Shown piece by piece: positions 1 to 64,000 of a stretch of 64,000 nucleotides of DNA (positions are counted from its first letter, which is position 1; every line of letters begins with the position of its first letter). The DNA comes from a virus. The stretch is taken from positions 31,438 to 95,437 of IMG/VR virus record IMGVR_UViG_3300017917_005124; one strand, written 5' to 3'. Position numbers and translations under genes: made by a program. The notes under the pieces are model-generated. The model saw only the letters and a list, made by a program, of their open reading frames with translations. It had not been told where the DNA came from and ran no database searches.

Positions 1-150
1 AAATCATTGTTATTACCAACTTCAAGTCAACCAGTTAAATCAAAAAAAGTAAAAAAAAATACACAACCTGCAGCGGTTAACAGACTTAATATACCTGAGT
101 CAATAAATTTATTGGAGTCTATTAAAGATATTTTGTCAAAAAAAATGTAA
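1..150 (+). CDS. C-terminal end of an unknown protein (partial)
   Basis: An open frame enters from the left edge and ends at TAA 148-150, giving the last 49 residues of a protein. The tail is lysine- and serine-rich with a short closing amphipathic segment. No domain can be recognised from this fragment. It lies just before a tail-gene block, so it is probably another late structural or assembly protein, but this is position-based inference only. Confidence 0.6.
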   Translation, partial: KSLLLPTSSQPVKSKKVKKNTQPAAVNRLNIPESINLLESIKDILSKKM

Positions 151-175
151 CATTTTTAAATATATTGCGTATAAT
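145..175 (+). promoter_or_regulatory. Bipartite phage promoter-like element, copy 1
   Basis: The element reads TGTAACATTTTT followed by ATTGCGTATAAT. CGTATAA starts exactly 23 bases after the first base of the element, as in five other copies in this window. It begins inside the stop codon region of the preceding gene and ends 27 bases before the start codon at 202. It looks like a -35/-10 type promoter for the membrane protein gene. Confidence 0.6.
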
Positions 176-201
176 AAAAAAGAACCAATAAAAAAAATGT
201 T

Positions 202-699
202 ATGAACTCAGTTATTAAATTATTTCTTATCATATTAAAAGTTTTAAACTTTTTACTTTTTGTAATGCCAAGTAGATTTTCTCTCTTGGTTTTGTTTGGC
301 TACAATTTTGCTATTTACTTATACTTTGGAGCTTGGAGTATAGAGACAGTTCAACAAACTCTGGGATATGATTCTATTGCCTATAAGCTATTTCTTTTGT
401 TTGTAGAATTTCCAATTTTCTGGTCATTTATATGTTGTTTCGCAGACGCAAAGATGGCCTCAAGTCACAGAGCTGGGACAATAAGTTCAGCGCTTGATAG
501 TGCAATTGCATATAGAAACGGTCAAATGAGTAATAAAACTCCGCAGAAGGCTTTTGATATTTTAAGAAAAACTTCTAATTTAGACGTTATGAAGGCAAAT
601 GAAAATAACCCAACATTTGAACAGGCTATAATGGGTTTTAATGCAAAGTACGGCAATTCAAGTCCTACAAAAGTCTTTAATGAGTTTACAAAAAAATAA
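202..699 (+). CDS. Unknown membrane protein, 165 aa
   Basis: I do not recognise this family. The first 85 residues are hydrophobic, with membrane segments near residues 8-45 and 62-82, followed by a soluble C-terminal half of about 80 residues. ATG 202 is chosen because an earlier ATG at 197 runs into a stop after two codons. The gene sits alone between a bipartite promoter-like element and a terminator, immediately upstream of the tape measure gene. A role at the host membrane is possible but unproven. Confidence 0.7.
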   Translation: MNSVIKLFLIILKVLNFLLFVMPSRFSLLVLFGYNFAIYLYFGAWSIETVQQTLGYDSIAYKLFLLFVEFPIFWSFICCFADAKMASSHRAGTISSALDSAIAYRNGQMSNKTPQKAFDILRKTSNLDVMKANENNPTFEQAIMGFNAKYGNSSPTKVFNEFTKK

Positions 700-718
700 A
701 AATAATAATATATAAGTT

Positions 719-750
719 AAAAGTCACCTTTAATTTGGGTGGCTTTTTTT
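719..750 (+). terminator. Rho-independent terminator
   Basis: AAAAGTCACC pairs with GGTGGCTTTT (one G-T pair) around a 9-base loop and runs into a T tract. It closes the unit ending at 699. Confidence 0.8.
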
Positions 751-780
751 TTATTCTTTATTTATTAATAAAGAATAAAA
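751..780 (+). promoter_or_regulatory. Late promoter-like box inside a perfect inverted repeat
   Basis: TTATTCTTTATT (751-762) and AATAAAGAATAA (767-778) form a perfect 12-bp inverted repeat with a 4-base loop. The late-type box TATTTATTAATAAAG lies inside it at 759-773, nine bases before the tape measure start. The overlap of hairpin and promoter may mean the hairpin forms only in read-through transcripts. Confidence 0.55.
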
Positions 781-781
781 T

Positions 782-3700
782 ATGGCTGATAATATGGATG
801 AAAACATCAAGAAGGCAAAAGCCTATAAAGATAGTCTTGATGCAATTAATAAATCAATAGAGACTCAGACAAGTAGATTTGGAACATTGGCTAACGAGGT
901 GGGTATTGCATTCGGTGCATGGAATTCTCAAACAAAAAAAACTCAAGCTGATAGACTTGAAGAGATTAGATTAACAGAAGAAGCTACAAAATCAGTAAAA
1001 AGTCAGTCAGATGTAGTTCAAGGTCTGATTAATGCTGAGCTTAAATTAGGTGATGCTTTTAAGAAAAATAAGACAAGTGCTGAAATGTTTTCAGATGTAT
1101 TATCTTCTCTTAATGCTGGAGACTTAGCTGGTCAATATTCTAATATAAACGACATTCAAAAAAAGATTTATGAGCTTGAAAAGGATAAAAAAGATTTAAG
1201 TTCTGAACAGTTAGATGAGTTAGAAAAGTTAAGTGGTATATCTAAAAAATATAGAGAAGAGACAGAAGATTTTAATAAAAAAAATGAAAAGAATTTTGAA
1301 GAATGGCTTGAGACAAATGAAAAGATACAAGACATTTTTGAAAACCTACCAGATAAATTAAATTCAACTGCTGAAAAAATGGAGTTCATCAAAAACCTTC
1401 AAGAAAGAGGTGCTGATGAGGCCGAGAGACTTGTAGCAGCAGGTATAATAACAAACGAAGCTGCTCAAAAACTATTGGGTGAAACTCAGAAATTAGTAGA
1501 ATATAGAGAGACTTTGTCTGATTTACAAGCGGAGTCAGCGAATCAATTAAAGACTGAAACTAGTTTACTTAAAAGAATAGGTAATGTGGCTAAGGATAAT
1601 TCTGAAAACGCATTTAAGGGTATTTATGATAGCATGAAGGAAACTAATCAAGCTATTAAAGATGCACAAAGAGATTTTGGTACTTCATTTGATGGCATGA
1701 GTGTTCAGATGGCTGGATTAACAAGTGAGGCTGCAAGATTTGGTATGTCAACAAAAGACACTGTACAAATGATGGGTCAACTTGGTGATGAACTTAAGAC
1801 AACTGATACAAAATATTTAGCATCAGCAACTGAACATTTTGTCGCAATTCAGAAGGCAACTGGTATTTCTTCAGAAGAAGTTACAACAATTGCTGGAGAG
1901 ATGATGCGTGCTGGTAAGTCTGCTGAACAAGTTGAAGGATTTATGGATGAATCTAATAAGATTGCAAAGAAATTTGGCGTAAACACCAAGAAAGTGCTAC
2001 AAGGTGTTTCTAGGAACGTTGATAAGATGCGTCAAATGGGCTTTCAAGGAGGAGAAGAATCATTAGCAAGAATGGCTGCAAGAGCAGAGAGGCTTAATAT
2101 GGATATGGATGAAATGTTCGATGTTGCTAAAAAGGCCAGAAACATAGAGGGTGCTATGGAAATGGCATCTGAACTTCAACTTGCAGGAGGTTCTTTTGCT
2201 AACATAAATCCTATGGACTTATTATCTGCGGCAAGAAAAGGTCCTGAAGAACTTCAAAAGATACTAACTCAGATGGGTGGAGATATCGGTAATTTCAATA
2301 AAGAGACTGGGGAACTTGAGTTTGATGCTGTTGATTCAGATAGGCTTCAGATGGTCGCTGATGCCACTGGTCAAACAGTTGACTCAATACAAAAAGGCCT
2401 TCAAAAGGCAGCTGCAGATAATGCTAAGCTTGATGTTCTTGGTCTTGACTCATCTATTGGTGAAGACGCTAAGAATTTCTTAACAGACATGACAACAATG
2501 AAAGATGGTCAATTGGAGGTTAGTCCTGAATTGTCAGATTTAGCATCTGGTGCTGGTATAGATATCTCAAATGTTGATGACCTTAAGAATTTGAGTGAAG
2601 AAGATACAAAGAAATTAATGGCAGCTAAGGCTGATAAAGAAAAGTCAATTGAGGAGCAAGCTTTGGCAAATCAGTCTTTTGAAGAAAGTATGAAAGCTTT
2701 TAAAGATTCAGTTATGAGTTTGTTTACTGTATTTCAGCCATTTTTAGATGGAATAACTGGGTTTATTCAAGGTTTAACAAAATTTGGACCTGTAGGTCAA
2801 ATTTTGGGGGCTGCAATTGTTGGGCTTGTTGCATTTGGTCCGAAAATAATAGGAGGATTTCAAACGTTTAGAGATTCAGCTAGTTCTGTTGTTGATGGGT
2901 TTAAAGGATTTGCATCTGGATTAAAAAATGGAGAAGGGTTTTTAGGAAAAGTAAAAGGTGGATTAAGTGGTGCTTTTGGTAAAAAAGAAGCTCTTCCAGG
3001 CGCAGATAGTAAGGATGCTACTCCTGGGAAAAGTGGAGGAGGTCTTCAATCTCTTGCTGAGGGCCTTAAGGCTATGGGTGACCCTAAAGTATTTGCTGGT
3101 ATTGGTGCTGTTGCACTTGCTGCTCCAGCACTTGTATTAATGCTTGCAGGAATTCCAACTCTCCTTCTTATGGCGGGAGTTGGAGCATTAGGTAAGCTTG
3201 TTGAGGCTGGATTCAAGGCAACGGCAAGTGGTATATCAGCAATGGGAGAAGCTAAGGGTGTTCTTAAGGGGGCACTCGCAATGGTTATTGTTGGAGCATC
3301 ACTAATTCCATTTGCACTTGCGCTCCAGATGATGGCATCAGTTGAGTGGTCTACGATAGGTATGATGGTAGTTGGTATTGTTGCTCTTGCTGGAATAACT
3401 GCTTTACTAGGGTTTATTGCACCACTAATGCTTATGGGGGCACTTGCTCTAGCGGCATCTAGTGTTGGTTTATTGGTTTTTAGTGCAGCAATAATGGTAT
3501 TTGCAACTGCATCTCAGATGATGCAAGGAATATCTTTTGATTGGCTTGGAGACCTGGGATGGAATCTACTTGTTGCATCTCCTGGATTGTTGCTAGGAGG
3601 TCTTGCACTTATGGTTGCTGCCCCAGCTCTTATTTTAGGTTCACTTGGATTAATGGCACTTGGAGTTGCAGCACAGGCCCTTTCTGGAATTGATTGGACT

Positions 3701-4171
3701 ACATTTTCAGGTATAGGACCAGCACTATCAAGTCTATCATTGGGTCTTATTGCATTTTCTCTTGCTGGACTTGTTTTTGCAAATCCTATAACTCTACTTG
3801 GGATGCTTTTAATGATTGGAAATCTTGGAATGCTTGCTGCAATAATGGCTCCACTTTCTTTATCCTTAAATTCTGGAGCAGATGGTCTTGAGAGATTTTC
3901 TGATGGATTAACAAAGCTTCAAGCTGCAGCAAATAGTCTTGATTTTGAAAGACTTGAGGCACTTAAGGAGTTGTCTGTTGGTATGGCTTCTGGAAGTGGT
4001 GGAGGCATAGGTGGAGAAATACAGAAGATAGCTGAAGCCCTCGCTGCATTGACAAACAATTCTGGAGGAAATGGAAAAGGTGGCGGAAATAAGAAGATTG
4101 AGATTGATTTAAAGTTGAACGGGAGGAGAGTGCAAGAAATTTTGATTGATGACACATCAATCGTGTCATAA
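782..4171 (+). CDS. Tail tape measure protein (probable)
   Basis: At 1,129 residues this is the right size and composition for a tape measure protein, which fixes tail length and is injected with the DNA. Residues 1-430 are mostly charged alpha helix and coiled coil. A middle section to about 640 resembles the helical tail-tape-measure core (repeated short helices rich in M, A and G). Residues 645-1060 hold a series of long hydrophobic glycine/alanine-rich segments, typical of the membrane-penetrating part. The glycine-rich C terminus ends in a charged strand. The neighbours downstream are baseplate proteins, as expected. Confidence 0.75.
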   Translation: MADNMDENIKKAKAYKDSLDAINKSIETQTSRFGTLANEVGIAFGAWNSQTKKTQADRLEEIRLTEEATKSVKSQSDVVQGLINAELKLGDAFKKNKTSAEMFSDVLSSLNAGDLAGQYSNINDIQKKIYELEKDKKDLSSEQLDELEKLSGISKKYREETEDFNKKNEKNFEEWLETNEKIQDIFENLPDKLNSTAEKMEFIKNLQERGADEAERLVAAGIITNEAAQKLLGETQKLVEYRETLSDLQAESANQLKTETSLLKRIGNVAKDNSENAFKGIYDSMKETNQAIKDAQRDFGTSFDGMSVQMAGLTSEAARFGMSTKDTVQMMGQLGDELKTTDTKYLASATEHFVAIQKATGISSEEVTTIAGEMMRAGKSAEQVEGFMDESNKIAKKFGVNTKKVLQGVSRNVDKMRQMGFQGGEESLARMAARAERLNMDMDEMFDVAKKARNIEGAMEMASELQLAGGSFANINPMDLLSAARKGPEELQKILTQMGGDIGNFNKETGELEFDAVDSDRLQMVADATGQTVDSIQKGLQKAAADNAKLDVLGLDSSIGEDAKNFLTDMTTMKDGQLEVSPELSDLASGAGIDISNVDDLKNLSEEDTKKLMAAKADKEKSIEEQALANQSFEESMKAFKDSVMSLFTVFQPFLDGITGFIQGLTKFGPVGQILGAAIVGLVAFGPKIIGGFQTFRDSASSVVDGFKGFASGLKNGEGFLGKVKGGLSGAFGKKEALPGADSKDATPGKSGGGLQSLAEGLKAMGDPKVFAGIGAVALAAPALVLMLAGIPTLLLMAGVGALGKLVEAGFKATASGISAMGEAKGVLKGALAMVIVGASLIPFALALQMMASVEWSTIGMMVVGIVALAGITALLGFIAPLMLMGALALAASSVGLLVFSAAIMVFATASQMMQGISFDWLGDLGWNLLVASPGLLLGGLALMVAAPALILGSLGLMALGVAAQALSGIDWTTFSGIGPALSSLSLGLIAFSLAGLVFANPITLLGMLLMIGNLGMLAAIMAPLSLSLNSGADGLERFSDGLTKLQAAANSLDFERLEALKELSVGMASGSGGGIGGEIQKIAEALAALTNNSGGNGKGGGNKKIEIDLKLNGRRVQEILIDDTSIVS

Positions 4172-4322
4172 AAATTATTTTAATTTTTATTGATAAATAA
4201 TGTATAATTTAGGAGCTATTACTTCTATTGCATGATTATATAATTTTTCAACCAACTCTTTGTTTATGCAAAATGTTAAATTTTTTAAAATATAATTTTG
4301 TTTATATTTTTTTTTATATTAT

Positions 4323-4335
4323 TATTTATAATAAA
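4323..4335 (+). promoter_or_regulatory. Late promoter-like box TATTTATAATAAA
   Basis: This is a perfect copy of the box found before many late genes here; the start codon follows nine bases later. In form and position it resembles T4 late promoters (TATAAATA close to the gene). The 173 bases between 4171 and 4345 show no other feature. Confidence 0.6.
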
Positions 4336-4344
4336 CTATAATTA

Positions 4345-7300
4345 ATGGAAGATAGGTTCCCACTTTTTGACCCAAATGATGATGCCGCAAGACAGGAAGA
4401 AAAACTTAGGTCATATTACGAAGAATTTTCTGCAAACGCAAGAAAAAGACTTATTTCTAAGACAATAATTAGACCAACAACTGTTTATGATATTTTATAT
4501 CCTCAAACAAGAAACGAATTATTGTCTAAGAATATTCCATTTAATACAAATCTTGAGGAAGATTCTAAGTTAATAAGAGATAGACAGATTTCTAAGTTAA
4601 TAGAAGGTCAAAGAGATGTTGATAAGCAAGCTGATGATTTTAGAAAATCATTGCTTGCTAGAAATAAGATTCATGAAGATAATGAAAAATTATTGAGAGA
4701 TTCAGAATCTTTTAGGGAAAATTTATTATCAAAAAATAACCCAATAAGCTCAAATGTAGAAAAAGATTCTGAATTTATTAGAAATAATAACCTTTCTAAA
4801 AATAGAATTAACTTATCTTCTAGTGATGATATGAGTGAGAAAAGTTCTTCATATAGAGCAAAAAACTCATCAAGAAATGTAGATAAAGAACAAGATTTGC
4901 TTAAGTACAGTGAAGAAATAAGAAATCAATTTAGAAAAAATGATATTCACAAAAATGTTTCTAGTGAATATAAAATTGAAAAAGAGTCAGAGGTATTTAG
5001 GAGAAATAATTTAAATAAAAATTCAAGTATCAAATTAAATAATATTGATAAGTTATCGAGTGATAAAAGACAGCAGGAGCTATCAAAAAATGCTACAAAA
5101 AAAATAAATCTTGAAGAGTTTTCTAAGGATTTTAGGAGCTCAGATATCTCAAAAAATAATGGTATTGAATTTGATTTACTTAAATATTCTGAAGATATAA
5201 GAAATCAGTTTAGAAAAAATGATATAAATAAAAATTCATATAAAAAAAATGATTTAGAAAAAGAAAGTAATTTTTTTAGAAAAAATAACACATCTAAAAA
5301 TGTCAATGACAATAGTGACTTAGAAAAAGATTCTGAAATTTATAGAAATAGTAATTTATCAAAAAATACAAATGATTCTAATAATTTAAACATAGAAGAT
5401 ATAGCTTCCGAGAGAAGGGGTGATAATTTATCTAAAAATAAAAATAAGAAGATAGATTTAGAAAATTACTCCATAAACTTTAGAAAGGAGGATATGTCTC
5501 TTAATACTTCGAAAATAAGCGACATAGAGAGTGAATCTAAATTATATAGAAGTGATGAACTTTCAAAGAATAAAACTAAATCTGGAAATTTAGAGATAGA
5601 CTCTATTCCATTTAGAGAATCTGACCTTTCATTTAATAAATTTAAAAAAACTAATCTAGAAGAGGACTCAAAAGATTTTAGAAATGAAGATTTGTCTAAA
5701 AATAAAAATAAGAAGATAGACCTTGATGTATATTCTGTTGATTTTAGAAAAGAAGATTTGTCGCTAAATAAGCCGAAATTCAGCGACCTAGAAAAAGACT
5801 CTACTCCATTTAGAAATAGCGACCTTTCATTTAATAAGCCGAAATTCAGCGACCTAGAAAAAGACTCTGTGTCATTTAGAAATAGCGACCTTTCATTTAA
5901 TAAGCCGAAATTCAGCGACCTAGAAAAAGACTCTGTGTCATTCAGGGAAGATGACCTTTCATTTAATAAGCCGAAGCTAAGTAATTTGGAAGTTGACTCA
6001 GTTCCATTCAGGGAAGGTGACCTTTCATTTAATAAGCCGAAGTTAAGTAATTTGGAAGTTGACTCAGTTCCATTCAGGGAAGGTGACCTTTTATTTAATA
6101 AGCCGAAATTTAGCGACCTAGAAAAGGATTCAACGCCTTATTTGTATAATAATTTATCATCAAATGTTCCTAAGTTTAGCGACTTAGAAAAAGATTCTGT
6201 TCCATTTAGAGAAGATGACTTATCATCAAATGTTCCAAGTTATTTGGATTTATTTGTTTACTCAAATGATTTTAGGAATGATAATTTATCATCAAATGTT
6301 CCTACTACTGGTGATTTATTAACAGACTCAGTTCCGTTTAGAAATAGTGACTTAGCAAATAATACTCCAAGTGTATCAAATATAGCTTCTGATTCAGTTG
6401 ATTTTAGAAAAGATTTACTTTCTAAAAATAAACCTTTTATAACTGACCTACTTTCTGACTCTTCTTCATTTAGGGATGATGCTAAATCCAAAAACAATGG
6501 CTTTGGATTGCTTGGTGTAAATATTCAAGGAGCTGGAACAAAAGCATTTCTAGGTATTTCTAGAGTTTTTACTCAAGGTATTTTAGTTAGGCAATTACTT
6601 TTTTCAAAGAATAAATCAAAAAATCAAAACTTATTGCTTGATTCAGAGATTCCAAGAAGTAATAATATAAGAGTTAATAGATGGAATTTAAATGGTAATG
6701 CATATGACTCAACTTCAGAAAATTATGTACTTGCAGATATTATGCAAGGACCATTTAATGGTAAGATAGTTGATTATTCTAGAATTAGCAACACTAATTC
6801 ACCGACAGCAAATGCTATTTTTGCGAATGATAATTATATTATAAATGTTGGTGCAAATTTGCAATTACTTTATGGTACTTCTAATTCTATCGGCACTCCT
6901 TTACCTGGAACAAACAATAAAATGGACTTTCCAAGAGGTAGAAAAGATAGAAAAATAAATAATGGTGTTTTTTCTGTTGACTCTTTAAATCCAAAGGGTG
7001 GCTGGTTCGGCCCTTCTACATATAATAGAAATACTTGGATTGATTTTTTACAAGGAGGTGTAACCAGTGATATAAGAGCTTATAACCAACAAAGAAATGC
7101 TTTTAATTTATACGGATATCAACCTGGAAACCCTAATACTATACAAAAACTTAAGAGTTATACACAAGATGGATTTCAAGATTTAATAAGTTTAACTATA
7201 GGTGATTTTAGTGCAGACTTCCAATCAAGAACTTTAACAACTCCTAATTCTGTAATACAAAGCAATAAGGGAGCTTATTATGATGGTGGAAATTCTGATA

Positions 7301-8706
7301 TTGATATATTAAGGCCAACAGCTTCTGGTGTAGAAATCGGTTCTGCCGAATCTATGATGGCCAAGACTGTGATAGGAAACCCGTTTCAAGATAAAGATTT
7401 CTTAGAGGGAAGAAGAGGGGTTAGGCATATAGTTGATACAATTAAAAAGAGCGACATTCCTCTTGCTAAAAACTATGACCCACAAAATAACAGAGCCTAT
7501 ATAACTGGGTTAAATAAAGATGGTTCTGCAAAGATATCAAGACAAAGATTTACTATTGCAAATCCATATGCTCCTGGTAATTCTGGTAAATTAATATTTT
7601 TTATAAAAAATTATTCTAGTGGGGACCAGTTTTATTTCCCTCCATATATTAAGAGTATCTCAAATACGGAGAGTGCTAATTGGAATTCTACAAATTTTCT
7701 AGGAAGACCAGAGGCTATGTATACATATAATAATTCAAGTAGAGAAGCGTCTATTTCTTTTTATGTATTAACTGATTATACTCAAAGGGTTGATATAGGA
7801 AGGGATTGGGAATCTGAGTCTATGAATAAATTGTCAGTTAACATTAGTGGTCATTTTACTACAACTGATGTTTCTGAAAATAAAAAAAGAAAACTAAAAG
7901 AACAGGAGCTTAATAAATTAAAGCAGGAACAAACAAAAAATATATCTGAATCTAAAAAAAAGCTAGAAGAAAATTCTAATCAAATAGATAATATAAAATC
8001 GAAAACAAAAGAAATAGATGGTAATGGAAATGTTAACGAACAAGTAAAAGAAGAAAAAAATAAAGAAAAACAAGAAGAGCGTCAAGAAAAATTAAATAAG
8101 TTAGAGACAGAAACAGCTGCCTTAAGTGAACAAATAAAAAATCAACAAAAAGAATTAAGTAGTGTAAGTGAAAAAATAGGGACAACAACGGGAAATTTTA
8201 ATAGATTAACAAATTACTCCACATCAAATAATGTTGGTAAAAATGTTTATGGTTTAAATATAAATGATTTACAACGAAATGGAAGTGAAATAGTAAGTAA
8301 GCCAGAAGAAACGGTAAAACGTATAAATACTATGAAATCTAATTTAATGTTTCAACCTGCTTATTTTTCTGGTGACAAGATTGATTTTGTTAGAAAAATA
8401 GAATTTTTATCAAAACTCACAAGACCTTCAGCAAATGATGATGGTTCAAATACTGGTTTCTCATTTATAAAACCACCAATTTGTCACATACATCTTGGTG
8501 ATTGGTGGAATCATGACATAGTTGTTAATAGTGTCAGTTATGATTATGCAGATGCTCCATGGACTTTGGATGAGGGTAGAGTGCAGCCAATGTGGGCTCT
8601 TGTTACTATAAGTTTTAATGTCATTGGACCATTTAAGGCACATAATTCTAGACCACCACTCTCAACTGACCCTGGAGGAATGTTTAGTCCTATTAATGGA
8701 CTTTAA
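4345..8706 (+). CDS. Repeat-containing baseplate protein, 1453 aa
   Basis: Residues ~60-720 consist of about thirty copies of a 22-residue repeat with core pattern DLExDSxxFRxxDLSxNK, Asn-, Ser- and Asp-rich and probably fibrous. Residues ~725-1170 are a globular part with the pattern GRPEAMYTY then ISFYV, seen in contractile-tail baseplate/tube-associated proteins. A coiled coil follows near 1175-1285. The last 150 residues (HIHLGDWW, then ITFNVIGP-like end) resemble a tube-type beta domain. I infer a baseplate component carrying a long repetitive N-terminal arm. It lies between the tape measure and hub genes. Confidence 0.6.
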   Translation: MEDRFPLFDPNDDAARQEEKLRSYYEEFSANARKRLISKTIIRPTTVYDILYPQTRNELLSKNIPFNTNLEEDSKLIRDRQISKLIEGQRDVDKQADDFRKSLLARNKIHEDNEKLLRDSESFRENLLSKNNPISSNVEKDSEFIRNNNLSKNRINLSSSDDMSEKSSSYRAKNSSRNVDKEQDLLKYSEEIRNQFRKNDIHKNVSSEYKIEKESEVFRRNNLNKNSSIKLNNIDKLSSDKRQQELSKNATKKINLEEFSKDFRSSDISKNNGIEFDLLKYSEDIRNQFRKNDINKNSYKKNDLEKESNFFRKNNTSKNVNDNSDLEKDSEIYRNSNLSKNTNDSNNLNIEDIASERRGDNLSKNKNKKIDLENYSINFRKEDMSLNTSKISDIESESKLYRSDELSKNKTKSGNLEIDSIPFRESDLSFNKFKKTNLEEDSKDFRNEDLSKNKNKKIDLDVYSVDFRKEDLSLNKPKFSDLEKDSTPFRNSDLSFNKPKFSDLEKDSVSFRNSDLSFNKPKFSDLEKDSVSFREDDLSFNKPKLSNLEVDSVPFREGDLSFNKPKLSNLEVDSVPFREGDLLFNKPKFSDLEKDSTPYLYNNLSSNVPKFSDLEKDSVPFREDDLSSNVPSYLDLFVYSNDFRNDNLSSNVPTTGDLLTDSVPFRNSDLANNTPSVSNIASDSVDFRKDLLSKNKPFITDLLSDSSSFRDDAKSKNNGFGLLGVNIQGAGTKAFLGISRVFTQGILVRQLLFSKNKSKNQNLLLDSEIPRSNNIRVNRWNLNGNAYDSTSENYVLADIMQGPFNGKIVDYSRISNTNSPTANAIFANDNYIINVGANLQLLYGTSNSIGTPLPGTNNKMDFPRGRKDRKINNGVFSVDSLNPKGGWFGPSTYNRNTWIDFLQGGVTSDIRAYNQQRNAFNLYGYQPGNPNTIQKLKSYTQDGFQDLISLTIGDFSADFQSRTLTTPNSVIQSNKGAYYDGGNSDIDILRPTASGVEIGSAESMMAKTVIGNPFQDKDFLEGRRGVRHIVDTIKKSDIPLAKNYDPQNNRAYITGLNKDGSAKISRQRFTIANPYAPGNSGKLIFFIKNYSSGDQFYFPPYIKSISNTESANWNSTNFLGRPEAMYTYNNSSREASISFYVLTDYTQRVDIGRDWESESMNKLSVNISGHFTTTDVSENKKRKLKEQELNKLKQEQTKNISESKKKLEENSNQIDNIKSKTKEIDGNGNVNEQVKEEKNKEKQEERQEKLNKLETETAALSEQIKNQQKELSSVSEKIGTTTGNFNRLTNYSTSNNVGKNVYGLNINDLQRNGSEIVSKPEETVKRINTMKSNLMFQPAYFSGDKIDFVRKIEFLSKLTRPSANDDGSNTGFSFIKPPICHIHLGDWWNHDIVVNSVSYDYADAPWTLDEGRVQPMWALVTISFNVIGPFKAHNSRPPLSTDPGGMFSPINGL
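5767..6162 (+). repeat. Six tandem near-identical 66-bp units
   Basis: Units start at 5767, 5833, 5899, 5965, 6031 and 6097, each beginning AATAAGCCGAA, so the period is exactly 66 bp (22 codons). They are the best-conserved stretch of the longer protein repeat in the surrounding gene, which suggests recent unit duplication or gene conversion. Confidence 0.9.
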
Positions 8707-8745
8707 ATTCTTTAATTATTTGTATTTAACATTTTTAATTCTTAT

Positions 8746-8758
8746 TATTTATATTAAA
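8746..8758 (+). promoter_or_regulatory. Late promoter-like box
   Basis: TATTTATATTAAA differs by one base from the common box and stands ten bases before the start at 8769. Confidence 0.5.
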
Positions 8759-8768
8759 ACATAATAAT

Positions 8769-9074
8769 ATGCCTTATAACTTTTATAATCTACTAAAGAC
8801 TGATGACTATCTTAAGGATATGCCAGTAATTTCTATAAAAAAAAGAACTACTGATAAATCAGTGTTATATAATAAGCAAATAAATAGATTAGATACAATT
8901 GCTGGTAATATTTATAAGGATGAAACGCTTTGGAGATTAATACTATGGGCTAATCAGGAATATTTTTTAGAATTCGACATTCCAGATAATACAGTAATAA
9001 GGGTTCCATATCCATTACAAGATGTTATGAATGAGGTTCAAACAAAAATAATATCTAAATCAGATAGAGCATAA
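8769..9074 (+). CDS. LysM-type baseplate wedge protein (T4 gp53 / gpX-like)
   Basis: This 101-residue protein has the compact pattern of LysM-like tail proteins: a segment IAGNIYKDETLWRLILWANQ in the middle, then a proline-containing strand reading RVPYP. Such proteins (T4 gp53, P2 gpX) sit in the baseplate between tube and hub. The stop codon TAATG overlaps the start of the next gene by one base, so the two are translationally coupled. The assignment rests on family pattern and context, not on a search. Confidence 0.6.
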   Translation: MPYNFYNLLKTDDYLKDMPVISIKKRTTDKSVLYNKQINRLDTIAGNIYKDETLWRLILWANQEYFLEFDIPDNTVIRVPYPLQDVMNEVQTKIISKSDRA

Positions 9075-12000
9075 TGGGAAGAGAATATCCGCAACCTTTT
9101 AGTATGAAAGATTTGTTCATTGATGTAAAGCTTGAGGCTTATGTCAAGGGAACTACTTTTGATTTTCTTGGTAGAAAGTTGTTTAGTACTCAATTCTTGA
9201 GAGAAGGAATTGGATTTGGTATAACAAATATTGAAATTGAGGTAAATACATCGCTACAGCCTATTGTTACAGTTACTATGAAAGATATGTATGGTTTAAC
9301 TGTGTTTGGAGGTCAAAGTAGAAATGATGATTACGACAATCAATCTTATGACTATAGTGTTTTGTTTGATTGGCCTCCTCCTAAGTTTTTGTTCTCATTT
9401 AAAGGATATTTGGGAAAACCAGTTAGTTGGCTTTTAAATCTAAAGAGGACAACAACAAACTTTAACTCAAGTGATGGTAGTTATGAAATTAAGTGTGAAT
9501 TTGTGCCAAATCAGTGGGGTTTCTTTGCGGATTTGCCAATGCTTTTTTTATTGGCAGCAAAGGCAATGAGGAGAGATAGAGTTGGAAATTCACCTGCAAA
9601 TCCAGCATATGTAACAAGTGTGTTTGATTTAATTAAAATAGGTAAACAAGTAGAGGTAAAAACGAAAGATACTACCAAGGAGTTTGATGAATTAATTAAA
9701 CAACTGGGGTCATTAAAATCAAATATAGCTGGAACTCTAGTTAGTTCTAAGGTTGTGGGTTTTGGTGATGAAATAACAGGAGTTGTTAATAATATTCCAA
9801 TTAAGGGTTTTAAAAAAATAACTATACCAAAACTTGAAGACTTTGATAGTTCAGTTAATACTGAAGAGAAAGTGAATCTTAAGATATCAGACCCAACTTC
9901 TTTATCGAAGGTAAACACCTATATGCTTCTTCACTTGAAGATTGATGGTAAATATTATCATAATTTTTCTATTCCTAGTTATAGTAGTCTCCAGCCTAAT
10001 GAATCAAATACATCAATTGCTAAAAATCAAACAATAGAAGGTATTAATAAAAATATAAGGCTTATTGAAGATGAAATAAAAAGAAGAGTATATAATTCTT
10101 CAAAAAGCAAGTTAAAAAAAATAACTATTGGAGAGATTTTCTCTCAACTTGCTAAGGATGCTGCTTTTATTATTGGAAATATAATAGAATCTGGATTAAA
10201 GGGTTATAATAATAATGTTGACTCAAGAAGTCAAAATGAAAAAAATTTAATAGGTCAATCATTTCCGCTAATGATAAAAGATAATGGAGAAGAAGTTCCA
10301 GCTACTACTGAGAACTTTGGAGACGACCTTGGAGTGGATAAATATGAAATGGATTTTGTTAGAAAATTCATAAATGCTATTAGTGAGGGGATTGCAAAGG
10401 ATTTGATTGATGATAATGATTCTAATCTGTCTGATGATAGTACTTTAAAGAATAGGATTAATAATATGGAAATAATTAAAGGCAATCCATATAAGCCATT
10501 CTATAGAGATATAGCAACAAATATTTTAGTCAGAGGAGGTATAGCTGGTTTTGTAACTAGAAGTAATGACCCTAATAAGCCAGGTGATTATGCTAATGAT
10601 TTTGTTGACTTTTATTTTGATAGAGAAGGTGCTGATGATTTAATTGCACTAGCTGAGTTAGATTCTAAAAATATAACTGATGGTATATTATCTCAAATGT
10701 CGGATGTTGATATACTTTCTTTGAAAAGATTTTGTAAGTTTTTCGGTAGGTTTTATCAAGAAAATGGAGAATATTTAATTGAAAGAGATAAAGATGGAAA
10801 TACTTCTAAGGGAGCTGAGATAACAAGTGCTGACCAAGCCTCGACATATAAAGTAATAATGGAGGATTCTCCTGAAGTGACTTTAACGTTTGAGCAATTG
10901 TTTAAAGAGTTAAAAAAGGGTAATATAGACTTTAGCTCAAATAAAACAGGTGGATTGGTTTTACCTGCAGAAGAGTTGGAAGAGGATTCTGAGTTTTCCA
11001 CATCTCAAGTACCTAGTTCAATAGACCCTATTCAATTTATTGATGATGAAGAATATACAGCAAAAAAAATAATAAATAACGGAATAGCATATACAAAACC
11101 TTTAAATAATAGTGATAGATATTGGTATGTAGTTTTTGAGGGAAATGATAACGTTAAGGCGCAAGAAGCAAACTCATCTCCATCGGATTCTGAAAGCAAA
11201 GGTTCAGAAAGGGATGAGAGTCAAGATGAGCCAGTGGGATATTTGCCAATAAACGCAGTAAAAGATTCTGAACAAAAAGAGTTAGGGTATTATAAACTTT
11301 TTAATGATAGACAGAGTCAGTTTTTACTTGTATCTTATGATAAATTAAAAAACCCAGAATCTTCTTTTTATGATAAAGATGAAAGTTCTGGATTTCAAAA
11401 TTATTTATTTACAAAAAAAATATATGAAAGTAAGGAAGAAGCTATTTATGAAGGTAAAAAACCTGGTGAATACGCTATTGCTGGAGAAATAGGTATGACT
11501 GTTTTTTCTAATTTTGATGGTGATACATTTGGGGAAGATGGTCTTGTTTTCGACATGTTTTCAAATACAAGACAAAGTATAAGTCAAAGAGTTTTTATTA
11601 AGCATATTTGTAAATTAATATTGCAAAATATAAATAAACTTGAAGAAGAGAGAAATCAGGTTATAGGCTCAGTTTTAGGTAAAGCAGCAGAACAGGAAGT
11701 TGCATTATATAAGCAAATGCATACTTTGTTTCATCAGTGGGAAGTTTTGTCATACGCATCAAATAAAAAAAGTGATTCACAAAAAGTTGACGGATTAATT
11801 GATGAATTAGAAGAAAAATATGGAGGTTCACATAATGATATAACTTCATCTGAGGATGTAAATGGATTGCCAGATGGTGCCTTTGTATATGAATTTCCTC
11901 TTCAGAGGATAAATGGAGTTAAAGGAGGTAAGCCTATACAGGTTAGAAATTCTTTAATAAATCTTGAGCCATTATATAAATTAAATGGAGACACTTCTGT

Positions 12001-13447
12001 TTTAAATATAATACAACAAATTTGCACGAAGAATAATTTCTTATTTATTCCAATACCTGGAAATGCATCTTATATGAATGTGTCAGATTTATATTCTCCA
12101 AGTCAAATGCACGCTAGTATAGATGTTAGAAATTTCTTTCATGTATTATTTACTCCAACACCAGAATCTAGAGCTAAGACTAAAAATAATGGAGCACCTT
12201 TAGCGTTAAGTGAGAATCATAAAAATTATGATACAAATTCTTTTGCTATAAAATATGGACATCCAGACAATCAAATTGTAAGTAATATACAAGTTGGCAC
12301 TGATGATAACAAAGTTACTGCAGAGAGTATTGTAAATTTGCAAAGATTAGCGGATAATGAAAATCAAAATAAAGTTGTAACTACTGATTGTTCCACATTA
12401 CCAGTTCTTGAAGGTCGTTCATATAAAGCTACTATTGATATGATTGGTAATGCTCAAGTGTATCCTATGCAATTCTTTTTTCTTGAGAATTCACCTTTAT
12501 TTGGAGGTCTTTATCAGGTTATGGATGTAAAGCATTCAATTACGCCTAATGATATGAAAACATCAGTTGGAGGTATGAGAATGAGATTTGTTGATAGTGG
12601 CTATGGTTCAATAAAACCAGTCACACTTGAGACTTTAGAAGGTTTAGGTAAATTAGAAGAACCTGTTGCGTTTTCTAAGGATGAAAAAGAGAAAATTAGA
12701 GAGATTAACGACTCAACATCAACAACAGGTTTTATGAATAATAAATCTACAAAATTATCAAAATCAGCAGCAAAAATAATAAAAAAATCATCAACAGAAG
12801 AAGATGCAACTGAGGCTATAATTAAATTTTTAGAAGGAGGATACTTCCATCCAGCTCATGCTTGGGATTCTAAAAAAAATAAAATTAAAAGAGGATATAC
12901 TATTATGCGCAATAGTAGTGAAACTCTTTTTGGTATAGATAGAAAAAAAGGTGAGTGGATTAAATCTTCAAAAGGAAGGGCTTTTTGGGAAAAAATAGAT
13001 ACTATATCTGGTTATGGCTCTTATTCAGATACAAATTGGTTAAAAACAACTAGACAATGGGATATTAAAAATAAACCATTAAAAAACAGCGCTTGGGGTT
13101 ATAACCACTTTCCAGATAAATCAGAAATATCTTCTCTATTAACAGAAGCTAAAAATATGATAAAAGAAAGATTTGATAAATATATTAAATTAAACTTTTC
13201 AAATCATCCTTTAAAAAAAATAATTTTAGAAGATGGTAGGCTTATTTTTATGTTCTATAGGGCTACGTGGAATGGGAGTGGGTTTTTTGCTAAATACGCA
13301 TCAAATATCAAGAGAGTATATGATAGTGGAGAAAGAAATGTTGATAAATTAATAGAAGCTGATTTAGATTATAGATATAAGACTAAAAAGGGGGAATTTA
13401 AGCAAGGTGTTATTGATATGAAGTATATGATAGATTATAATCCTTGA
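9074..13447 (+). CDS. Giant baseplate hub protein with C-terminal lysozyme-like domain
   Basis: At 1,457 residues it probably forms the central hub (gp27/gpD-like) under the tail tube. The first ~170 residues contain strand-rich segments typical of hub proteins; residues ~280-900 are charged and variable; residues ~960-1200 again look hub-like. The last 210 residues form a separate domain: a helix with FLEGGY (Glu near 1254) followed by TLFGIDR and several aromatic helices, a pattern like glycoside hydrolase family 108 muramidases. I infer that this end cuts peptidoglycan during entry, as the lysozyme of T4 gp5 does. The catalytic role of the Glu is inferred. Confidence 0.6.
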   Translation: MGREYPQPFSMKDLFIDVKLEAYVKGTTFDFLGRKLFSTQFLREGIGFGITNIEIEVNTSLQPIVTVTMKDMYGLTVFGGQSRNDDYDNQSYDYSVLFDWPPPKFLFSFKGYLGKPVSWLLNLKRTTTNFNSSDGSYEIKCEFVPNQWGFFADLPMLFLLAAKAMRRDRVGNSPANPAYVTSVFDLIKIGKQVEVKTKDTTKEFDELIKQLGSLKSNIAGTLVSSKVVGFGDEITGVVNNIPIKGFKKITIPKLEDFDSSVNTEEKVNLKISDPTSLSKVNTYMLLHLKIDGKYYHNFSIPSYSSLQPNESNTSIAKNQTIEGINKNIRLIEDEIKRRVYNSSKSKLKKITIGEIFSQLAKDAAFIIGNIIESGLKGYNNNVDSRSQNEKNLIGQSFPLMIKDNGEEVPATTENFGDDLGVDKYEMDFVRKFINAISEGIAKDLIDDNDSNLSDDSTLKNRINNMEIIKGNPYKPFYRDIATNILVRGGIAGFVTRSNDPNKPGDYANDFVDFYFDREGADDLIALAELDSKNITDGILSQMSDVDILSLKRFCKFFGRFYQENGEYLIERDKDGNTSKGAEITSADQASTYKVIMEDSPEVTLTFEQLFKELKKGNIDFSSNKTGGLVLPAEELEEDSEFSTSQVPSSIDPIQFIDDEEYTAKKIINNGIAYTKPLNNSDRYWYVVFEGNDNVKAQEANSSPSDSESKGSERDESQDEPVGYLPINAVKDSEQKELGYYKLFNDRQSQFLLVSYDKLKNPESSFYDKDESSGFQNYLFTKKIYESKEEAIYEGKKPGEYAIAGEIGMTVFSNFDGDTFGEDGLVFDMFSNTRQSISQRVFIKHICKLILQNINKLEEERNQVIGSVLGKAAEQEVALYKQMHTLFHQWEVLSYASNKKSDSQKVDGLIDELEEKYGGSHNDITSSEDVNGLPDGAFVYEFPLQRINGVKGGKPIQVRNSLINLEPLYKLNGDTSVLNIIQQICTKNNFLFIPIPGNASYMNVSDLYSPSQMHASIDVRNFFHVLFTPTPESRAKTKNNGAPLALSENHKNYDTNSFAIKYGHPDNQIVSNIQVGTDDNKVTAESIVNLQRLADNENQNKVVTTDCSTLPVLEGRSYKATIDMIGNAQVYPMQFFFLENSPLFGGLYQVMDVKHSITPNDMKTSVGGMRMRFVDSGYGSIKPVTLETLEGLGKLEEPVAFSKDEKEKIREINDSTSTTGFMNNKSTKLSKSAAKIIKKSSTEEDATEAIIKFLEGGYFHPAHAWDSKKNKIKRGYTIMRNSSETLFGIDRKKGEWIKSSKGRAFWEKIDTISGYGSYSDTNWLKTTRQWDIKNKPLKNSAWGYNHFPDKSEISSLLTEAKNMIKERFDKYIKLNFSNHPLKKIILEDGRLIFMFYRATWNGSGFFAKYASNIKRVYDSGERNVDKLIEADLDYRYKTKKGEFKQGVIDMKYMIDYNP

Positions 13448-13479
13448 TATATTTTAGTAGCTTAATTAATTTTTTTTAT

Positions 13480-13487
13480 TATATTTG
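13480..13487 (+). promoter_or_regulatory. Bacteroidetes-type promoter -7 box TATATTTG
   Basis: The box matches TAnnTTTG and ends only six bases before ATG 13494. If transcription starts at the usual distance, the polymerase mRNA has almost no leader. Confidence 0.65.
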
Positions 13488-13493
13488 CAATAT

Positions 13494-15116
13494 ATGTTTA
13501 TAGTTTGCAAAATAATAGTTGATAATAAGGAGTTAGAATCTAATTTAAAAGGTTTTCTAAGAGGTTATCCAGTTGATATAAGTTGCAACTCATCAATAGA
13601 TGAACATTTAAATATGCCAATATTATTTGTAGGGTGGGATTTGGTTAAGAGAATATTCCCACTTCAAAAAATACATGATAATAAGGTTAATGAAAATATT
13701 GAATGGACATATAATGAATCTGAGTGTAATGAAATAGATAAAGAAGGGTTTTATAGTAATATAGAAGAATTTGTTAATAGAAATTTGAAATCTTGGCTCC
13801 CATCTAATTTTATATTATACGATTATATAATTCATGGAGAATTAATTAAATTTATAGAAGCAAATATAAATAATGAAATAAAGACTTATGTTCATTATAA
13901 TAATGGTGCTATTTACATGAGAAATGGAGATAATGATTACATTATTAATACCAAGAGTTTGTGGATGTTTGATGATGACTATAGAAACACAATAACAAAT
14001 GTTTTAAATAGTACTAATTGTATGGTGTATTCATATAATGGGATTGAGGATTATGTAAATCTTGACACATTAGGGAATTTAGTTTCATTAGACATTTTAA
14101 GATGGATTAAATTTGGAGTAGAGACACCTATAAAGTATTTTCAAATAATACCAAATATTGATATAAGTAAATATATACCATTCTTGATGAGTAAGATTGT
14201 AATGAATTCTCTTGAATTAAATAATCAAGAGTTGATATATTTCAATAGAATGTGTCAGAGAGATAAGATAACTAGGTGGATGTCTAGTAGATATTTATCA
14301 TTTTCTTATGATTTTAAAAAGAATTTAAACTTTATATTTAGAGAAAATGCTAAGCTAGCAAAAATAAACTATTCAAGTAAGAGGACTATAACAGGTAGAA
14401 TAACATCAATTGATAAGTATAATCCACAGAATCTATCTAAGACTAATGAAGATAGGTCTATGATAATTTCTAGATTTACAGGGGGAAAAGTATATCAATT
14501 TGATTATACTTCATTTGAAGCAAGGATATCTTTGTATTTGAGTGAAGATGAAGAATTTATAGAGAATTATTATGATAAAGACCTTCACTTAGAGACTGCT
14601 ATGTTAATATTCGATGTCTTTGAACCAACAGAAGAGCAGAGGGAAATAGCAAAATTAGTAAATCACTCTGTGTTATATGGAGCAGGCGAAGCTACTATAC
14701 TAAGTAAGCTACAATCTTTACCAAATCCTATTGAAAAAATGATAATTGTTAAAGAGTTTTTAGCTCCTATATTTAAAAAATCTAAGGAGTTAATGGAATT
14801 ATCAGAAAAATATGGATATATAATAAATAAATGGGGTTCAATAATAAAGCCAGAAAAATCATACGCTGGATTTAATAATTATATACAATCAACAGCTTCT
14901 GAAATAATTGTAGATAAAGTTATTGAAATAAAGGAATTATTAATAAACTGCAGAAGTCAATTTATGTTTCAAGTGCATGATTCATTAGTTTTTGACATTC
15001 ATCCAGAAGAAAATTATCTTATTGAAAAAATATATAAAATAATGTCTTATCATAGAAATATGATTTTTTCTGTAGATTATAAGTCAGGTTCTAATTTTAA
15101 AGACCTACATTATTAG
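13494..15116 (+). CDS. DNA polymerase, family A
   Basis: The 540-residue protein holds the three polymerase motifs of the PolI family: motif A DYTSFEARI (Asp 337), motif B with KLVNHSVLYGAG near 390, and motif C VHDSLVFD (His 495, Asp 496). Residues 1-300 have no clear 3'-5' exonuclease motifs, and the 5' nuclease is encoded separately at 18102. ATG 13494 is used; an in-frame TTG nine bases earlier falls within the promoter. It starts the replication cluster. Confidence 0.9.
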   Translation: MFIVCKIIVDNKELESNLKGFLRGYPVDISCNSSIDEHLNMPILFVGWDLVKRIFPLQKIHDNKVNENIEWTYNESECNEIDKEGFYSNIEEFVNRNLKSWLPSNFILYDYIIHGELIKFIEANINNEIKTYVHYNNGAIYMRNGDNDYIINTKSLWMFDDDYRNTITNVLNSTNCMVYSYNGIEDYVNLDTLGNLVSLDILRWIKFGVETPIKYFQIIPNIDISKYIPFLMSKIVMNSLELNNQELIYFNRMCQRDKITRWMSSRYLSFSYDFKKNLNFIFRENAKLAKINYSSKRTITGRITSIDKYNPQNLSKTNEDRSMIISRFTGGKVYQFDYTSFEARISLYLSEDEEFIENYYDKDLHLETAMLIFDVFEPTEEQREIAKLVNHSVLYGAGEATILSKLQSLPNPIEKMIIVKEFLAPIFKKSKELMELSEKYGYIINKWGSIIKPEKSYAGFNNYIQSTASEIIVDKVIEIKELLINCRSQFMFQVHDSLVFDIHPEENYLIEKIYKIMSYHRNMIFSVDYKSGSNFKDLHY

Positions 15117-15242
15117 TTAAATAATTTATAATTAAAAAAAATTTTAAAAATTTTCATTTTTTTTTATTTTTTACTTGATTTTAGAAATCAAATTTCTTAT
15201 TATTAAATATAATAATTTTAAAAAAAATAAATAAAAACAATT

Positions 15243-15653
15243 ATGGGAAATTTTAAAATGAAAATTGAGAAAAAGGTAGGTAAAAGAACTTACGAATTTA
15301 CTGTAGAGGGTGAGAATCTTCATGAGGCAGTTATGGAATCTAAAAAACTTTCTTTCTATGATGTTAATAGTTGTGGGTGTTGCGGTAGTCATGATTTAAT
15401 TCTTGATGCTCATATAGCTAAAAATAAGTTTAAATATACAACTGTTAAGTGTAATAATTGTAGAGCTTCTGTAAATTTCGGACAACAACAGGAAGATAAA
15501 GATATTTTTTATCTAAAAATGAGAGATAAGGTTGGTGGTACTGGAAAAGAGGTGGATTGGAATCCAGCTCCAGTTGATGTGAATGCTCCTGCACAACAAG
15601 TTGCACAACAACAAGTTAATAATTATGCACAACAAGCACAACAAAGACAATAA
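15243..15653 (+). CDS. Small zinc-ribbon protein with Gln-rich tail
   Basis: I do not recognise the family. The protein has 136 residues with two CxxC knuckles (Cys 44/47 and Cys 70/73) that could bind one zinc ion, then a Gln/Ala-rich flexible tail from about 112. It lies 25 bases upstream of the recombinase gene, so a role in recombination or single-strand DNA handling is plausible. The 126 bases before it are extremely A+T-rich with no clear site. Confidence 0.65.
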   Translation: MGNFKMKIEKKVGKRTYEFTVEGENLHEAVMESKKLSFYDVNSCGCCGSHDLILDAHIAKNKFKYTTVKCNNCRASVNFGQQQEDKDIFYLKMRDKVGGTGKEVDWNPAPVDVNAPAQQVAQQQVNNYAQQAQQRQ

Positions 15654-15678
15654 TTAAAAATCATTTAATCTTATAACT

Positions 15679-16797
15679 ATGGCAAAAAAGAAAGTAAATC
15701 TACCAGAAGGGTTTGAGGAAGTGGGTGGTAAAATCATTCGCTCCGTATCTGGAGAAGAATATATTAAAGAAGGTAGCGATTTAGTATGTACTTCAACAGG
15801 AGAGGTTTTTGAAGAATCAAAGGATGATTCCAATATAGAAACTCCTAAAATAAAGAAAAAATTTACTAAGCTTGGTGATTACAAGGCTAAAATTAACTTT
15901 AAGGATGTGAAATATAAACCACAAGAGTGGATTAATATGTCACAGGCCTTTAAAGAGGTGACAAGACTTCCAGGAATTCCGATTTGTGGAGTGATACAGG
16001 CGATAGGTAAGTCTAACTCAGGTAAAACAACATTAGCTTTAGAAGCGGCAGCTAACGCACAAAAACAAGGCACACTTCCAGTTTTTATTATTACCGAAAA
16101 TAAATTTAGCTTTGAAAGAGCTGAAGCTATGGGTATTGATTTTGAAGAAGCTATTGTATATAATGGTGTTTCTACAATCGAGGAAGGGTGTAATCTAGTT
16201 AGAGAAACGATTGAGTCTCAAGAAAAAGGAGAATTACCTTATGATTTATTATTTATCTGGGATTCTATCGGAGCAACACCATCTAAGGCTGAGTTGTCTA
16301 AAAAAGAAGATGGAGGTTCAGGTGGTGGTATGATGGTTACAGCCAGAGTATTAAGGGAGGAAATTACAAGATATATTGGTCCTAAAATAAACTCAACCAG
16401 ACTAGAAAGTTACCCTTATAATTCAACCCTTATAATTGTTAATCATGCTTATGTGTCTCCTCCAGCTCATCCAATGGGTCAACCAACTTTAGAGCCATAT
16501 GGTGGAGATGCTATTTATTTAGCGTCTTCTTTAGTGTTTAGAATGGGTGGGATTAAAACTAGACCATCAATGGTAACAGCTGTTAAAGATAAAGTTGAAG
16601 TTGCATTTGCCTCAAAAACATCTATTGTTGTTGAAAAAAATCACGTAACAAATATATCCTCTAAAGGTAAGATACTTTGTACGGACCAAGGTTTTATAAT
16701 GGATGACAAAAAATCTATTGATAGCTATAAAGATGAGTATAAAACTGGGTGGGACCTGAAATTTGATAAATATTGGGATTCAGTTAGTGATGAATAA
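15679..16797 (+). CDS. uvsX: RecA/UvsX-like recombinase
   Basis: This 372-residue ATPase carries a RecA-type Walker A, GKSNSGKT near residues 109-116, and a Walker B strand ending LLFIWDSIG near 190-198. The SGGGMMVTARVLRE stretch corresponds to the DNA-binding loop region and IIVNHAY to the following strand. It should form filaments on single-stranded DNA and promote strand exchange and recombination-dependent replication. It follows the zinc-ribbon gene and is closed by a strong terminator. Confidence 0.85.
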   Translation: MAKKKVNLPEGFEEVGGKIIRSVSGEEYIKEGSDLVCTSTGEVFEESKDDSNIETPKIKKKFTKLGDYKAKINFKDVKYKPQEWINMSQAFKEVTRLPGIPICGVIQAIGKSNSGKTTLALEAAANAQKQGTLPVFIITENKFSFERAEAMGIDFEEAIVYNGVSTIEEGCNLVRETIESQEKGELPYDLLFIWDSIGATPSKAELSKKEDGGSGGGMMVTARVLREEITRYIGPKINSTRLESYPYNSTLIIVNHAYVSPPAHPMGQPTLEPYGGDAIYLASSLVFRMGGIKTRPSMVTAVKDKVEVAFASKTSIVVEKNHVTNISSKGKILCTDQGFIMDDKKSIDSYKDEYKTGWDLKFDKYWDSVSDE

Positions 16798-16802
16798 ATT
16801 TT

Positions 16803-16832
16803 AAAACCCACATTTAATGTGGGTTTTTTTTT
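16803..16832 (+). terminator. Rho-independent terminator
   Basis: AAAACCCACA and TGTGGGTTTT pair perfectly around a 5-base loop, followed by a T tract. Confidence 0.9.
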
Positions 16833-16886
16833 GTCTCATTAAAATTTTATTTGAATGTTTTGATGCTGGAATTATTTTTTTTAAAA

Positions 16887-16900
16887 TATTTATAAATAAA
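16887..16900 (+). promoter_or_regulatory. Late promoter-like box before an endonuclease gene
   Basis: TATTTATAAATAAA stands four bases before ATG 16905, so the endonuclease appears to have its own late-type promoter. Confidence 0.5.
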
Positions 16901-16904
16901 AGTT

Positions 16905-18035
16905 ATGGAAAAAAAATTTAATAGAAATTGTCCTCAATGTAAAAGTGAGCTAATTTATACGAATATAAAAAATAGAAATCAAGCTGAAAAGCATCAAAAA
17001 AAATGTAAAAAATGCATCAATTCAAAAAATATTGAAAAAAATAGAATTAAAATGCAGTCTAAATATTTAATATTTGATGATATAAGAAATAAAGAAATTA
17101 TTGATATTTTTAATGAAATTGGTAGTAATTGGAAAGTTTTTAGAAAGGAGGTAATTCCTGTTTTTAATAAATTTAAAAAAGAAACTAAAACAATAATACT
17201 TTGTAGAAATTGTCCTGAATGTAATATAGAATTATTTTATTCTGATGAAATAAGTGTTAAAAATGCAAATAAAAAAAAATCTTTATGTAAACCTTGCAGC
17301 AAAAAAGGAGAAAAAAACTCTTTTTTTGGAAAAAAACATACACAAGAATCTTTAATAAAAAGGTCTAATTCTTTAGAAACTTCTGATTCTTGGAAAAAAT
17401 TTATTGAATATAAAAAAAGCGAAGAGTATAGAGGTAATTTGTCAAAATCTATGTCTGGAGAAAATAATCCAGCATTTAATAGAGGGAAGTTGATAGATAT
17501 ATGGGCAAAAAAATATGGAATAGAAGAGGCGGAAATAAGACATAAAAATTGGATAGATAAGTTATCTAATTCATTTACAGGTGAAAAAAATCATATGTAT
17601 GGAAAGCCTTCTCCTGTTGGTTCTGGCAATGGCTGGTCTGGTTGGTATAATGGGTGGTACTTCAGAAGTTTAAGAGAACTTTCTTATATGATTACTGAAA
17701 TTGAAGATAAAAACTTAAAATGGGAAAATGGGGAATTAAAAAAATATAAAATATCTTATATTGATTGGGATGGTAAAAACAGAAATTATTTCCCTGATTT
17801 TGTAGTTGAAAATAAATACATGATTGAATGTAAGCCTAATAATTTAATCAATTCAAAGTCAGTAATCTGCAAAAAAGAAGCGGCAGAAAAATTTTGTAAT
17901 ACTAATAATTTAGAATATATAATTGTGGAGCCAAAAATATTGTCTAAAGAAGAAATAGAGAATTTGTATTATTCAGGAAAAATTAAATTTTTACCAAAAT
18001 ATGAAGAAAAGTTTTTAAAGTATATTGAAAAATAG
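16905..18035 (+). CDS. Free-standing homing endonuclease, PD-(D/E)xK type with NUMOD3 motifs
   Basis: The 376-residue protein starts with two zinc-finger-like segments (CPQC..CKKC, then CPEC..CKPC). The middle contains NUMOD3-type DNA-binding motifs (NSFFGKKHT, NPAF, NHMYGKPSP). The C-terminal part has YFPDFVV followed by MIECKP, the PD and ExK halves of a nuclease site. It sits between uvsX and the 5' nuclease gene with its own promoter-like box, as mobile endonucleases in phage replication clusters often do. Its target is unknown. Confidence 0.75.
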   Translation: MEKKFNRNCPQCKSELIYTNIKNRNQAEKHQKKCKKCINSKNIEKNRIKMQSKYLIFDDIRNKEIIDIFNEIGSNWKVFRKEVIPVFNKFKKETKTIILCRNCPECNIELFYSDEISVKNANKKKSLCKPCSKKGEKNSFFGKKHTQESLIKRSNSLETSDSWKKFIEYKKSEEYRGNLSKSMSGENNPAFNRGKLIDIWAKKYGIEEAEIRHKNWIDKLSNSFTGEKNHMYGKPSPVGSGNGWSGWYNGWYFRSLRELSYMITEIEDKNLKWENGELKKYKISYIDWDGKNRNYFPDFVVENKYMIECKPNNLINSKSVICKKEAAEKFCNTNNLEYIIVEPKILSKEEIENLYYSGKIKFLPKYEEKFLKYIEK

Positions 18036-18101
18036 TATTTTTGTTGTTAAATAATATAACATCATTATTTTTTTTTATAAAATAAAATAAAATAAATTAG
18101 A

Positions 18102-19175
18102 ATGAAAACTATAGAAAAAAATAAAACATTTCGAACAATAATTATTGATGGGAATTGGAATCTTAAGAGGAACTATCTTCCTCCTCACAGAAAGGTTTTA
18201 ACAGGTAACAATGGAAAACTATGCGGAGGCACATATGGATTCTTGGATAGCACAAAAGCAGTAATAAATAAGATAATTCCAGACAGAGTCGTTGTTGCTT
18301 GGGATGGTTTTCATGCTGGAAAAATGAGATACAATCTCTATAAGGGATATAAGGCAAAGAGAGAAAAGGATTGGGAGAGTGAGACTAGAGTTTTAGCTAC
18401 AGATGGAATAGGTAGTCAGGAAGATAATGAGAAATTTCAATTATTAGTTCAAAAAATAGAGGTTCAAACATATTTGGAGGAACTTTTTATTAGACAGATG
18501 GAAGCTGACTATGTTGAGGCTGATGATTTAATTGCCTATTATATAATGGAGAGTAAAAATCCAAATGAGCACATCTATATATTTAGTAGAGACCAAGACT
18601 TCTATCAGTTAATATCAGAAAAAGTCTCAATTATAAGCCCAGACAGTTTTGAGATAATGACGATACATAACTTTAAGGAAAAAATGGGTTTTTGTGTTGA
18701 TAACGCTCTCTTAGTGAAGTGTATTGAGGGTGATGATAGCGATGAAATTACTGGGATAGGAGGAGTTAAGAGAGCAACTTTATTAGAGCATTTTCCAGCT
18801 TTTGCTGATGAGAAATATACATATAGAAGACTTATTGATGAAGCTTGCGCAATTCAAGATGCAAGAATTGGTGGAAAGCCAAAGAAAAAAAGACTCTCAA
18901 AGCTTGATACTATAATAGAATCAGAAACTATTGTATATAGAAATGCTGTGCTTATGAATCTCAAAAAGCCATTTTTAAACCAAGAAGCAATAGACCTTGT
19001 TAAATCGGTAATTGTTCAACCTCTTGACTCAGATAGAAGTATAGAAACAGCGATGGAAATGTTTATGAAGGACGGTTTTAATAGATTTATTGGAGATAAT
19101 TATATTAGTCATTTTTTTGGGCCATTTTATAATTTAAAAGCTAAAGAAAAGGAATATGAAAATAGTTTATTTTAA
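18102..19175 (+). CDS. 5'-3' exonuclease / RNase H (FEN family)
   Basis: At 357 residues it matches the 5'-nuclease domain of PolI and T4 Rnh. Acidic metal-binding positions are visible in IIDGNW (start), WDGFHAGK, EADDLIA, SRDQDFYQLI and the helix-hairpin region DDSDEITGIGG. It should remove RNA primers and flaps, supplying the activity missing from the family A polymerase nearby. Confidence 0.85.
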   Translation: MKTIEKNKTFRTIIIDGNWNLKRNYLPPHRKVLTGNNGKLCGGTYGFLDSTKAVINKIIPDRVVVAWDGFHAGKMRYNLYKGYKAKREKDWESETRVLATDGIGSQEDNEKFQLLVQKIEVQTYLEELFIRQMEADYVEADDLIAYYIMESKNPNEHIYIFSRDQDFYQLISEKVSIISPDSFEIMTIHNFKEKMGFCVDNALLVKCIEGDDSDEITGIGGVKRATLLEHFPAFADEKYTYRRLIDEACAIQDARIGGKPKKKRLSKLDTIIESETIVYRNAVLMNLKKPFLNQEAIDLVKSVIVQPLDSDRSIETAMEMFMKDGFNRFIGDNYISHFFGPFYNLKAKEKEYENSLF

Positions 19176-19216
19176 AAAAAAATAAAAAAAAATTTTTCTT
19201 ATTTAAGTTTTAATTT

Positions 19217-19224
19217 TACATTTG
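19217..19224 (+). promoter_or_regulatory. Bacteroidetes-type promoter -7 box TACATTTG
   Basis: The box lies 20 bases before the helicase start at 19245, within a very A+T-rich gap. Confidence 0.6.
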
Positions 19225-19244
19225 CACTATAACTAAAAATAAAC

Positions 19245-20630
19245 ATGGCAGATTTTAATAACAGTACATTTAATTCTTTTTTGCAGGAGGATGAGGATGA
19301 TAGAGAATTGGGTGTACATTATCAAAATAAGTTAATTAATGTATTTTGTAATGATAGGTCTGGATTTTCTGAGCAAATAATAGATGTTCTTAAGAGTGAT
19401 TATTTTGATGCATACCAAAAAATTCTTATTGAGCACGCTTTAAAGTATTATAAAGATAGAAGTACTATTATAAGGTTTGATACCCTTAGGGATAGAGTTT
19501 GTTTTAATGAGAAAGGTATAGTTAAGGAACATCTACTTGGTTTAATTGACAAAATTGAAGAAATAAAAGTTGAAGATAAAGCTGAGGTTCAGGAAACATC
19601 TACAGAATTTTTTGTTAAGAGAAATATGCGTGAGGCTATTCTTAGAGCAGCATCAAATTGGAAGAAAAATAAGTGGGATAGTATTTTGAAGGATTTTGAA
19701 GATGCTCTTAAAGCTGGGCAACCTAAAGATACTGGTCATGATTATTTTAGAGATGTAAATAAAAGACTCTCAAAAGATTTTAGGATACCAATACCTTGTA
19801 TGAATGGTCTTGATGAGTTAATTAGTGGTGGTCTATCTCCAGGTGAACTTGGAGTTGTGATTGCTCCACCTGGAGGAGGAAAATCAATGGCTCTTGTTAA
19901 ATTCGCATCAACTGCATTACTTGCAGGAAAGAAAGTTGTATACTACACCCTTGAGTTATCAGAAGAAGTTGTAGGACAAAGATTCGATGCCTGTATAAAT
20001 GATATAGGACTTAAGCATGTATGGGATTATCCAGAATATATATCAGAAAAGCTTGCAGACCTTGCAGAATTGGGTGGTGGATTAAAAATTAAAGAGTTTC
20101 TTGAGGGTAGTGTAACTGTTAATACTATAAAGGCGCATTTAAAAACTCTTGAAATAGAAGGTTTTATTCCTGATGTAATATTTGTTGACTACCTTGGGCT
20201 TATGAAGCCTCTTGGTTCATATGCAGAAAAGAGACATGCTTTAACAGATGTAGCTGAGGGGCTTAGGAATATTGCAAATAACATGAGGGTACCAATTTGG
20301 TCTGCTCATCAGACAAACAGAACAGCTATTCAAGAAGAGAAAATTAATACTTCACATATTGGAGAATCTCTTGGTATTATAGCAACTGTTGACCTTGCTC
20401 TTGGAATTGGTAGGCCAGATGAGATGAAGGATGAAAATCAAGCTATGCTTGGAATAATAAAAAATAGGCTTGGGCAAGATGGTATTTATAGGCTTATGAT
20501 ATTTGACACAAGAAGAGTTTTTCTTGAATTTGCAAATGAAAACGAAAATGGGATAGCTCAAACTTCTTCTTCGTATGTTGAGCCAGATTTGAATGAAATA
20601 AGTCTTTTTTTAGAACATAAAAATAATTAA
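19245..20630 (+). CDS. Replicative DNA helicase, DnaB/gp41 type
   Basis: The 461-residue protein has a helical N-terminal domain (1-160) and a RecA-like helicase core. The core shows CMNGLDELISGGL, a Walker A of form APPGGGKS near 207-214, and Walker B VIFVDYLGLM. The following SAHQTNR segment is the sensor typical of this family. It should form a hexameric 5'-3' helicase at the fork. No separate primase is seen in the window. Confidence 0.88.
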   Translation: MADFNNSTFNSFLQEDEDDRELGVHYQNKLINVFCNDRSGFSEQIIDVLKSDYFDAYQKILIEHALKYYKDRSTIIRFDTLRDRVCFNEKGIVKEHLLGLIDKIEEIKVEDKAEVQETSTEFFVKRNMREAILRAASNWKKNKWDSILKDFEDALKAGQPKDTGHDYFRDVNKRLSKDFRIPIPCMNGLDELISGGLSPGELGVVIAPPGGGKSMALVKFASTALLAGKKVVYYTLELSEEVVGQRFDACINDIGLKHVWDYPEYISEKLADLAELGGGLKIKEFLEGSVTVNTIKAHLKTLEIEGFIPDVIFVDYLGLMKPLGSYAEKRHALTDVAEGLRNIANNMRVPIWSAHQTNRTAIQEEKINTSHIGESLGIIATVDLALGIGRPDEMKDENQAMLGIIKNRLGQDGIYRLMIFDTRRVFLEFANENENGIAQTSSSYVEPDLNEISLFLEHKNN

Positions 20631-20730
20631 ATTTGCCTAAATTTTAATAGTATAGGTGTTATTGAAAAATAATTTAAAAATTTTCATGAATTATAAAATT
20701 TGTTATTTATTTATTAAAAAGAAAAAAAAT

Positions 20731-20850
20731 ATGAATGAATTGATACAAGAAAATAAGAATATGATTTTATTAAAAAATAATCTTGAATCATTTCCACACA
20801 TCTATTCATATTTTAATAATTTGTATTTAAAAAAAGAAAAAGAGACATAG
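20731..20850 (+). CDS. Small unknown protein, 39 aa
   Basis: ATG 20731 follows an A-rich leader and a TATTTATTTATTAAA-like box at about 20704, as true genes here do. The product is Asn/Leu/Lys-rich with no recognised motif. A longer in-frame extension to a GTG at 20656 has no such leader. It lies between the helicase and nrdB. Existence of the protein is only moderately supported. Confidence 0.4.
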   Translation: MNELIQENKNMILLKNNLESFPHIYSYFNNLYLKKEKET

Positions 20851-20957
20851 TTAAGTATGTTATTTTTAAATTTAATTTGGTATAATTTTATACTGAAATA
20901 GGATTTGTCGTCTAAAAAATTTTAAAAAGTAAAATAAAAAAGTAAAATAAAAATAAA

Positions 20958-21962
20958 ATGAATGTAGAAAAAAAAGAAGTAAATTTTATTGAACCGATTC
21001 TTAAGCCTAATGATAATAGGTTTGTATTATTCCCAATCCAACATGATGACATTTGGCAATTCTATAAGAAATCGGAGGCTAGCTTTTGGACTGCTGAGGA
21101 AATAGACCTCCTTCAAGACCTTAAGGATTGGGAAAATCTTAATGAAAATGAGAGATATTTTATAAAAAATGTTTTAGCTTTTTTTGCGGCATCAGATGGT
21201 ATAGTAAATGAAAATTTAGCAGAAAATTTTGTAAGCGAAGTTCAATATACTGAAGCGAAGTTTTTTTATGGTTTTCAGATTATGATGGAAAATATACACT
21301 CTGAGACTTACTCTTTATTAATTGACACTTATGTTGCAAAGGATAAAGATGAGAAGGATAGGTTGTTTAATGCAATAGAGACAATACCCGCTGTTAAGAA
21401 GAAGGCTGAGTGGGCTCTTAATTGGATTGAATCAGATAGTTTTGCTGAAAGGCTTATTGCATTTGCAGCAGTTGAGGGTATTTTCTTTTCTGGCTCATTT
21501 TGTTCTATTTTTTGGCTTAAGAAAAGGGGTTTGATGCCAGGACTTAGCTTTTCTAATGAGCTTATATCAAGAGATGAGGGGTTACATTGTGATTTTGCTG
21601 TTCACTTACACAATAATCACCTTGTTAATAAGGTGCCAGAATCAAGAATTAGAGAGATAATAGAATCTGCTCTTGAGATTGAGAAAGAATTTATCACAGA
21701 ATCTTTACCAGTAAGTCTTATTGGAATGAATTCTAAGTTGATGTCAGATTATCTTGAATATGTTGCTGATAGACTTATGATTGATTTGAAGTGTGCTCCT
21801 ATATATAAAACTGAAAATCCTTTTGATTTTATGTCAAATATTGCTCTTGAAAATAAGACGAACTTTTTCGAGAAAAGAGTTGCTGAGTATGCTAAGTCTG
21901 GAGTGGGAAGAAGCGTTGAAGATAATAAGCTATCTTTTGATGGTGATGATGATGATTTTTAA
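20958..21962 (+). CDS. nrdB: Ribonucleotide reductase class I, small subunit
   Basis: The 334-residue protein shows the R2 diiron pattern: Asp in [12 protein letters not shown], Glu in [11 protein letters not shown], Glu/His in MENIHSE, Glu in AAVEGIFF and Glu/His in RDEGLHCDF. These residues hold the metal cofactor that generates the radical for the large subunit. The acidic tail DDDDF is the usual contact with NrdA, whose gene starts 24 bases downstream. It supplies dNTPs for phage replication. Confidence 0.93.
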
Positions 21963-21985
21963 ACAAACAATACAAACAATATAAA

Positions 21986-24900
21986 ATGAAAGTAATTAAG
22001 AGAGATGGCTCAGAAGAGGGTGTGAAATTTGATAAAATTTCAGCGAGAATAAAAAAACAAACTTACGGATTAGATTCTGAATTTATAGATTATCTTGAGG
22101 TATCTAAGAAGGTTATTTCTGGTGTATATGATGGTGTTACATCTAAGGAACTTGATAACCTTGCGGCAGAGACAGCGGCTGCAATGACAAGGATTCACCC
22201 AGACTATTCAATACTTGCAGCAAGAATTGCAATATCCTCACTAAAGAAAGAAACAAAGAAAAGCTTCAAGGAGACTATAGAAGATTTGTATAATCACATT
22301 AGCAAAGAAACAAATCAACATGCTCCAATGGTGTCAGAGGAATTATATAATCTAGTTCAAAATCATCACAAGAAAATAGAATCAATGATTGTTCATGATA
22401 GAGATTTTGATTTTGAGTATTTTGGGTATAAGACTCTTGAAAGGTCTTACTTATTGAAAATAGATAATAAGATAGTAGAAACACCACAACACTTGTATTT
22501 AAGAGTTGCTCTTGGGATATGGGGAGATAATTTTGAACAAGCTCAAAAGACTTATGAGCTTTTATCAACTGGAGAATTTACTCATGCTACACCAACATTG
22601 TTCAACTCAGGAACTCAGAAACCACAGTTATCTTCATGTTTTCTTGTTGGAAACAAAGGTGATGATATTGATGGGTTATTTGATACATTAAAGGATGTTG
22701 CTAAGATTTCTAAGTGGGCTGGAGGAATTGGTCTACATGTTCATGATGTAAGGGCTAGAGGTTCTTATATTAAGGGCACAGGAGGTAAGTCAGATGGTCT
22801 TTTGCCTATGATGAAAACTTATAACGAAGTTGCAAAGTGGATAAATCAATGTTTTGCTCCAGAAACACTTATTTATACAAATGATGGAGTCAAGAGAATT
22901 GAGGACTTAAAAGAAGGAGAGCTTGTTTTAACTAAGGATGGAAAATATTGTGAAGTTGGAGAGGTTATGAGTTATAATCAAGTTGGAGGTATGCTTGAAA
23001 TTGAAACAAAATCAACGTTAAAACCCCTTAGACTAACTGATGAGCACCCTTTATTCGCATTTAAAAATACATACAATAGAATTGGACGCTCAAATGATGA
23101 GTACATAAATCAATTAGAAAAAGGAATAATATCTCCTAGCTGGATTGACAGTGGTGAATTAAAAGTTGGAGATTTTATTGGAAAAGCAATACCTAAAGAA
23201 GTTATTGATGTGGAATTTTTTTCTGAGGAAGATGCATTTATTTATGGTTTATTACTTGGAGATGGTCATATAAGCGGATATGAAGTAGGTATATCTTTTA
23301 ATGAAATAACTAATTCTGATAGTTTATTTATTGTAAGAAATTACTTAGTTGATAGAGATATTAAATTTTGGGAAGCAAAAAGTGAATCTGAATTTTATTT
23401 ACAAATTAGATTTTCTTTGAGTAATTTACCTTGGTTAAATGAAGATTTGCTATATGATGAACAAGGAAATAAAAGGTTACATAATTCTTTATCTCACTTA
23501 CCTCTAAATAAGAGTTTGCAAATAATTAATGGATTAATTAAATCAGATGGGGGTGTGTATAGAAGAAATGAAATTCATTTTTATAATACCTCAGAAGTTT
23601 TGGTAGAAAATTTATCTTATCAAATTTTGAGATTTAAAGTTCCGACCTATGGTTCTTGGGTTGAGCGAGAAAATAATAGTAAATACATTTTAGAACATGG
23701 ATGTAAAAAAGAGCTCACATTATCTTGCGACCTTAGAATCCCTGCCTTCAAAGAATTATCTGAAATACTTAATATAGAACAGGTTGAGCGTAAAAATTGG
23801 ATTGTTTGGGATGGTATTTTATATACAAGAATAACATCAGTTAAAATGATTGAGGATTATAATGGGAGAGTTTATGATTTAAAAATAAAAGAAAATTTTG
23901 AAGACCCATCCTATACATTATCTTCCGCATTGGTTCACAATGGAGGAAAGCGAAAAGGTTCTTTTGCGGTATATCTTGAGCCATGGCACCTGGATGTAGA
24001 GGAGTTTATAGATTTGCGAAAAAACCACGGTAAAGAAGAAGTTAGGGCGAGGGATTTGTTTTTAGCTCTTTGGATTCCTGATTTATTTATGAAAAGAGTT
24101 CAAGATGACTTAGAGTGGACATTAATGTGTCCTAATGAGTGTCCAGGCCTTTCTGATGTGTATGATATTTATCCAGAATATGATGAGGAAGGTGAAATAA
24201 CAAATTCTGAAGAAGTAAATTTAGCATTTACTGAATTGTATGAAAAGTATGAGCTAGAGAATAAAGGTAGAAAAACTATTAAGGCAAGAGAACTTTGGGC
24301 CAAGATACTTGATGCTCAGATTGAAACTGGAACCCCATATGTTTTATACAAAGATGCTGCAAATAAAAAGAGCAATCAAAAAAATATAGGAACCATCAAG
24401 TCTTCGAATTTATGTACAGAAATAATGGAAGTTTCAACTCCAGAAGAACAAGCTGTATGTAACTTAGCTTCTATAGCTCTTCCTAAGATGGTTGTTATTC
24501 CTCAAGGAAAAGTTAAATCTAAAGACAAATCCTTGAGAGGATATGATTTCCAAAGGCTATATGAAGTTGCATATCAAACAGCAGTCAATCTTAATAGAGT
24601 AATTGATATTAACTGGTATCCAACAGAAGAGACAAGAAGGTCAAATATGAGACACAGACCTATTGGGATAGGTGTTCAGGGCTTAGCTGATACATTTGCT
24701 ATGCTTGGGTTACCTTTTGAATCTGATGCAGCCAAAAAGCTTAATAAGGATATTTTTGAGACAATCTACTTTGCAGCTATGACAGCTTCAAATGATATGT
24801 CCAAGAAATCATATAGAGCCGAATCAGCTTCTACTGAAGATGTTAGCTTCACAATTGGGGCGTACTCAACTTTTGTTGGCTCTCCATTGTCTGAAGGAAA

Positions 24901-25660
24901 ATTCCAATTTGATATGTGGGGAATTGATGAGTCAATGCTTTCTGGTCTTTGGGATTGGTCTAAGCTTAGAAAATCAGTGGTTAAGTATGGTGTGAAAAAC
25001 TCATTATTGCTTGCTCCAATGCCAACAGCATCTACAGCTCAAATTCTTGGAAACAATGAGTGCTTCGAGCCATATACAAATAACATTTATAAGAGAAATA
25101 CTCTTTCTGGGGAATTTGTTGTTGTAAATAGGCACTTGGTTGAAGATTTAATAAACATTGACCTTTGGAATGATGAGATAAGAATAAAAATCATTCAAAA
25201 CAATGGTTCAATTCAAACTATTGCAGAAATTCCTGCAGAAATACGTGAGGCCTACAAGACGGTTTGGGAGATGAAGGCAAGTAACTTAATTGATATGGCT
25301 GCAGATAGAGGGGCATTTATTTGTCAATCTCAGTCTATGAATTTATTTATTAGAGATGCAAATGTAGCTAAGTTAAATAAAGCATTATTCTACGCTTGGT
25401 CTAAGGGTCTTAAAACTGGAATGTATTACCTTAGAAGTAATGCTCAATCTGAGGCTAAGAAGTCTCTTGGAGAAAACATATCATCAGAAGTGTCTGAGTC
25501 AATTACAACTGAATCAGTAGCGCCTGCGATGATTCAAGCAATGGTTTCTAATATTATTGAGACACCTTCAGTAGAACTATCAGATGCTGAGTCTGAGGCG
25601 ATGAGAGGTTTGACTTGTAGTTTGGATTCTCCTGAAAATTGTGATTCCTGCGGTGCGTAG
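21986..25660 (+). CDS. nrdA: Ribonucleotide reductase class I, large subunit, interrupted in frame by an intein
   Basis: The frame encodes 1,224 residues: an N-terminal ATP-cone (1-90), the reductase barrel and a C-terminal redox tail ending CDSCGA. Residues 289-652 are an intein, so the host protein would be 860 residues, normal for NrdA. Conserved pieces include SSCFLV, GKRKGSFAVYLEPWH, MCPNECPGL, NLCTEIMEVS and PTASTAQILGN. It reduces ribonucleotides with NrdB. Removing the intein joins INQ to GGKRKG, matching the usual QGG motif. The residue after the intein is Gly rather than Cys, Ser or Thr, so splicing is in doubt. Confidence 0.93.
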   Translation: MKVIKRDGSEEGVKFDKISARIKKQTYGLDSEFIDYLEVSKKVISGVYDGVTSKELDNLAAETAAAMTRIHPDYSILAARIAISSLKKETKKSFKETIEDLYNHISKETNQHAPMVSEELYNLVQNHHKKIESMIVHDRDFDFEYFGYKTLERSYLLKIDNKIVETPQHLYLRVALGIWGDNFEQAQKTYELLSTGEFTHATPTLFNSGTQKPQLSSCFLVGNKGDDIDGLFDTLKDVAKISKWAGGIGLHVHDVRARGSYIKGTGGKSDGLLPMMKTYNEVAKWINQCFAPETLIYTNDGVKRIEDLKEGELVLTKDGKYCEVGEVMSYNQVGGMLEIETKSTLKPLRLTDEHPLFAFKNTYNRIGRSNDEYINQLEKGIISPSWIDSGELKVGDFIGKAIPKEVIDVEFFSEEDAFIYGLLLGDGHISGYEVGISFNEITNSDSLFIVRNYLVDRDIKFWEAKSESEFYLQIRFSLSNLPWLNEDLLYDEQGNKRLHNSLSHLPLNKSLQIINGLIKSDGGVYRRNEIHFYNTSEVLVENLSYQILRFKVPTYGSWVERENNSKYILEHGCKKELTLSCDLRIPAFKELSEILNIEQVERKNWIVWDGILYTRITSVKMIEDYNGRVYDLKIKENFEDPSYTLSSALVHNGGKRKGSFAVYLEPWHLDVEEFIDLRKNHGKEEVRARDLFLALWIPDLFMKRVQDDLEWTLMCPNECPGLSDVYDIYPEYDEEGEITNSEEVNLAFTELYEKYELENKGRKTIKARELWAKILDAQIETGTPYVLYKDAANKKSNQKNIGTIKSSNLCTEIMEVSTPEEQAVCNLASIALPKMVVIPQGKVKSKDKSLRGYDFQRLYEVAYQTAVNLNRVIDINWYPTEETRRSNMRHRPIGIGVQGLADTFAMLGLPFESDAAKKLNKDIFETIYFAAMTASNDMSKKSYRAESASTEDVSFTIGAYSTFVGSPLSEGKFQFDMWGIDESMLSGLWDWSKLRKSVVKYGVKNSLLLAPMPTASTAQILGNNECFEPYTNNIYKRNTLSGEFVVVNRHLVEDLINIDLWNDEIRIKIIQNNGSIQTIAEIPAEIREAYKTVWEMKASNLIDMAADRGAFICQSQSMNLFIRDANVAKLNKALFYAWSKGLKTGMYYLRSNAQSEAKKSLGENISSEVSESITTESVAPAMIQAMVSNIIETPSVELSDAESEAMRGLTCSLDSPENCDSCGA
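22850..23941 (+). other. Intein in NrdA with LAGLIDADG endonuclease domain
   Basis: The 364-residue insert starts with Cys in CFAPETLIYTNDG (block A), continues with LTDEHPLF (block B, catalytic Thr/His region), and ends with YDLKI (block F) and VHN (block G, His-Asn). Two dodecapeptide motifs, IYGLLLGDG and INGLIKSDGG, mark an intact-looking LAGLIDADG homing endonuclease. All canonical splicing residues are present on the intein side, but the +1 extein residue is Gly. Boundaries are set by the NrdA family motif on both sides. Confidence 0.88.
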
Positions 25661-25705
25661 CTTATAGATTATATCTTGATTGTTGTTTAATCTGTGGTTT
25701 TTAAA

Positions 25706-25750
25706 AATTCCATACTTTTATAATAAAATATAAAGGTATGGAATTTTTTT
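25706..25750 (+). terminator. Rho-independent terminator after nrdA
   Basis: AATTCCATACTTTTA pairs with TAAAGGTATGGAATT (one G-T pair) and runs into a T tract. Confidence 0.85.
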
Positions 25751-26019
25751 ATGTACTTAAAAGTAAAAAAATAAAGGATTAGACATGCTTAAATTATAAG
25801 GAGAAACTAAGGAGAAAATTCCAGATTCAATAAAAGGAAAAGCTTTCTATTTATAAATTAAGAAAGAAAGGTCATCAAACAGTTGAATAGAGATTTAGAA
25901 AACTTATATAAAATTACGTAAGTTTTTTGAACGGTTGGGATAAATATATAAATTTATTTTAATGTTATTTATTTGATTTATAAAAAACATTTTCTTATAT
26001 TTTTATAAAATTAGAAATC
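25751..26019 (+). other. Non-coding stretch, possibly a decayed gene
   Basis: No frame longer than about 20 codons is open. A short stretch near 25812-25845 reads like protein (KEKIPDSIKGKAFYL) before hitting stops, and a second piece follows in another frame, which suggests a decayed small gene. A hairpin AAAACTTA/TAAGTTTT followed by T at 25899-25928 may be a second terminator. The last 70 bases are plain A+T-rich sequence before the next gene. Confidence 0.3.
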
Positions 26020-26211
26020 ATGAAAAAACCAAAAAGCAAAGAAAAGCAAATAGCAGCAAATAAGAGAGGCGCTAAGAGAAGTGAAAGACTTAGGGATTCT
26101 AGAAAAAAGGTAGCCAAAAAAAGAGAAGAGCTGATAAATAAAAGAAAGGCAGAGAAAGAAAAGTTTCTTAAATTTATGATGAAATTAGAAGAGGCTAGAA
26201 ATAGGGCTTAG
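26020..26211 (+). CDS. Small, very basic helical protein, 63 aa
   Basis: About half the residues are Lys, Arg or Glu, arranged as one long predicted helix with a basic N-terminal half. Such proteins often bind nucleic acid, but I do not recognise a family. The gene has an A-rich leader and is closed at once by a strong terminator, so it is its own transcription unit. Confidence 0.6.
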   Translation: MKKPKSKEKQIAANKRGAKRSERLRDSRKKVAKKREELINKRKAEKEKFLKFMMKLEEARNRA

Positions 26212-26220
26212 TATGTTTTA

Positions 26221-26258
26221 AAAAAAGGTATTTGATGTATTCAAATACCTTTTTTTTT
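26221..26258 (+). terminator. Rho-independent terminator
   Basis: AAAAAAGGTATTTG and CAAATACCTTTTTT form a long perfect stem around a 7-base loop with T tract. Confidence 0.9.
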
Positions 26259-26260
26259 AC

Positions 26261-26273
26261 TATTTATAATAAA
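26261..26273 (+). promoter_or_regulatory. Late promoter-like box TATTTATAATAAA
   Basis: A perfect copy begins right after the terminator tract and lies 12 bases before ATG 26286. Confidence 0.65.
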
Positions 26274-26285
26274 GTATTTTCTAAA

Positions 26286-26597
26286 ATGAAAGAATTAAGA
26301 GAAGAAATATTGTGTGTCTTAAAAAATGCGCTTTTAAGTGAAGAAGTTTCTGTGCCACAAAATACTGAAACTCAAAATGTGAAACCAAAATCTCAAGCTA
26401 TAAGATTCAATCCTGGTCTTGAAAATGAATATATTGTTACATTTTCAGAAAGAGGATTTTTGATTGATAATACAAGAATGAGTTTTGAGGAAATAGAAAA
26501 TGCCTTATCTAAGGAGTATTTTATAACACTAAAAGGCGGAACTGTTTTAGACTTAGTTAAAATGCAACAGATTTTAAAATATAAAGATAGGTATTGA
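26286..26597 (+). CDS. Unknown late protein with N-terminal propeptide-like helix, 103 aa
   Basis: The first residues (MKELREEILCVLKNALLSEE) form an amphipathic helix like that at the N terminus of several other proteins in this window, which I interpret as a capsid-targeting propeptide. The rest shows a compact alpha/beta region with no family I know. ATG 26286 is preferred over an upstream in-frame start inside the terminator because the late-type box precedes it. The next gene starts two bases after its stop. Confidence 0.6.
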   Translation: MKELREEILCVLKNALLSEEVSVPQNTETQNVKPKSQAIRFNPGLENEYIVTFSERGFLIDNTRMSFEEIENALSKEYFITLKGGTVLDLVKMQQILKYKDRY

Positions 26598-26598
26598 G

Positions 26599-27246
26599 AT
26601 GGATATAAGAGATGAGATAAGAAGTATATTAAAAGAGGTTTTTTCAGAAGCAGCTCCTACAAAGCATTATAAAGATAGAGTTGAGGGTAGATTAAAAAGT
26701 ACTGAATACACGAGACCAACATTCAATTATAATGAAGTTGAAAATCAAATTAATATTCTTAAGAATACGAATTTTGACCCCCAAGAGTCATTTGCAATTT
26801 TTTTAAAATCATTCCCAGTCACTTATGCTTCTAAGGACCCATATGATGATAAAATATCAGTTGGAGATGAGCTTTGGGCTGTAGTAAGAAGTAATGAGAT
26901 TACCACTATTTTCTTCAGAAACTCAAGTCAAAGAAATGTACCAGTAAAGGGGGTTGATAATACATTGGAAATAAAGACTCTATATAAAAATTATGTAGAA
27001 AAAGAAAAGAATCAAGATGGGACTGTAGACTTTTCTATTTATTCAAAAAATCAATCAAATAGAAGAGGTCCTGGTAGAAAAAAAATAGAAATTGACTTAC
27101 CTATTGTAGATATTGATGGTTCTAAGTGGTATATTGACCAAGAAAATGAGAAGATAATATTTGTAAAAAATACAAAAAAAGAGATATCTTTTGATAATCT
27201 AAAGGAAGAGTATTTAGAAAAGATAATAGACGCTGTGACTTCATAA
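26599..27246 (+). CDS. Unknown late protein with propeptide-like N terminus, 215 aa
   Basis: It begins MDIRDEIRSILKEVFSEAAP, the same kind of helix as its upstream neighbour, ending in FSE|A, which fits a T4-type prohead protease site (hydrophobic-x-Glu, small residue). The body is a mixed alpha/beta protein of unknown fold. The two genes form a short late operon ended by the terminator at 27272. Packaging into the capsid is inference from the N terminus. Confidence 0.65.
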   Translation: MDIRDEIRSILKEVFSEAAPTKHYKDRVEGRLKSTEYTRPTFNYNEVENQINILKNTNFDPQESFAIFLKSFPVTYASKDPYDDKISVGDELWAVVRSNEITTIFFRNSSQRNVPVKGVDNTLEIKTLYKNYVEKEKNQDGTVDFSIYSKNQSNRRGPGRKKIEIDLPIVDIDGSKWYIDQENEKIIFVKNTKKEISFDNLKEEYLEKIIDAVTS

Positions 27247-27271
27247 AAAAATAAATTTATTTTTTTTTTAA

Positions 27272-27308
27272 AAAATAGACTCTTTAATTTGTTTAAGAGT
27301 CTATTTTT
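27272..27308 (+). terminator. Rho-independent terminator
   Basis: AAAATAGACTCTTTAA and TTAAGAGTCTATTTT pair perfectly around a short loop. Confidence 0.9.
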
Positions 27309-27311
27309 GTT

Positions 27312-27319
27312 TATATTTG
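27312..27319 (+). promoter_or_regulatory. Bacteroidetes-type promoter -7 box TATATTTG
   Basis: The box lies a few bases after the terminator and 23 bases before ATG 27343; it likely drives the sigma factor operon. Confidence 0.65.
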
Positions 27320-27342
27320 CATATAACATAAAATATGTAGTA

Positions 27343-27708
27343 ATGGATAGTGAATTGAAAGAAGATAGTGGTTTTAAAGGGGTTTTTCCTGGTACAGCAA
27401 ATAATCAAAAAGATAGTAATTTGAGTGCATTAGAATCTGTAGAGTCTAAACAAAATAGCGGTGTGACTAACGATTCTAAGACTTATATTAAGTTAGAGAC
27501 AAAAAATTCCCAAGGTCAATTATCAGGTGTTCTTGAAATTGATTTAATTAGTTTTAGAGAAAAAGGGCAAGAGAGCAGATATCTTTCTATAAATACATTA
27601 GGTTCAGATTCTATTGGCGAATCTAGCAATACTATTATATCAATAGACAACGAATTGGATTTTAATAGATTTAAAAAATTCATTTCAGAATTAAATTGGA
27701 ATGATTAA
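27343..27708 (+). CDS. Unknown acidic protein upstream of the sigma factor, 121 aa
   Basis: ATG 27343 is used because the upstream part of the open frame spans the terminator and promoter. The first 45 residues are Ser/Asn/Glu-rich and probably disordered; the remainder predicts a strand-rich small domain. I do not recognise it. It is the first gene of the operon with the sigma factor (nine bases apart), so it could be a partner or regulator of that factor, but nothing in the sequence proves it. Confidence 0.6.
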   Translation: MDSELKEDSGFKGVFPGTANNQKDSNLSALESVESKQNSGVTNDSKTYIKLETKNSQGQLSGVLEIDLISFREKGQESRYLSINTLGSDSIGESSNTIISIDNELDFNRFKKFISELNWND

Positions 27709-27717
27709 TTTTGTATC

Positions 27718-28608
27718 ATGAAGTTGGAAGAAAATTTAAATAAAGATAGCATTTCTTTAAAGAATTATTTTAAAGAAGTAAGAAAACTAGAGTTATTAGG
27801 TGCTAAAGAACAAATAGAGCTTGCTACACAGGCTAAAAATGGTGATAGCATAGCTATGAAAAAGCTAATAGAAAGTAATTTAAGGTTTGTATTAAGGGTT
27901 GCAAAAGAGTATTCTTACACAGGAATCCCATTAGAAGACTTAATCCAAGAGGGTAATTTTGGAATTATAAAGGCAGTAGAAAAGTTTGACGAGAGTAAGG
28001 GGTTAAATTTTATTTCTTATGCGGTATGGTGGATTAGACAATCTATAATGCAATCTGCGTATGACAATGGGAATGCTGTAAGGTTGCCTGTTAATAGAAT
28101 TAATATTATAAACAAAGTATCTAAGGCTAATGAGATTTTATCCAAAGAGCTTGGTAGAGAACCATCTCCAAGTGAGATTATTGATTTTTATAAAAAGGAA
28201 GAAAATGGAGAATTTCAAATAACTGAGAAAGATATTAGAAGTTCGTATTCAGATGGTAATTATAGTGTTTCATTAAATTCGACTATAACAGAGGAATCAG
28301 GCTCAATAGAGTTACATGAATTAATTGAAGGTGATGGTTTTAGTGAATTAGAGAATGATGTTAATAAAGATTCTCTTAAGTTTGAAATTGATGAAGTTCT
28401 TGATGGGTTATCTAAGAGAGAATCAGATATTCTTAAAATGTATTTTGGAATAGGTGATAAAAAGGAAATGACTTTAGCTGAGATTGGTGAAGAGATAGGT
28501 ATAACAAATGAGAGGGTTAGGCAAATTAAGGAGTTTGCTTTAAAAAAATTAAGAACATACAATAATAGTTGTAAATTAAAAGAGTTTTTAAGTTGTCAAA
28601 TAAAATGA
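27718..28608 (+). CDS. RNA polymerase sigma factor, Bacteroidetes primary (RpoD) type
   Basis: The 296-residue protein has region 1.2/2 (ISLKNYFKEVRKLELL, SNLRFVLRVAKEY), region 2.3-2.4 (EGNFGIIKAVEKFDESKGLN, ISYAVWWIRQSI), region 3 (REPSPSEI) and a region 4 helix-turn-helix (MTLAEIGEEIGITNERVRQI). It lacks the long N-terminal region of Proteobacterial RpoD, as Bacteroidetes primary sigmas do. It should bind host RNA polymerase and redirect it. It could read the TAnnTTTG or the bipartite promoters described here; which one is not decidable from sequence. Confidence 0.88.
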   Translation: MKLEENLNKDSISLKNYFKEVRKLELLGAKEQIELATQAKNGDSIAMKKLIESNLRFVLRVAKEYSYTGIPLEDLIQEGNFGIIKAVEKFDESKGLNFISYAVWWIRQSIMQSAYDNGNAVRLPVNRINIINKVSKANEILSKELGREPSPSEIIDFYKKEENGEFQITEKDIRSSYSDGNYSVSLNSTITEESGSIELHELIEGDGFSELENDVNKDSLKFEIDEVLDGLSKRESDILKMYFGIGDKKEMTLAEIGEEIGITNERVRQIKEFALKKLRTYNNSCKLKEFLSCQIK

Positions 28609-28868
28609 AAGATATTAAGGTTGAATATTACAAAATGGTTTGCGATAAGAAATTGGGAGATAACAGTATTATACCAAAAAATCAAAATTTAATTTTAATA
28701 AAAGAAGATAATGATGGAATGTTTTTTTTTGAAACATACATTGATGAGTATAAAAAGTTGTTTTGGGCAAATAAAAATGAAGTAGTATTTATGGAATCTA
28801 TAATTGAAAAATGGGAAGATGAAAAAATAAATAAAATAAATAAATATATTAATGGTGAGTTTTTATAA
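28605..28868 (+). CDS. Small unknown protein coupled to the sigma gene, 87 aa
   Basis: The start ATG overlaps the sigma stop codon as ATGA, so translation is coupled. The protein is alternately basic and acidic with a central strand region (LILIKEDNDGMFFFETY) and a helical end. No family is recognised. Because of the coupling it may act with the sigma factor, for example as a cofactor or anti-sigma. Confidence 0.6.
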   Translation: MKDIKVEYYKMVCDKKLGDNSIIPKNQNLILIKEDNDGMFFFETYIDEYKKLFWANKNEVVFMESIIEKWEDEKINKINKYINGEFL

Positions 28869-28876
28869 AAATTTAT

Positions 28877-28884
28877 TATCTTTG
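28877..28884 (+). promoter_or_regulatory. Bacteroidetes-type promoter -7 box TATCTTTG
   Basis: The box precedes the DnaQ-like gene by 28 bases, with an A-rich leader between. Confidence 0.55.
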
Positions 28885-28912
28885 TTGGTGTTTAAAAAAT
28901 AAAAATAAAAAT

Positions 28913-29737
28913 ATGAATTTAAATTTGAATCTGAATCTTAAGAAGCCGTTAGTATTCTTAAAAGTAGCCACCACTGGTAATGAGCCAGTTGATAAAAAAC
29001 AAACAAAAAGAGATAGGATTATTGAATTATCTATTACAAGAATTGAGGCTGATAGGCAAACTGTAAAAACTGGAACAAGGCTTATAAATCCTGGATTTCC
29101 TATACCTATTGAATCAACTATGATTAATGGAATTAAAGATGAAGATGTTGTTAATATGCCTAAGTTTGAGGATATTGCACAAAATATTTATTCATTTATT
29201 GGCGATGCTGATTTTGCTGGGTTTGGAATAATAAATTTTGATTTAAAATTTTTAACTGAAGAATTCAATAAAGCTGGAATAGATTTTAATATTTATGGTA
29301 GAAAAATTATAGATTTAAGTGAGATATTCTATAAAATGGAAAAGAGAGATTTTAGAGCAGCAGCATCAATTTTTGCAAATAAAGACTTTGATAGTTCGCC
29401 AATTTCTTCTCAAACAGCAAATTTAGCGTCTATAGAAATTTTTAATGGAATGGTGTCTAAATATTCACACATTGAAGCTTTCTCAAATGCAAATCCTGAC
29501 ATCTTGGATGATGAGTTTAATAAAATAAAAAAGGCTTTGGATGTGCAAAATCTTATAGTTCTTAATAGTGATAAGAGGCCAGTGTTTAATTTTGGAAAAT
29601 ACAAAAATTTATTAGTTGCAGATATGATGATTAGTGACCCAGAATATTATGATTGGTTTGTAAATGTTTCTGATTTACCTTCAGATACTAAAAAAATAGT
29701 CAAAAAGATAGTTGAAAAAGCTAAATCACTAAATTAA
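28913..29737 (+). CDS. DnaQ-fold protein with lost exonuclease residues plus ExoX-type C-terminal domain
   Basis: The 274 residues follow the layout of Bacteroidetes DnaQ-like exonucleases: an exonuclease fold (15-185) and a C-terminal module with FGKYKNLLVADM and PEYYDWF. The first motif, normally FxDxETTG, reads FLKVATTG, so both acidic residues are gone. The second (NFDLKFL) keeps its Asp. The third, normally HxxxxD, reads SSQTANLA, with neither residue. The protein is probably a non-catalytic DNA-binding or clamp-associated factor. It is followed three bases later by a helicase gene. Confidence 0.75.
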   Translation: MNLNLNLNLKKPLVFLKVATTGNEPVDKKQTKRDRIIELSITRIEADRQTVKTGTRLINPGFPIPIESTMINGIKDEDVVNMPKFEDIAQNIYSFIGDADFAGFGIINFDLKFLTEEFNKAGIDFNIYGRKIIDLSEIFYKMEKRDFRAAASIFANKDFDSSPISSQTANLASIEIFNGMVSKYSHIEAFSNANPDILDDEFNKIKKALDVQNLIVLNSDKRPVFNFGKYKNLLVADMMISDPEYYDWFVNVSDLPSDTKKIVKKIVEKAKSLN

Positions 29738-29740
29738 TTT

Positions 29741-31246
29741 ATGTCAAAAAAGAAATTAGACCAATCTGTTACTGGGCAACTTGATATGTTGGAAGCTTTG
29801 GGGCAATCTAAATCTGTTAGTTATACAGAGGAGCAAGAGAAGTTTATTTGTTATGATGGCCAAGATTCAATTGTATTGGCTGCAACTGCTGGAAGTGGTA
29901 AATCATTTAGTTGTGTTCAAAGATTAAAGACTCTTGTGGAGAGAGGGGTAGACCCAAACAAGATAATTTTCTTTAGTTTCACAAAGGCTGCTACTGATGA
30001 GTTAAGAGAAAGAGTTGAATCAGCTGGTATTTTAGTTAGAGATAAGGTTTATAAAGGAGAAGGTGTAACTATAACAACTATTCATGCATTTACAAATAGC
30101 TTGCTTTTAAAAATGGGTAAGTTTAAAGAGACTGCTACTTTTGGTGATTTTATTAATTGGTTTAAAGTTGAGTATAAGCCAAGTAATCATGCGACAAGAG
30201 AGGCTAAGGAGGCATATTACGATTTAATTTCAAATATGTACGAAGATTCTGATAGAATATCCTCAGAAATCAGCTCCTTCAAACTTCAATCTGCTGAAAA
30301 TATAAAAGCTCCAGTTCCTGAATTTTATAGTGACTATAGGAAATTTTTAAAAGAAAAGAGAAAGAGGGATTTTTCTGACATGTTAATTGAGGTTCGTGAT
30401 TTGCTTCTTGAAAATATTTGGATTAAGAGATTTAGAGGTCAATATGATTATATATTTATTGACGAGTATCAAGATACTAGTACGATACAACTTCAAATAC
30501 TACTGTCTTTAAATGCTAAATTTTATTACATGATTGGAGACAGAAATCAAAGTATATATGGATATAGTGGAGCAAATTGTAATAAACTTGAAGAGATGTT
30601 AAAGAAAAGGAGACAAGTTAAAGAAATGACTTTATCCGTAAATTTCAGAAGCGATGAGTCTATTGTTGAAAATTCTAATAAATACTCTTCTTTGAAAGCA
30701 ATTTCAAGTAGCAAAGATTATGGTTCTGTTAATAAGCATATCATGATTAGGTTAGATGATTTAATTGAATTACTTAAGCAACCAGGTGAGATTGTGGTTC
30801 TAGTCAGAACAAATGAAATAATTAAAAAAATGGAAAAGGAATTGTTGAAAAGAAAAGTTCCTATGAGATATTTTAATTTTATAAATAAAGAGGATATTAG
30901 TGATTTTAAAAATGGTAATATCAATACTCACTTAAGAGGTAAATTAAATAATTTCAAGGCTTACTTTGAAAATGATGCTCAGACAATTGCTTTCATAGAA
31001 AGATTTAAAAATTCGCCTAAGTTTATAACAACTATTCACAAGAGTAAGGGTCGTGAATTTGATGAATGTGTAGTTGTTAATTCTATATCTCCAGAAGTCC
31101 TTCAAGAATGTGGTATATATGATAAGCTTGGAAAGAAAAGGCTCGAAAGAGTTTCTTTTACAGATAAGGATGAAGAATCAAGAAATATTCATTATGTAGC
31201 CGTCTCAAGGAGTAAACATAAGTTGCATTTTATGATTTATGAATAA
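29741..31246 (+). CDS. UvrD/Rep-like superfamily 1 DNA helicase
   Basis: The 501-residue protein has the SF1 motifs in order: Walker A TAGSGKS (~50), FFSFTKAATDELRER (Ia), TTIHAFT, Walker B FIDEYQDT (~240), GDRNQSIYGYSGA (III), NFRSD (IV), TIHKSKGREFDEC (V) and YVAVSRSKH (VI). It should translocate 3'-5' on single-stranded DNA in replication restart or recombination. It is shorter than UvrD (about 720), lacking much of the 2B insert. Its stop overlaps the next start. Confidence 0.88.
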   Translation: MSKKKLDQSVTGQLDMLEALGQSKSVSYTEEQEKFICYDGQDSIVLAATAGSGKSFSCVQRLKTLVERGVDPNKIIFFSFTKAATDELRERVESAGILVRDKVYKGEGVTITTIHAFTNSLLLKMGKFKETATFGDFINWFKVEYKPSNHATREAKEAYYDLISNMYEDSDRISSEISSFKLQSAENIKAPVPEFYSDYRKFLKEKRKRDFSDMLIEVRDLLLENIWIKRFRGQYDYIFIDEYQDTSTIQLQILLSLNAKFYYMIGDRNQSIYGYSGANCNKLEEMLKKRRQVKEMTLSVNFRSDESIVENSNKYSSLKAISSSKDYGSVNKHIMIRLDDLIELLKQPGEIVVLVRTNEIIKKMEKELLKRKVPMRYFNFINKEDISDFKNGNINTHLRGKLNNFKAYFENDAQTIAFIERFKNSPKFITTIHKSKGREFDECVVVNSISPEVLQECGIYDKLGKKRLERVSFTDKDEESRNIHYVAVSRSKHKLHFMIYE

Positions 31247-32675
31247 AAAAAATATTATGAATTATGAAAAAAATATAAATGAAATTATTCATAAAGTATC
31301 TTTAGAGGAAGGTTTTAATGTTTGTTTGGATAATAAAGAAATTGATGAAAAAATTTTCATTATAAAAAATGAGTTATCAAAAAAGTATAACATACTAAAT
31401 TTTGACAAAGAAAATTCTTTTGACATAAATTTAGATTATAAAATTTCTACAATAAAAGAATTAACTAATAATAAAAATTTTCAAAATAAGTCATTTGGAG
31501 AGGTTATGAGTCCGTTGGATTCACTTATAACTCCAATGATGAATACGTTGCCAAAAGAAGTCTGGAGCAATCCTAATCTTAAGTGGCTTGATTCATGTGC
31601 TGGTATAGGAAATTTTCAATCTATTATAATAAGTAGGTTAATGGATGGGCTAGTTAATTGGGAGCCAGACCAAGAAAAAAGGTATAATCATATTATAGGC
31701 AATATGATTTATCTAGGAGAGCTTCAAGCTAAAAATTCATTTATTAATTTTATTTTATTTAGTAGAAATGAAAGTATTGTTAATATGTATAATGATGATT
31801 TTTTGGATAAAAAATTTGAAAAGCATATGCATGATGAGTGGGGGGTTGATGGTTTTGATATAATTATAGGAAATCCACCTTTTAATAGTGCTTCGGTTGG
31901 AGCTTTTGGAAAAAGGGATTTGTGGGATAAATTTGTAATTAAAAGCATTGATTTATTAAATAAAAATGGATTTTTAGTTTTGGTCCATCCACCTAAGTGG
32001 AGAATGCCAGAACATAAATTATTTGATATTTTTAAGAAAAATAATTTAATATACTTAGAAATACACTCAAAATTTGATGGTGATAAAATTTTTAAGGCTA
32101 CCACAAGATATGATTTTTATTGTTTGCAAAAATGTTCTTATAATGGGAAAACAAAAGTTGTAGATGAACTAGGAGTTTGTTCATATATAGATATAACAAA
32201 ATGGGATTGGTTGCCTAATTATGAATTTGAAAGTATTAGTAGCATAATCACCAAAGAGTTCAATAATAATTGTGAAATTATATATGACCGCTCTAAGTAT
32301 GGAAATGAAAAGGAGTGGATGTCTAAAAAAAAGGATGAAAATCATATGCTACCTTGTGTATATGGTATGTATAAAGATAGAACCTGTTCATATTTGTATT
32401 CATCAGAGGATAAAGGTCATTTTGGACAATCAAAATTAATTCTTGGTATTGGAGAGGTATTATATCCACTTATTGACTATAAGGGTGAATTCGGGCTGAC
32501 AAATAATACATTTGCTATAGTTAGTGATGATTTAATTGTTTTAGAAAATATGAAACAAGCAATAGAGTCGGAGGGGTTTAAAAAAATAATAAAAGCAACA
32601 AAGTGGAATAATTTTCAGACTAGCCAAAAAATGTTTAAATCTTTTAAGAAAGATTTTTGGAAAAATTTTATATAA
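31239..32675 (+). CDS. DNA N6-adenine methyltransferase (type II/IIG-like)
   Basis: The 478-residue protein has the AdoMet-binding motif LDSCAGIGNF near 118-127 and the catalytic motif NPPF at 212-215, the gamma-type order of adenine methylases. The C-terminal 200 residues probably hold the target-recognition domain. No nuclease domain is seen. It overlaps the helicase end by eight bases. It may protect phage DNA from host restriction; the target sequence is unknown. Confidence 0.82.
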   Translation: MNKKNIMNYEKNINEIIHKVSLEEGFNVCLDNKEIDEKIFIIKNELSKKYNILNFDKENSFDINLDYKISTIKELTNNKNFQNKSFGEVMSPLDSLITPMMNTLPKEVWSNPNLKWLDSCAGIGNFQSIIISRLMDGLVNWEPDQEKRYNHIIGNMIYLGELQAKNSFINFILFSRNESIVNMYNDDFLDKKFEKHMHDEWGVDGFDIIIGNPPFNSASVGAFGKRDLWDKFVIKSIDLLNKNGFLVLVHPPKWRMPEHKLFDIFKKNNLIYLEIHSKFDGDKIFKATTRYDFYCLQKCSYNGKTKVVDELGVCSYIDITKWDWLPNYEFESISSIITKEFNNNCEIIYDRSKYGNEKEWMSKKKDENHMLPCVYGMYKDRTCSYLYSSEDKGHFGQSKLILGIGEVLYPLIDYKGEFGLTNNTFAIVSDDLIVLENMKQAIESEGFKKIIKATKWNNFQTSQKMFKSFKKDFWKNFI

Positions 32676-32896
32676 TGGATGATAAAGAATTTCATGATAA
32701 GGTAGATAATATGTTTGAGTCAAGACTTAGGAGGTATATTATTAGGATTAAAGATTTGGCAGATGACAAAATTTTGACAGAAAAGGATATGAATTATGAA
32801 AAAGTTCTGTTCGATTCTAATCTTAATATATATAAAGTAATTGATGGAGTTCCAACTCTGGTTGAGAACAAAAACTTTAAGGCCTTATTATTATAA
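32675..32896 (+). CDS. Small unknown protein, 73 aa
   Basis: The start ATG shares a base with the methyltransferase stop (TAATG), indicating coupling. The protein begins with an acidic/basic helix and ends in a short strand-rich part. No family recognised. It is the last gene before a two-way terminator. Confidence 0.6.
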   Translation: MDDKEFHDKVDNMFESRLRRYIIRIKDLADDKILTEKDMNYEKVLFDSNLNIYKVIDGVPTLVENKNFKALLL

Positions 32897-32901
32897 AACA
32901 A

Positions 32902-32930
32902 AAAAAGAGGCTAAATTAGCCTCTTTTTAA
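32902..32930. terminator. Two-way terminator between convergent genes
   Basis: AAAAAGAGGCT and AGCCTCTTTTT pair perfectly with a 5-base loop and have A/T tracts on both sides, so the hairpin can serve the plus operon and the minus gene ending at 32942. Confidence 0.88.
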
Positions 32931-32941
32931 AATTATATTAT

Positions 32942-34291
32942 TTATTTTAATCTTTTTAAAACTCTTTGCATAAGCAAATCTATATCAATACCCTCGAACA
33001 TTCCTGCAGATTTCTCTTCTTCTGGAGATGAAGGCAACACAGGTTCAATTTGTTGATATTTTCCGTGAGACTTAGCTTTTTCTGTAACTTTCTCTAATTC
33101 ATCATCAGCATTAAGTATAGCCTCTAATTCATCTTTCATGCCTTTAGATTTAAGGTCAGAAATAACTTGTACTTTATTCTTTGCGCTGCTGAATTGAGGT
33201 AATTTAAGTCCTACTACAGCAAGGGCATCTGAAAGTTCTTTTTGAGCAGCTTCCATTTCTGGGGTTGCTTGTCTTATCATCTTAGAAAATCCTCCAAACT
33301 CAGGCTTCATAGCAGACGTTTGTTTAAGTTTTTTAGGGTCAATATTAGATAAATTAAAATCAACTCCATATATATGAGAAATCATATCACTAATTTCTTG
33401 AGCTTCAGAGCTATTTACAAGTCTTGAAAATTCTTGAGTAACAAGTCGTGGTTCTTTGAAATACTCTGGATAATCATTAGCTATATCTTCTGGAGAATCT
33501 CCAGCTAAAATGCCTTTAAAAGCTGCCATTCTTCTCTTTCCCATTTCATTACCATCAGCTTCAAATTTGTTATCAAGCCATTGTGTTACATCTTTTAGTA
33601 TCTGCCATTTTTTTGAATTTTCTTTCTCTTGAGAATAACCCCTTTCCATAGCAGTCTCAGGATTGATAGTCATTGAGGCTATTTTATCTCCAAACGTAGT
33701 CCCGCCTTCATCTCCAATTGGTTCATCAAATCTACTAGCTTTTAATTCTCCGCCTACAGCATCTAAAGAGCTACCACCATCTCCTGTTCCTCTATAGCCT
33801 TTTACAAGATAGTTGTATACCTTGTTTTTCATATCTTGCACAAATATTGCACCAAGATTTGTTCCACTCTTGTAGTTATCTAATATTTTATCAAAATTAT
33901 TTAAGACTACTTGTTCATATGCTGAAGCAACTGCATCATCTAAATCTTGATTTTTATAAAATTTACTTCCACCAATTGCATGCTTAATTTCAGAGCCAGG
34001 GTAAGGGTACATAGAGGCTTGAATAGCTTTTTTTGTTTTTGGACTTTTAGTTTTTTTATAATCAGCAATAAGTATATTGATTATTTTATCAAAATTCTTC
34101 TTACTATTCATATCCTGAGCCTCAAAGTCATAGTCAATAGGAGTCCCACGCTCAATAGCATTTTTAACAAGTTTAGGAACATCTTCATCTCTTATACCTC
34201 TTACTTTTAATGCTTCAGGAGCCTCATTTATCATCTCTTTATACAACTCTTCAAATGCCTCAGATATAAGGCTTCTAATGTCTTTATTCAT
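32942..34291 (-). CDS. Sigma-70-like protein with capsid-targeting-like N terminus (proposed)
   Basis: The first 26 residues (DIRSLISEAFEELYKEM, then INE|A) match the propeptide-like helix of other late proteins here. Residues 117-165 resemble sigma region 2 (DLDDAVASAYEQVV...FDKIL, then KNKVYNYLV). Residues 187-215 look like the sigma linker (DEPIGDEGGTTFGDKI), and 262-292 resemble a region 4 helix-turn-helix. The C-terminal 150 residues are unassigned. A late-type box on the minus strand (34318-34330) supports late expression. I propose a sigma-like protein carried in the virion; similarity was judged by eye only. Confidence 0.45.
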   Translation of the reverse strand: MNKDIRSLISEAFEELYKEMINEAPEALKVRGIRDEDVPKLVKNAIERGTPIDYDFEAQDMNSKKNFDKIINILIADYKKTKSPKTKKAIQASMYPYPGSEIKHAIGGSKFYKNQDLDDAVASAYEQVVLNNFDKILDNYKSGTNLGAIFVQDMKNKVYNYLVKGYRGTGDGGSSLDAVGGELKASRFDEPIGDEGGTTFGDKIASMTINPETAMERGYSQEKENSKKWQILKDVTQWLDNKFEADGNEMGKRRMAAFKGILAGDSPEDIANDYPEYFKEPRLVTQEFSRLVNSSEAQEISDMISHIYGVDFNLSNIDPKKLKQTSAMKPEFGGFSKMIRQATPEMEAAQKELSDALAVVGLKLPQFSSAKNKVQVISDLKSKGMKDELEAILNADDELEKVTEKAKSHGKYQQIEPVLPSSPEEEKSAGMFEGIDIDLLMQRVLKRLK

Positions 34292-34374
34292 TTTTTTTAA
34301 ATTATTAATTGTTTGTTTCTAATAAATATTAAAAAAAAACTTAAATAAAATTTGTATAATAATCATAATATTTA

Positions 34375-34382
34375 TATATTTG
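34375..34382 (+). promoter_or_regulatory. Bacteroidetes-type promoter -7 box TATATTTG
   Basis: The box precedes the ssb start by 37 bases, in a divergent intergenic region shared with the minus-strand gene. Confidence 0.6.
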
Positions 34383-34419
34383 CTTTAATTAACTATTAAG
34401 TAACAAAAATTATTAAAAA

Positions 34420-34920
34420 ATGAGTGGGTACAATAAAGTTATCTTGAAGGGCACATTAGGTGCTGATGCGGATGTTAAATTGCTTGATAATGGCAATAGC
34501 GTTGCAAGTGTTTCAATCGCAGTAAATGAATCTTATATTGATAAGAGTACTGGGGAGAGAAAAAATAAGGTTGAATGGTTTAAGATTGAGGCTTGGAGGG
34601 GCTTAGCTACATTCCTTGGTCAATATGGTAAAAAAGGGACTGAATTTTTAGTTGAGGGTAAGCTTAAAAATGAATCTTGGGAAAAAGAAGGTCAAACACA
34701 TCGTTCAGTTAAAGTAGTTGCTGACCAAGTTATTTTCACAAATTCCAAGGCCAACTCAACAGCACCAGTAGCTCAAGCAGCACCAGTAGCTCAAGCAGCA
34801 CCAGTAGCTCAAGCAGCACCTGTAGCTCAAGCAGCACCTGTAGCTCAAGCAGCACCTGTAGTTTCTAGTTCAGAATTTATTGTCGGAATGCAAAATGCAG
34901 ACGATGATTTTCCTTTTTAA
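34420..34920 (+). CDS. ssb: Single-stranded DNA-binding protein
   Basis: The 166-residue protein has a bacterial-type OB fold in residues 1-108 (YNKVILKGTLGADADV, WFKIEAWRGLA, FLVEGKL), a repeated Ala/Pro/Val/Gln linker and the acidic tip DDDFPF that recruits partner proteins. It coats single-stranded DNA during replication and recombination. It stands alone between its own promoter and terminator, consistent with high expression. Confidence 0.93.
   Translation: MSGYNKVILKGTLGADADVKLLDNGNSVASVSIAVNESYIDKSTGERKNKVEWFKIEAWRGLATFLGQYGKKGTEFLVEGKLKNESWEKEGQTHRSVKVVADQVIFTNSKANSTAPVAQAAPVAQAAPVAQAAPVAQAAPVAQAAPVVSSSEFIVGMQNADDDFPF
34762..34851 (+). repeat. Five tandem 18-bp repeats in ssb
   Basis: The unit GCACCAGTAGCTCAAGCA occurs five times with one variable base (CCA/CCT) and encodes APVAQA each time. 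It forms the flexible linker of SSB. Confidence 0.95.
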
Positions 34921-34931
34921 AAACAAAAATA

Positions 34932-34963
34932 AAAAAGGCCAGAATTAAATTCTGGCCTTTTTT
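34932..34963. terminator. Two-way terminator
   Basis: AAAAAAGGCCAGAATT and ATTCTGGCCTTTTTT form a perfect long stem, flanked by A and T tracts; it separates ssb from the convergent gene ending at 35007. Confidence 0.9.
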
Positions 34964-35006
34964 ATTTTTTAAAGAAATCACTACCACTAAATGTATGATA
35001 GGTATT

Positions 35007-35435
35007 TTATTTTTCTCCTGGTGCTAAATCGCTATGTGAATTATCGCCTATATTATGTTTTAATTTAAAGTTGGAAATTAATTTTATAAGAAAAGAAGTG
35101 GGTCTACCCTGAGTTTCGTTGTTTGGTCTAAGGCTATCTAAGTGTTTCATGGTCCATTTATTTGGTTTGCCACTTGGAAGTATATATTGTTCATTGTTGT
35201 GATACCACCTATCTTTATACCAAACATAAAGAGGGTGTTGTTCTCCATACGAGTACGCTGCATACATTTCGCCAAGGTCACCTAAATCTTCGCCATAAGT
35301 ATGTGAACCAACAAAATTTCTTTTATTTCTAACTTCTTCTGCTGCATCTTTGTTTGAAATTCTTTCTTCTTGAAAAATTTCTTCTTGAAAAATTCGAAGA
35401 AATTCTTCTCTTATGATATTTCTAATTTCATTCAT
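35007..35435 (-). CDS. Unknown late protein with propeptide-like N terminus, 142 aa
   Basis: It begins MNEIRNIIREEFLRIFQEEI, a clear copy of the shared N-terminal helix, with an apparent short duplication (FQEEIFQEE). The body is rich in Tyr, Trp and His (HPLYVWYKDRWYH) and I do not recognise it. A late-type box lies on the minus strand at 35445-35457, ten bases upstream. It is likely a packaged or structural protein. Confidence 0.62.
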   Translation of the reverse strand: MNEIRNIIREEFLRIFQEEIFQEERISNKDAAEEVRNKRNFVGSHTYGEDLGDLGEMYAAYSYGEQHPLYVWYKDRWYHNNEQYILPSGKPNKWTMKHLDSLRPNNETQGRPTSFLIKLISNFKLKHNIGDNSHSDLAPGEK

Positions 35436-35510
35436 AGATAAATATTTTTTATAAATAGTTTATAAAAAGGAAATGTAAATACATTTTTTTTTAAATTTAA
35501 TATAAATATA

Positions 35511-35540
35511 ATGAAACTTTTTTTTAATTAAATCGTATAT
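35511..35540 (+). promoter_or_regulatory. Bipartite phage promoter-like element, copy 2
   Basis: ATGAAACTTTTT then CGTATAT keeps the exact 23-base geometry of the other copies although the second box ends in T. It lies six bases before the start codon at 35547, which would give a nearly leaderless mRNA. Confidence 0.45.
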
Positions 35541-35546
35541 TAAAAC

Positions 35547-35930
35547 ATGAATATATTTTACAGAATTAAGAGGTTAAGAGTTAAGATTAGAAACTCAAGT
35601 AAGAAAAAATTAGAGCTAGACGAAGTTCAGCAAAAAGCTTATGATATTTTTATTAAAATGATAAGTGAAAAAGGTAGTGATTTAGATTATGACACTTTAG
35701 GTCGTAGAACTATTGAAAATGGAAATAATTATGTGTCAATAAAAAAAAATCACATATTTATTGTTAGTGATTCTCTTACTGATAATGTTTTTGTTGATGA
35801 TATTACAATGGGTAATATAATTGAAAAGTTTGATGCAAAAATTATTAGAAAAATAGATAATCGTGAAAAAATAGCTCTGTCAAAAGTAAAGAAGAATTTA
35901 GATTTTATATTAAATTCAATTTCTAAATAA
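35547..35930 (+). CDS. Unknown protein, 127 aa
   Basis: The N-terminal 35 residues are strongly basic; the rest is a small alpha/beta protein with strands around KKNHIFIVSD and NVFVDDI. No family recognised. It is a single-gene unit between a bipartite promoter-like element and a terminator. Confidence 0.62.
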   Translation: MNIFYRIKRLRVKIRNSSKKKLELDEVQQKAYDIFIKMISEKGSDLDYDTLGRRTIENGNNYVSIKKNHIFIVSDSLTDNVFVDDITMGNIIEKFDAKIIRKIDNREKIALSKVKKNLDFILNSISK

Positions 35931-35933
35931 AAA

Positions 35934-35972
35934 AATAAAACACCAAGCTTTATAGTTTGGTGTTTTATTTTT
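35934..35972 (+). terminator. Rho-independent terminator
   Basis: AAATAAAACACCAA pairs with TTTGGTGTTTTATTT around a loop of about eight bases, followed by T. Confidence 0.85.
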
Positions 35973-36088
35973 GTGTAAAAATGTATAATATATAATTGTT
36001 TTTTTTTGTATTTTTACATATATTTATGATAAAATTAGATATATTCGCATAATTAAGTTAATTTGTGATTTAATTTATTAAAAAAATT

Positions 36089-37444
36089 ATGAAAAAATTA
36101 TTTAAAAAATATTTCTGGACTTACATAATAGTATTTGCAGCATTGGGACTTTCTGGTTCTGCTGCATATTTTTCAATTAGTGGTCTATCTAAATTGTTTG
36201 CAGGAGCCTCAACTCAAATTATAATAATGGCATCTTTTATTGAGTTAGCTAAGATAATAACAACAGCTGCTCTTCATAGATATTGGGATAGTGTTGACAG
36301 AATTTTAAAATGGGTCCTTTCTATTATGGTAGTTGTAGTTATGCTTATTACTAGTTCTGGTATATATGGCTTCTTGGCTGATGCATATACAAAGACGTCT
36401 ACTGAAATGGATAAAATAGATGGGGAAATTTCTCTTATAGAAAACAAAAAGGAACAAAAGAAGTCTCAAATATTAAGTCTTGAGAGTGTAAAGAATTCTA
36501 AAGACAAGAGGATTAGCTCCTTGATAAGTATAAGAGGTCAACAAGAATCTAGAATTGATGCTCTATATGAAAAAAATAGAGGAATTAAGGGCGCACAATC
36601 AATGATTCAGCAATCTAATTCTGAAATAAAAACTCTACAAACTGAAATAGATACTTTAGTGGCGAAAATTGAAAGAATTAATTCTGAAATAGGCCAAATG
36701 GATATAGAAATTTTAGATTTAAAAAATTCAGATGTAGCTTCAGAAATAGGACCTCTTAAATATATGTCAAATGTTGTTGGAAAACCAATGGAGAGTATAA
36801 TAAATTGGTTTATTATGATGATTATTTTCGTTTTCGACCCTTTGGCTATATTGTTGATTATAATGGCAAATAATGTATATGACAAAGCTTCTATTAAGGA
36901 GAGTGGCGAGGATAATTCGAGTAAAGTAGATAATACAAATTTGGTTGTTGATGATAATATGGAAATTGAAGAACTTTTTTTAGGTGATGTTGACGTTAAT
37001 TCTAATAAGAGTGATGATTCAGAACTTCAAAATAAACCTTCAATTGATGACATTGAGTTATATGAAGAACACCCCTCAAAAGAAAAAAAAGCAGAGGTGG
37101 TTGAATATATAGAGGGTGAAGATGGTAGCTTCAAAAGAAGTATTGAAAATAAGGAAGATATGTCTTCTGTTATAAGGGGAATAGATTCAAATCCATTATA
37201 TTTAAAATTATTAGATATTTTCTTTTTAGATGGACAAAGAAAAGTGGGAGATGTAATACCTCCTTATGATGTTTTTTTAAAAGACGTTAGAAATAGTGGC
37301 GTTGATTGTCAAGAAAAGATAATAAAAAATTTTTTAACAATCTCTAATTTGTTAGGAATTGTTAATATGACAGATAAGAATAGTGTTAAGATAATTAAAG
37401 ATTACGAATCATCTAAGCAAATTATATCACTTGTTTCTAAGTGA
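36089..37444 (+). CDS. Membrane protein with coiled coil and C-terminal cytoplasmic domain, 451 aa
   Basis: Three hydrophobic segments lie at residues ~10-30, 38-60 and 73-98, then a coiled coil (~105-215, with ENKKEQKKSQ and IDTLVAKIERIN) and a fourth segment at ~232-262. The remaining 190 residues are acidic and then form a helical domain that may be winged-helix-like. No family is recognised. Such a layout could sense or remodel the host membrane. A weak promoter box (TATATTCG, 36040-36047) precedes it. Confidence 0.7.
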   Translation: MKKLFKKYFWTYIIVFAALGLSGSAAYFSISGLSKLFAGASTQIIIMASFIELAKIITTAALHRYWDSVDRILKWVLSIMVVVVMLITSSGIYGFLADAYTKTSTEMDKIDGEISLIENKKEQKKSQILSLESVKNSKDKRISSLISIRGQQESRIDALYEKNRGIKGAQSMIQQSNSEIKTLQTEIDTLVAKIERINSEIGQMDIEILDLKNSDVASEIGPLKYMSNVVGKPMESIINWFIMMIIFVFDPLAILLIIMANNVYDKASIKESGEDNSSKVDNTNLVVDDNMEIEELFLGDVDVNSNKSDDSELQNKPSIDDIELYEEHPSKEKKAEVVEYIEGEDGSFKRSIENKEDMSSVIRGIDSNPLYLKLLDIFFLDGQRKVGDVIPPYDVFLKDVRNSGVDCQEKIIKNFLTISNLLGIVNMTDKNSVKIIKDYESSKQIISLVSK

Positions 37445-37480
37445 AAAAAAGACAAGCTATATAGCTTGTCTTTTTTTTAT
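37443..37480 (+). terminator. Rho-independent terminator
   Basis: AAAAAAAGACAAGCT and AGCTTGTCTTTTTTT pair perfectly around ATAT. Confidence 0.92.
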
Positions 37481-37533
37481 TAATATTTTTTTATTATATT
37501 GATTATAGCTATAATTTATATTTTTCTTTTAAT

Positions 37534-37546
37534 TATTTATAATAAA
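37534..37546 (+). promoter_or_regulatory. Late promoter-like box TATTTATAATAAA
   Basis: A perfect copy, ten bases before ATG 37557. Confidence 0.65.
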
Positions 37547-37556
37547 CACATAAGTC

Positions 37557-37760
37557 ATGAAATTGGTATCTAAAACAATAGAAAAAGTGGTTATAGAATT
37601 AACTACATATGAAATAGAGAATAATGGATTTGAGTACTGCTGGGATAAGATTAGAAGAACATATAAATCTGAGGATTATGATGTTGAATCTATTAGAGCT
37701 TCTAGTAGTAATAAAAATATAATTTTTATAGAATTAATATCTAATAAGACTAAAAAATAA
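37557..37760 (+). CDS. Small unknown protein, 67 aa
   Basis: A short alpha/beta protein with repeated Glu/Lys strands; no family recognised. The perfect late-type box just upstream supports that it is a real gene with its own promoter. Confidence 0.6.
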   Translation: MKLVSKTIEKVVIELTTYEIENNGFEYCWDKIRRTYKSEDYDVESIRASSSNKNIIFIELISNKTKK

Positions 37761-37772
37761 TTTTTCATTTAA

Positions 37773-37780
37773 TATCTTTG
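37773..37780 (+). promoter_or_regulatory. Bacteroidetes-type promoter -7 box TATCTTTG
   Basis: The box lies 63 bases before the clp start; a second weaker TTTG at about 37815 could also serve. Confidence 0.45.
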
Positions 37781-37843
37781 TTTTCTTTTATTTTTAAAAT
37801 AAAATTATTAAATTTGTTTTAAACACAAATAAAAATAATTATA

Positions 37844-39190
37844 ATGGATAGAAGAGCGTTTGGGCCTGAAGATGAAGATGAATCAAGTATTGATAAAGTA
37901 AAGAAAAATAGCAAAAGCGAAACTCCAATTTTAGACCACTACGGAAAAGACTTAACTGAAATAGCAAAAAAAGGGGGTCTTGACCCAGTTGTGGGAAGGG
38001 ATTCAGAAATAGATAAGTTAATTCAAATTCTAAATAAGAGAAGGAAAAATAATCCTGTTCTTGTTGGAGAATCTGGTGTTGGTAAGACAGCAGTTGTAGA
38101 AGGGCTTGCTATTAGAATTGCAAACAAACAGGTTGACAGATGGCTCTTTAACAAGAGGGTTATTGAATTGAACTTTACTAGCATTGTTTCTGGGACAAAA
38201 TATAGAGGTGAGTTTGAACAGAGAATGGAGGATATTCTTAAGGAAGCTAAAAATAGTCCTAATGTTATAATTTTCATTGATGAGTTGCATAATGTGGTTG
38301 GAGCTGGTAGTGCATCAGGTTCAATGGATGCGTCAAATATTATTAAACCAGCTCTTGCAAGGGGTGAAATTAAAGTTATAGGGGCTACAACAGTTGATGA
38401 ATATAAGAAAATTATAGAGAGTGATAGCGCCCTTGAGAGAAGATTTCAAAAAATATATATAAATATACCATCTAAGGAGGATACTCTTTTGATACTTAAG
38501 CAATTAAGAGATAGATATGAGGATTATCATAATGTGGTATATAGTGATGAGGTTCTTGAAAAGTGTGTTGAATTTACTGATAGGTATATTAATTACAGAA
38601 ATTTCCCAGATAAGGCTATTGATGCAATGGATGAAGTTGGTTCTATAGTTAAGCTGAAAAATACAGTGGTCCCAGATAGTATTAAGAAATTAGAAAAGGA
38701 ATTAGGCAGTATTATCTCTAGCAAGAAAGATGCAGCTAAGAGTCAAAAATATGAAGATGCAGCTAAGTTTAGAGACAAAGAAAGGGAGATGAATAAAAAA
38801 ATTGAGGATGAAAGGGTTAAGTGGGAAGAAAAATTAAAAAAGAATAAAATAAATGTAACAACTCAGCATGTAGCTGAAGTGATATCTGGATATACTGGAA
38901 TTCCACTTATAAAGTTAACTGACGATGAAAATAAAAAGCTTGTTGGTATGCAAGAGTTTTTATCAAAAAAAGTTATAGGCCAAGAAGAGGCTGTGACTAA
39001 GGTGTGTGAGGCAATACAGCGCTCAAGACTTGGGCTTCAAGACCCAAATAAGCCAATTGCATCATTTTTATTGCTTGGCTCAACAGGTGTTGGTAAGTGT
39101 ATTTGTTCTGATACTCAAATAGTTATTAGAAATAAGGCAACTGGATTGACAGAAATTTTATCAATAGAAGAATTAAAAAAAAGAACTTAA
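37844..39190 (+). CDS. Clp-type AAA+ ATPase, N-terminal half, fused to split-intein N fragment
   Basis: Residues 1-418 are the first part of a ClpC/ClpB-like unfoldase lacking the usual N domain: D1 Walker A GESGVGKT (~75-82), Walker B VIIFIDELHN, a UVR-like middle helix (KSQKYEDAAKFRDKE, ~295-315), and D2 up to its Walker A, GSTGVGK. At that Lys the frame passes into 30 residues starting CICSDTQI and ends at a stop. These are an intein N fragment. The second half is at 40871. Protein splicing in trans would rebuild a 672-residue ATPase. Confidence 0.88.
   Translation: MDRRAFGPEDEDESSIDKVKKNSKSETPILDHYGKDLTEIAKKGGLDPVVGRDSEIDKLIQILNKRRKNNPVLVGESGVGKTAVVEGLAIRIANKQVDRWLFNKRVIELNFTSIVSGTKYRGEFEQRMEDILKEAKNSPNVIIFIDELHNVVGAGSASGSMDASNIIKPALARGEIKVIGATTVDEYKKIIESDSALERRFQKIYINIPSKEDTLLILKQLRDRYEDYHNVVYSDEVLEKCVEFTDRYINYRNFPDKAIDAMDEVGSIVKLKNTVVPDSIKKLEKELGSIISSKKDAAKSQKYEDAAKFRDKEREMNKKIEDERVKWEEKLKKNKINVTTQHVAEVISGYTGIPLIKLTDDENKKLVGMQEFLSKKVIGQEEAVTKVCEAIQRSRLGLQDPNKPIASFLLLGSTGVGKCICSDTQIVIRNKATGLTEILSIEELKKRT
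39098..39187 (+). other. Split intein, N fragment (30 aa)
   Basis: It starts with Cys directly after the P-loop Lys (GVGK|C) and contains the block A pattern SDTQIVIRN..TG....SIEEL. The very short N fragment is like the atypically split inteins of the AceL/VidaL kind, rather than the usual ~100-residue N half. Confidence 0.85.
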
Positions 39191-39278
39191 TACTATTCCC
39201 AATTCCTTTGCTGCCTAAAATACCTTAACTACTTATTGGAAAAACATTTTTTAAAACTATTTGTAGTAGAATTAAAAA

Positions 39279-40853
39279 ATGTTTTTTATGATTATCATAT
39301 ATAATAGAAAGAGAGTTGAATTTATAGATTTGTTCCCTATGGTTAACTTGTTTGTTAATTATTTAAAAGAAAATTACTCTTCATTAAATTTTAGTAATAA
39401 AGAATTTTATAAAAAAATAATTAAAGCATATGATTTCTTTTCACAGGTAGATGACGTAGTTCAATATACTAGGTTGACTAGGTATCTGCATAAGGGTTTT
39501 AATTTTAGTTATAAAAATATTACCAAGAAAGAATTTTGGATTGAGAGGGGTTGGTCAGAGCAAGAATCTGCAGATATTATGCGAGAGGATAAATTAAAAA
39601 GAGTAAATAAACAAATTATTACACAACAAGAAAAAAATAAAAATAAGAATGAGTTAAAATTAGACAATACATTAAAAGAATTTAGATTTATATCTGGTAA
39701 ATTCTTTTCTTCAGAATATCCAAAGTGTAATCATTGTAAAAATGAATTATTATTAAAAAAAATTAATATAAATAATTTAGATGACAAATTTTATTATAAA
39801 ATTATAAAATGTTCAAATGAAGAGTGTAAGACTAATTATATGAATAAAAAAGATAAATACATGTCATTTTTGCCAATAGATATTGCAGAAGAAATTTTAA
39901 CAAAATTTTCAGAACAAGCTAAAGAAAGAAGTATATTATCTATTGAAAGTTGGATTAAAAAAGGTTTATCAAAAAAAGAGGCAAAGATTGAGGTTTTTAA
40001 TATACAATCAGAAAATTCTAAGAAAGTAAAAAATAGATTTGTAGCATCAAAGGAGAATTTAAAAAAACTTGGAAAAACTGAAGAAGAGATAATAAATATT
40101 TGTACGACTCCAACTCAAATTGATTTTTGGATTAAAAAAGGGTTATCTAAAGAAGAGTCAATAATTAAAATAAGAACCCTCCAAGAAGAAGCAAGTCGAA
40201 AGTTTGCTAAAAAGAGGGTAGATAATCCAGGATTATATTCTGCTGTAACTCAAACTCAAATTGGATATTGGTTGAATAAGGGTTTTTCAGAAGAAGAGGC
40301 AAGGGGCAGGTTGTCAGAAAGACAGTTAACTTTTAGTTTAGATATTTGTATAGAGAAATATGGGGAAGAAGAAGGTAGGAGAATATTTAATGAGAGGCAA
40401 AATAAGTGGAATAAGTCATTAAATGAAGGTGGAAATTTAAAAATAGGCTATTCCAAGTGTTCTCAGGATTTATTTAATTCTTTAATTGAGAGTTATAGTT
40501 TTGAAGAATTAGATGATGTTTTATTTGCTACAAAAGGTGGTGAATTTAAAATACAAAGAGAAGAAGGTGGGATTTGGATGTATGATTTCGTTGATTTGAA
40601 TAGAAAAAAAATAATTGAATATCATGGAGATATGTATCATGGAAATCCGAAAAAATATTCTGCTGGAGATTTCCCTCACCCTTTTAGAAAAAATATAACC
40701 GCACAAGAGATGTGGGATAAAGATGGGTTAAAAATAAAAAATGCTGAGGAACAAGGGTTTAAGGTGTTTATTGTTTGGGATTCAGAATATAGGTGGGGAA
40801 ATAAACAAAAAGTTATTGATAAGTGTCTTGATTTTTTGGATATTAACAAATAA
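39279..40853 (+). CDS. Homing endonuclease between the clp halves (EDxHD/Vsr-like)
   Basis: The 524-residue protein has four copies of a helical repeat of form WIxKGLSxxEA at about 85, 225, 285 and 327, probably DNA-binding, and a zinc finger (CNHC..CSNEEC, ~148-186). The C-terminal ~95 residues hold YDFVD, then IIEYHGDMYHGNP and a final FIVWDSE, matching the Vsr-like EDxHD endonuclease pattern reported with fractured split-intein genes. It sits exactly between the split clp genes, so it probably spreads the break. ATG 39279 follows an A-rich leader. Confidence 0.78.
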   Translation: MFFMIIIYNRKRVEFIDLFPMVNLFVNYLKENYSSLNFSNKEFYKKIIKAYDFFSQVDDVVQYTRLTRYLHKGFNFSYKNITKKEFWIERGWSEQESADIMREDKLKRVNKQIITQQEKNKNKNELKLDNTLKEFRFISGKFFSSEYPKCNHCKNELLLKKININNLDDKFYYKIIKCSNEECKTNYMNKKDKYMSFLPIDIAEEILTKFSEQAKERSILSIESWIKKGLSKKEAKIEVFNIQSENSKKVKNRFVASKENLKKLGKTEEEIINICTTPTQIDFWIKKGLSKEESIIKIRTLQEEASRKFAKKRVDNPGLYSAVTQTQIGYWLNKGFSEEEARGRLSERQLTFSLDICIEKYGEEEGRRIFNERQNKWNKSLNEGGNLKIGYSKCSQDLFNSLIESYSFEELDDVLFATKGGEFKIQREEGGIWMYDFVDLNRKKIIEYHGDMYHGNPKKYSAGDFPHPFRKNITAQEMWDKDGLKIKNAEEQGFKVFIVWDSEYRWGNKQKVIDKCLDFLDINK

Positions 40854-40870
40854 ATAAGTAAATTTGAAGT

Positions 40871-41299
40871 ATGAATAATAAAGAAGTAAGCGATAAGCCA
40901 CAATTATTCTTTTTTGATAAAAAAGAATTTGATGGATTTAAAAAGATAATTGAAACTAAAAAAATTAGTGATTATGAAGTATTAACAGATGATGGTTTTG
41001 TTGGAATTGAAAATTTGCATACAACAACCGAGTACCAAGTTTATGAGTTAAAGACAAAATCTGGTAAAACATTAAAATGTGCAGATAATCATATTGTTTT
41101 TGATTATAATATGAATGAAGTGTTTGTGATAAATCTATCTGTTGGAGATTTAATATTTTCAAAAAATGAAAATAATGAATTATCATTAGAAGAGGTAGAA
41201 CATGTTATTGATTTAGGATACAAGGAAGAGATGTATGATTTAGAATTAGACTCTGATTCTAATAGAAGGTATTTTACAAACGGAATTCTTTCTCATAAT
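40871..41299 (+). other. Split intein, C fragment (143 aa)
   Basis: It contains YEVLTDDGFVGIENL, block B-like LKCADNHIVF, block F MYDLELDS and block G LSHN, followed by Thr as +1 nucleophile. The first ~33 residues carry an extra lead-in with LFFFDKKEFDGFKKI. Confidence 0.85.
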
Positions 41300-42064
41300 A
41301 CTCATCTTGCAAAACAACTATCAAGTTTTATGTTTCATAAGGAAGATGCGTTTATAAGGTTTGATATGAGTGAATATATGGAAAAATTCACTATTTCAAA
41401 ATTAATTGGTTCCCCTCCAGGTTATATAGGTTACGAAGAAAAGGGCATACTTACGGAGGCTGTTAAAAATAAACCATATTCAATATTATTGTTTGATGAA
41501 ATTGAAAAGGCGCACCCAGATATTTTTAATATATTTTTACAAATACTTGATGATGGTATTTTAACTGATTCATCGGGTAGAGAAATAAATTTCAAGAATT
41601 GTATAATCATTATGACATCGAATATTGGTACAGATAAAATAATGGGAAAGAAAACTCTTGGCTTTGGTGTTGCTAATGATGAGCATTCAGATATAACTTC
41701 TATTGTTGGTGATGAGCTTAAAAAATACTTAAGACCAGAGCTTATAAATAGAATTGATGAAAAAATAGTATTTAAACCTCTTACTCAAGATAATATATCT
41801 AAGATTGTGGATATTGAAATTGATAAGACAATTAAAAGAATATCTGAAAAAGGGTATGATATTATAATTTCTAAGAGCGTAAGGGATTATATAGTTGAGA
41901 TTGGGTATGACAAAGAGTATGGTGCAAGGCCTCTTAAAAGAGCTATTACTACGAATATAGAAAATGTAATCTCTCAATGTATACTTAAAAATGACATTAA
42001 AGATGGCGATAAGATTAAATTATCTTATGATAAAAAAAATAAAAAAGTCATAGCAAAAATATGA
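40871..42064 (+). CDS. Split-intein C fragment fused to Clp ATPase C-terminal half
   Basis: Residues 1-143 are the intein C fragment; residues 144-397 start THLAKQLSSFMF, the exact continuation of the D2 Walker A GxTGVGK|T. The extein half then shows FDMSEYMEKF, IGSPPGYIGYEEKG, Walker B ILLFDEIEKAH, TSNIG, LRPELINRIDE and YGARPLKRAI, all standard for ClpB/ClpC D2. It needs trans-splicing with the product of 37844 to give a working P-loop. It overlaps the next gene by four bases. Confidence 0.88.
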   Translation: MNNKEVSDKPQLFFFDKKEFDGFKKIIETKKISDYEVLTDDGFVGIENLHTTTEYQVYELKTKSGKTLKCADNHIVFDYNMNEVFVINLSVGDLIFSKNENNELSLEEVEHVIDLGYKEEMYDLELDSDSNRRYFTNGILSHNTHLAKQLSSFMFHKEDAFIRFDMSEYMEKFTISKLIGSPPGYIGYEEKGILTEAVKNKPYSILLFDEIEKAHPDIFNIFLQILDDGILTDSSGREINFKNCIIIMTSNIGTDKIMGKKTLGFGVANDEHSDITSIVGDELKKYLRPELINRIDEKIVFKPLTQDNISKIVDIEIDKTIKRISEKGYDIIISKSVRDYIVEIGYDKEYGARPLKRAITTNIENVISQCILKNDIKDGDKIKLSYDKKNKKVIAKI

Positions 42065-42618
42065 GAACCTTAAAGATAGATTTAGGTGGTAGAATTATTA
42101 TTGACAATTCTCCAGTTGATATAAACCAGCTGGAGAACAAGTCAGAATTTATATCTAGCATATTAACTTTAGATTTAGAGCTTGCAGATAATATTAGTGT
42201 TGCTGATATTATTCATTTTTTTTATGACGTAAGAGAGCTTATTAAGGATGTATTATCTGAAGAGTATGAATCAGTGAGAGCAATGGTTGTTTCATCTGTT
42301 TTACCTAGAAATTATAAAGCACTTAGAGTGTATAAGTCGTTTAAAATAGAAAAAGAAGGGAGTGATGATGAAGAGTTTATATACTTAATTCCAGAAATAG
42401 AAATAATTCCATGTGAATCAATGGAGGAAGGAGTTAGTAATATCGGAAATCTACCGATTATAATAGATGAAAATATAATTCTTATAAATGAAGATTTTAA
42501 CACAGGTAAAAATGTTACAATAAAATCTAAGTCAAAAATAAGTTTATTTGACCTTATGAGATGTATTTTTGATGAGCTCCCTGCTTTAATTAAAGATGGT
42601 ATGATATTTGCTTATTAA
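42061..42618 (+). CDS. Unknown protein coupled to clp, 185 aa
   Basis: ATG 42061 overlaps the clp stop (ATATGA), so it is translated with the ATPase C half. It is an acidic alpha/beta protein without recognised motif. It could be an adaptor or partner for the Clp machine, as adaptor genes are often linked, but that is inference. Confidence 0.62.
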   Translation: MRTLKIDLGGRIIIDNSPVDINQLENKSEFISSILTLDLELADNISVADIIHFFYDVRELIKDVLSEEYESVRAMVVSSVLPRNYKALRVYKSFKIEKEGSDDEEFIYLIPEIEIIPCESMEEGVSNIGNLPIIIDENIILINEDFNTGKNVTIKSKSKISLFDLMRCIFDELPALIKDGMIFAY

Positions 42619-42620
42619 GT

Positions 42621-42926
42621 TTATTTTTGAAATTTATATATTTGAACCAAAAATGCTATTTTGATAGCATCATCAATTTCCTTGGGTATATTACATCTAG
42701 ATTTTGGTTCATGCTCGGTTCCAGATTTCCATTCATCACCCTCATCAAGACTAGGTTTTCCTGAAGCTTCATAATAATCGAGAATTGCGCCAGTTAAATA
42801 ACTTAGTTCTACTGCTGAGTTTGTTGAATTATCTTCTTCATGTTCTATGTTTTTTATTGAATCATTAAAGCCTTCTGTTTCATCGTAATTTTTAGATTTT
42901 TTACCTTTACCTGATTTTTTAGACAT
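42621..42926 (-). CDS. Unknown late protein, 101 aa
   Basis: The start at 42926 (MSKKSGKGKKS) is chosen because a late-type box TATTTATAAATATAAA lies on the minus strand at 42943-42958; an upstream extension would read through it. The protein has a basic N terminus, an acidic middle and a helical end. No family recognised. It ends back to back with the plus-strand gene. Confidence 0.55.
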   Translation of the reverse strand: MSKKSGKGKKSKNYDETEGFNDSIKNIEHEEDNSTNSAVELSYLTGAILDYYEASGKPSLDEGDEWKSGTEHEPKSRCNIPKEIDDAIKIAFLVQIYKFQK

Positions 42927-43028
42927 ATTCTTAAGTATTATGTTTATATTTATAAATAGTAAGTATTTTTTTAATAATTTTAAAATATTTTTATTTATTT
43001 TTAAAAGCAAATTTTATAAATTTTTAAT

Positions 43029-43370
43029 ATGAAATTTATATATTTGTTTAATGTAGAAGGAACTAATGTTTATAAGATTGGTAACTCTGGAAATGTGAAC
43101 AAGAGAAGATTGGAAATTCAAACAGGTTGCCCATTTAAAGTTGTTGAGATAGTTAGGTTTAAGAGTAAATATCCAAATAAAGTTGAAAAAGCGCTTCATA
43201 ATAAATTCGGCCTTCAAAAAGAAGATGAAGATGGTAGGGAATTGCAGGGTGAATTTTTCGCCTTATCAAATGAAGATAAAAAAATGTTTATGGAGCATTG
43301 TCAAAAAATGGAAGATATGTTTCTGATTTTAGAAGAAAATACTTATTTGCAAAACAAAAAAAAGACTTGA
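43029..43370 (+). CDS. T5orf172/GIY-YIG-like small nuclease-fold protein
   Basis: The 113 residues fit the T5orf172 (MUG113) branch of the GIY-YIG fold: IYLFNVEGTNVYKIGNSGN, then RRLEIQTGCPFKVVE and KVEKALHNKF. The conserved Tyr, Arg and Glu/His positions are present. Such proteins are often free-standing in phages, either as endonucleases or DNA-binding regulators. No DNA-binding repeats are attached here. Confidence 0.7.
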   Translation: MKFIYLFNVEGTNVYKIGNSGNVNKRRLEIQTGCPFKVVEIVRFKSKYPNKVEKALHNKFGLQKEDEDGRELQGEFFALSNEDKKMFMEHCQKMEDMFLILEENTYLQNKKKT

Positions 43371-43385
43371 TTTCTCAAGTCTTTA
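43357..43385 (+). terminator. Rho-independent terminator
   Basis: AAAAGACTTG and CAAGTCTTT pair around ATTTCT; it overlaps the end of the upstream gene. Confidence 0.8.
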
Positions 43386-43403
43386 ATTTTATATGACACC
43401 TAG

Positions 43404-43423
43404 AAACCTAAACTTCTTTAGGT
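43404..43423 (-). terminator. Hairpin at end of minus-strand gene
   Basis: ACCTAAA and TTTAGGT form a perfect 7-bp stem with a 4-base loop just after the stop of the minus-strand gene; the following T tract is weak. Confidence 0.45.
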
Positions 43424-43435
43424 GATGGGAGGATA

Positions 43436-43837
43436 TCATCCAATTATTTCTTTGTCACCACTATCTTCTGCAGGAGTGTCTTCGCTTGGTGTTGTAGATA
43501 TATCTTTTGCATTTATTTGATTTAACGATTTCATTCTGTCTTGTATAGATTGCTCTATTTTTGTCTCAGAATTCTTATTAATACCAAGAAGTGCAAGGTG
43601 ATGAGCAAGTGTCATACCATAAAGTACTATATGATTTGTAGGAACTTCATAAAACCCTTTTTTGGAGATAGCTATTATAGCATTAGCAACGTCAATTCCT
43701 ATAAATACGCCAGCAGCCGTAAGTATTGCTCCAAGAATAAAATATGAAGAAAGGCGTCCAGAAGATACCTTTCCATTTTTATCTAAAACGGATAGATTAA
43801 TTAATTTAAATATTTCTTTAATTAAATTGGTTTTCAT
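43436..43837 (-). CDS. Small membrane protein, 133 aa
   Basis: Two hydrophobic segments (about residues 30-58 and 67-88) are followed by a charged, acidic tail. The size and topology are compatible with a holin or other lysis/membrane protein, but no endolysin gene is adjacent and no family is recognised. A late-type box TATTTATAAATAAA lies four bases upstream on the minus strand (43841-43854), supporting late expression. Confidence 0.6.
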   Translation of the reverse strand: MKTNLIKEIFKLINLSVLDKNGKVSSGRLSSYFILGAILTAAGVFIGIDVANAIIAISKKGFYEVPTNHIVLYGMTLAHHLALLGINKNSETKIEQSIQDRMKSLNQINAKDISTTPSEDTPAEDSGDKEIIG

Positions 43838-43924
43838 TTTTTTATTTATAAATAGTTATTAAAAACAAATAGATATTTATTTTTAATAATAAAATGTTTA
43901 TTTTTAATATAAAAATATAAAATT

Positions 43925-44572
43925 ATGAAAAAAAGAAATTTTATTTTTGACTTATACAACAAGATATTTAATAAATCAAGTGAAAAAAAAACCGTAAGAA
44001 GATTGAGTCAAAACCCTAAAACTGGAGAGTTGTCTTGGAGCGAAGGTGAAAAGCCATTTAAGGATGATGATACTAATATAGAAATAAAAAAATTTCACCT
44101 CGAAGACTCAAATAAGACAAGAACGGCTCATCTTAAGGTTCCGACTTTTATAGCAATGGAGCCATTTTGGAAGAATAGATTTTATGTTGAATTCCCTGGT
44201 ATTGTAGGACAACACTTTAATGCATACAGCTATAACGGTAGAGATACATCAAGTGATTCAAAATTGTTGACCTCAAAAATGCCTACGTCAACATCAAGAA
44301 AAAATTATTATTCCACATTTAAGGTGTTACTTACAATGACTGATATTTGCGATAAACTATTACAACTTGAATCTGAATCATCAGTTGGAGATGTTAAGAT
44401 AAACATGCTTGACCCAACTGGCGTAATTGTTAAGACAATATTACTTCCAGATTGTGAGGTTGTTGAAGTTAAATATTTTGATGAATTATCTTATGGAGGA
44501 CCAGGAGAAAAATCTGATGCTATACTCTATGGAGAAATAATAGTCAAGCACAATAAGAGAAGGATAATATAA
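43925..44572 (+). CDS. Tail tube protein (T4 gp19-like, probable)
   Basis: The 215-residue protein has an N-terminal basic arm (~1-65) and then the tube-like core: EPFWKNRFYVEFPG, KVLLTMTD, the aspartate-rich DPTGVIVKTILLPDCEVVEVKY and a closing SDAILYGEIIVKH. This arrangement is like T4 gp19-type tail tube subunits, which have NRF-V-F near the start of the barrel. It is distant from the other tail genes in the window and lies alone with its own terminator. Confidence 0.6.
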   Translation: MKKRNFIFDLYNKIFNKSSEKKTVRRLSQNPKTGELSWSEGEKPFKDDDTNIEIKKFHLEDSNKTRTAHLKVPTFIAMEPFWKNRFYVEFPGIVGQHFNAYSYNGRDTSSDSKLLTSKMPTSTSRKNYYSTFKVLLTMTDICDKLLQLESESSVGDVKINMLDPTGVIVKTILLPDCEVVEVKYFDELSYGGPGEKSDAILYGEIIVKHNKRRII

Positions 44573-44574
44573 AA

Positions 44575-44604
44575 AATGAGAGAGCTAAGTTCTCTCATTT
44601 TTTT
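44575..44604. terminator. Two-way terminator
   Basis: AAAATGAGAG and TCTCTCATTTTT pair around a short loop, between the tail-tube gene and the convergent lipoprotein gene. Confidence 0.85.
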
Positions 44605-44763
44605 TTACTTTAGTTTTTTAATTTTTAACTGCGTTGATGTAATTGTTTTTTGATTTAATTTGTTATTATTAAATCCATATGCCTCGCAATGTGATTGTTT
44701 TTTTGATTTACATGAATTAATAAAAATTGATAATAAAATAAGAATTAAGATTAGTTTTTTCAT
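44605..44763 (-). CDS. Tiny lipoprotein, 52 aa
   Basis: The protein begins MKKLILILILLSIFINSCKS: a short basic n-region, a hydrophobic core and a lipobox ending in Cys 18. The mature part is 35 residues, basic, with one further Cys. It would be lipid-anchored in the envelope; small phage lipoproteins often block superinfection or help lysis (spanin-like), which is inference. A late-type box lies on the minus strand at 44779-44790. Confidence 0.65.
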   Translation of the reverse strand: MKKLILILILLSIFINSCKSKKQSHCEAYGFNNNKLNQKTITSTQLKIKKLK

Positions 44764-44843
44764 TTAGTTGTTTTTTTGTTTTTATAAATATAATTAATTT
44801 ATAGCAATGTACAAAAAAAAATAGTTTTTATGTATTTTTTTTA

Positions 44844-44851
44844 TATATTTG
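44844..44851 (+). promoter_or_regulatory. Promoter box TATATTTG now upstream of the TnpB element
   Basis: The box matches TAnnTTTG but is followed by the left end of the inserted element; before insertion it probably served the nucleotidase gene now at 46228. Confidence 0.45.
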
Positions 44852-44984
44852 ATGCATAAAAAGCTTAATATAGCTGTTTTATAATGACCTCAGAAAGAAA
44901 ACCAAGTCATCAGCTTGCTGTGGCTTGGATGAATTGCTCTTAAATCATTGTAAATATACAACAAATTTCTTTTAAATCAATTTT

Positions 44985-45010
44985 TTTCAGAAAAACTTTA
45001 ATTTCTGAAA
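44985..45010 (+). repeat. Perfect 9-bp inverted repeat upstream of tnpB
   Basis: TTTCAGAAA and TTTCTGAAA are separated by eight bases and could form a hairpin in the tnpB leader. Confidence 0.7.
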
Positions 45011-45031
45011 ATTTCTTTGTATTTATAAGTG

Positions 45032-46168
45032 ATGCTTAAGTCATATAAATATAGAATATACCCAACAGAGGCTCAGCAGGAGCAACTTGCCAAGGCCTTC
45101 GGATGTGCTCGATTTGTTTACAACCTTGGTCTTGAGACCAAAATATCCGCCTGGACTTCTGCAAAGAAATATGTTGATGTTTTTGACTTATCCAATCAAA
45201 TGAGAGAACTCAAGAGCACAGAGGCGCCTTGGCTTAAGGATTGTCCATCTCAAGCACTTCAGATGTCCCTGAGAAACCTAGATAATGCATATACAAACTT
45301 CTTCAAGAGAGGCTCTGGTTTCCCGAAATTCAAGTCCAAGCACTCAAGACAAAGCATTCAGCTCCCGCAAGGAGTTCGAATTGCTGATGATGGCAAGCAA
45401 GTGTTTATTCCAAAGCTCAAATGGGTCGGCATTGACCTTCACAGAGCGTTACCAGATGGAGATGTCAAGACTGTGACAGTCTCAAGGACAACAACCAATA
45501 AATATTTCATCTCAATTTTGGTTGACACCAAAAGGGAAGTGCCAAGTAAGAAGCTAATAAATGAATCAACCTCAGTTGGCATTGATTTGGGCATCAAGGA
45601 TTTTGCAATAACAAGTGATGGCATGAAGTTCGAGAACAAAGACTTCATGAAATCTACACAAAAACAGCTTCGAGTTGCACAAAGGTCTCTTGCAAGAAGG
45701 GTCAAGGGAAGCGGTGGATATGAGCGACAAAAGAAGAGAGTTGCACTTTTGCATGAGAAAATTAGGAATCAAAGACAAGACTACTTACATAAGATTTCGA
45801 GCTACTTAGTCAAGACCTATGACACAATTTGCATTGAGGACCTCAGTGTCTCAGGCATGGTCAGGAACCACAATCTTGCAAGAGCCATATCAGACCAAGG
45901 ATGGAGAGAGTTTCGTTCAATGCTTGAGTACAAGGCTGAGTGGCAAGGGAAGAACATTCAGGTTATCGGGAGGTTTGACCCAAGCAGCAAGACTTGTTCT
46001 TGTTGTGGCAAGATGAATAAAGAGCTCAAGCTCTCTGATAGAAATTGGACTTGCAGAAGCTGCGAGACAACTCATGACCGAGATGTGAATTCAGCGAAGA
46101 ATATAAAGAATTTTGGGCTTCGGAACCAGCCCCGCATGTCGCAACGTGAGCCAATAGGCTGTGCGTGA
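45032..46168 (+). CDS. tnpB: TnpB RNA-guided endonuclease
   Basis: The 378-residue protein is full length. It has the N-terminal OrfB part (YRIYPTEAQQEQL), RuvC motif I SVGIDLGIKDFA (Asp), motif II ICIEDLSV (Glu), a four-Cys zinc finger (CSCCG..CRSC) and motif III HDRDVNSAKNI (Asp). All three catalytic acids are present. TnpB uses an omega RNA from the element end to cut DNA next to a short TAM. The start ATG 45032 follows a TATTTATAA box that looks like the phage late promoter. Confidence 0.92.
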   Translation: MLKSYKYRIYPTEAQQEQLAKAFGCARFVYNLGLETKISAWTSAKKYVDVFDLSNQMRELKSTEAPWLKDCPSQALQMSLRNLDNAYTNFFKRGSGFPKFKSKHSRQSIQLPQGVRIADDGKQVFIPKLKWVGIDLHRALPDGDVKTVTVSRTTTNKYFISILVDTKREVPSKKLINESTSVGIDLGIKDFAITSDGMKFENKDFMKSTQKQLRVAQRSLARRVKGSGGYERQKKRVALLHEKIRNQRQDYLHKISSYLVKTYDTICIEDLSVSGMVRNHNLARAISDQGWREFRSMLEYKAEWQGKNIQVIGRFDPSSKTCSCCGKMNKELKLSDRNWTCRSCETTHDRDVNSAKNIKNFGLRNQPRMSQREPIGCA

Positions 46169-46227
46169 TATGACGAAGCCCATTCATCGAGCCTCGCTCG
46201 TGGATGGGTCGTTCACAAGAACAAATT

Positions 46228-46905
46228 ATGAAGGTATATGAAGTAGTTAGAACTGTTGGTCTTGGTGACCAAGGTGGTCCAAGACAAACATCTGAAAGAA
46301 CTGGGTTTATCTATATTGATAAAATGCTTGCTGATGAAAAGGCTAATGAGATGTGGCTATCAGAAACAACAGAAAAAGAAAGAGACTCTTGGTGCTCCAT
46401 TCATTTTAATGTACGTGAAGTTGAAGTTATTACCAAGAAGAGTAAGCCAACGGTATATGTAGACATGGACAATACAGCATGTGACTTTACGTCTCAGTTT
46501 AGATTATACAACAAGATGTATCCAAACTATCAATATCCACAGTCAGTCATTGGATTCTTCTCAAGTATGAAGCCTATGCCAGGATTCTTGGATGCTTGGA
46601 AAACTCTAAGTGAGCACTATGATATAAGATTTCTATCAAGACCTTCTCTTTATAATTTAGGCTCATATACAGAGAAGGCTGTTTGGGTTAGAGATAATAT
46701 GAGTGGAATAGAGTGTCTTGAAAAGCTTAATCTTAATCCAGATAAGTCAATTGTTGGAGAAGTGGGTGATTATCTTGTTGATGACTGGGATGCTAATGGT
46801 CAAACCGAGTTTAAGGGGGAGTTTATTCACTTCGGAAAACAAGAGGGTTGTAGAAATTGGGAAGAAGTGACAGATTATTTGCTAAAAAAAGCTGGAGTGA
46901 TATGA
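46228..46905 (+). CDS. 5'(3')-deoxyribonucleotidase-like HAD protein (first copy)
   Basis: ATG 46228 (MKVYEVV) is chosen because the upstream in-frame ATG at 46204 lies in the right-end hairpin of the inserted element. The 225-residue protein has a ~75-residue N-terminal extension and a HAD core: YVDMDNTACDF (catalytic Asp pair), FLSRPS, and YLVDDWDANG. It resembles phage/bacterial NT5C-type nucleotidases that trim nucleotide pools or hydrolyse modified dNMPs. The TnpB element has cut it off from its probable promoter. Confidence 0.8.
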   Translation: MKVYEVVRTVGLGDQGGPRQTSERTGFIYIDKMLADEKANEMWLSETTEKERDSWCSIHFNVREVEVITKKSKPTVYVDMDNTACDFTSQFRLYNKMYPNYQYPQSVIGFFSSMKPMPGFLDAWKTLSEHYDIRFLSRPSLYNLGSYTEKAVWVRDNMSGIECLEKLNLNPDKSIVGEVGDYLVDDWDANGQTEFKGEFIHFGKQEGCRNWEEVTDYLLKKAGVI

Positions 46906-47159
46906 GTGGAGTGATTGATAAGGTGCTTAAATTGACTATTAAGGCAAATTCTACTGAAGAAGCTAAGGCTAAGGCTAAGTCTCAACAAGGAGTCAAGAAT
47001 GTATTAAATTCCTAACTAACAACTCAAATTTTTGAGGTTACAGTAACTCAGGAATGGTATGGAAAGTATAATCTTGGGTATTGTAAGCGCTGTGGAACTG
47101 ACCTTTGCTGTAGAGCTGATTTTATATCAGAAACATGCGATGAATGCGAAAGAATGTGA
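46902..47159 (+). pseudogene. Small zinc-ribbon gene with in-frame stop
   Basis: The frame starts with ATGA overlapping the nucleotidase stop, runs 37 codons, meets TAA at 47013-47015, and then stays open for 48 more codons ending in CKRCG...CDEC, a zinc ribbon. Both halves look like protein (KLTIKANSTEEAKAKAK before, IFEVTVTQEWYGKY after) and join naturally. It is either a gene broken by a nonsense mutation or a read-through product. Confidence 0.6.
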
Positions 47160-47177
47160 AATTTAAAAAATAAATTT

Positions 47178-47708
47178 ATGATTAAAAAATATATAAGTGA
47201 AGAGGTTAGGCTCGATATTATGCGTGCTCTAAAAGAAGCTTATAATGGAAAGGAGTGCATTTTTGTAGATATGGATGGTGTCGTTGCAGACTTTGAACCA
47301 AAGGCAATTGAGGAGGCTGAAAAGATGGGTTTAACATTTAAGCAATTTGCTGACCAAAAGCAATATAGGCACATTGAAGGGTTTTATAGAGACCTTCCAC
47401 TAATTCCAGGAGCCAAGGAAGCAATTCTTGAATTGGATGCTTGTGGTAAGTATGAGATTAATTTCTTGTCAGCTCCATCATGGGGAAATGAAAGCTGCTT
47501 CACTGACAAGAGAATATGGATTAGTGAAAACTTTGGAACAGACTTTGAAAAGAGAATGGACCTTTCATTTCATAAGGGTCATTATCTTGGTCACTACTTA
47601 ATTGATGATAGAACTAAGTATGGTGCTGGAGACTTTATTGGGCAGCATTTACAATATGGAAACGAAGAATATCCAAATTGGGACTCAATAATTAAATTAT
47701 TACTTTAA
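47178..47708 (+). CDS. 5'(3')-deoxyribonucleotidase-like HAD protein (second copy)
   Basis: The 176-residue protein starts with a helix (ISEEVRLDIMRALKEAY) and then has the HAD motif FVDMDGVVADF, the second motif FLSAPS and acidic motif YLIDDRTKYG. It is a paralogue of the protein at 46228 without its N-terminal extension. With ribonucleotide reductase also present, it fits phage control of nucleotide pools. The start is 18 bases after the broken zinc-ribbon gene. Confidence 0.82.
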   Translation: MIKKYISEEVRLDIMRALKEAYNGKECIFVDMDGVVADFEPKAIEEAEKMGLTFKQFADQKQYRHIEGFYRDLPLIPGAKEAILELDACGKYEINFLSAPSWGNESCFTDKRIWISENFGTDFEKRMDLSFHKGHYLGHYLIDDRTKYGAGDFIGQHLQYGNEEYPNWDSIIKLLL

Positions 47709-47743
47709 TTAAATAATTGTTTTGTAAATTAGTTATAATTATA

Positions 47744-47751
47744 TATATTTG
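47744..47751 (+). promoter_or_regulatory. Bacteroidetes-type promoter -7 box TATATTTG
   Basis: The box is followed by CGTTAAACA and lies 22 bases before ATG 47774. Confidence 0.65.
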
Positions 47752-47773
47752 CGTTAAACAACAAGTTATTGGT

Positions 47774-49876
47774 ATGAAAATTTCAAAAGAAGATAAGGAA
47801 GAGATATTTAGAAGAAAAGAGATATTAGAAGTTGCTAGAGTGGGTTTGAAGAAGGAGTTTATTGGTCTTGATGATATAATTAATGAGTTAATAGACTTGA
47901 TTGAATCTTGGTATTTATTTCCAAGTGGACAAATAAGGCCAACAATAATAAATTTATTTGGAATGACTGGGGTGGGTAAGACTTCTTTAATAAAGAGGCT
48001 TTTTGAGTTAATTGACTTAAAAGATAATTTATATAAATTTGACATTGGTGAGTATAATTCTCAAGAGAATTCTAAGCTTTCGTATGCATTTTCTGATAAT
48101 TTAAGAGGCAGGGAAAATAATCAGATAGGGATTATTTTTGACGAATTCCAACTTGGTAGAACTATAGATGAGGGTGGGGTTGAGATAGAGAAATCTGGTT
48201 TAAGAGCTATGTGGGAATTGTTAGATACTGGTAAGATTTCTATACTTCAATCATCTTTCTGTGGCTCAAAAATATATCAATTATCATTAAAACTTGAAGA
48301 TTGTGTTAATAACGGAAGTGTTGAGGCTAAAAATGGCTTAGTTACAAAAAATAAAGAATATCATCAAAAGTTTTTTAAAGAAGAATTGGTTGATGAGGAA
48401 TTCGCTCTAAAAGATGCAAAAAATAAAAAAAATAATGATGATGAAATTTTATTTATACCAGAAGAATTTAATTGGTATATAAATGAAATTTGGGAAAATA
48501 GATTTTTAACAGATAGAGAGTTGACTGAATTTTTAAAGTCATTGAACCATCAAACATCAGTTGAGTTTTTAAACCAAACAGTAAATAAAGCCTTAAAACC
48601 TGTTGAGTTTAATTATGCATCATCTTGTATATTTGTCATAGGAAATATTGATGAAGCATATAGGATGTCTAAAAACATAGACCCAGATGGTGATGCTGAT
48701 AGATTTTATGAGCACTCAAAAAAGATAACATTACCTCAGATTAAATCAGCGCTTCAAAGAAGATTCAGAGCTGAGCAGATTGCTAGACTTGGGAATAATC
48801 ATATTATATATCCAGCATTTAGTTCCAAGATGTATAGGGATTTAATTAATCTTGAGCTTAAAAGGTGTTCTAGTAAAGTTAAGGAAAAATTTGATATTGA
48901 TATTATATTTAAAAAGACAGTAGGCGAAATAATATATAAGGAAGGAGTTTTTCCAACTCAAGGCGCAAGACCTTTGTTTACAACTATAAATTATCTTATT
49001 GAGTCTTTTATTGGAAAAATAATTAGAGATATTTTTGAATTAGAAGATTCTATAAAATCTATTATTTGGAAATTTTATAAAAATAAGTATATAGTAAGTT
49101 TTTTAAATAAAGAAAATAAATTAGTAAAAAAAATATCATACCCAGTTAGGCTTAAGGTTGAAAATCTTAGGAAAAGTGAGGAAAGTGAATTACAAGCTCA
49201 AGTTGCTATACATGAGTCTGGACATGCGGTAGCTGCTATATACGCAGCCAATATCCTTCCGATTGAAGTTGTGAGTAGAAGTGCTAATATGTCTGAGGGT
49301 CACTGTGCTGTTGAAATACCGTCTACTGGACTACAAACTAGGGATGAGTTAGAAAAAGAAATTATAATATGTCTTGGTGGATATGTTGCTGAAAAACTTG
49401 TTTTTGGACAAAACAAAGTTGCTAATGGAACTAGTGGTGATTTTTATAGAGCGACTAATATAGCTCTTGAAATGGCTAAGTCATATGGTATGCTTGGAGC
49501 AGGTCCAATGCTTTATGGACATAAAAGTCCGAGTACAAATAGTGAATGGAGCTCTTATTCAGTTGATGAAATGGATAAGTTGGCTGAGAAAATAATTATT
49601 GATTCAGAGATTAAGTGTAAGAAGATTTTGAGTGATAATAAGCTTCTATTACTAAAGTTGGGTGAACACCTATCGAATAACTCCAGAATGGATTCGTCAG
49701 AAATCCAGGAGTTTGTTAATAATTATGGTAGTCCAGTTGAGATTAAAAGTAAAGATGACTACCATATGTTCAAATCAACAATTGCAAAAGAACTTGCTGA
49801 AGAAGAATTGAGTTTTAGGCCAAAGAAAAATTCTGTAAGTAGAGTGGAAGTTAAATTAAAACAAGACAAGATATGA
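47774..49876 (+). CDS. AAA+ ATPase fused to FtsH-type (M41) metalloprotease, no membrane anchor
   Basis: ATG 47774 follows the promoter; the longer frame would span it. Of 700 residues, 1-~450 form a ClpB-D2/ClpX-like AAA+ module: Walker A GMTGVGKTS (~63-71), Walker B IIFDEFQ (~120), a Lys-rich insert (~180-260), then RRFRAEQ and FPTQGARPL. Residues ~470-620 form an M41 peptidase: HESGH at 480-484, GGYVAEKLVFG and TSGDFYRATNIA with the third zinc ligand Asp. FtsH itself has two membrane helices and its own AAA type; this lacks both. It should be a soluble ATP-driven protease. Confidence 0.82.
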   Translation: MKISKEDKEEIFRRKEILEVARVGLKKEFIGLDDIINELIDLIESWYLFPSGQIRPTIINLFGMTGVGKTSLIKRLFELIDLKDNLYKFDIGEYNSQENSKLSYAFSDNLRGRENNQIGIIFDEFQLGRTIDEGGVEIEKSGLRAMWELLDTGKISILQSSFCGSKIYQLSLKLEDCVNNGSVEAKNGLVTKNKEYHQKFFKEELVDEEFALKDAKNKKNNDDEILFIPEEFNWYINEIWENRFLTDRELTEFLKSLNHQTSVEFLNQTVNKALKPVEFNYASSCIFVIGNIDEAYRMSKNIDPDGDADRFYEHSKKITLPQIKSALQRRFRAEQIARLGNNHIIYPAFSSKMYRDLINLELKRCSSKVKEKFDIDIIFKKTVGEIIYKEGVFPTQGARPLFTTINYLIESFIGKIIRDIFELEDSIKSIIWKFYKNKYIVSFLNKENKLVKKISYPVRLKVENLRKSEESELQAQVAIHESGHAVAAIYAANILPIEVVSRSANMSEGHCAVEIPSTGLQTRDELEKEIIICLGGYVAEKLVFGQNKVANGTSGDFYRATNIALEMAKSYGMLGAGPMLYGHKSPSTNSEWSSYSVDEMDKLAEKIIIDSEIKCKKILSDNKLLLLKLGEHLSNNSRMDSSEIQEFVNNYGSPVEIKSKDDYHMFKSTIAKELAEEELSFRPKKNSVSRVEVKLKQDKI

Positions 49877-50130
49877 CAAAGATTGAGATATTTGACAAAG
49901 TGATGGAGATAGCTAGGAAAAATGGTTATTTAAGTAGTGACTATAGACAATATTATAGTTTTATAACTGAGGGACAAAATATTAGCTCATTAATGTTTGA
50001 TAACACATTCAACGTAACTTTATTTAAAGATGATGATGAGCGAGTATTATTTCTTAATAGACTATCACTATCTGATGATAAGTGGGAATTTATTGAATCA
50101 AATCTTAACCTATTCCATATATTTAATTAA
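49873..50130 (+). CDS. Small unknown protein coupled to the protease, 85 aa
   Basis: ATG 49873 overlaps the protease stop by four bases (ATGA). The product is a small alpha/beta protein (TKIEIFDKVMEIARKNGYL at the start) without recognised family. The coupling suggests a shared role, perhaps as adaptor or inhibitor. Confidence 0.62.
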   Translation: MTKIEIFDKVMEIARKNGYLSSDYRQYYSFITEGQNISSLMFDNTFNVTLFKDDDERVLFLNRLSLSDDKWEFIESNLNLFHIFN

Positions 50131-50140
50131 AATTTATAGT

Positions 50141-50153
50141 TATTTATAATAAA
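50141..50153 (+). promoter_or_regulatory. Late promoter-like box TATTTATAATAAA
   Basis: A perfect copy, five bases before ATG 50159. Confidence 0.65.
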
Positions 50154-50158
50154 AGAAA

Positions 50159-50503
50159 ATGGAAAGTATTGAGTTTACATATTGGCTCCAGGGAGCGCTT
50201 GAGATGAATCCAGAGATGCTTGAGAAGGGTATGTCACCACAGCAGGTTGAGACCATTCAGGACCATCTTAATTTAGTTTTTAATAAGATTACTCCAAATA
50301 GATTCGAAAATAATGTAATTGATTATAACTCATCTGGAAATCCGCCACCAGAGCACCCTGGTTCAACTTGTGTTGCTGACGTAACTGGGGAGTTATTTTG
50401 TCAGACAGTTAATTTAGTTGACACACCTAAAAAGCGTAAGAGTTTAATGACACTTTGCAGAGAAGAAGGTAGTAGTCCATCTACAGGCGGCAAAATTTGT
50501 TAA
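50159..50503 (+). CDS. Conserved phage protein of unknown function, 114 aa
   Basis: The N-terminal part (FTYWLQGALE, then PQQVETIQDHLNLVF) matches a small protein family common in phages whose function is not known. The C-terminal half is Pro/Cys-rich with four Cys. It has a perfect late-type box and is followed three bases later by another small gene. Confidence 0.65.
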   Translation: MESIEFTYWLQGALEMNPEMLEKGMSPQQVETIQDHLNLVFNKITPNRFENNVIDYNSSGNPPPEHPGSTCVADVTGELFCQTVNLVDTPKKRKSLMTLCREEGSSPSTGGKIC

Positions 50504-50506
50504 GTC

Positions 50507-50758
50507 ATGAGAATAAGAGGTAAATCAAATATTGAAGCTGAGGATATATTGTTTTACAATTGTGTTGCAAGTGTTGCTATGGATGCAAGTAAGAGAGTTG
50601 CTAATGAACTGACACCAACATTTATTATTCATGAGGCAATATCATACTTTTCAAGTATAGAGCAATATGAAGTATGTATTGTAATAAAGAAGTTTTATGA
50701 TGATAATCCTCAATTTTTTATAGAGACATCAAGAGAAGAGTGGTTTGATTTAAAATAA
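50507..50758 (+). CDS. Small unknown protein, 83 aa
   Basis: An alpha/beta protein with start ATG directly after the preceding stop (TAAGTCATG). No family recognised; it shares the late-type transcription unit of its neighbour. Confidence 0.6.
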   Translation: MRIRGKSNIEAEDILFYNCVASVAMDASKRVANELTPTFIIHEAISYFSSIEQYEVCIVIKKFYDDNPQFFIETSREEWFDLK

Positions 50759-50790
50759 ATTTAAAAAAAATAAAAAATATATTTTGTTTA

Positions 50791-50820
50791 TTGAAACATT
50801 TTTATTACATTTGCGTATAA
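50791..50820 (+). promoter_or_regulatory. Bipartite phage promoter-like element, copy 3
   Basis: TTGAAACATTTT, 11 bases, then CGTATAA; a TACATTTG box lies inside (50806-50813). It precedes the 29-residue gene at 50844. Confidence 0.65.
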
Positions 50821-50843
50821 GTAAAAAAATAATAAGTATTAAT

Positions 50844-50933
50844 ATGGCAAAGTCAAGTACAAAACAAAAGTTAGAATGCCTTGAAGGGTGGATTAGACAA
50901 ACTAAATTTAATGAAAAAATAAAAAAATATTAA
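50844..50933 (+). CDS. Mini-protein, 29 aa
   Basis: MAKSSTKQKLECLEGWIRQT then a basic end. The gene is supported by the best copy of the bipartite promoter and an A-rich leader. No homology can be judged. It could also be the 5' part of a non-coding transcript. Confidence 0.4.
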   Translation: MAKSSTKQKLECLEGWIRQTKFNEKIKKY

Positions 50934-50963
50934 ATAAATAATTTTTTGCAATATTTATAATAA

Positions 50964-51047
50964 ATGAAAACAACTAGTACAAATATATGGTCGAGTAGAT
51001 GGTCGAGAAGTATTCTCGAAAGGGCCTTGGTTTGCATTAGTGTTTGA
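50964..51047 (+). CDS. Possible mini-protein, 27 aa
   Basis: A perfect late-type box (50952-50964) runs straight into the ATG, giving a leaderless start. The peptide is Ser/Arg/Trp-containing. The DNA also holds a hairpin CGAGAA-GTA-TTCTCG (about 51004-51018), so a small RNA is an alternative. Confidence 0.3.
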   Translation: MKTTSTNIWSSRWSRSILERALVCISV

Positions 51048-51075
51048 TAGCAATAATAGTTATTAAATAATATTT

Positions 51076-51106
51076 AAACCCTGGCTAAATAGTCAGGGTT
51101 TTTTTT
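51076..51106 (+). terminator. Rho-independent terminator before the tRNA array
   Basis: AAACCCTG and CAGGGTTTTTT pair around a ten-base loop with T tract. Confidence 0.88.
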
Positions 51107-51119
51107 GTTAATAAAAAAT

Positions 51120-51207
51120 GGAAGTGCAAGCAGAAAGTTGACGACTGCACCCGTCTTGAAAACGGACGAGCCGAAAGGCCTTGAGAGTTTGACCCTCTCC
51201 GCTTCCG
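51120..51207 (+). tRNA. tRNA-Ser(TGA), first copy
   Basis: Acceptor GGAAGTG/CGCTTCC, anticodon loop CTTGAAA, long variable arm GCC-GAAA-GGC and T stem GAGAG/CTCTC with loop TTTGACC. One anticodon-stem pair is mismatched and the T loop is not the usual TTC type, so it may be a weak or variant tRNA. CCA is not encoded. Confidence 0.8.
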
Positions 51208-51220
51208 CAAGAAAATAAAA

Positions 51221-51427
51221 ATGAAAAAAGAAACAAATATTACTATTGAAGGAAAACTTGTTTTTTTGACTGATTTTTGTGAAAGAATGGGAATTAACTA
51301 TACAGTTGATAGAAACCCATCTCCAGAAAAAGTAGAAAAAATAAAGGCCTCTATTAAGAGAAAAGAGGAATTAGAAAAAATCTTTGTTGAGCGATACAAA
51401 GAAAAATGGAATAATAAGGAGTGTTGA
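51221..51427 (+). CDS. Small unknown protein inside the tRNA array, 68 aa
   Basis: The N-terminal half predicts strands, the C-terminal half a charged helix (KVEKIKASIKRKEELEKIF). Its last ten bases overlap the next tRNA gene. Leader is A-rich. It is unusual to see a protein gene overlapping a tRNA, but the frame and composition look real. Confidence 0.5.
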   Translation: MKKETNITIEGKLVFLTDFCERMGINYTVDRNPSPEKVEKIKASIKRKEELEKIFVERYKEKWNNKEC

Positions 51428-51504
51428 CCGAGTGGCTTATGGTGCTGGTCTTGAAAACCAGTGAACTCGAAAGGGTTCCGAGAGTTCGAATCTCTCATCC
51501 TCCT
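51418..51504 (+). tRNA. tRNA-Ser(TGA), second copy
   Basis: Anticodon arm CTGGT-CTTGAAA-ACCAG, long variable arm CTC-GAAA-GGG region and T arm GAGAG-TTCGAAT-CTCTC are canonical. The acceptor GGAGTGT/ATCCTCC has one mismatch. It has the same anticodon as the copy at 51120. Confidence 0.85.
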
Positions 51505-51506
51505 CA

Positions 51507-51582
51507 AAGTAAGTTGATTCAAGTTCGGGAGCTTGAAGCTGGTCCCTATGGACTTACAGCTGTCAACGTTAGACACTTACTT
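51507..51582 (+). ncRNA. tRNA-sized, tRNA-like structured RNA of unknown identity
   Basis: Exactly 76 bases are bracketed by a perfect 7-bp acceptor-like stem AAGTAAG/CTTACTT. Inside are a 6-bp hairpin TTCAAG/CTTGAA with loop TTCGGGAG, a helix GCTG/CAGC holding GTCC/GGAC, and a TGTC/GACA hairpin with a 7-base loop AACGTTA in the T-arm position. The T loop lacks TTC and no clear anticodon loop is present. It lies between two serine tRNAs with 2-4 base gaps. Confidence 0.5.
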
Positions 51583-51586
51583 TTTT

Positions 51587-51669
51587 GGAGATATGGCCGA
51601 GTGGTAAGGCAGCGGTTTGCTAAACCGTAACATCGAAAGGTGTCGGGGGTTCGAGTCCCTCTATCTCCG
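51587..51669 (+). tRNA. tRNA-Ser(GCT)
   Basis: Acceptor GGAGATA/TATCTCC, D arm GGCCGAGTGGTAAGGC, anticodon loop TTGCTAA, long variable arm and T arm with GGTTCGAGTCCC. Canonical throughout. Confidence 0.92.
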
Positions 51670-51767
51670 CAACACACCACTGGGGTCTCTCATGTAATAT
51701 TGAGTCGTGTCTAACCCAGAATCAGCGGAGCGAAGGCTAAGAAGTTGATGAGAAATGGTGCTTATTT

Positions 51768-51856
51768 GGTGAAATGTCCGAGTGGCTTAAGGAGCATGCC
51801 TGGAAAGTATGTGTACTGGGAAACTGGTACCGATGGTTCGAATCCATCTTTCACCG
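51768..51856 (+). tRNA. tRNA-Ser(GGA)
   Basis: Acceptor GGTGAAA/TTTCACC, anticodon loop CTGGAAA, long variable arm and T arm GATGG-TTCGAAT-CCATC. Canonical. The 98 bases before it (51670-51767) hold short inverted repeats but no tRNA I can support. Confidence 0.92.
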
Positions 51857-51908
51857 CAAAAAATGCGGCAAATAAGCGGTTTAATCACCGCAAAAATGCG
51901 GCAAATAA
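51852..51908 (+). repeat. Duplicated tRNA 3' end with hairpin
   Basis: CACCGCAAAAA, then TGCGGCAAATAA, occurs at 51852-51875 and again at 51886-51908. Each copy can form CCGCA/TGCGG. The first copy begins in the 3' end of tRNA-Ser(GGA), suggesting a duplication or a lost tRNA. Confidence 0.85.
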
Positions 51909-51911
51909 AAT

Positions 51912-51985
51912 GGCCCTGTGGCGCAACTGGATAGCGCAGCTCTTTCCTAAAGAGTCGGTTGGAAGTTCGAATCTTCTCAAGGTCA
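51912..51985 (+). tRNA. tRNA-Arg(CCT)
   Basis: Acceptor GGCCCTG/CAAGGTC (one mismatch, one G-T), D arm GGCGCAACTGGATAGCGC, anticodon arm GCTCT-TTCCTAA-AGAGT and T arm with TTCGAAT. Confidence 0.9.
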
Positions 51986-51992
51986 CAAATAT

Positions 51993-52065
51993 ACTTCGTA
52001 GCATAATGGTATGTACCAGGCCTCCAAAACCTTGGATGAATAGAGTTCGATTCTCTAACGAAGTG
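51993..52065 (+). tRNA. tRNA-Trp(CCA), probable
   Basis: Acceptor ACTTCGT/ACGAAGT is perfect, T arm is TAGAG-TTCGATT-CTCTA, and the anticodon loop CTCCAAA gives CCA. The anticodon stem has mismatches, so a Gly identity (TCC in a shifted loop) cannot be fully excluded. Confidence 0.75.
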
Positions 52066-52108
52066 CGAAACTTTTTATAGAAGTATCGAACTTTTAAGAT
52101 TTCTTTAG

Positions 52109-52123
52109 TATTTATTATTAAAG
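52109..52123 (+). promoter_or_regulatory. Late promoter-like box before the HNH gene
   Basis: TATTTATTATTAAAG lies six bases before ATG 52130. Confidence 0.5.
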
Positions 52124-52129
52124 AATAAT

Positions 52130-52708
52130 ATGAAAGAAGATGTTTTAAGATTGAGAGCTGAGGGGAAGAGTTATAATGAAATACAAAAATTACTTGGATG
52201 CTCAAAAGGAACTATAGCTTATCATTGTGGTAGTGGCCAAAAGGATAAGACAAAAAAGAGGCAAAATAAAAGAAGACAAAATACTTTGCTAAATAAAACT
52301 GATAGGTTTAAATATAGAAATACAGACAATAGTATAGATAGATTAAAAGAATCTAAAAGTAAAAAAAACGTAGTTGAAGGAATTAGAAAATTTCAGAAGA
52401 GAGATAATAGCATAAGTAAGGGTATTAATAAGGATATTGATAAAACTTTTACATGGGAAGATGTGTTGGATAAATTTGGTGAAGATACATTTTGTTATTT
52501 ATCTGGTGAAAAATTGAATTTATTTGAAAATGAATATCAATTGGACCATATAAATCCAGCAAGTAGAGGTGGTGATAATACTTTTGATAATTTAGGAATA
52601 TTACATAGAACTGTAAATTTAATGAAGCACAATTTAACTCCAGAAGAATTAATTGATTGGTGTAAGAAAATTCTGATTTTTAATGGATATGAAGTAAATA
52701 AGAAATAA
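52130..52708 (+). CDS. HNH homing endonuclease with N-terminal helix-turn-helix, in the tRNA array
   Basis: Residues 1-35 form a helix-turn-helix (LRAEGKSYNEIQKLLGCSKGTI), followed by a basic linker and an HNH nuclease domain: CYLSGE, YQLDHINPASRGGDNTFDNLGILH and NLMK. The 192-residue layout is that of small mobile HNH endonucleases. It lies between tRNA-Trp and the Cys-like tRNA and probably inserted there. Confidence 0.8.
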   Translation: MKEDVLRLRAEGKSYNEIQKLLGCSKGTIAYHCGSGQKDKTKKRQNKRRQNTLLNKTDRFKYRNTDNSIDRLKESKSKKNVVEGIRKFQKRDNSISKGINKDIDKTFTWEDVLDKFGEDTFCYLSGEKLNLFENEYQLDHINPASRGGDNTFDNLGILHRTVNLMKHNLTPEELIDWCKKILIFNGYEVNKK

Positions 52709-52712
52709 ATAC

Positions 52713-52783
52713 ATAGGTGACAAGCTTGGTGTCGGTAAGGTTCGCAAAACCTCTACGAGTCGCCTCTATTGCGACCATCTATG
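52713..52783 (+). tRNA. tRNA-Cys(GCA)-like gene, non-canonical
   Basis: Acceptor ATAGGTG/CATCTAT, D-like arm GACA/TGTC with GG in the loop, anticodon loop TCGCAAA and T stem GTCGC/GCGAC are present. Spacing between acceptor and D arm is too short and the T loop CTCTATT is not standard, so it may be a variant or decaying tRNA. A terminator follows directly. Confidence 0.55.
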
Positions 52784-52822
52784 CAAAAAAGTCTTTGATA
52801 GTTTATTATCAAGGACTTTTTA
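52784..52822 (+). terminator. Rho-independent terminator after the tRNA array
   Basis: AAAAAAGTCTTTGATA and TATCAAGGACTTTTT pair with one G-T, then T-rich sequence. Confidence 0.88.
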
Positions 52823-52887
52823 TATTATAGAACTAATTATTGGAATAAAAAGTTTCCTGATTCTAAAAGAAATAAGTAAATTTAATC

Positions 52888-52900
52888 TATTTATAATAAA
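52888..52900 (+). promoter_or_regulatory. Late promoter-like box TATTTATAATAAA
   Basis: A perfect copy, 19 bases before the mini-gene ATG 52920. Confidence 0.6.
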
Positions 52901-52919
52901 CCAAAAAAAACAAATTATT

Positions 52920-52988
52920 ATGAGAGAGTTTATTATGACACCAAAGAGAATGCATAGACTACCTAGAAGATGTAAGAGCGGATGTTAG
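52920..52988 (+). CDS. Mini-protein, 22 aa
   Basis: A very basic peptide (MTPKRMHRLPRRCKSGC at its end) with two Cys and an upstream perfect late box and A-rich leader. It may be a virion or host-takeover peptide, or a remnant; function unknown. Confidence 0.4.
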   Translation: MREFIMTPKRMHRLPRRCKSGC

Positions 52989-53020
52989 CTTTGCTTGAAT
53001 TTATATTTTAAAAAAATAAA

Positions 53021-53782
53021 ATGATAGAAGTTATCATATATAGTTTATCAGACCCATTTACAGGAAAAATTCGATATATTGGAAAATGTACAAATCCTTC
53101 AAAGAGACTTAAAGAGCATTTAAAAGAAAAATCTGATACCCATAAGTCACGTTGGATTAAAAGTCTTATTAAATTAGGACAAAATCCAATCATAGAAGAA
53201 TTAGATGTAATTCCAGAAAATGAATGGGAATTCTGGGAGAGATATTGGATTTCTCAGATAAAAGCATGGGGATTTTCATTAACCAATGCTACTGAAGGAG
53301 GAGAAGGGGGAGATATTATTGGAAAATTAGACAAAGAACAAAAGTTGCTGTTTTTAGAAAAAGTTTCTAAAGCAAGCAAAAAAAGGTGGGAAAATATGTC
53401 AGAAGCCGATAGAGAATTAGATAGTAAACAAAAGAGTGAACGAATGAGTAAAAACAATCCTATGAAAAATGTGGATGTTGCAAAAAAAGTATCAATTAAA
53501 TCTAAGCTTCACATTGGTGAATTAAATGGTTTTTTTGGAAAATCCCACTCCGATATATCAAAACAAAATATTTCAAAAACAAAAATAAAAAATTTAAAAT
53601 CAAACAAAAGTGCAAAAATAATATTAAAAATTGATTGTAAAACAGGAGGAGTACTTGATGAATACTATTCTTTAGGTGATGCAGCAAGAATAAATAAATT
53701 TAATAAGAGCAATATTAAAAATGCGATTTATAATAGAAAAGGCCAAAAAACAGCTAACGGATATATATGGAAGTACAAATAG
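53021..53782 (+). CDS. GIY-YIG homing endonuclease with NUMOD motifs
   Basis: The 253-residue protein has a GIY-YIG-type nuclease domain (IIYSLSDP..GKIRYIGKC, RLKEHL, then WEFWERYWISQI), NUMOD3-type motifs in the middle (KNNPMKN, LNGFFGKSHS) and a C-terminal NUMOD1-like segment (YYSLGDAARINKFNKSNI..GYIWKYK). This is the SegA/I-TevI-related layout of phage mobile endonucleases. It overlaps the next gene by 16 bases. Confidence 0.85.
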   Translation: MIEVIIYSLSDPFTGKIRYIGKCTNPSKRLKEHLKEKSDTHKSRWIKSLIKLGQNPIIEELDVIPENEWEFWERYWISQIKAWGFSLTNATEGGEGGDIIGKLDKEQKLLFLEKVSKASKKRWENMSEADRELDSKQKSERMSKNNPMKNVDVAKKVSIKSKLHIGELNGFFGKSHSDISKQNISKTKIKNLKSNKSAKIILKIDCKTGGVLDEYYSLGDAARINKFNKSNIKNAIYNRKGQKTANGYIWKYK

Positions 53783-54063
53783 TAGATTTTTTAGAAATAG
53801 TATTTTCAACAATTGGCATTGTGTTTATAATAACACAATCTAGTGGCTTTTTTGAAAAAATAAGAAATTTTTCAAAAAAGAAAAGTCCTAAATTTTTTGG
53901 AAAGCTATTAAGCTGCCCCCTTTGTTTAGGTACATATATGGGAATGTTGTCATATATTATTCATTATTATGGATTTTGTATTATAAACTATGGGTTTATT
54001 GGCAGTATATTTTCATACATGTTTTATCTTATACTATGTCCTCTTATGAAAAAGTACGATTAA
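53767..54063 (+). CDS. Small membrane protein with CPLC motif, 98 aa
   Basis: Hydrophobic segments at about 8-24, 54-72 and 76-92; between them FGKLLSCPLCLGTYMG, a Cys pair pattern seen in DUF1360-like membrane proteins of phages and bacteria. The function is unknown. The Cys pair may bind metal or form a disulfide. Confidence 0.62.
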   Translation: MEVQIVDFLEIVFSTIGIVFIITQSSGFFEKIRNFSKKKSPKFFGKLLSCPLCLGTYMGMLSYIIHYYGFCIINYGFIGSIFSYMFYLILCPLMKKYD

Positions 54064-54100
54064 ATATTGATATAAATCAAATAAATTCATATTTTTTGTT

Positions 54101-54478
54101 ATGATTAAATTTAGAATTTATAGAAATCTACATAAAGGAAATTTTTCAATCCAATCTTATATCCAAGAAAAGAGTGGTTATCGTGTAACAGACAGAGTAA
54201 CTTCAGCGATTATTGAAGATTGTTCCTTCAGAGTTTATGAGTCTGGGAGACAAAAGGTTCTGCGAGAGAGGAAAAAGAATGTGCACGCATATGTGGAGTC
54301 AAAATCTTATAGACATATTCAAGGTGAGGTTGATGTCACAAATCTTAGAGAGATTTACTACAATCCATATAACCATGAGTATTTTATATATAAAGATACG
54401 GGCGAGGAAGTGAAAGAGGTTAGAAAAATTTTAACTTATAAAAATAAACTTTATGATGTTAGTAGAAATTTAGTATAG
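54101..54478 (+). CDS. Unknown basic protein, 125 aa
   Basis: A strand-rich, basic protein with many Arg, Tyr and Lys residues and no recognised family. The start follows the membrane gene by 38 bases with an A+T-rich leader. Confidence 0.6.
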   Translation: MIKFRIYRNLHKGNFSIQSYIQEKSGYRVTDRVTSAIIEDCSFRVYESGRQKVLRERKKNVHAYVESKSYRHIQGEVDVTNLREIYYNPYNHEYFIYKDTGEEVKEVRKILTYKNKLYDVSRNLV

Positions 54479-54492
54479 ATTTTTTTTGAGCC

Positions 54493-54506
54493 TATTTATT
54501 TATAAA
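54493..54506 (+). promoter_or_regulatory. Late promoter-like box
   Basis: TATTTATTTATAAA, eight bases before ATG 54515. Confidence 0.55.
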
Positions 54507-54514
54507 GTTTATAT

Positions 54515-55144
54515 ATGGGAAATAAAAAAGAGCTTATGCATTCTTTTAGGGCAGCGGTTAGAATTGTTGAAAATACTCTTTTCGGAAAAACCCCGTTCAA
54601 GGTGGTTGAATTTTACGAAAATGGAGAACATGGTCCATATGCAAAAGTTGATATAGGCGGAGAAAGGTTTAAAGTTGCTCCAGATGTTACTGGAAATAAG
54701 ATTTGGGTTATAGAACTTCCAATTGAAAATACAACATTAACTGGATTAAGTTCTGGATTTGCGGGATTTCCCACTGAAGTTGCAGGCGCAATAGATAGAT
54801 ATTATTCAGAAAAACCAAAGGGCCCATTTCAAAAATTATCAGGTATTGGTACTATAAATTTGAATGAGATAATAAAGGAGGAGGTTGAAAAGGTTTTTGA
54901 TGAAAAAAGTGAATTATCATTAGAGGCTGAAATTTCTTCTGCTCTTGGATTTATTCAGGATATAAATTCTTCTCTAAAGAAGATAGAGTCCCAAAAAAAG
55001 TTAAACAACACTAGTTCAGAGGTTGATAAATTGTTGGGAGAAGCTATATTTAATTTGAATAAATCAATAAAAGCTTATTTTAAAGAAGTTCCAGAAGATT
55101 TAAAGTCTACAATTTTAAGTAGAATTGGTGAAGTTAAAATTTAA
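54515..55144 (+). CDS. Unknown late protein, 209 aa
   Basis: Residues 1-105 form a strand-rich domain; an internal segment at about 112-130 (NLNEIIKEEVEKVFDE) matches the propeptide-like helix seen at the N terminus of other proteins; residues 130-209 are helical. It heads a run of three late-type genes. No family recognised. Confidence 0.6.
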   Translation: MGNKKELMHSFRAAVRIVENTLFGKTPFKVVEFYENGEHGPYAKVDIGGERFKVAPDVTGNKIWVIELPIENTTLTGLSSGFAGFPTEVAGAIDRYYSEKPKGPFQKLSGIGTINLNEIIKEEVEKVFDEKSELSLEAEISSALGFIQDINSSLKKIESQKKLNNTSSEVDKLLGEAIFNLNKSIKAYFKEVPEDLKSTILSRIGEVKI

Positions 55145-55149
55145 AAGTG

Positions 55150-55584
55150 ATGAATATTAGAAAAATTATAAAAGAAGAGTTAAATAGTGTATTTAATGAA
55201 GATAGTAATGGTATTGTAGGGTTGGATATACTTAATCATTTCCCTTTTTCTGAATTGCCAGAAAATAGATTAGATGGTGATTGGCAAAAAGGGGTTCCAG
55301 GATGGGGTAAAGTATTTATTCCAGGTTTAAATGCAGTTGATGCTGAGCAGCAAGTTGTTTCTAAAGATGATTTTACATATAGAGAAGTTGAAGGTCCGAA
55401 GATGGTTCATAAGTATGATGGATATATAGAAAACTTTAAGAAAATGTTTGGTGAAGAACCAGTTTTTTCAATTAATCCAAGTGCTGATTGGTATAATAAG
55501 GTTAAAATAATTAATCCTAAATTTAAACAATGGAGAGAAAGTGGGATTAAAAATAAATCAATATCTGGAGGTTTTGATGAATAA
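55150..55584 (+). CDS. Unknown late protein with propeptide-like N terminus, 144 aa
   Basis: It starts MNIRKIIKEELNSVFNED, a textbook copy of the shared helix. The body ends with a motif NPSADWYN and KFKQWRE; the downstream protein ends with a related NPNSDWIL, so the two share a C-terminal feature. The start ATG 55150 is five bases after the preceding stop. Likely packaged or structural. Confidence 0.65.
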   Translation: MNIRKIIKEELNSVFNEDSNGIVGLDILNHFPFSELPENRLDGDWQKGVPGWGKVFIPGLNAVDAEQQVVSKDDFTYREVEGPKMVHKYDGYIENFKKMFGEEPVFSINPSADWYNKVKIINPKFKQWRESGIKNKSISGGFDE

Positions 55585-55601
55585 AACTTTTAAATATAAA
55601 G

Positions 55602-56615
55602 ATGAATATAAGGCAGATAATAAGGGAAGAAATTTGCAACATTATACATAAATCAAATAATGTTAATGTTGGTATTATTAGTGAAAACCAAAAGCCTTTA
55701 CCAAGACAATTTGACCACTTAAAGTGGAAGTTGAGCAATAATCAAAAATATTATCTCCAGGACCTTTGTGAGGTTGACCCAGATTCTATTGTTGAATCAG
55801 ATTATAAGAATGCTGCAAATTTTCTTGGAATACCAGAAAAGAATATAAAGTCTATTATAAATACTTACAATGTTTATGATAAAGTGTCTGAATCTGTTTT
55901 TGAGCTATCTTCAGATTCTCCATTTATATTTGGAAATAAACCTATTACTGTTGGCGATGTGTTAAGTGCGGCTGAGGTAAATAGAGCTCCATCTAGAGTT
56001 GAGATAACAATCAAACCAGTTCAAGACATGGTTACTCCTGCATATAGAAAAACTATGAGCAATGCTCAGGAAAAGAATATGATTATTGATAGGGATGGTA
56101 AATATTCTGATAGGGAAAAATATTATGAAAACCTTAAAACATCATTGATGATGTATCTTTTTTGTGAGCTTAATCCAAAAGATATTTCTTTGAATCATAG
56201 GGGAAAAATAAAGATTGACCAAGAACCAATCATTGAAGAACATGAAACTTTTAATATGGAAAATCGCACATTCAGAAATATAAAGACGCTTCTCAAGAAT
56301 TTTAATAAAATGTTTGATTGTAATTTTAGGATTTCAGAGCACATTGACTTAAGTAAAGATAAGAAGTGTCATAGAACAATAATTGAGTTATTTGGTCTTG
56401 CCTCAGATAAGTGGTATTGGGATGGAGATAAATCTTGGGTAAAACCTGGTAATCCTAGATATAATGAATTTAAGGAAAAATATATTGAGAATGATGGGAT
56501 GACCCATCCAATGCCTGAAGTTCCAGTTGTAAATCACAAAGAACTCCTTAAAAAATATTTCAATGGCGATTTGATAAGTTATAATCCAAATTCAGATTGG
56601 ATATTAGATAAATAA
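55602..56615 (+). CDS. Unknown late protein with propeptide-like N terminus, 337 aa
   Basis: It starts MNIRQIIREEICNIIHKS, again the shared helix, and then a 310-residue mixed alpha/beta protein that I do not recognise. Near the end, FNGDLISYNPNSDWIL parallels the end of the preceding protein (FGEEPVFSINPSADWYN), pointing to a shared C-terminal motif. It is probably a virion protein. A 141-base A+T-rich gap with a late-type box at 56702 follows. Confidence 0.65.
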   Translation: MNIRQIIREEICNIIHKSNNVNVGIISENQKPLPRQFDHLKWKLSNNQKYYLQDLCEVDPDSIVESDYKNAANFLGIPEKNIKSIINTYNVYDKVSESVFELSSDSPFIFGNKPITVGDVLSAAEVNRAPSRVEITIKPVQDMVTPAYRKTMSNAQEKNMIIDRDGKYSDREKYYENLKTSLMMYLFCELNPKDISLNHRGKIKIDQEPIIEEHETFNMENRTFRNIKTLLKNFNKMFDCNFRISEHIDLSKDKKCHRTIIELFGLASDKWYWDGDKSWVKPGNPRYNEFKEKYIENDGMTHPMPEVPVVNHKELLKKYFNGDLISYNPNSDWILDK

Positions 56616-56756
56616 TTAAAAATCAGTTACTTATATTTTTTTTATTAAAAATATTTTTATTAAAAAGCTTTCTTTTTTACCCTATTTTTGTTTTATTTTA
56701 CTATTTATAGATATATAATATTATAGAGTTCTTTGAAGATATTAAAATTTAAAATT

Positions 56757-57074
56757 ATGGAAAATTTAAAATTTATTAGACCTAAGGATTGTGATTTAGG
56801 TGATAATGTAGAGGATTATTTAATTCAAATTAGCAATATTAAAAAAGGGGAGACGATTTACGAGTGTAATTATGGTAGAAACGTGCAATTAAAGGCTTTA
56901 GAGGATGCTAAAAAAACAGAAGAAGGTTGGGTTTGTTGTGTTGAAACTTTGAGTGGAGAAATAGGGGAGTTGTTTTTGTCGGCTAGTACAGAATATGTTG
57001 GAATTAAGTTATTTAAAACTCCTCAATACTTAGAGTATGATGAAAAAAAAGGTTATATATACCCTATAATTTAA
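56757..57074 (+). CDS. Small unknown protein, 105 aa
   Basis: ATG 56757 has the better A-rich leader; an upstream in-frame start at 56733 is also possible. The protein looks like a small beta-rich domain (ETIYECNYGRNVQLKALEDA, then WVCCVETLSGEIGELFLS). No family recognised. Confidence 0.6.
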   Translation: MENLKFIRPKDCDLGDNVEDYLIQISNIKKGETIYECNYGRNVQLKALEDAKKTEEGWVCCVETLSGEIGELFLSASTEYVGIKLFKTPQYLEYDEKKGYIYPII

Positions 57075-57077
57075 AAA

Positions 57078-57107
57078 TTGAAACATTTTATTTTATAAAA
57101 CGTATAA
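57078..57107 (+). promoter_or_regulatory. Bipartite phage promoter-like element, copy 4
   Basis: TTGAAACATTTT, 11 bases, CGTATAA: exact geometry. Unusually, it runs directly into a terminator hairpin. Confidence 0.5.
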
Positions 57108-57143
57108 AAAAGGGAAATCATTAATTTGGTTTCCCTTTTTTTA
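57107..57143 (+). terminator. Rho-independent terminator
   Basis: AAAAAAGGGAAA and TTTCCCTTTTTTT pair perfectly around ~11 bases. Confidence 0.85.
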
Positions 57144-57148
57144 TTTTA

Positions 57149-57156
57149 TATATTTG
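57149..57156 (+). promoter_or_regulatory. Bacteroidetes-type promoter -7 box TATATTTG
   Basis: The box directly follows the terminator and precedes the small membrane gene at 57190. Confidence 0.6.
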
Positions 57157-57189
57157 CGCTATGAATGTAATAAGGCTTTTGCTATTTTT

Positions 57190-57336
57190 ATGGTTGCTGC
57201 ATCAATCGCTGCAACAACAACTATTTCTATACATGAGTATAGTAAATTTAAGGTCAAGGAAAAAGAGTTTCAGTTAAAAATTGAGCAAGAAAAAACAAAG
57301 CAACTAAAATACAAATCAGATGTTAGGAAAAATTAA
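57190..57336 (+). CDS. Small single-pass membrane protein, 48 aa
   Basis: MVAASIAATTTISIHEY forms a short membrane or signal segment; the rest is a charged helix ending in KSDVRKN. ATG 57190 is used because earlier in-frame codons lie in the promoter. The protein end overlaps the next gene by 17 bases. A spanin-like role is conceivable but not shown. Confidence 0.5.
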   Translation: MVAASIAATTTISIHEYSKFKVKEKEFQLKIEQEKTKQLKYKSDVRKN

Positions 57337-58090
57337 GCTATCAGACTTTGCGCTAAGACATTTCGACTCAGAATTTGGTGGAACAAAGATTTTGAGTATA
57401 GACCCAAAGGAATTTGAGGAAAGACTTAATAGTGAGATGGAAATATACAGCAATAGTTTAGACCCAGAGGGTGGAGATTCAATTGTTGTTAATATAATGA
57501 ATGGATATGCTCCATTCTGCAAGCTTCTTGCAATAGAAAACTTCACAGATGCAAAGACTGGAACACTACCAATCACAATTGAGAATCATCAATACCTTAG
57601 AAGTGGATATTCAGCGAGAAGAGAAGGTGAATTTGCTGTATTCTCTCAATGGCTTGAATTGCCAATGAAAAGCTTAATTCCAAAGGCTAAGTACTTAATC
57701 ATCATTCTATATGACAAGAATCAAATGAACAAGGAGTTGAAATCAGACTACCAAAAGAAGTTGGCAGATAATAGTATTGATTCAATTGGCATTGAAGCTC
57801 CTGAGCCATTCGAGGCTGACTGGGGTGTTGTCGCTATTCTTGGTCAAATGCAACCAAAGGAAGAGCCGATGAAGCCTATTACGATGATGAGAAACTATAT
57901 GGATATATCAATGGGTGGAAGTGGGATGAAAATGCCTATTCCTCCAATTAAGCCAGATGTACCAGAGATTAGTGAGCTAATGGCTGAGTACAATAAATCT
58001 GTTGCGCTTTATAATGATGAAATGCGAGAGATTAGAGATAAATATCAGAAGTCAATAGATTTTTGGAGCAAAAATGTAACGGTTAAATGA
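57320..58090 (+). CDS. Unknown soluble protein (possibly DUF3228-like), 256 aa
   Basis: Residues 1-180 form one domain with SGYSARREGEFAVFSQWLELP and LIIILYD near its centre, which recalls the uncharacterised DUF3228 family, with low confidence. Residues 180-256 are Pro/Met-rich and then helical. Base usage is more G+C-rich than the genes before it, like the following ABC-type module, so it may have arrived with that module. Confidence 0.6.
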   Translation: MLGKIKLSDFALRHFDSEFGGTKILSIDPKEFEERLNSEMEIYSNSLDPEGGDSIVVNIMNGYAPFCKLLAIENFTDAKTGTLPITIENHQYLRSGYSARREGEFAVFSQWLELPMKSLIPKAKYLIIILYDKNQMNKELKSDYQKKLADNSIDSIGIEAPEPFEADWGVVAILGQMQPKEEPMKPITMMRNYMDISMGGSGMKMPIPPIKPDVPEISELMAEYNKSVALYNDEMREIRDKYQKSIDFWSKNVTVK

Positions 58091-58233
58091 TGGTATTTAG
58101 ATTAATTGCATCCTTAATTCTTAAGGCTATATCACTACCATTTATGATTATTGGATTATTTGGGCTTTGTATTTATGTGGTGTCAAATATTTTTTATAAA
58201 TTTTCAGACAATTATTTATATACTAAAAAATAA
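58087..58233 (+). CDS. Small membrane protein, 48 aa
   Basis: The start overlaps the preceding stop (ATGATG). One or two hydrophobic helices (residues 4-35, LIASLILKAISLPFMIIGLF) are followed by a polar tail. No family known; coupling to the upstream gene suggests a common role. Confidence 0.5.
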   Translation: MMVFRLIASLILKAISLPFMIIGLFGLCIYVVSNIFYKFSDNYLYTKK

Positions 58234-58244
58234 TTATCAAATAT

Positions 58245-58274
58245 TTGAAACATTTTATAATGCTTTGCGTATAA
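58245..58274 (+). promoter_or_regulatory. Bipartite phage promoter-like element, copy 5
   Basis: TTGAAACATTTT, 11 bases, CGTATAA; 27 bases before the lipoprotein start. Confidence 0.65.
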
Positions 58275-58301
58275 GTAAGTATAATCAATAAAATTAGAAA
58301 T

Positions 58302-58772
58302 ATGAAAAGTTTATTTTTATTTATTGCAACTTTATTTGTCTTGACTTCTTGTGATGGAGTTAATGTGGGTCCTGGACCTGGACCACTTGAAGACGAAAAA
58401 GTTGAGGAAGAAAAAGTTGAGGAAGAAAAATTAGACTTTTCTAACCCTTCAGTATTTATGGGGTCAGACTTCGGAAACTTCTTTAAGATTCTTTATGCTC
58501 AAGGAAAATATGATGAGATGATTAAATTCACCTCTAAGACTTCTATTGACAAGTTCGGAAAGGATAAAGTTCTTGAATTCTATAAGAATGACCTTAAATT
58601 TGGCTACGAAATAGGTAAGCCTCACTCAAAGACTGTAAGTGGAGATACCATTACGCTTAACTATAATGCAAACATTGTTGCAACAAAAAAGGTTGTTAGA
58701 ATTAAAGTAATTGTTGAAAATGACTCTTGTAAAATTGTATTACCAGAAAAAATAAATAATTTTCCAAGCTAA
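58302..58772 (+). CDS. Lipoprotein, 156 aa
   Basis: The signal MKSLFLFIATLFVLTSC has a lipobox with Cys 17, then a Gly/Pro and Glu/Lys-rich linker with a repeated KVEEE unit, then a ~110-residue domain (SVFMGSDFGNFFKILYAQGKYD to the end) resembling small DUF-type domains of nuclear-transport-factor-like shape. It would be anchored in the envelope. It directly precedes the transport-like module. Confidence 0.72.
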   Translation: MKSLFLFIATLFVLTSCDGVNVGPGPGPLEDEKVEEEKVEEEKLDFSNPSVFMGSDFGNFFKILYAQGKYDEMIKFTSKTSIDKFGKDKVLEFYKNDLKFGYEIGKPHSKTVSGDTITLNYNANIVATKKVVRIKVIVENDSCKIVLPEKINNFPS

Positions 58773-58806
58773 AATTTGCATATGTTGTAAAATTTAGCTT
58801 TTTTTG
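58767..58806 (+). terminator. Terminator-like hairpin
   Basis: AGCTAAAATTT and AAATTTAGCT pair imperfectly, followed by TTTTTTT. Confidence 0.7.
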
Positions 58807-58833
58807 TACTCAAAATCTAAATTAATAAATAAA

Positions 58834-59541
58834 ATGTCAGAAGAAAACGAACCAAAAAAGAAAAAAGGAAATTTTTTCACAAATCTCCTATTCACAGAAG
58901 AAGAGACTGCAGAATCTGCAAATTCTGTATCTGTTGAGGAAGTGCCAACTATTGCAAGTACACCAAGTGTATCGCTAACACAGAACTTTAATGTTCAAGT
59001 AACTGGAGATGGGGCATTTGATAAAACATTCAGTGACTCATTTCAGCAAATAATTGCAGATAACAATATTCAAGGTATTGACTACTTTGAATTTGCTCAA
59101 GCACTTAAGAGTATGGGTGGAATTGCTGGTCAGAGTGAGTCAGTAAACTTCCAATCAGTATTTAACATACTTAAAGTAAGTGATTCTACTTTAACAAAGG
59201 ATAAGTTGACTAAGGCTATTGAGCACTATGTTGGCGTATTAAAGGCAGAAGAAGCTGAGTTTAAGTCAGAAATGGAATCAAGTATTCAGAGGGAAGTAAC
59301 TTCTCGAAGAGAGAGGGCTGAGTCATTGACCGAGGAAAACAAGATGCTGGTTCAAAAGATTCAAGAAATAAATGACAATATACAAAAGAATAATGAAGAA
59401 GTATTGTCTTTAAATTCTGAGGCTGCTAGTGCAGAGGCTAAAATTGGTCAAACGCATAAGAACTTTATCACAACTCTTGCATATGTAATTTCAGGGCTTG
59501 AGACTGATAAGGAAAAAATCAATCAATTAATCAAAGAATAA
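58834..59541 (+). CDS. Coiled-coil cytoplasmic protein of the transport-like module, 235 aa
   Basis: ATG 58834 (MSEENEPKKKKG) follows an A-rich leader. Residues 1-50 are disordered; 50-150 a helical domain with DGAFDKTFSDSFQQII; 150-235 a coiled coil (ESLTEENKMLVQKIQEIN). No membrane segment. It starts a four-gene run, 15 bases before the next gene. Likely a scaffold or regulator of the module. Confidence 0.65.
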   Translation: MSEENEPKKKKGNFFTNLLFTEEETAESANSVSVEEVPTIASTPSVSLTQNFNVQVTGDGAFDKTFSDSFQQIIADNNIQGIDYFEFAQALKSMGGIAGQSESVNFQSVFNILKVSDSTLTKDKLTKAIEHYVGVLKAEEAEFKSEMESSIQREVTSRRERAESLTEENKMLVQKIQEINDNIQKNNEEVLSLNSEAASAEAKIGQTHKNFITTLAYVISGLETDKEKINQLIKE

Positions 59542-59556
59542 TTAAACAAAAAAGAA

Positions 59557-60594
59557 ATGTCAGAAATTAATACGGAAAATACGAAAAGTTTTTGGAAGCG
59601 CCCAGAGGGAGTTCCAGGAGCAATATTATTGGCTGGAATTGTAGGGGGGCTAGGATATCTACTATACAAGTGGATGCCCACACTTATTTCACTTGCTGAA
59701 AACACTATATATTTAGGTCTAATGTGCGCTGGAATATTTGCTGTCGGATATATGCTTTTTGACAGCAGAGTTAGAACTCTTATATGGTATTTCTATAAGA
59801 GTATGATACGAAAGGCTACGGGTGTTTTCATTCAGCTTGACCCAGTTGCAATTATTGAAGGATTTCTTGATGATTTAAAAAGTAAGATGGTTACAATGGA
59901 GAGTCAAATTGGTTCTCTTAAGGGTCAGATTAGAAAAATCAAGATGAAAACTGATGAGAAGAATGAGAAAAAGGATTACTACATGGGGATGGCAAATGCT
60001 GCCGCCAAAATAGGTGATGAAGCAAATCGAAATCTTAACCTAAGAAAGGCAATGAGAGAAGAGGAGGCTGCAAAAAAATTCTTAATTCTTTCCGAGAAAA
60101 CAGAAAAGTTATATATCATCCTTGATAAGATGAAGAAGTATTCTGGAATCATGGTTGAAGACATTTCTCATGAAATTGAAATAAAGAAAGAAGAGCGTGA
60201 AGTTATCAGAACGAGCCATAGTATTATGAAATCTGCAGTCAATATCATCAACGGTAACTCAGATAGAAAAGTGTTGTTCGACCAGGCCATGGAAGTTATC
60301 GTGGATGATATTGGGATGAGAATTGGTGAAATGGAGCGATTCATGGATGTATCTGCCGACTTTATGAATAACATGGACCTTGAGAATGCTATGTACGAAG
60401 AAAAGGGTCTTAAGGCTCTGGATGAGTGGGCAAACAAGGTTGATGAGAAATTTGATGCCAAGAACTATCAGTCTCCAGTTAAGGCTTTTGAAAAAGGAAG
60501 TGTAACATTTAAGGAGAAAGAGAAAGTGTCAATGACTCAATCTTCTGTAAATAATAGTAGTGCTAATTCTGGAACAAAGAATAAGTATTTCTAA
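59557..60594 (+). CDS. Membrane-anchored coiled-coil protein (PspA-like shape), 345 aa
   Basis: Two membrane helices at about 17-38 and 48-70 (ILLAGIVGGLGYLLY, LGLMCAGIFAVGYML) are followed by a ~200-residue coiled-coil region (MVTMESQIGSLKGQIRKI...) similar in shape to PspA/IM30 proteins, and a Ser/Asn-rich end. Similarity to a named family is not certain. It sits between the coiled-coil protein and the binding-protein/OmpA gene. Confidence 0.65.
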   Translation: MSEINTENTKSFWKRPEGVPGAILLAGIVGGLGYLLYKWMPTLISLAENTIYLGLMCAGIFAVGYMLFDSRVRTLIWYFYKSMIRKATGVFIQLDPVAIIEGFLDDLKSKMVTMESQIGSLKGQIRKIKMKTDEKNEKKDYYMGMANAAAKIGDEANRNLNLRKAMREEEAAKKFLILSEKTEKLYIILDKMKKYSGIMVEDISHEIEIKKEEREVIRTSHSIMKSAVNIINGNSDRKVLFDQAMEVIVDDIGMRIGEMERFMDVSADFMNNMDLENAMYEEKGLKALDEWANKVDEKFDAKNYQSPVKAFEKGSVTFKEKEKVSMTQSSVNNSSANSGTKNKYF

Positions 60595-60608
60595 AAAATT
60601 ATACGATG

Positions 60609-60638
60609 TTGAAACATTTTTAAATAAATATCGTATAA
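60609..60638 (+). promoter_or_regulatory. Bipartite phage promoter-like element, copy 6
   Basis: TTGAAACATTTT, 11 bases, CGTATAA; 36 bases before the binding-protein/OmpA gene. Confidence 0.65.
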
Positions 60639-60674
60639 TTAAATAAATCTAAATTAATAATTAAAAAAAAAAGA

Positions 60675-62480
60675 ATGACACAGATTAAAAGGAAAATGAA
60701 ACCAGCGGCAAAATTCACAATTATGTTGATTGTTGGATTGGCCCTATTCTTCGGCATCAAAGCATTTATGCCAGAGAAAACTGCTGAATCAAAAGAGCTT
60801 AAAGCTTTAGTTATTGACTCTGAGAGTATGGATAATAAGATTGAAGAAAAATTATTACCTCTACCAAGTTCTATAATTTCTACAGAATTAGAGTCAAGTA
60901 AGTTAATTAGAATTGCTGAGTATGCATGGAATGGTAACTCTGGGATGATTGTTGCAAATGGAGGTCCGAAGACAACACAAGGTTCTTTAATGGAAGCATC
61001 TGGGGTTAACTTGGAAATCGTAAGACAAGATATGGTTGGAGGATTACGTGACATGCAGGTTAAGTTTGTTGAAGAAATGAATAGAGGAGTTCAGTATCCA
61101 CGTTCTGATAAGTCAGCATTTGCTGTAAGTATCATGGGCGATGGTGTCCCGTTCTATATCACAACTTTACAAAAGGCATTGGATGAGAAATTCGGAAAAG
61201 ATAAATTTCATGCTCAGTGTATAGGCGCAATTGGACTTTCATATGGAGAAGATAAATTAATCGGACCACGAAATTGGAGAGATAATCCACAGACACTTAG
61301 AGGAGCGGTTGTTTCTTCTGTGCTTGGAGATGGTGACTGGGTTGTTGCATGTAACTATGCATTCGCAAACGGTATTCCAGTGAATCCAGACCCTACAACT
61401 TATGATGCAAATGCACTTAACTTCGTTGCATCTGAAAATGATGACTACATTAACTCTGTTAAAGAATTAATTAAGTCTCAAAATGCTGGATATACAGTTC
61501 CTCTTAAGGAAGTCATCAAGGGTAAATTAACAGGTAAGATAGTTAATCGAAAGATTGATGGAGCGACTACATGGACACCAGGCGACCAAATGGCTTTTGA
61601 TGCATTAGCTGGATTTACAGATGTAGCATCAACAAAGGATTTCGTAAACCAAATGGCAACTTCAATTGTTGTAATTAAGGAGTGGGCGATTGCGCATGAG
61701 AAAGAAGTTATTGGAATGCTTAAAGCTACATACATTGCTACAAATCAAATTAAGCAACATGACCAATGGGCTAGAAAGGCTGCTGAGTGTGTAGCTGAAG
61801 CTTATAATTTTGAGACAGCTAACTACTGGTACACAATGTTTAAGGGTAAGAAAGGTGTTAAGGCAGGTCTTGAGTATAATGTTGGTGGAACACGAGTATT
61901 TAACTATGCAGATGCTATGCAATACTATGGTATCTCTGATGGTAAGAATCGTTACAAGTCAGTTTATGACCAAGTATCATTCTACTTAACAGACCTTAAT
62001 CCATTTGGATTTAATGAGGCAAACCCTGATGGAGTTGTAGCTTATGATGACGCTGTTAACTTGTACTTCTTGAAGTCAATCACAGGATTGGATGTTACAA
62101 AGGTTCAAAAAATGAACTATGCTGAAACTAAGACTAAAGTAATGGCAGATGGTCAGTGGAATATAAACTTTAACACAGCAAGTACTACAATCTCAGGCTC
62201 TGAGAGAGAACTTGAAACAATCTATAACTTGTTAATTCAAGCAGAGGATACAAAGCTTCGAGTGATTGGGCACACAGATAACGTAGGTAATCCAGAGTCA
62301 AATTTAATTTTGTCTAAGGGTCGTGCTAATGCTGTTGTTGATTACTTGGTTGGACGTGGAATCTCAAGAAGTCGAATTCAAGAGGTTGATGGACGTGGAG
62401 ACACTGAGCCAGTTGCAAGCAACGCAACTGCAGCAGGTAAGGCCTCTAACCGAAGAGTTGATATTACATTGTTGAAATAA
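60675..62480 (+). CDS. ABC-type substrate-binding protein fused to OmpA domain
   Basis: The 601-residue protein has an N-terminal membrane anchor (~15-35), a periplasmic binding domain of the NitT/TauT (nitrate/sulfonate/phosphate-like) type at ~75-490 (IAEYAWNGNSGMIVANGGP, NPQTLRGAVV, AFANGIPVNP), and a C-terminal OmpA domain at ~495-601 (INFNTASTTISGSERELE, VIGHTDNVGNPESNL, LSKGRANAVVDYL, GRGDTEP, NRRVDITL), which binds peptidoglycan. Similar fusions occur in bacteria; in a phage this is unusual. A permease gene follows. Confidence 0.82.
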   Translation: MTQIKRKMKPAAKFTIMLIVGLALFFGIKAFMPEKTAESKELKALVIDSESMDNKIEEKLLPLPSSIISTELESSKLIRIAEYAWNGNSGMIVANGGPKTTQGSLMEASGVNLEIVRQDMVGGLRDMQVKFVEEMNRGVQYPRSDKSAFAVSIMGDGVPFYITTLQKALDEKFGKDKFHAQCIGAIGLSYGEDKLIGPRNWRDNPQTLRGAVVSSVLGDGDWVVACNYAFANGIPVNPDPTTYDANALNFVASENDDYINSVKELIKSQNAGYTVPLKEVIKGKLTGKIVNRKIDGATTWTPGDQMAFDALAGFTDVASTKDFVNQMATSIVVIKEWAIAHEKEVIGMLKATYIATNQIKQHDQWARKAAECVAEAYNFETANYWYTMFKGKKGVKAGLEYNVGGTRVFNYADAMQYYGISDGKNRYKSVYDQVSFYLTDLNPFGFNEANPDGVVAYDDAVNLYFLKSITGLDVTKVQKMNYAETKTKVMADGQWNINFNTASTTISGSERELETIYNLLIQAEDTKLRVIGHTDNVGNPESNLILSKGRANAVVDYLVGRGISRSRIQEVDGRGDTEPVASNATAAGKASNRRVDITLLK

Positions 62481-62487
62481 TAACAAT

Positions 62488-62518
62488 AAGGCCTCCAGAA
62501 TCTGGAGGCCTTTTTTTA
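62488..62518 (+). terminator. Strong Rho-independent terminator
   Basis: AAGGCCTCCAGA and TCTGGAGGCCTTTTTTT form a perfect G+C-rich stem. It sits between the binding-protein and permease genes, so it should lower permease expression. Confidence 0.93.
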
Positions 62519-62527
62519 AAGAAGAAT

Positions 62528-63298
62528 ATGAAAAAATTATTTACACCATTTCAAGAAATAAGCAAAACAAAAGAGAGGTTTATTTTAACTTCCTGGCTAA
62601 TAATGCTAATTTCTTTTTGGGTTGTTTGCAGTGCTGGTGAAACGCATATGTTCCCAACTCCAAAGCAAGTACTTCAAGGATTTGTTAACATTTGGAATGA
62701 TGGCTTAATGAATCACTTGCAGAGTTCTGTTTCACTTTGCTTAATAGCAATATTATACTCAACAATCATATCTCTATTGATTGTCTATATATCAAATCTT
62801 CCATTTATTAAGCCGCTTGGAAAATGGGTGTCAATGTTAAGATACTTACCTCTTACGGGAATTTCATTTTACATAACAATTCTTGTGGATGATGCAAGAA
62901 CAATTCAGGTATGGGTTCTGGTAATGTTTATGTCAACATTCTTAACAACAAGTCTCCTTCAAATGGTTAAGGATATTCCAGAAGAAGAATTTCAACATGC
63001 TAAGACACTTGGGTGCAATCGTTGGGAGATTCTGTGGGAAATTTTAATCAAGGGTAGATTTGACTACGTTCTTGAGCTTATTCGCCAAAATCTTGCAATT
63101 GTTTGGATGATGCTTGTTAGCATTGAATCAATTCTTGTTGCCGCTGGAGGTCTTGGAGTTTTAATTAAGAATCACGATAGACTTGGTAAGAACGGAGATG
63201 TAATAGCGACTCAAATTCTAATCATTATAATTGGATTGGGTCTTGATTATATTTTGACAAGAACACGCAAGTTATTATTTAGGTATTCAAGTTTTTAA
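62528..63298 (+). CDS. ABC transporter permease, NitT/TauT type
   Basis: The 256-residue protein has about six membrane segments and the permease EAA loop, AKTLGCNRWEILWEILIKGRF near 158-180, where the ATPase normally docks. It is like SsuC/TauC/NrtB permeases. The end of the family (VWMMLVSIESILVAAGGLGVLI) is also present. No ATPase gene lies in the window; a minus-strand endonuclease follows at once. Confidence 0.85.
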   Translation: MKKLFTPFQEISKTKERFILTSWLIMLISFWVVCSAGETHMFPTPKQVLQGFVNIWNDGLMNHLQSSVSLCLIAILYSTIISLLIVYISNLPFIKPLGKWVSMLRYLPLTGISFYITILVDDARTIQVWVLVMFMSTFLTTSLLQMVKDIPEEEFQHAKTLGCNRWEILWEILIKGRFDYVLELIRQNLAIVWMMLVSIESILVAAGGLGVLIKNHDRLGKNGDVIATQILIIIIGLGLDYILTRTRKLLFRYSSF

Positions 63299-63302
63299 AA
63301 TT

Positions 63303-63337
63303 TTAAAAAGGAAAGTATTAATACTTTCCTTTTTTTA
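63303..63337. terminator. Two-way terminator hairpin
   Basis: AAAAAGGAAAGTATTA and TAATACTTTCCTTTTT pair perfectly with no G-T pairs; it overlaps the stop codon of the minus-strand endonuclease gene. Confidence 0.92.
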
Positions 63338-63974
63338 TTTCTCTATTTACTTTACTACAAAGTGGTTGTAAATTTGTATAATGATTTAGTTTAATTAAAT
63401 CATTTTCTGATTTTGCTGAGCATAATGGTATAATGTGGTCAATGTCCCAGTTTTTATTAAATTCTAAAATTTTATCTTTAGGATTTCCTTTGTTATCCCA
63501 ATTCATCCATATCTCAAATTTAGATTCAAGATAAGTTTTTAATTCTTCAAACGTGCAACCAAGTATCTCAAAAGCTTTAGATTTTTTAGTATATCCTTTG
63601 TTTCTAAACGCATGATAAATAGATGACCGAATATCTTTTGTTAATTTATATAAAGGGTCTTTTAGCCTCCTTTCTTTTTGGTACTGTCTTTTTTTATCCA
63701 AATTATTATTATACCATATTTTATTTATTTTTTTATAATAATTTGGATTATTAATAATTAAATTTTTTTGATATTCTTTAGCCCTTTCCTTATTGTTTTC
63801 ACGATATTTTTTAGCCGTTTCCTTTGTTCTTTCTGAATTACTGTCTTTATTTTTTTTAGTCCTTTTATTATCACATTCTTTGCAAGAATTTCTATGATTT
63901 TTGCAATCATTTCTTTTATAAAAATTTTCTATTGTTTTTTCTAAAAAACAAGTTCTACATATTTTAGTTTCCAT
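63318..63974 (-). CDS. HNH homing endonuclease (phage type)
   Basis: The 218-residue protein begins with a zinc-binding segment (KICRTCFLEK...CKECDNKR), a basic repetitive linker of KEYRENN-like units, and ends in an HNH site: WDIDHIIPL, then LIKLNHYTNLQPLC and NREIKKGK. It lies right after the permease gene on the opposite strand, convergent with it. Its start ATG is at 63974, near the window edge. Confidence 0.85.
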   Translation of the reverse strand: METKICRTCFLEKTIENFYKRNDCKNHRNSCKECDNKRTKKNKDSNSERTKETAKKYRENNKERAKEYQKNLIINNPNYYKKINKIWYNNNLDKKRQYQKERRLKDPLYKLTKDIRSSIYHAFRNKGYTKKSKAFEILGCTFEELKTYLESKFEIWMNWDNKGNPKDKILEFNKNWDIDHIIPLCSAKSENDLIKLNHYTNLQPLCSKVNREIKKGKY

Positions 63975-64000
63975 GATTATCTTTTTTGTTAAAATATTCA

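What the first reader, a model, noticed from the sequence alone, without database searches (positions are those of the whole stretch)
37844..42064. Fractured clp gene: atypically split intein (30/143) with a homing endonuclease gene between the halves
The first clp half stops 30 residues after the D2 P-loop Lys (GVGK|CICSDTQ). The second half begins 1.7 kb later with a 143-residue intein C fragment ending SHN|THLAK, so trans-splicing would restore GVGKTHLAK. A 524-residue endonuclease of apparent EDxHD type lies between. Split inteins with very short N parts and fractured genes with endonucleases between halves are known from metagenomes; a Clp ATPase broken at its own P-loop is, to my knowledge, a new host gene. 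Since the P-loop is incomplete in both halves, ATPase activity of D2 depends on splicing.
Basis: partly seen in the sequence, partly recalled or inferred. Interest (0 to 1): 0.92.

Follow-up and report, generated by a model that had tools for sequence, protein, structure and literature searches.

The report
Phage Clp gene fractured by split intein
A phage gene for a protein-unfolding motor (Clp) is broken in two exactly at its ATP-binding loop, with a DNA-cutting homing gene in the gap and the two halves of a self-splicing intein at the broken ends; dozens of related phage records carry the same invader or the empty site, and in at least four of them the motor is made in three pieces.

Summary
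The Clp N-half (37844-39190) ends GSTGVGK followed by a 30-residue intein N fragment. A 524-aa endonuclease gene follows (39279-40853). The C-half (40871-42064) opens with a 143-residue intein C fragment ending SHN, then THLAK. Joined exteins make 672 aa. This is a fractured gene with an atypically split class 1 intein (nearest solved folds gp41-1, VidaL, Cat) and a VSR-like/EDxHD-type homing endonuclease. It is neither an assembly error nor an intron.

The nearest relative (79-80% identical Clp) has the same site empty. About 22 distinct IMG/VR loci have it occupied, patchily across the Clp tree, with halves and endonuclease moving between distant phages. Stages of a homing cycle are present: empty, complete, eroded endonuclease, endonuclease lost, and one contiguous cis intein. 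The other Clp P-loop (D1) is attacked too, and four records carry clp in three pieces. Related cassettes sit at the Walker A of TerL, gp46/SbcC and DnaB.

Kind of system: known. New, as far as I could find: the Clp ATPase host, two homologous sites in one gene, three-piece clp, and exchange between D1 and D2 inteins. Splicing itself is inferred, not shown.

The parts
37844..39097 (+). Clp N-extein: short leader, D1 AAA+ with intact GESGVGKT, UVR-like middle domain, start of D2 up to GSTGVGK (418 aa)
   Evidence: phrog_4871 E 8.5e-132; 80% identical to intact Clp of L002
39098..39187 (+). intein N fragment, 30 aa (Cys1, block A only); stop 39188-39190
   Evidence: Cys1 in all 20 D2 inteins whose N side is held and all 8 split D1 inteins; 42-69% identical to D2 relatives
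39279..40853 (+). free-standing homing endonuclease gene, 524 aa, VSR/EDxHD-like C-terminal domain (about residues 390-520)
   Evidence: relatives between intein halves in Clp, TerL, gp46; fold match to VSR and I-Bth0305I
40871..41299 (+). intein C fragment, 143 aa (block B CADNH, block F, block G SHN)
   Evidence: profile hits gp41-1 1e-15, VidaL 1e-13, CatC 1e-11; AF2 Hint fold pLDDT 84, Foldseek best VidaL
41300..42061 (+). Clp C-extein, THLAK... rest of D2 and C-terminal small domain (254 aa); +1 residue Thr; stop 42062-42064
   Evidence: AAA_2 and ClpB_D2-small; 79% identical to intact Clp L002

Best explanation
The clp gene of this phage has been invaded at the codon junction GK|T of its second Walker A motif by a mobile cassette: an atypically split class 1 intein whose two halves are separated by a free-standing VSR-like (EDxHD-type) homing endonuclease gene. 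The two Clp pieces are made separately from same-strand genes, the 30-residue N fragment docks into the 143-residue C fragment to complete a Hint fold, and protein trans-splicing (Cys1, Asn143, Thr+1) joins GSTGVGK to THLAK, restoring an intact 672-aa Clp ATPase. The endonuclease cuts clp alleles with an empty site so that repair copies the whole split cassette into them. Shown by sequence: anatomy, exact insertion point, empty allele, patchy distribution, horizontal transfer, constraint on both intein halves in relatives, fold relations. Inferred: that trans-splicing happens, that the endonuclease cuts the empty D2 site, and that D2 is inactive before splicing.
For: Exact junctions and empty site in the sister Clp L002 (80%/79% aa; GSTGVGK|THLAKQL). 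Same GK|T split in about 22 distinct loci with Cys1 and SHN|T invariant. Occupied/empty needs 12 changes on the Clp tree, 8-9 forced by well-supported branches. Transfer: L083 vs L085 have HEN 94% and IntN 90% nt identity but exteins 61%; L107 vs L113 have IntN 96/96 nt identical, exteins 65%. Purifying selection: dN/dS in IntC 0.07-0.16, IntN 0.18-0.52, HEN 0.15-0.39. A natural contiguous (cis) version of the two halves exists in one ORF at the same site in L099. Hint profile and fold matches to VidaL, gp41-1, Cat.
Against: No splicing, expression or cleavage data. Block B Thr is Ala (CADNH) and block F His is Arg in this protein, though VidaL also lacks the block B Thr. Endonuclease family assignment by sequence is weak (E 0.07). 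No ClpP is found in the 95-kb record, so the protein's role in the phage is unknown.
Confidence: 0.9

Rival explanations
1. The intein halves are relics: splicing has been lost, clp is a pseudogene or its halves act separately (for example the N half as a D1-only protein).
For: No activity data; the phage also carries another AAA-type protease gene (47717-49876), so loss might be tolerated; some active-site positions vary.
Against: C-extein and N-extein remain full length; Cys1, SHN and Thr+1 are invariant in D2 relatives; IntC dN/dS 0.07-0.16 in relatives. All three window ORFs are intact.
Confidence: 0.06
2. Assembly or sequencing error split a normal cis intein with an in-frame endonuclease.
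For: Metagenomic record; a cis form exists at this site in L099.
Against: The endonuclease is in another frame, with stops in all frames before it and its own start; the same split recurs in many independently assembled contigs from different samples.
Confidence: 0.01
3. The interruption is a self-splicing intron with a homing gene, joined at RNA level.
For: Phage homing genes often sit in group I introns (general knowledge).
Against: No intron family in an Rfam scan; codon-level purifying selection and intein motifs at both edges, conserved in protein, including a cis intein allele.
Confidence: 0.01
4. The endonuclease is a passenger that targets another locus (collaborative homing or intergenic insertion) and does not mobilise this intein.
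For: Its cleavage site is unknown; IntN/HEN and IntC can have different histories (L105/L106 IntC 91% nt vs IntN 52%).
Against: Related endonucleases sit between split intein halves in Clp D1, Clp D2, TerL and gp46; IntN and HEN travel together between distant phages.
Confidence: 0.1

Closest known systems
Fractured genes with split inteins and EDxHD endonucleases (Dassa et al. 2009, NAR 37:2560, PMC2677866; cited in held papers, its text not held here)
   Same: Split gene halves on one strand, split intein at the break, free-standing VSR-like endonuclease between them (from general knowledge of that paper)
   Different: Host gene is a Clp/Hsp100 ATPase; related phages break the same gene at two homologous P-loops and so in three pieces
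Atypically split inteins AceL-TerL, GOS-TerL, Cat, VidaL (PMC11766414 for the TerL ones; PDB 6dsl, 6vgv)
   Same: Very short N fragment with block A only (25-37 aa in the TerL ones), larger C fragment (104-115 aa); profile and fold match to VidaL and CatC; block B CAxNH shared with VidaL
   Different: Cys1/Thr+1 at GK|T of Walker A, whereas AceL/GOS-TerL use Cys+1; longer C fragment (143 aa) with an N-terminal leader
Cis Walker A inteins of TerL: mycobacteriophage TerL1-a (PMC5050341) and Ackermannviridae TerL (Klebsiella phage Magnus, MN045230)
   Same: Same GK|T Walker A site; the Magnus intein belongs to the same sequence family (39.5% to this IntC)
   Different: Contiguous, 159 aa in Magnus, in terminase, no separate endonuclease gene in the annotated stretch
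ClpP inteins of green-algal chloroplasts and bacteria (PMC5784728)
   Same: Intein in a Clp system component
   Different: ClpP is the peptidase, unrelated to the ATPase; contiguous inteins as far as that paper's passages show

Membership tests
Fractured gene with split intein | One gene in two ORFs, each ending/starting with a complementary intein fragment | tested here: met
Fractured gene with split intein | Uninterrupted homologues have the junction seamless (empty site) | tested here: met
   L002-L005 and 50 distinct empties in the tree set
Fractured gene with split intein | Trans-splicing activity | not testable with these tools
   needs co-expression
Class 1 intein | Cys/Ser1, block G His-Asn, Cys/Ser/Thr+1 | tested here: met
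   C1, SHN, T+1
Class 1 intein | Block B TxxH (common, not universal) | tested here: not met
   CADNH: His present, Thr replaced by Ala; same in VidaL CAFNH
Atypically split intein (AceL-TerL/VidaL type) | Split between block A and block B, short IntN | tested here: met
   30 aa IntN; D2 relatives 28-39 aa
Hint fold | Horseshoe all-beta fold | tested here: met
   IntC model pLDDT 83.9, pTM 0.73; 48 PDB matches with E<=1e-3, the listed ones inteins and Hint-type domains, best VidaL. IntN+IntC as one chain was not folded
EDxHD (VSR-like) homing endonuclease | VSR-type nuclease fold | tested here: met
   Foldseek 1cw0/1vsr prob 1.0 E 0.013; I-Bth0305I prob 0.93; whole-protein pTM only 0.35
EDxHD (VSR-like) homing endonuclease | Sequence-profile membership and catalytic residue set | tested here: inconclusive
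   best hit 3r3p E 0.07; conserved D436, E447, H454, E477 in 13 homologues; exact EDxHD register not established
EDxHD (VSR-like) homing endonuclease | Cleaves the empty host-gene site | not testable with these tools
   needs cleavage assay
Clp/Hsp100 ATPase | Two AAA+ modules and ClpB_D2-small C domain | tested here: met
ClpB or ClpA equivalog | NCBIfam curated cut-off | tested here: not met
   L002 intact homologue 797 bits vs 1232 (ClpB), 692 vs 993 (ClpA); no N domain in the window copy; UVR-like middle motif is ClpC-like (weak)

The most novel reading that the evidence does not exclude
The two P-loops of phage Clp ATPases form a paired intein niche. Homologous split inteins with endonucleases occupy D2 and D1, exchange sequence with each other, and in some phages make clp a three-piece gene that needs two simultaneous trans-splicing reactions by related (in L082 and L087, 35-38% IntN and 55-65% IntC identical) yet presumably non-cross-reacting split inteins. 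The middle piece (IntC-extein-IntN) could otherwise cyclise or polymerise, so nature may already use orthogonal split inteins within one protein.
Probability: 0.6. Interest if true: 0.75.

Novelty: new variant of a known kind. Interest (0 to 1): 0.62.

Why it matters
It adds a Clp unfoldase, a ring motor, to the hosts of natural split inteins. It also gives a series of states of one site among relatives: empty, invaded, endonuclease eroded or lost, halves contiguous. That makes the origin and loss of split inteins testable in one gene family. Three-piece clp genes are natural tests of split-intein orthogonality, a property now engineered by screening (PMC7090010, PMC12707363), and the 20-odd pairs with 28-39-residue N fragments are candidate labelling tools. 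The P-loop is incomplete in both halves, so Clp ATPase activity of D2 would depend on splicing, a possible timing control.

Tried and rejected
Assembly error: rejected (frames closed, recurrence in independent contigs). Intron: no Rfam match. Fusing the window's IntN and IntC to fold them as one chain was not done because changed sequences are not accepted; the natural cis form L099 was used as sequence evidence instead. ClpP in the record: none found. Direct sequence proof that the endonuclease is EDxHD: only weak profile hits. Dassa et al. 2009 could not be opened, so its host-gene list was not checked. One bacterial-genome scan found 8 relatives, those with readable exteins mostly in TerL/DnaB/AAA genes, none Clp.

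Full report
Observation. The N half carries AAA, AAA_lid_9 and a weak UVR-like match and ends GSTGVGK at base 39097, followed by 30 residues beginning with Cys. The C half begins with 143 residues ending SHN, then THLAK at 41300 and the rest of D2 with the ClpB_D2-small domain. Joined exteins give 418+254=672 residues. The D1 P-loop of this copy is intact (GESGVGKT). The endonuclease ORF is in another frame and all frames close before it. No Rfam family other than tRNAs matches the window.

Intein. A profile of 18 C fragments (A1) finds gp41-1 (1e-15), VidaL (1e-13) and the consensus atypical intein CatC (1e-11) as its nearest solved relatives. An AlphaFold2 model of the C fragment (pLDDT 83.9) matches Hint folds, best VidaL. 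The block B Thr is Ala (CADNH), as in VidaL (CAFNH); Cys1, His-Asn and Thr+1 are present. The split lies between blocks A and B, the atypical position (AceL-TerL 25/104, Cat-TerL 30/104, GOS-TerL 37/115 in PMC11766414).

Endonuclease. The C-terminal ~130 residues are conserved among homologues (D436, E447, H454, E477 and others). Profile search puts I-Bth0305I (3r3p) and VSR on top, but only at E 0.07-0.9. Foldseek gives VSR with probability 1.0 (E 0.013) and I-Bth0305I 0.93. I call it VSR-like/EDxHD-type, with the exact motif register untested.

Empty and occupied sites. The nearest Clp (L002-L005; 80% in the N extein, 79% in the C extein) is uninterrupted, GSTGVGK|THLAKQL, with 93/120 nt identity on each side of the junction. 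The same GK|T split is found in about 22 distinct loci, e.g. L006, L016, L082-L085, L087, L096, L100, L102, L105-L107, L110-L113, L120, L125, L144, plus a contiguous form in L099 (of L016 and L096 only the C side is held). On a tree of 74 Clp sequences, occupied versus empty needs 12 changes, at least 8-9 forced by well-supported branches. The window's sister is the empty L002 with full support. The element has therefore been gained and lost many times.

Mobility and constraint. L083 and L085 share 94% nt identity in the endonuclease and 90% in IntN but 61% in both exteins. L107 and L113 have identical IntN DNA (32 codons) with exteins 65% alike. In other pairs only IntC is shared (L105/L106: IntC 91% nt, IntN 52%), so the halves can have different histories. 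dN/dS is 0.07-0.16 for IntC, 0.18-0.52 for IntN (few sites) and 0.15-0.39 for the endonuclease. These figures come from relatives; the window's own cassette has no close enough relative.

Homing-cycle stages. Complete: window, L083, L084 and others. Endonuclease cut down to 91 aa: L006. Endonuclease broken by stops: L120. Endonuclease gone, intein still split: L105, and the D1 copies of L087, L113, L117, L118 (L059 has a gap not examined). Contiguous intein: L099; its fused junction contains the leader (EIQKRIKK...VLLFDKHELESLKK) that in split alleles begins the C-half protein, and it lies among split alleles in both trees. I read this as re-joining by deletion of the endonuclease gene; an ancestral contiguous state is not excluded.

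The other P-loop. D1 is invaded at GK|T in L017, L082, L087, L117, L118, and three residues earlier (GEPG|CGKT, Cys+1) in L059, L106, L113. L111 has at D1 GK|T a contiguous LAGLIDADG intein beginning with Ala; its Trp/Cys/Thr pattern suggests class 3, by eye only. L082, L087, L106 and L113 are split at both P-loops, so clp is in three pieces with one or two endonuclease genes. Within L082 and L087 the D1 and D2 fragments are 35-38% (IntN) and 55-65% (IntC) identical. The D1 IntC of L117 groups with a D2 IntC (L006) with 90% support and is 87% identical to it in its second half, which points to exchange between D1 and D2. D2 endonucleases fall into two catalytic-domain types, one shared with D1. 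In the window D1 and D2 share 14 nt across the junction.

Wider family. Related C fragments, many preceded by split partners, sit at the Walker A of TerL, gp46/SbcC-like, DnaB and clamp-loader-like AAA genes (several of these host genes named from their sequence by eye). Cultured Ackermannviridae carry a contiguous TerL version (Klebsiella phage Magnus, annotated intein, ARQSGK|C...SHN|TTVV). TerL Walker A is a known classic site (PMC5050341). The cassette family is thus not new; the Clp host and double occupancy are what I could not find.

Own phage. The same 95-kb record encodes DNA polymerase III alpha in four ORFs (G000 17546-24430), each break flanked by canonical split intein fragments (long N, short C), with nuclease remnants in the gaps, and a TerL with a contiguous LAGLIDADG intein. 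The window's ribonucleotide reductase has a contiguous intein. Clp is one of several fractured or intein-bearing genes in one genome.

Limits.

Noticed in passing
G000:C1:17546-24430 (L193:5547-12431), upstream of the window: DnaE (PHP, exonuclease, PolIII alpha domains) is encoded in four separate ORFs with canonical split intein fragments at three breaks (GPARG|SAAGS, LNPERN|SSPDID, YSFNK|SHSLS) and degraded VSR-like nuclease genes in the gaps.
   Followed up: partly
window 21986-25660: Ribonucleotide reductase large subunit (1224 aa) with a contiguous intein at about residues 284-648 carrying a LAGLIDADG domain.
   Followed up: partly
G000:C1:12000-15023 (L193:1-3024, reads in from upstream): Terminase-like protein with a contiguous LAGLIDADG intein.
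   Followed up: partly
window 47717-49876: 719-aa protein with an M41 (FtsH-type) peptidase domain and a Clp-type D2-small domain match, an unusual combination; possibly a Clp-like AAA+ fused to a metalloprotease.
   Followed up: no
window 45029-46165: TnpB-like OrfB_IS605/Cas12f1-like gene about 3 kb downstream of clp; a gene that looks similar lies downstream of clp in L017 (10829-12010).
   Followed up: no
window 43029-43370: Small GIY-YIG-like (T5orf172/MUG113) protein gene just downstream of clp.
   Followed up: no
L111:2345-5245: Clp D1 GK|T site holds a contiguous intein starting with Ala and with a LAGLIDADG domain (class 3 pattern by eye), while D2 of the same gene holds the split class 1 intein.
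   Followed up: partly
L157, L177, L181, L184: TerL genes with two intein C fragments, one at Walker A and another at a Cys+1 site (C.FLGSS-like) resembling the AceL-TerL site, so terminase may also be in three pieces.
   Followed up: no
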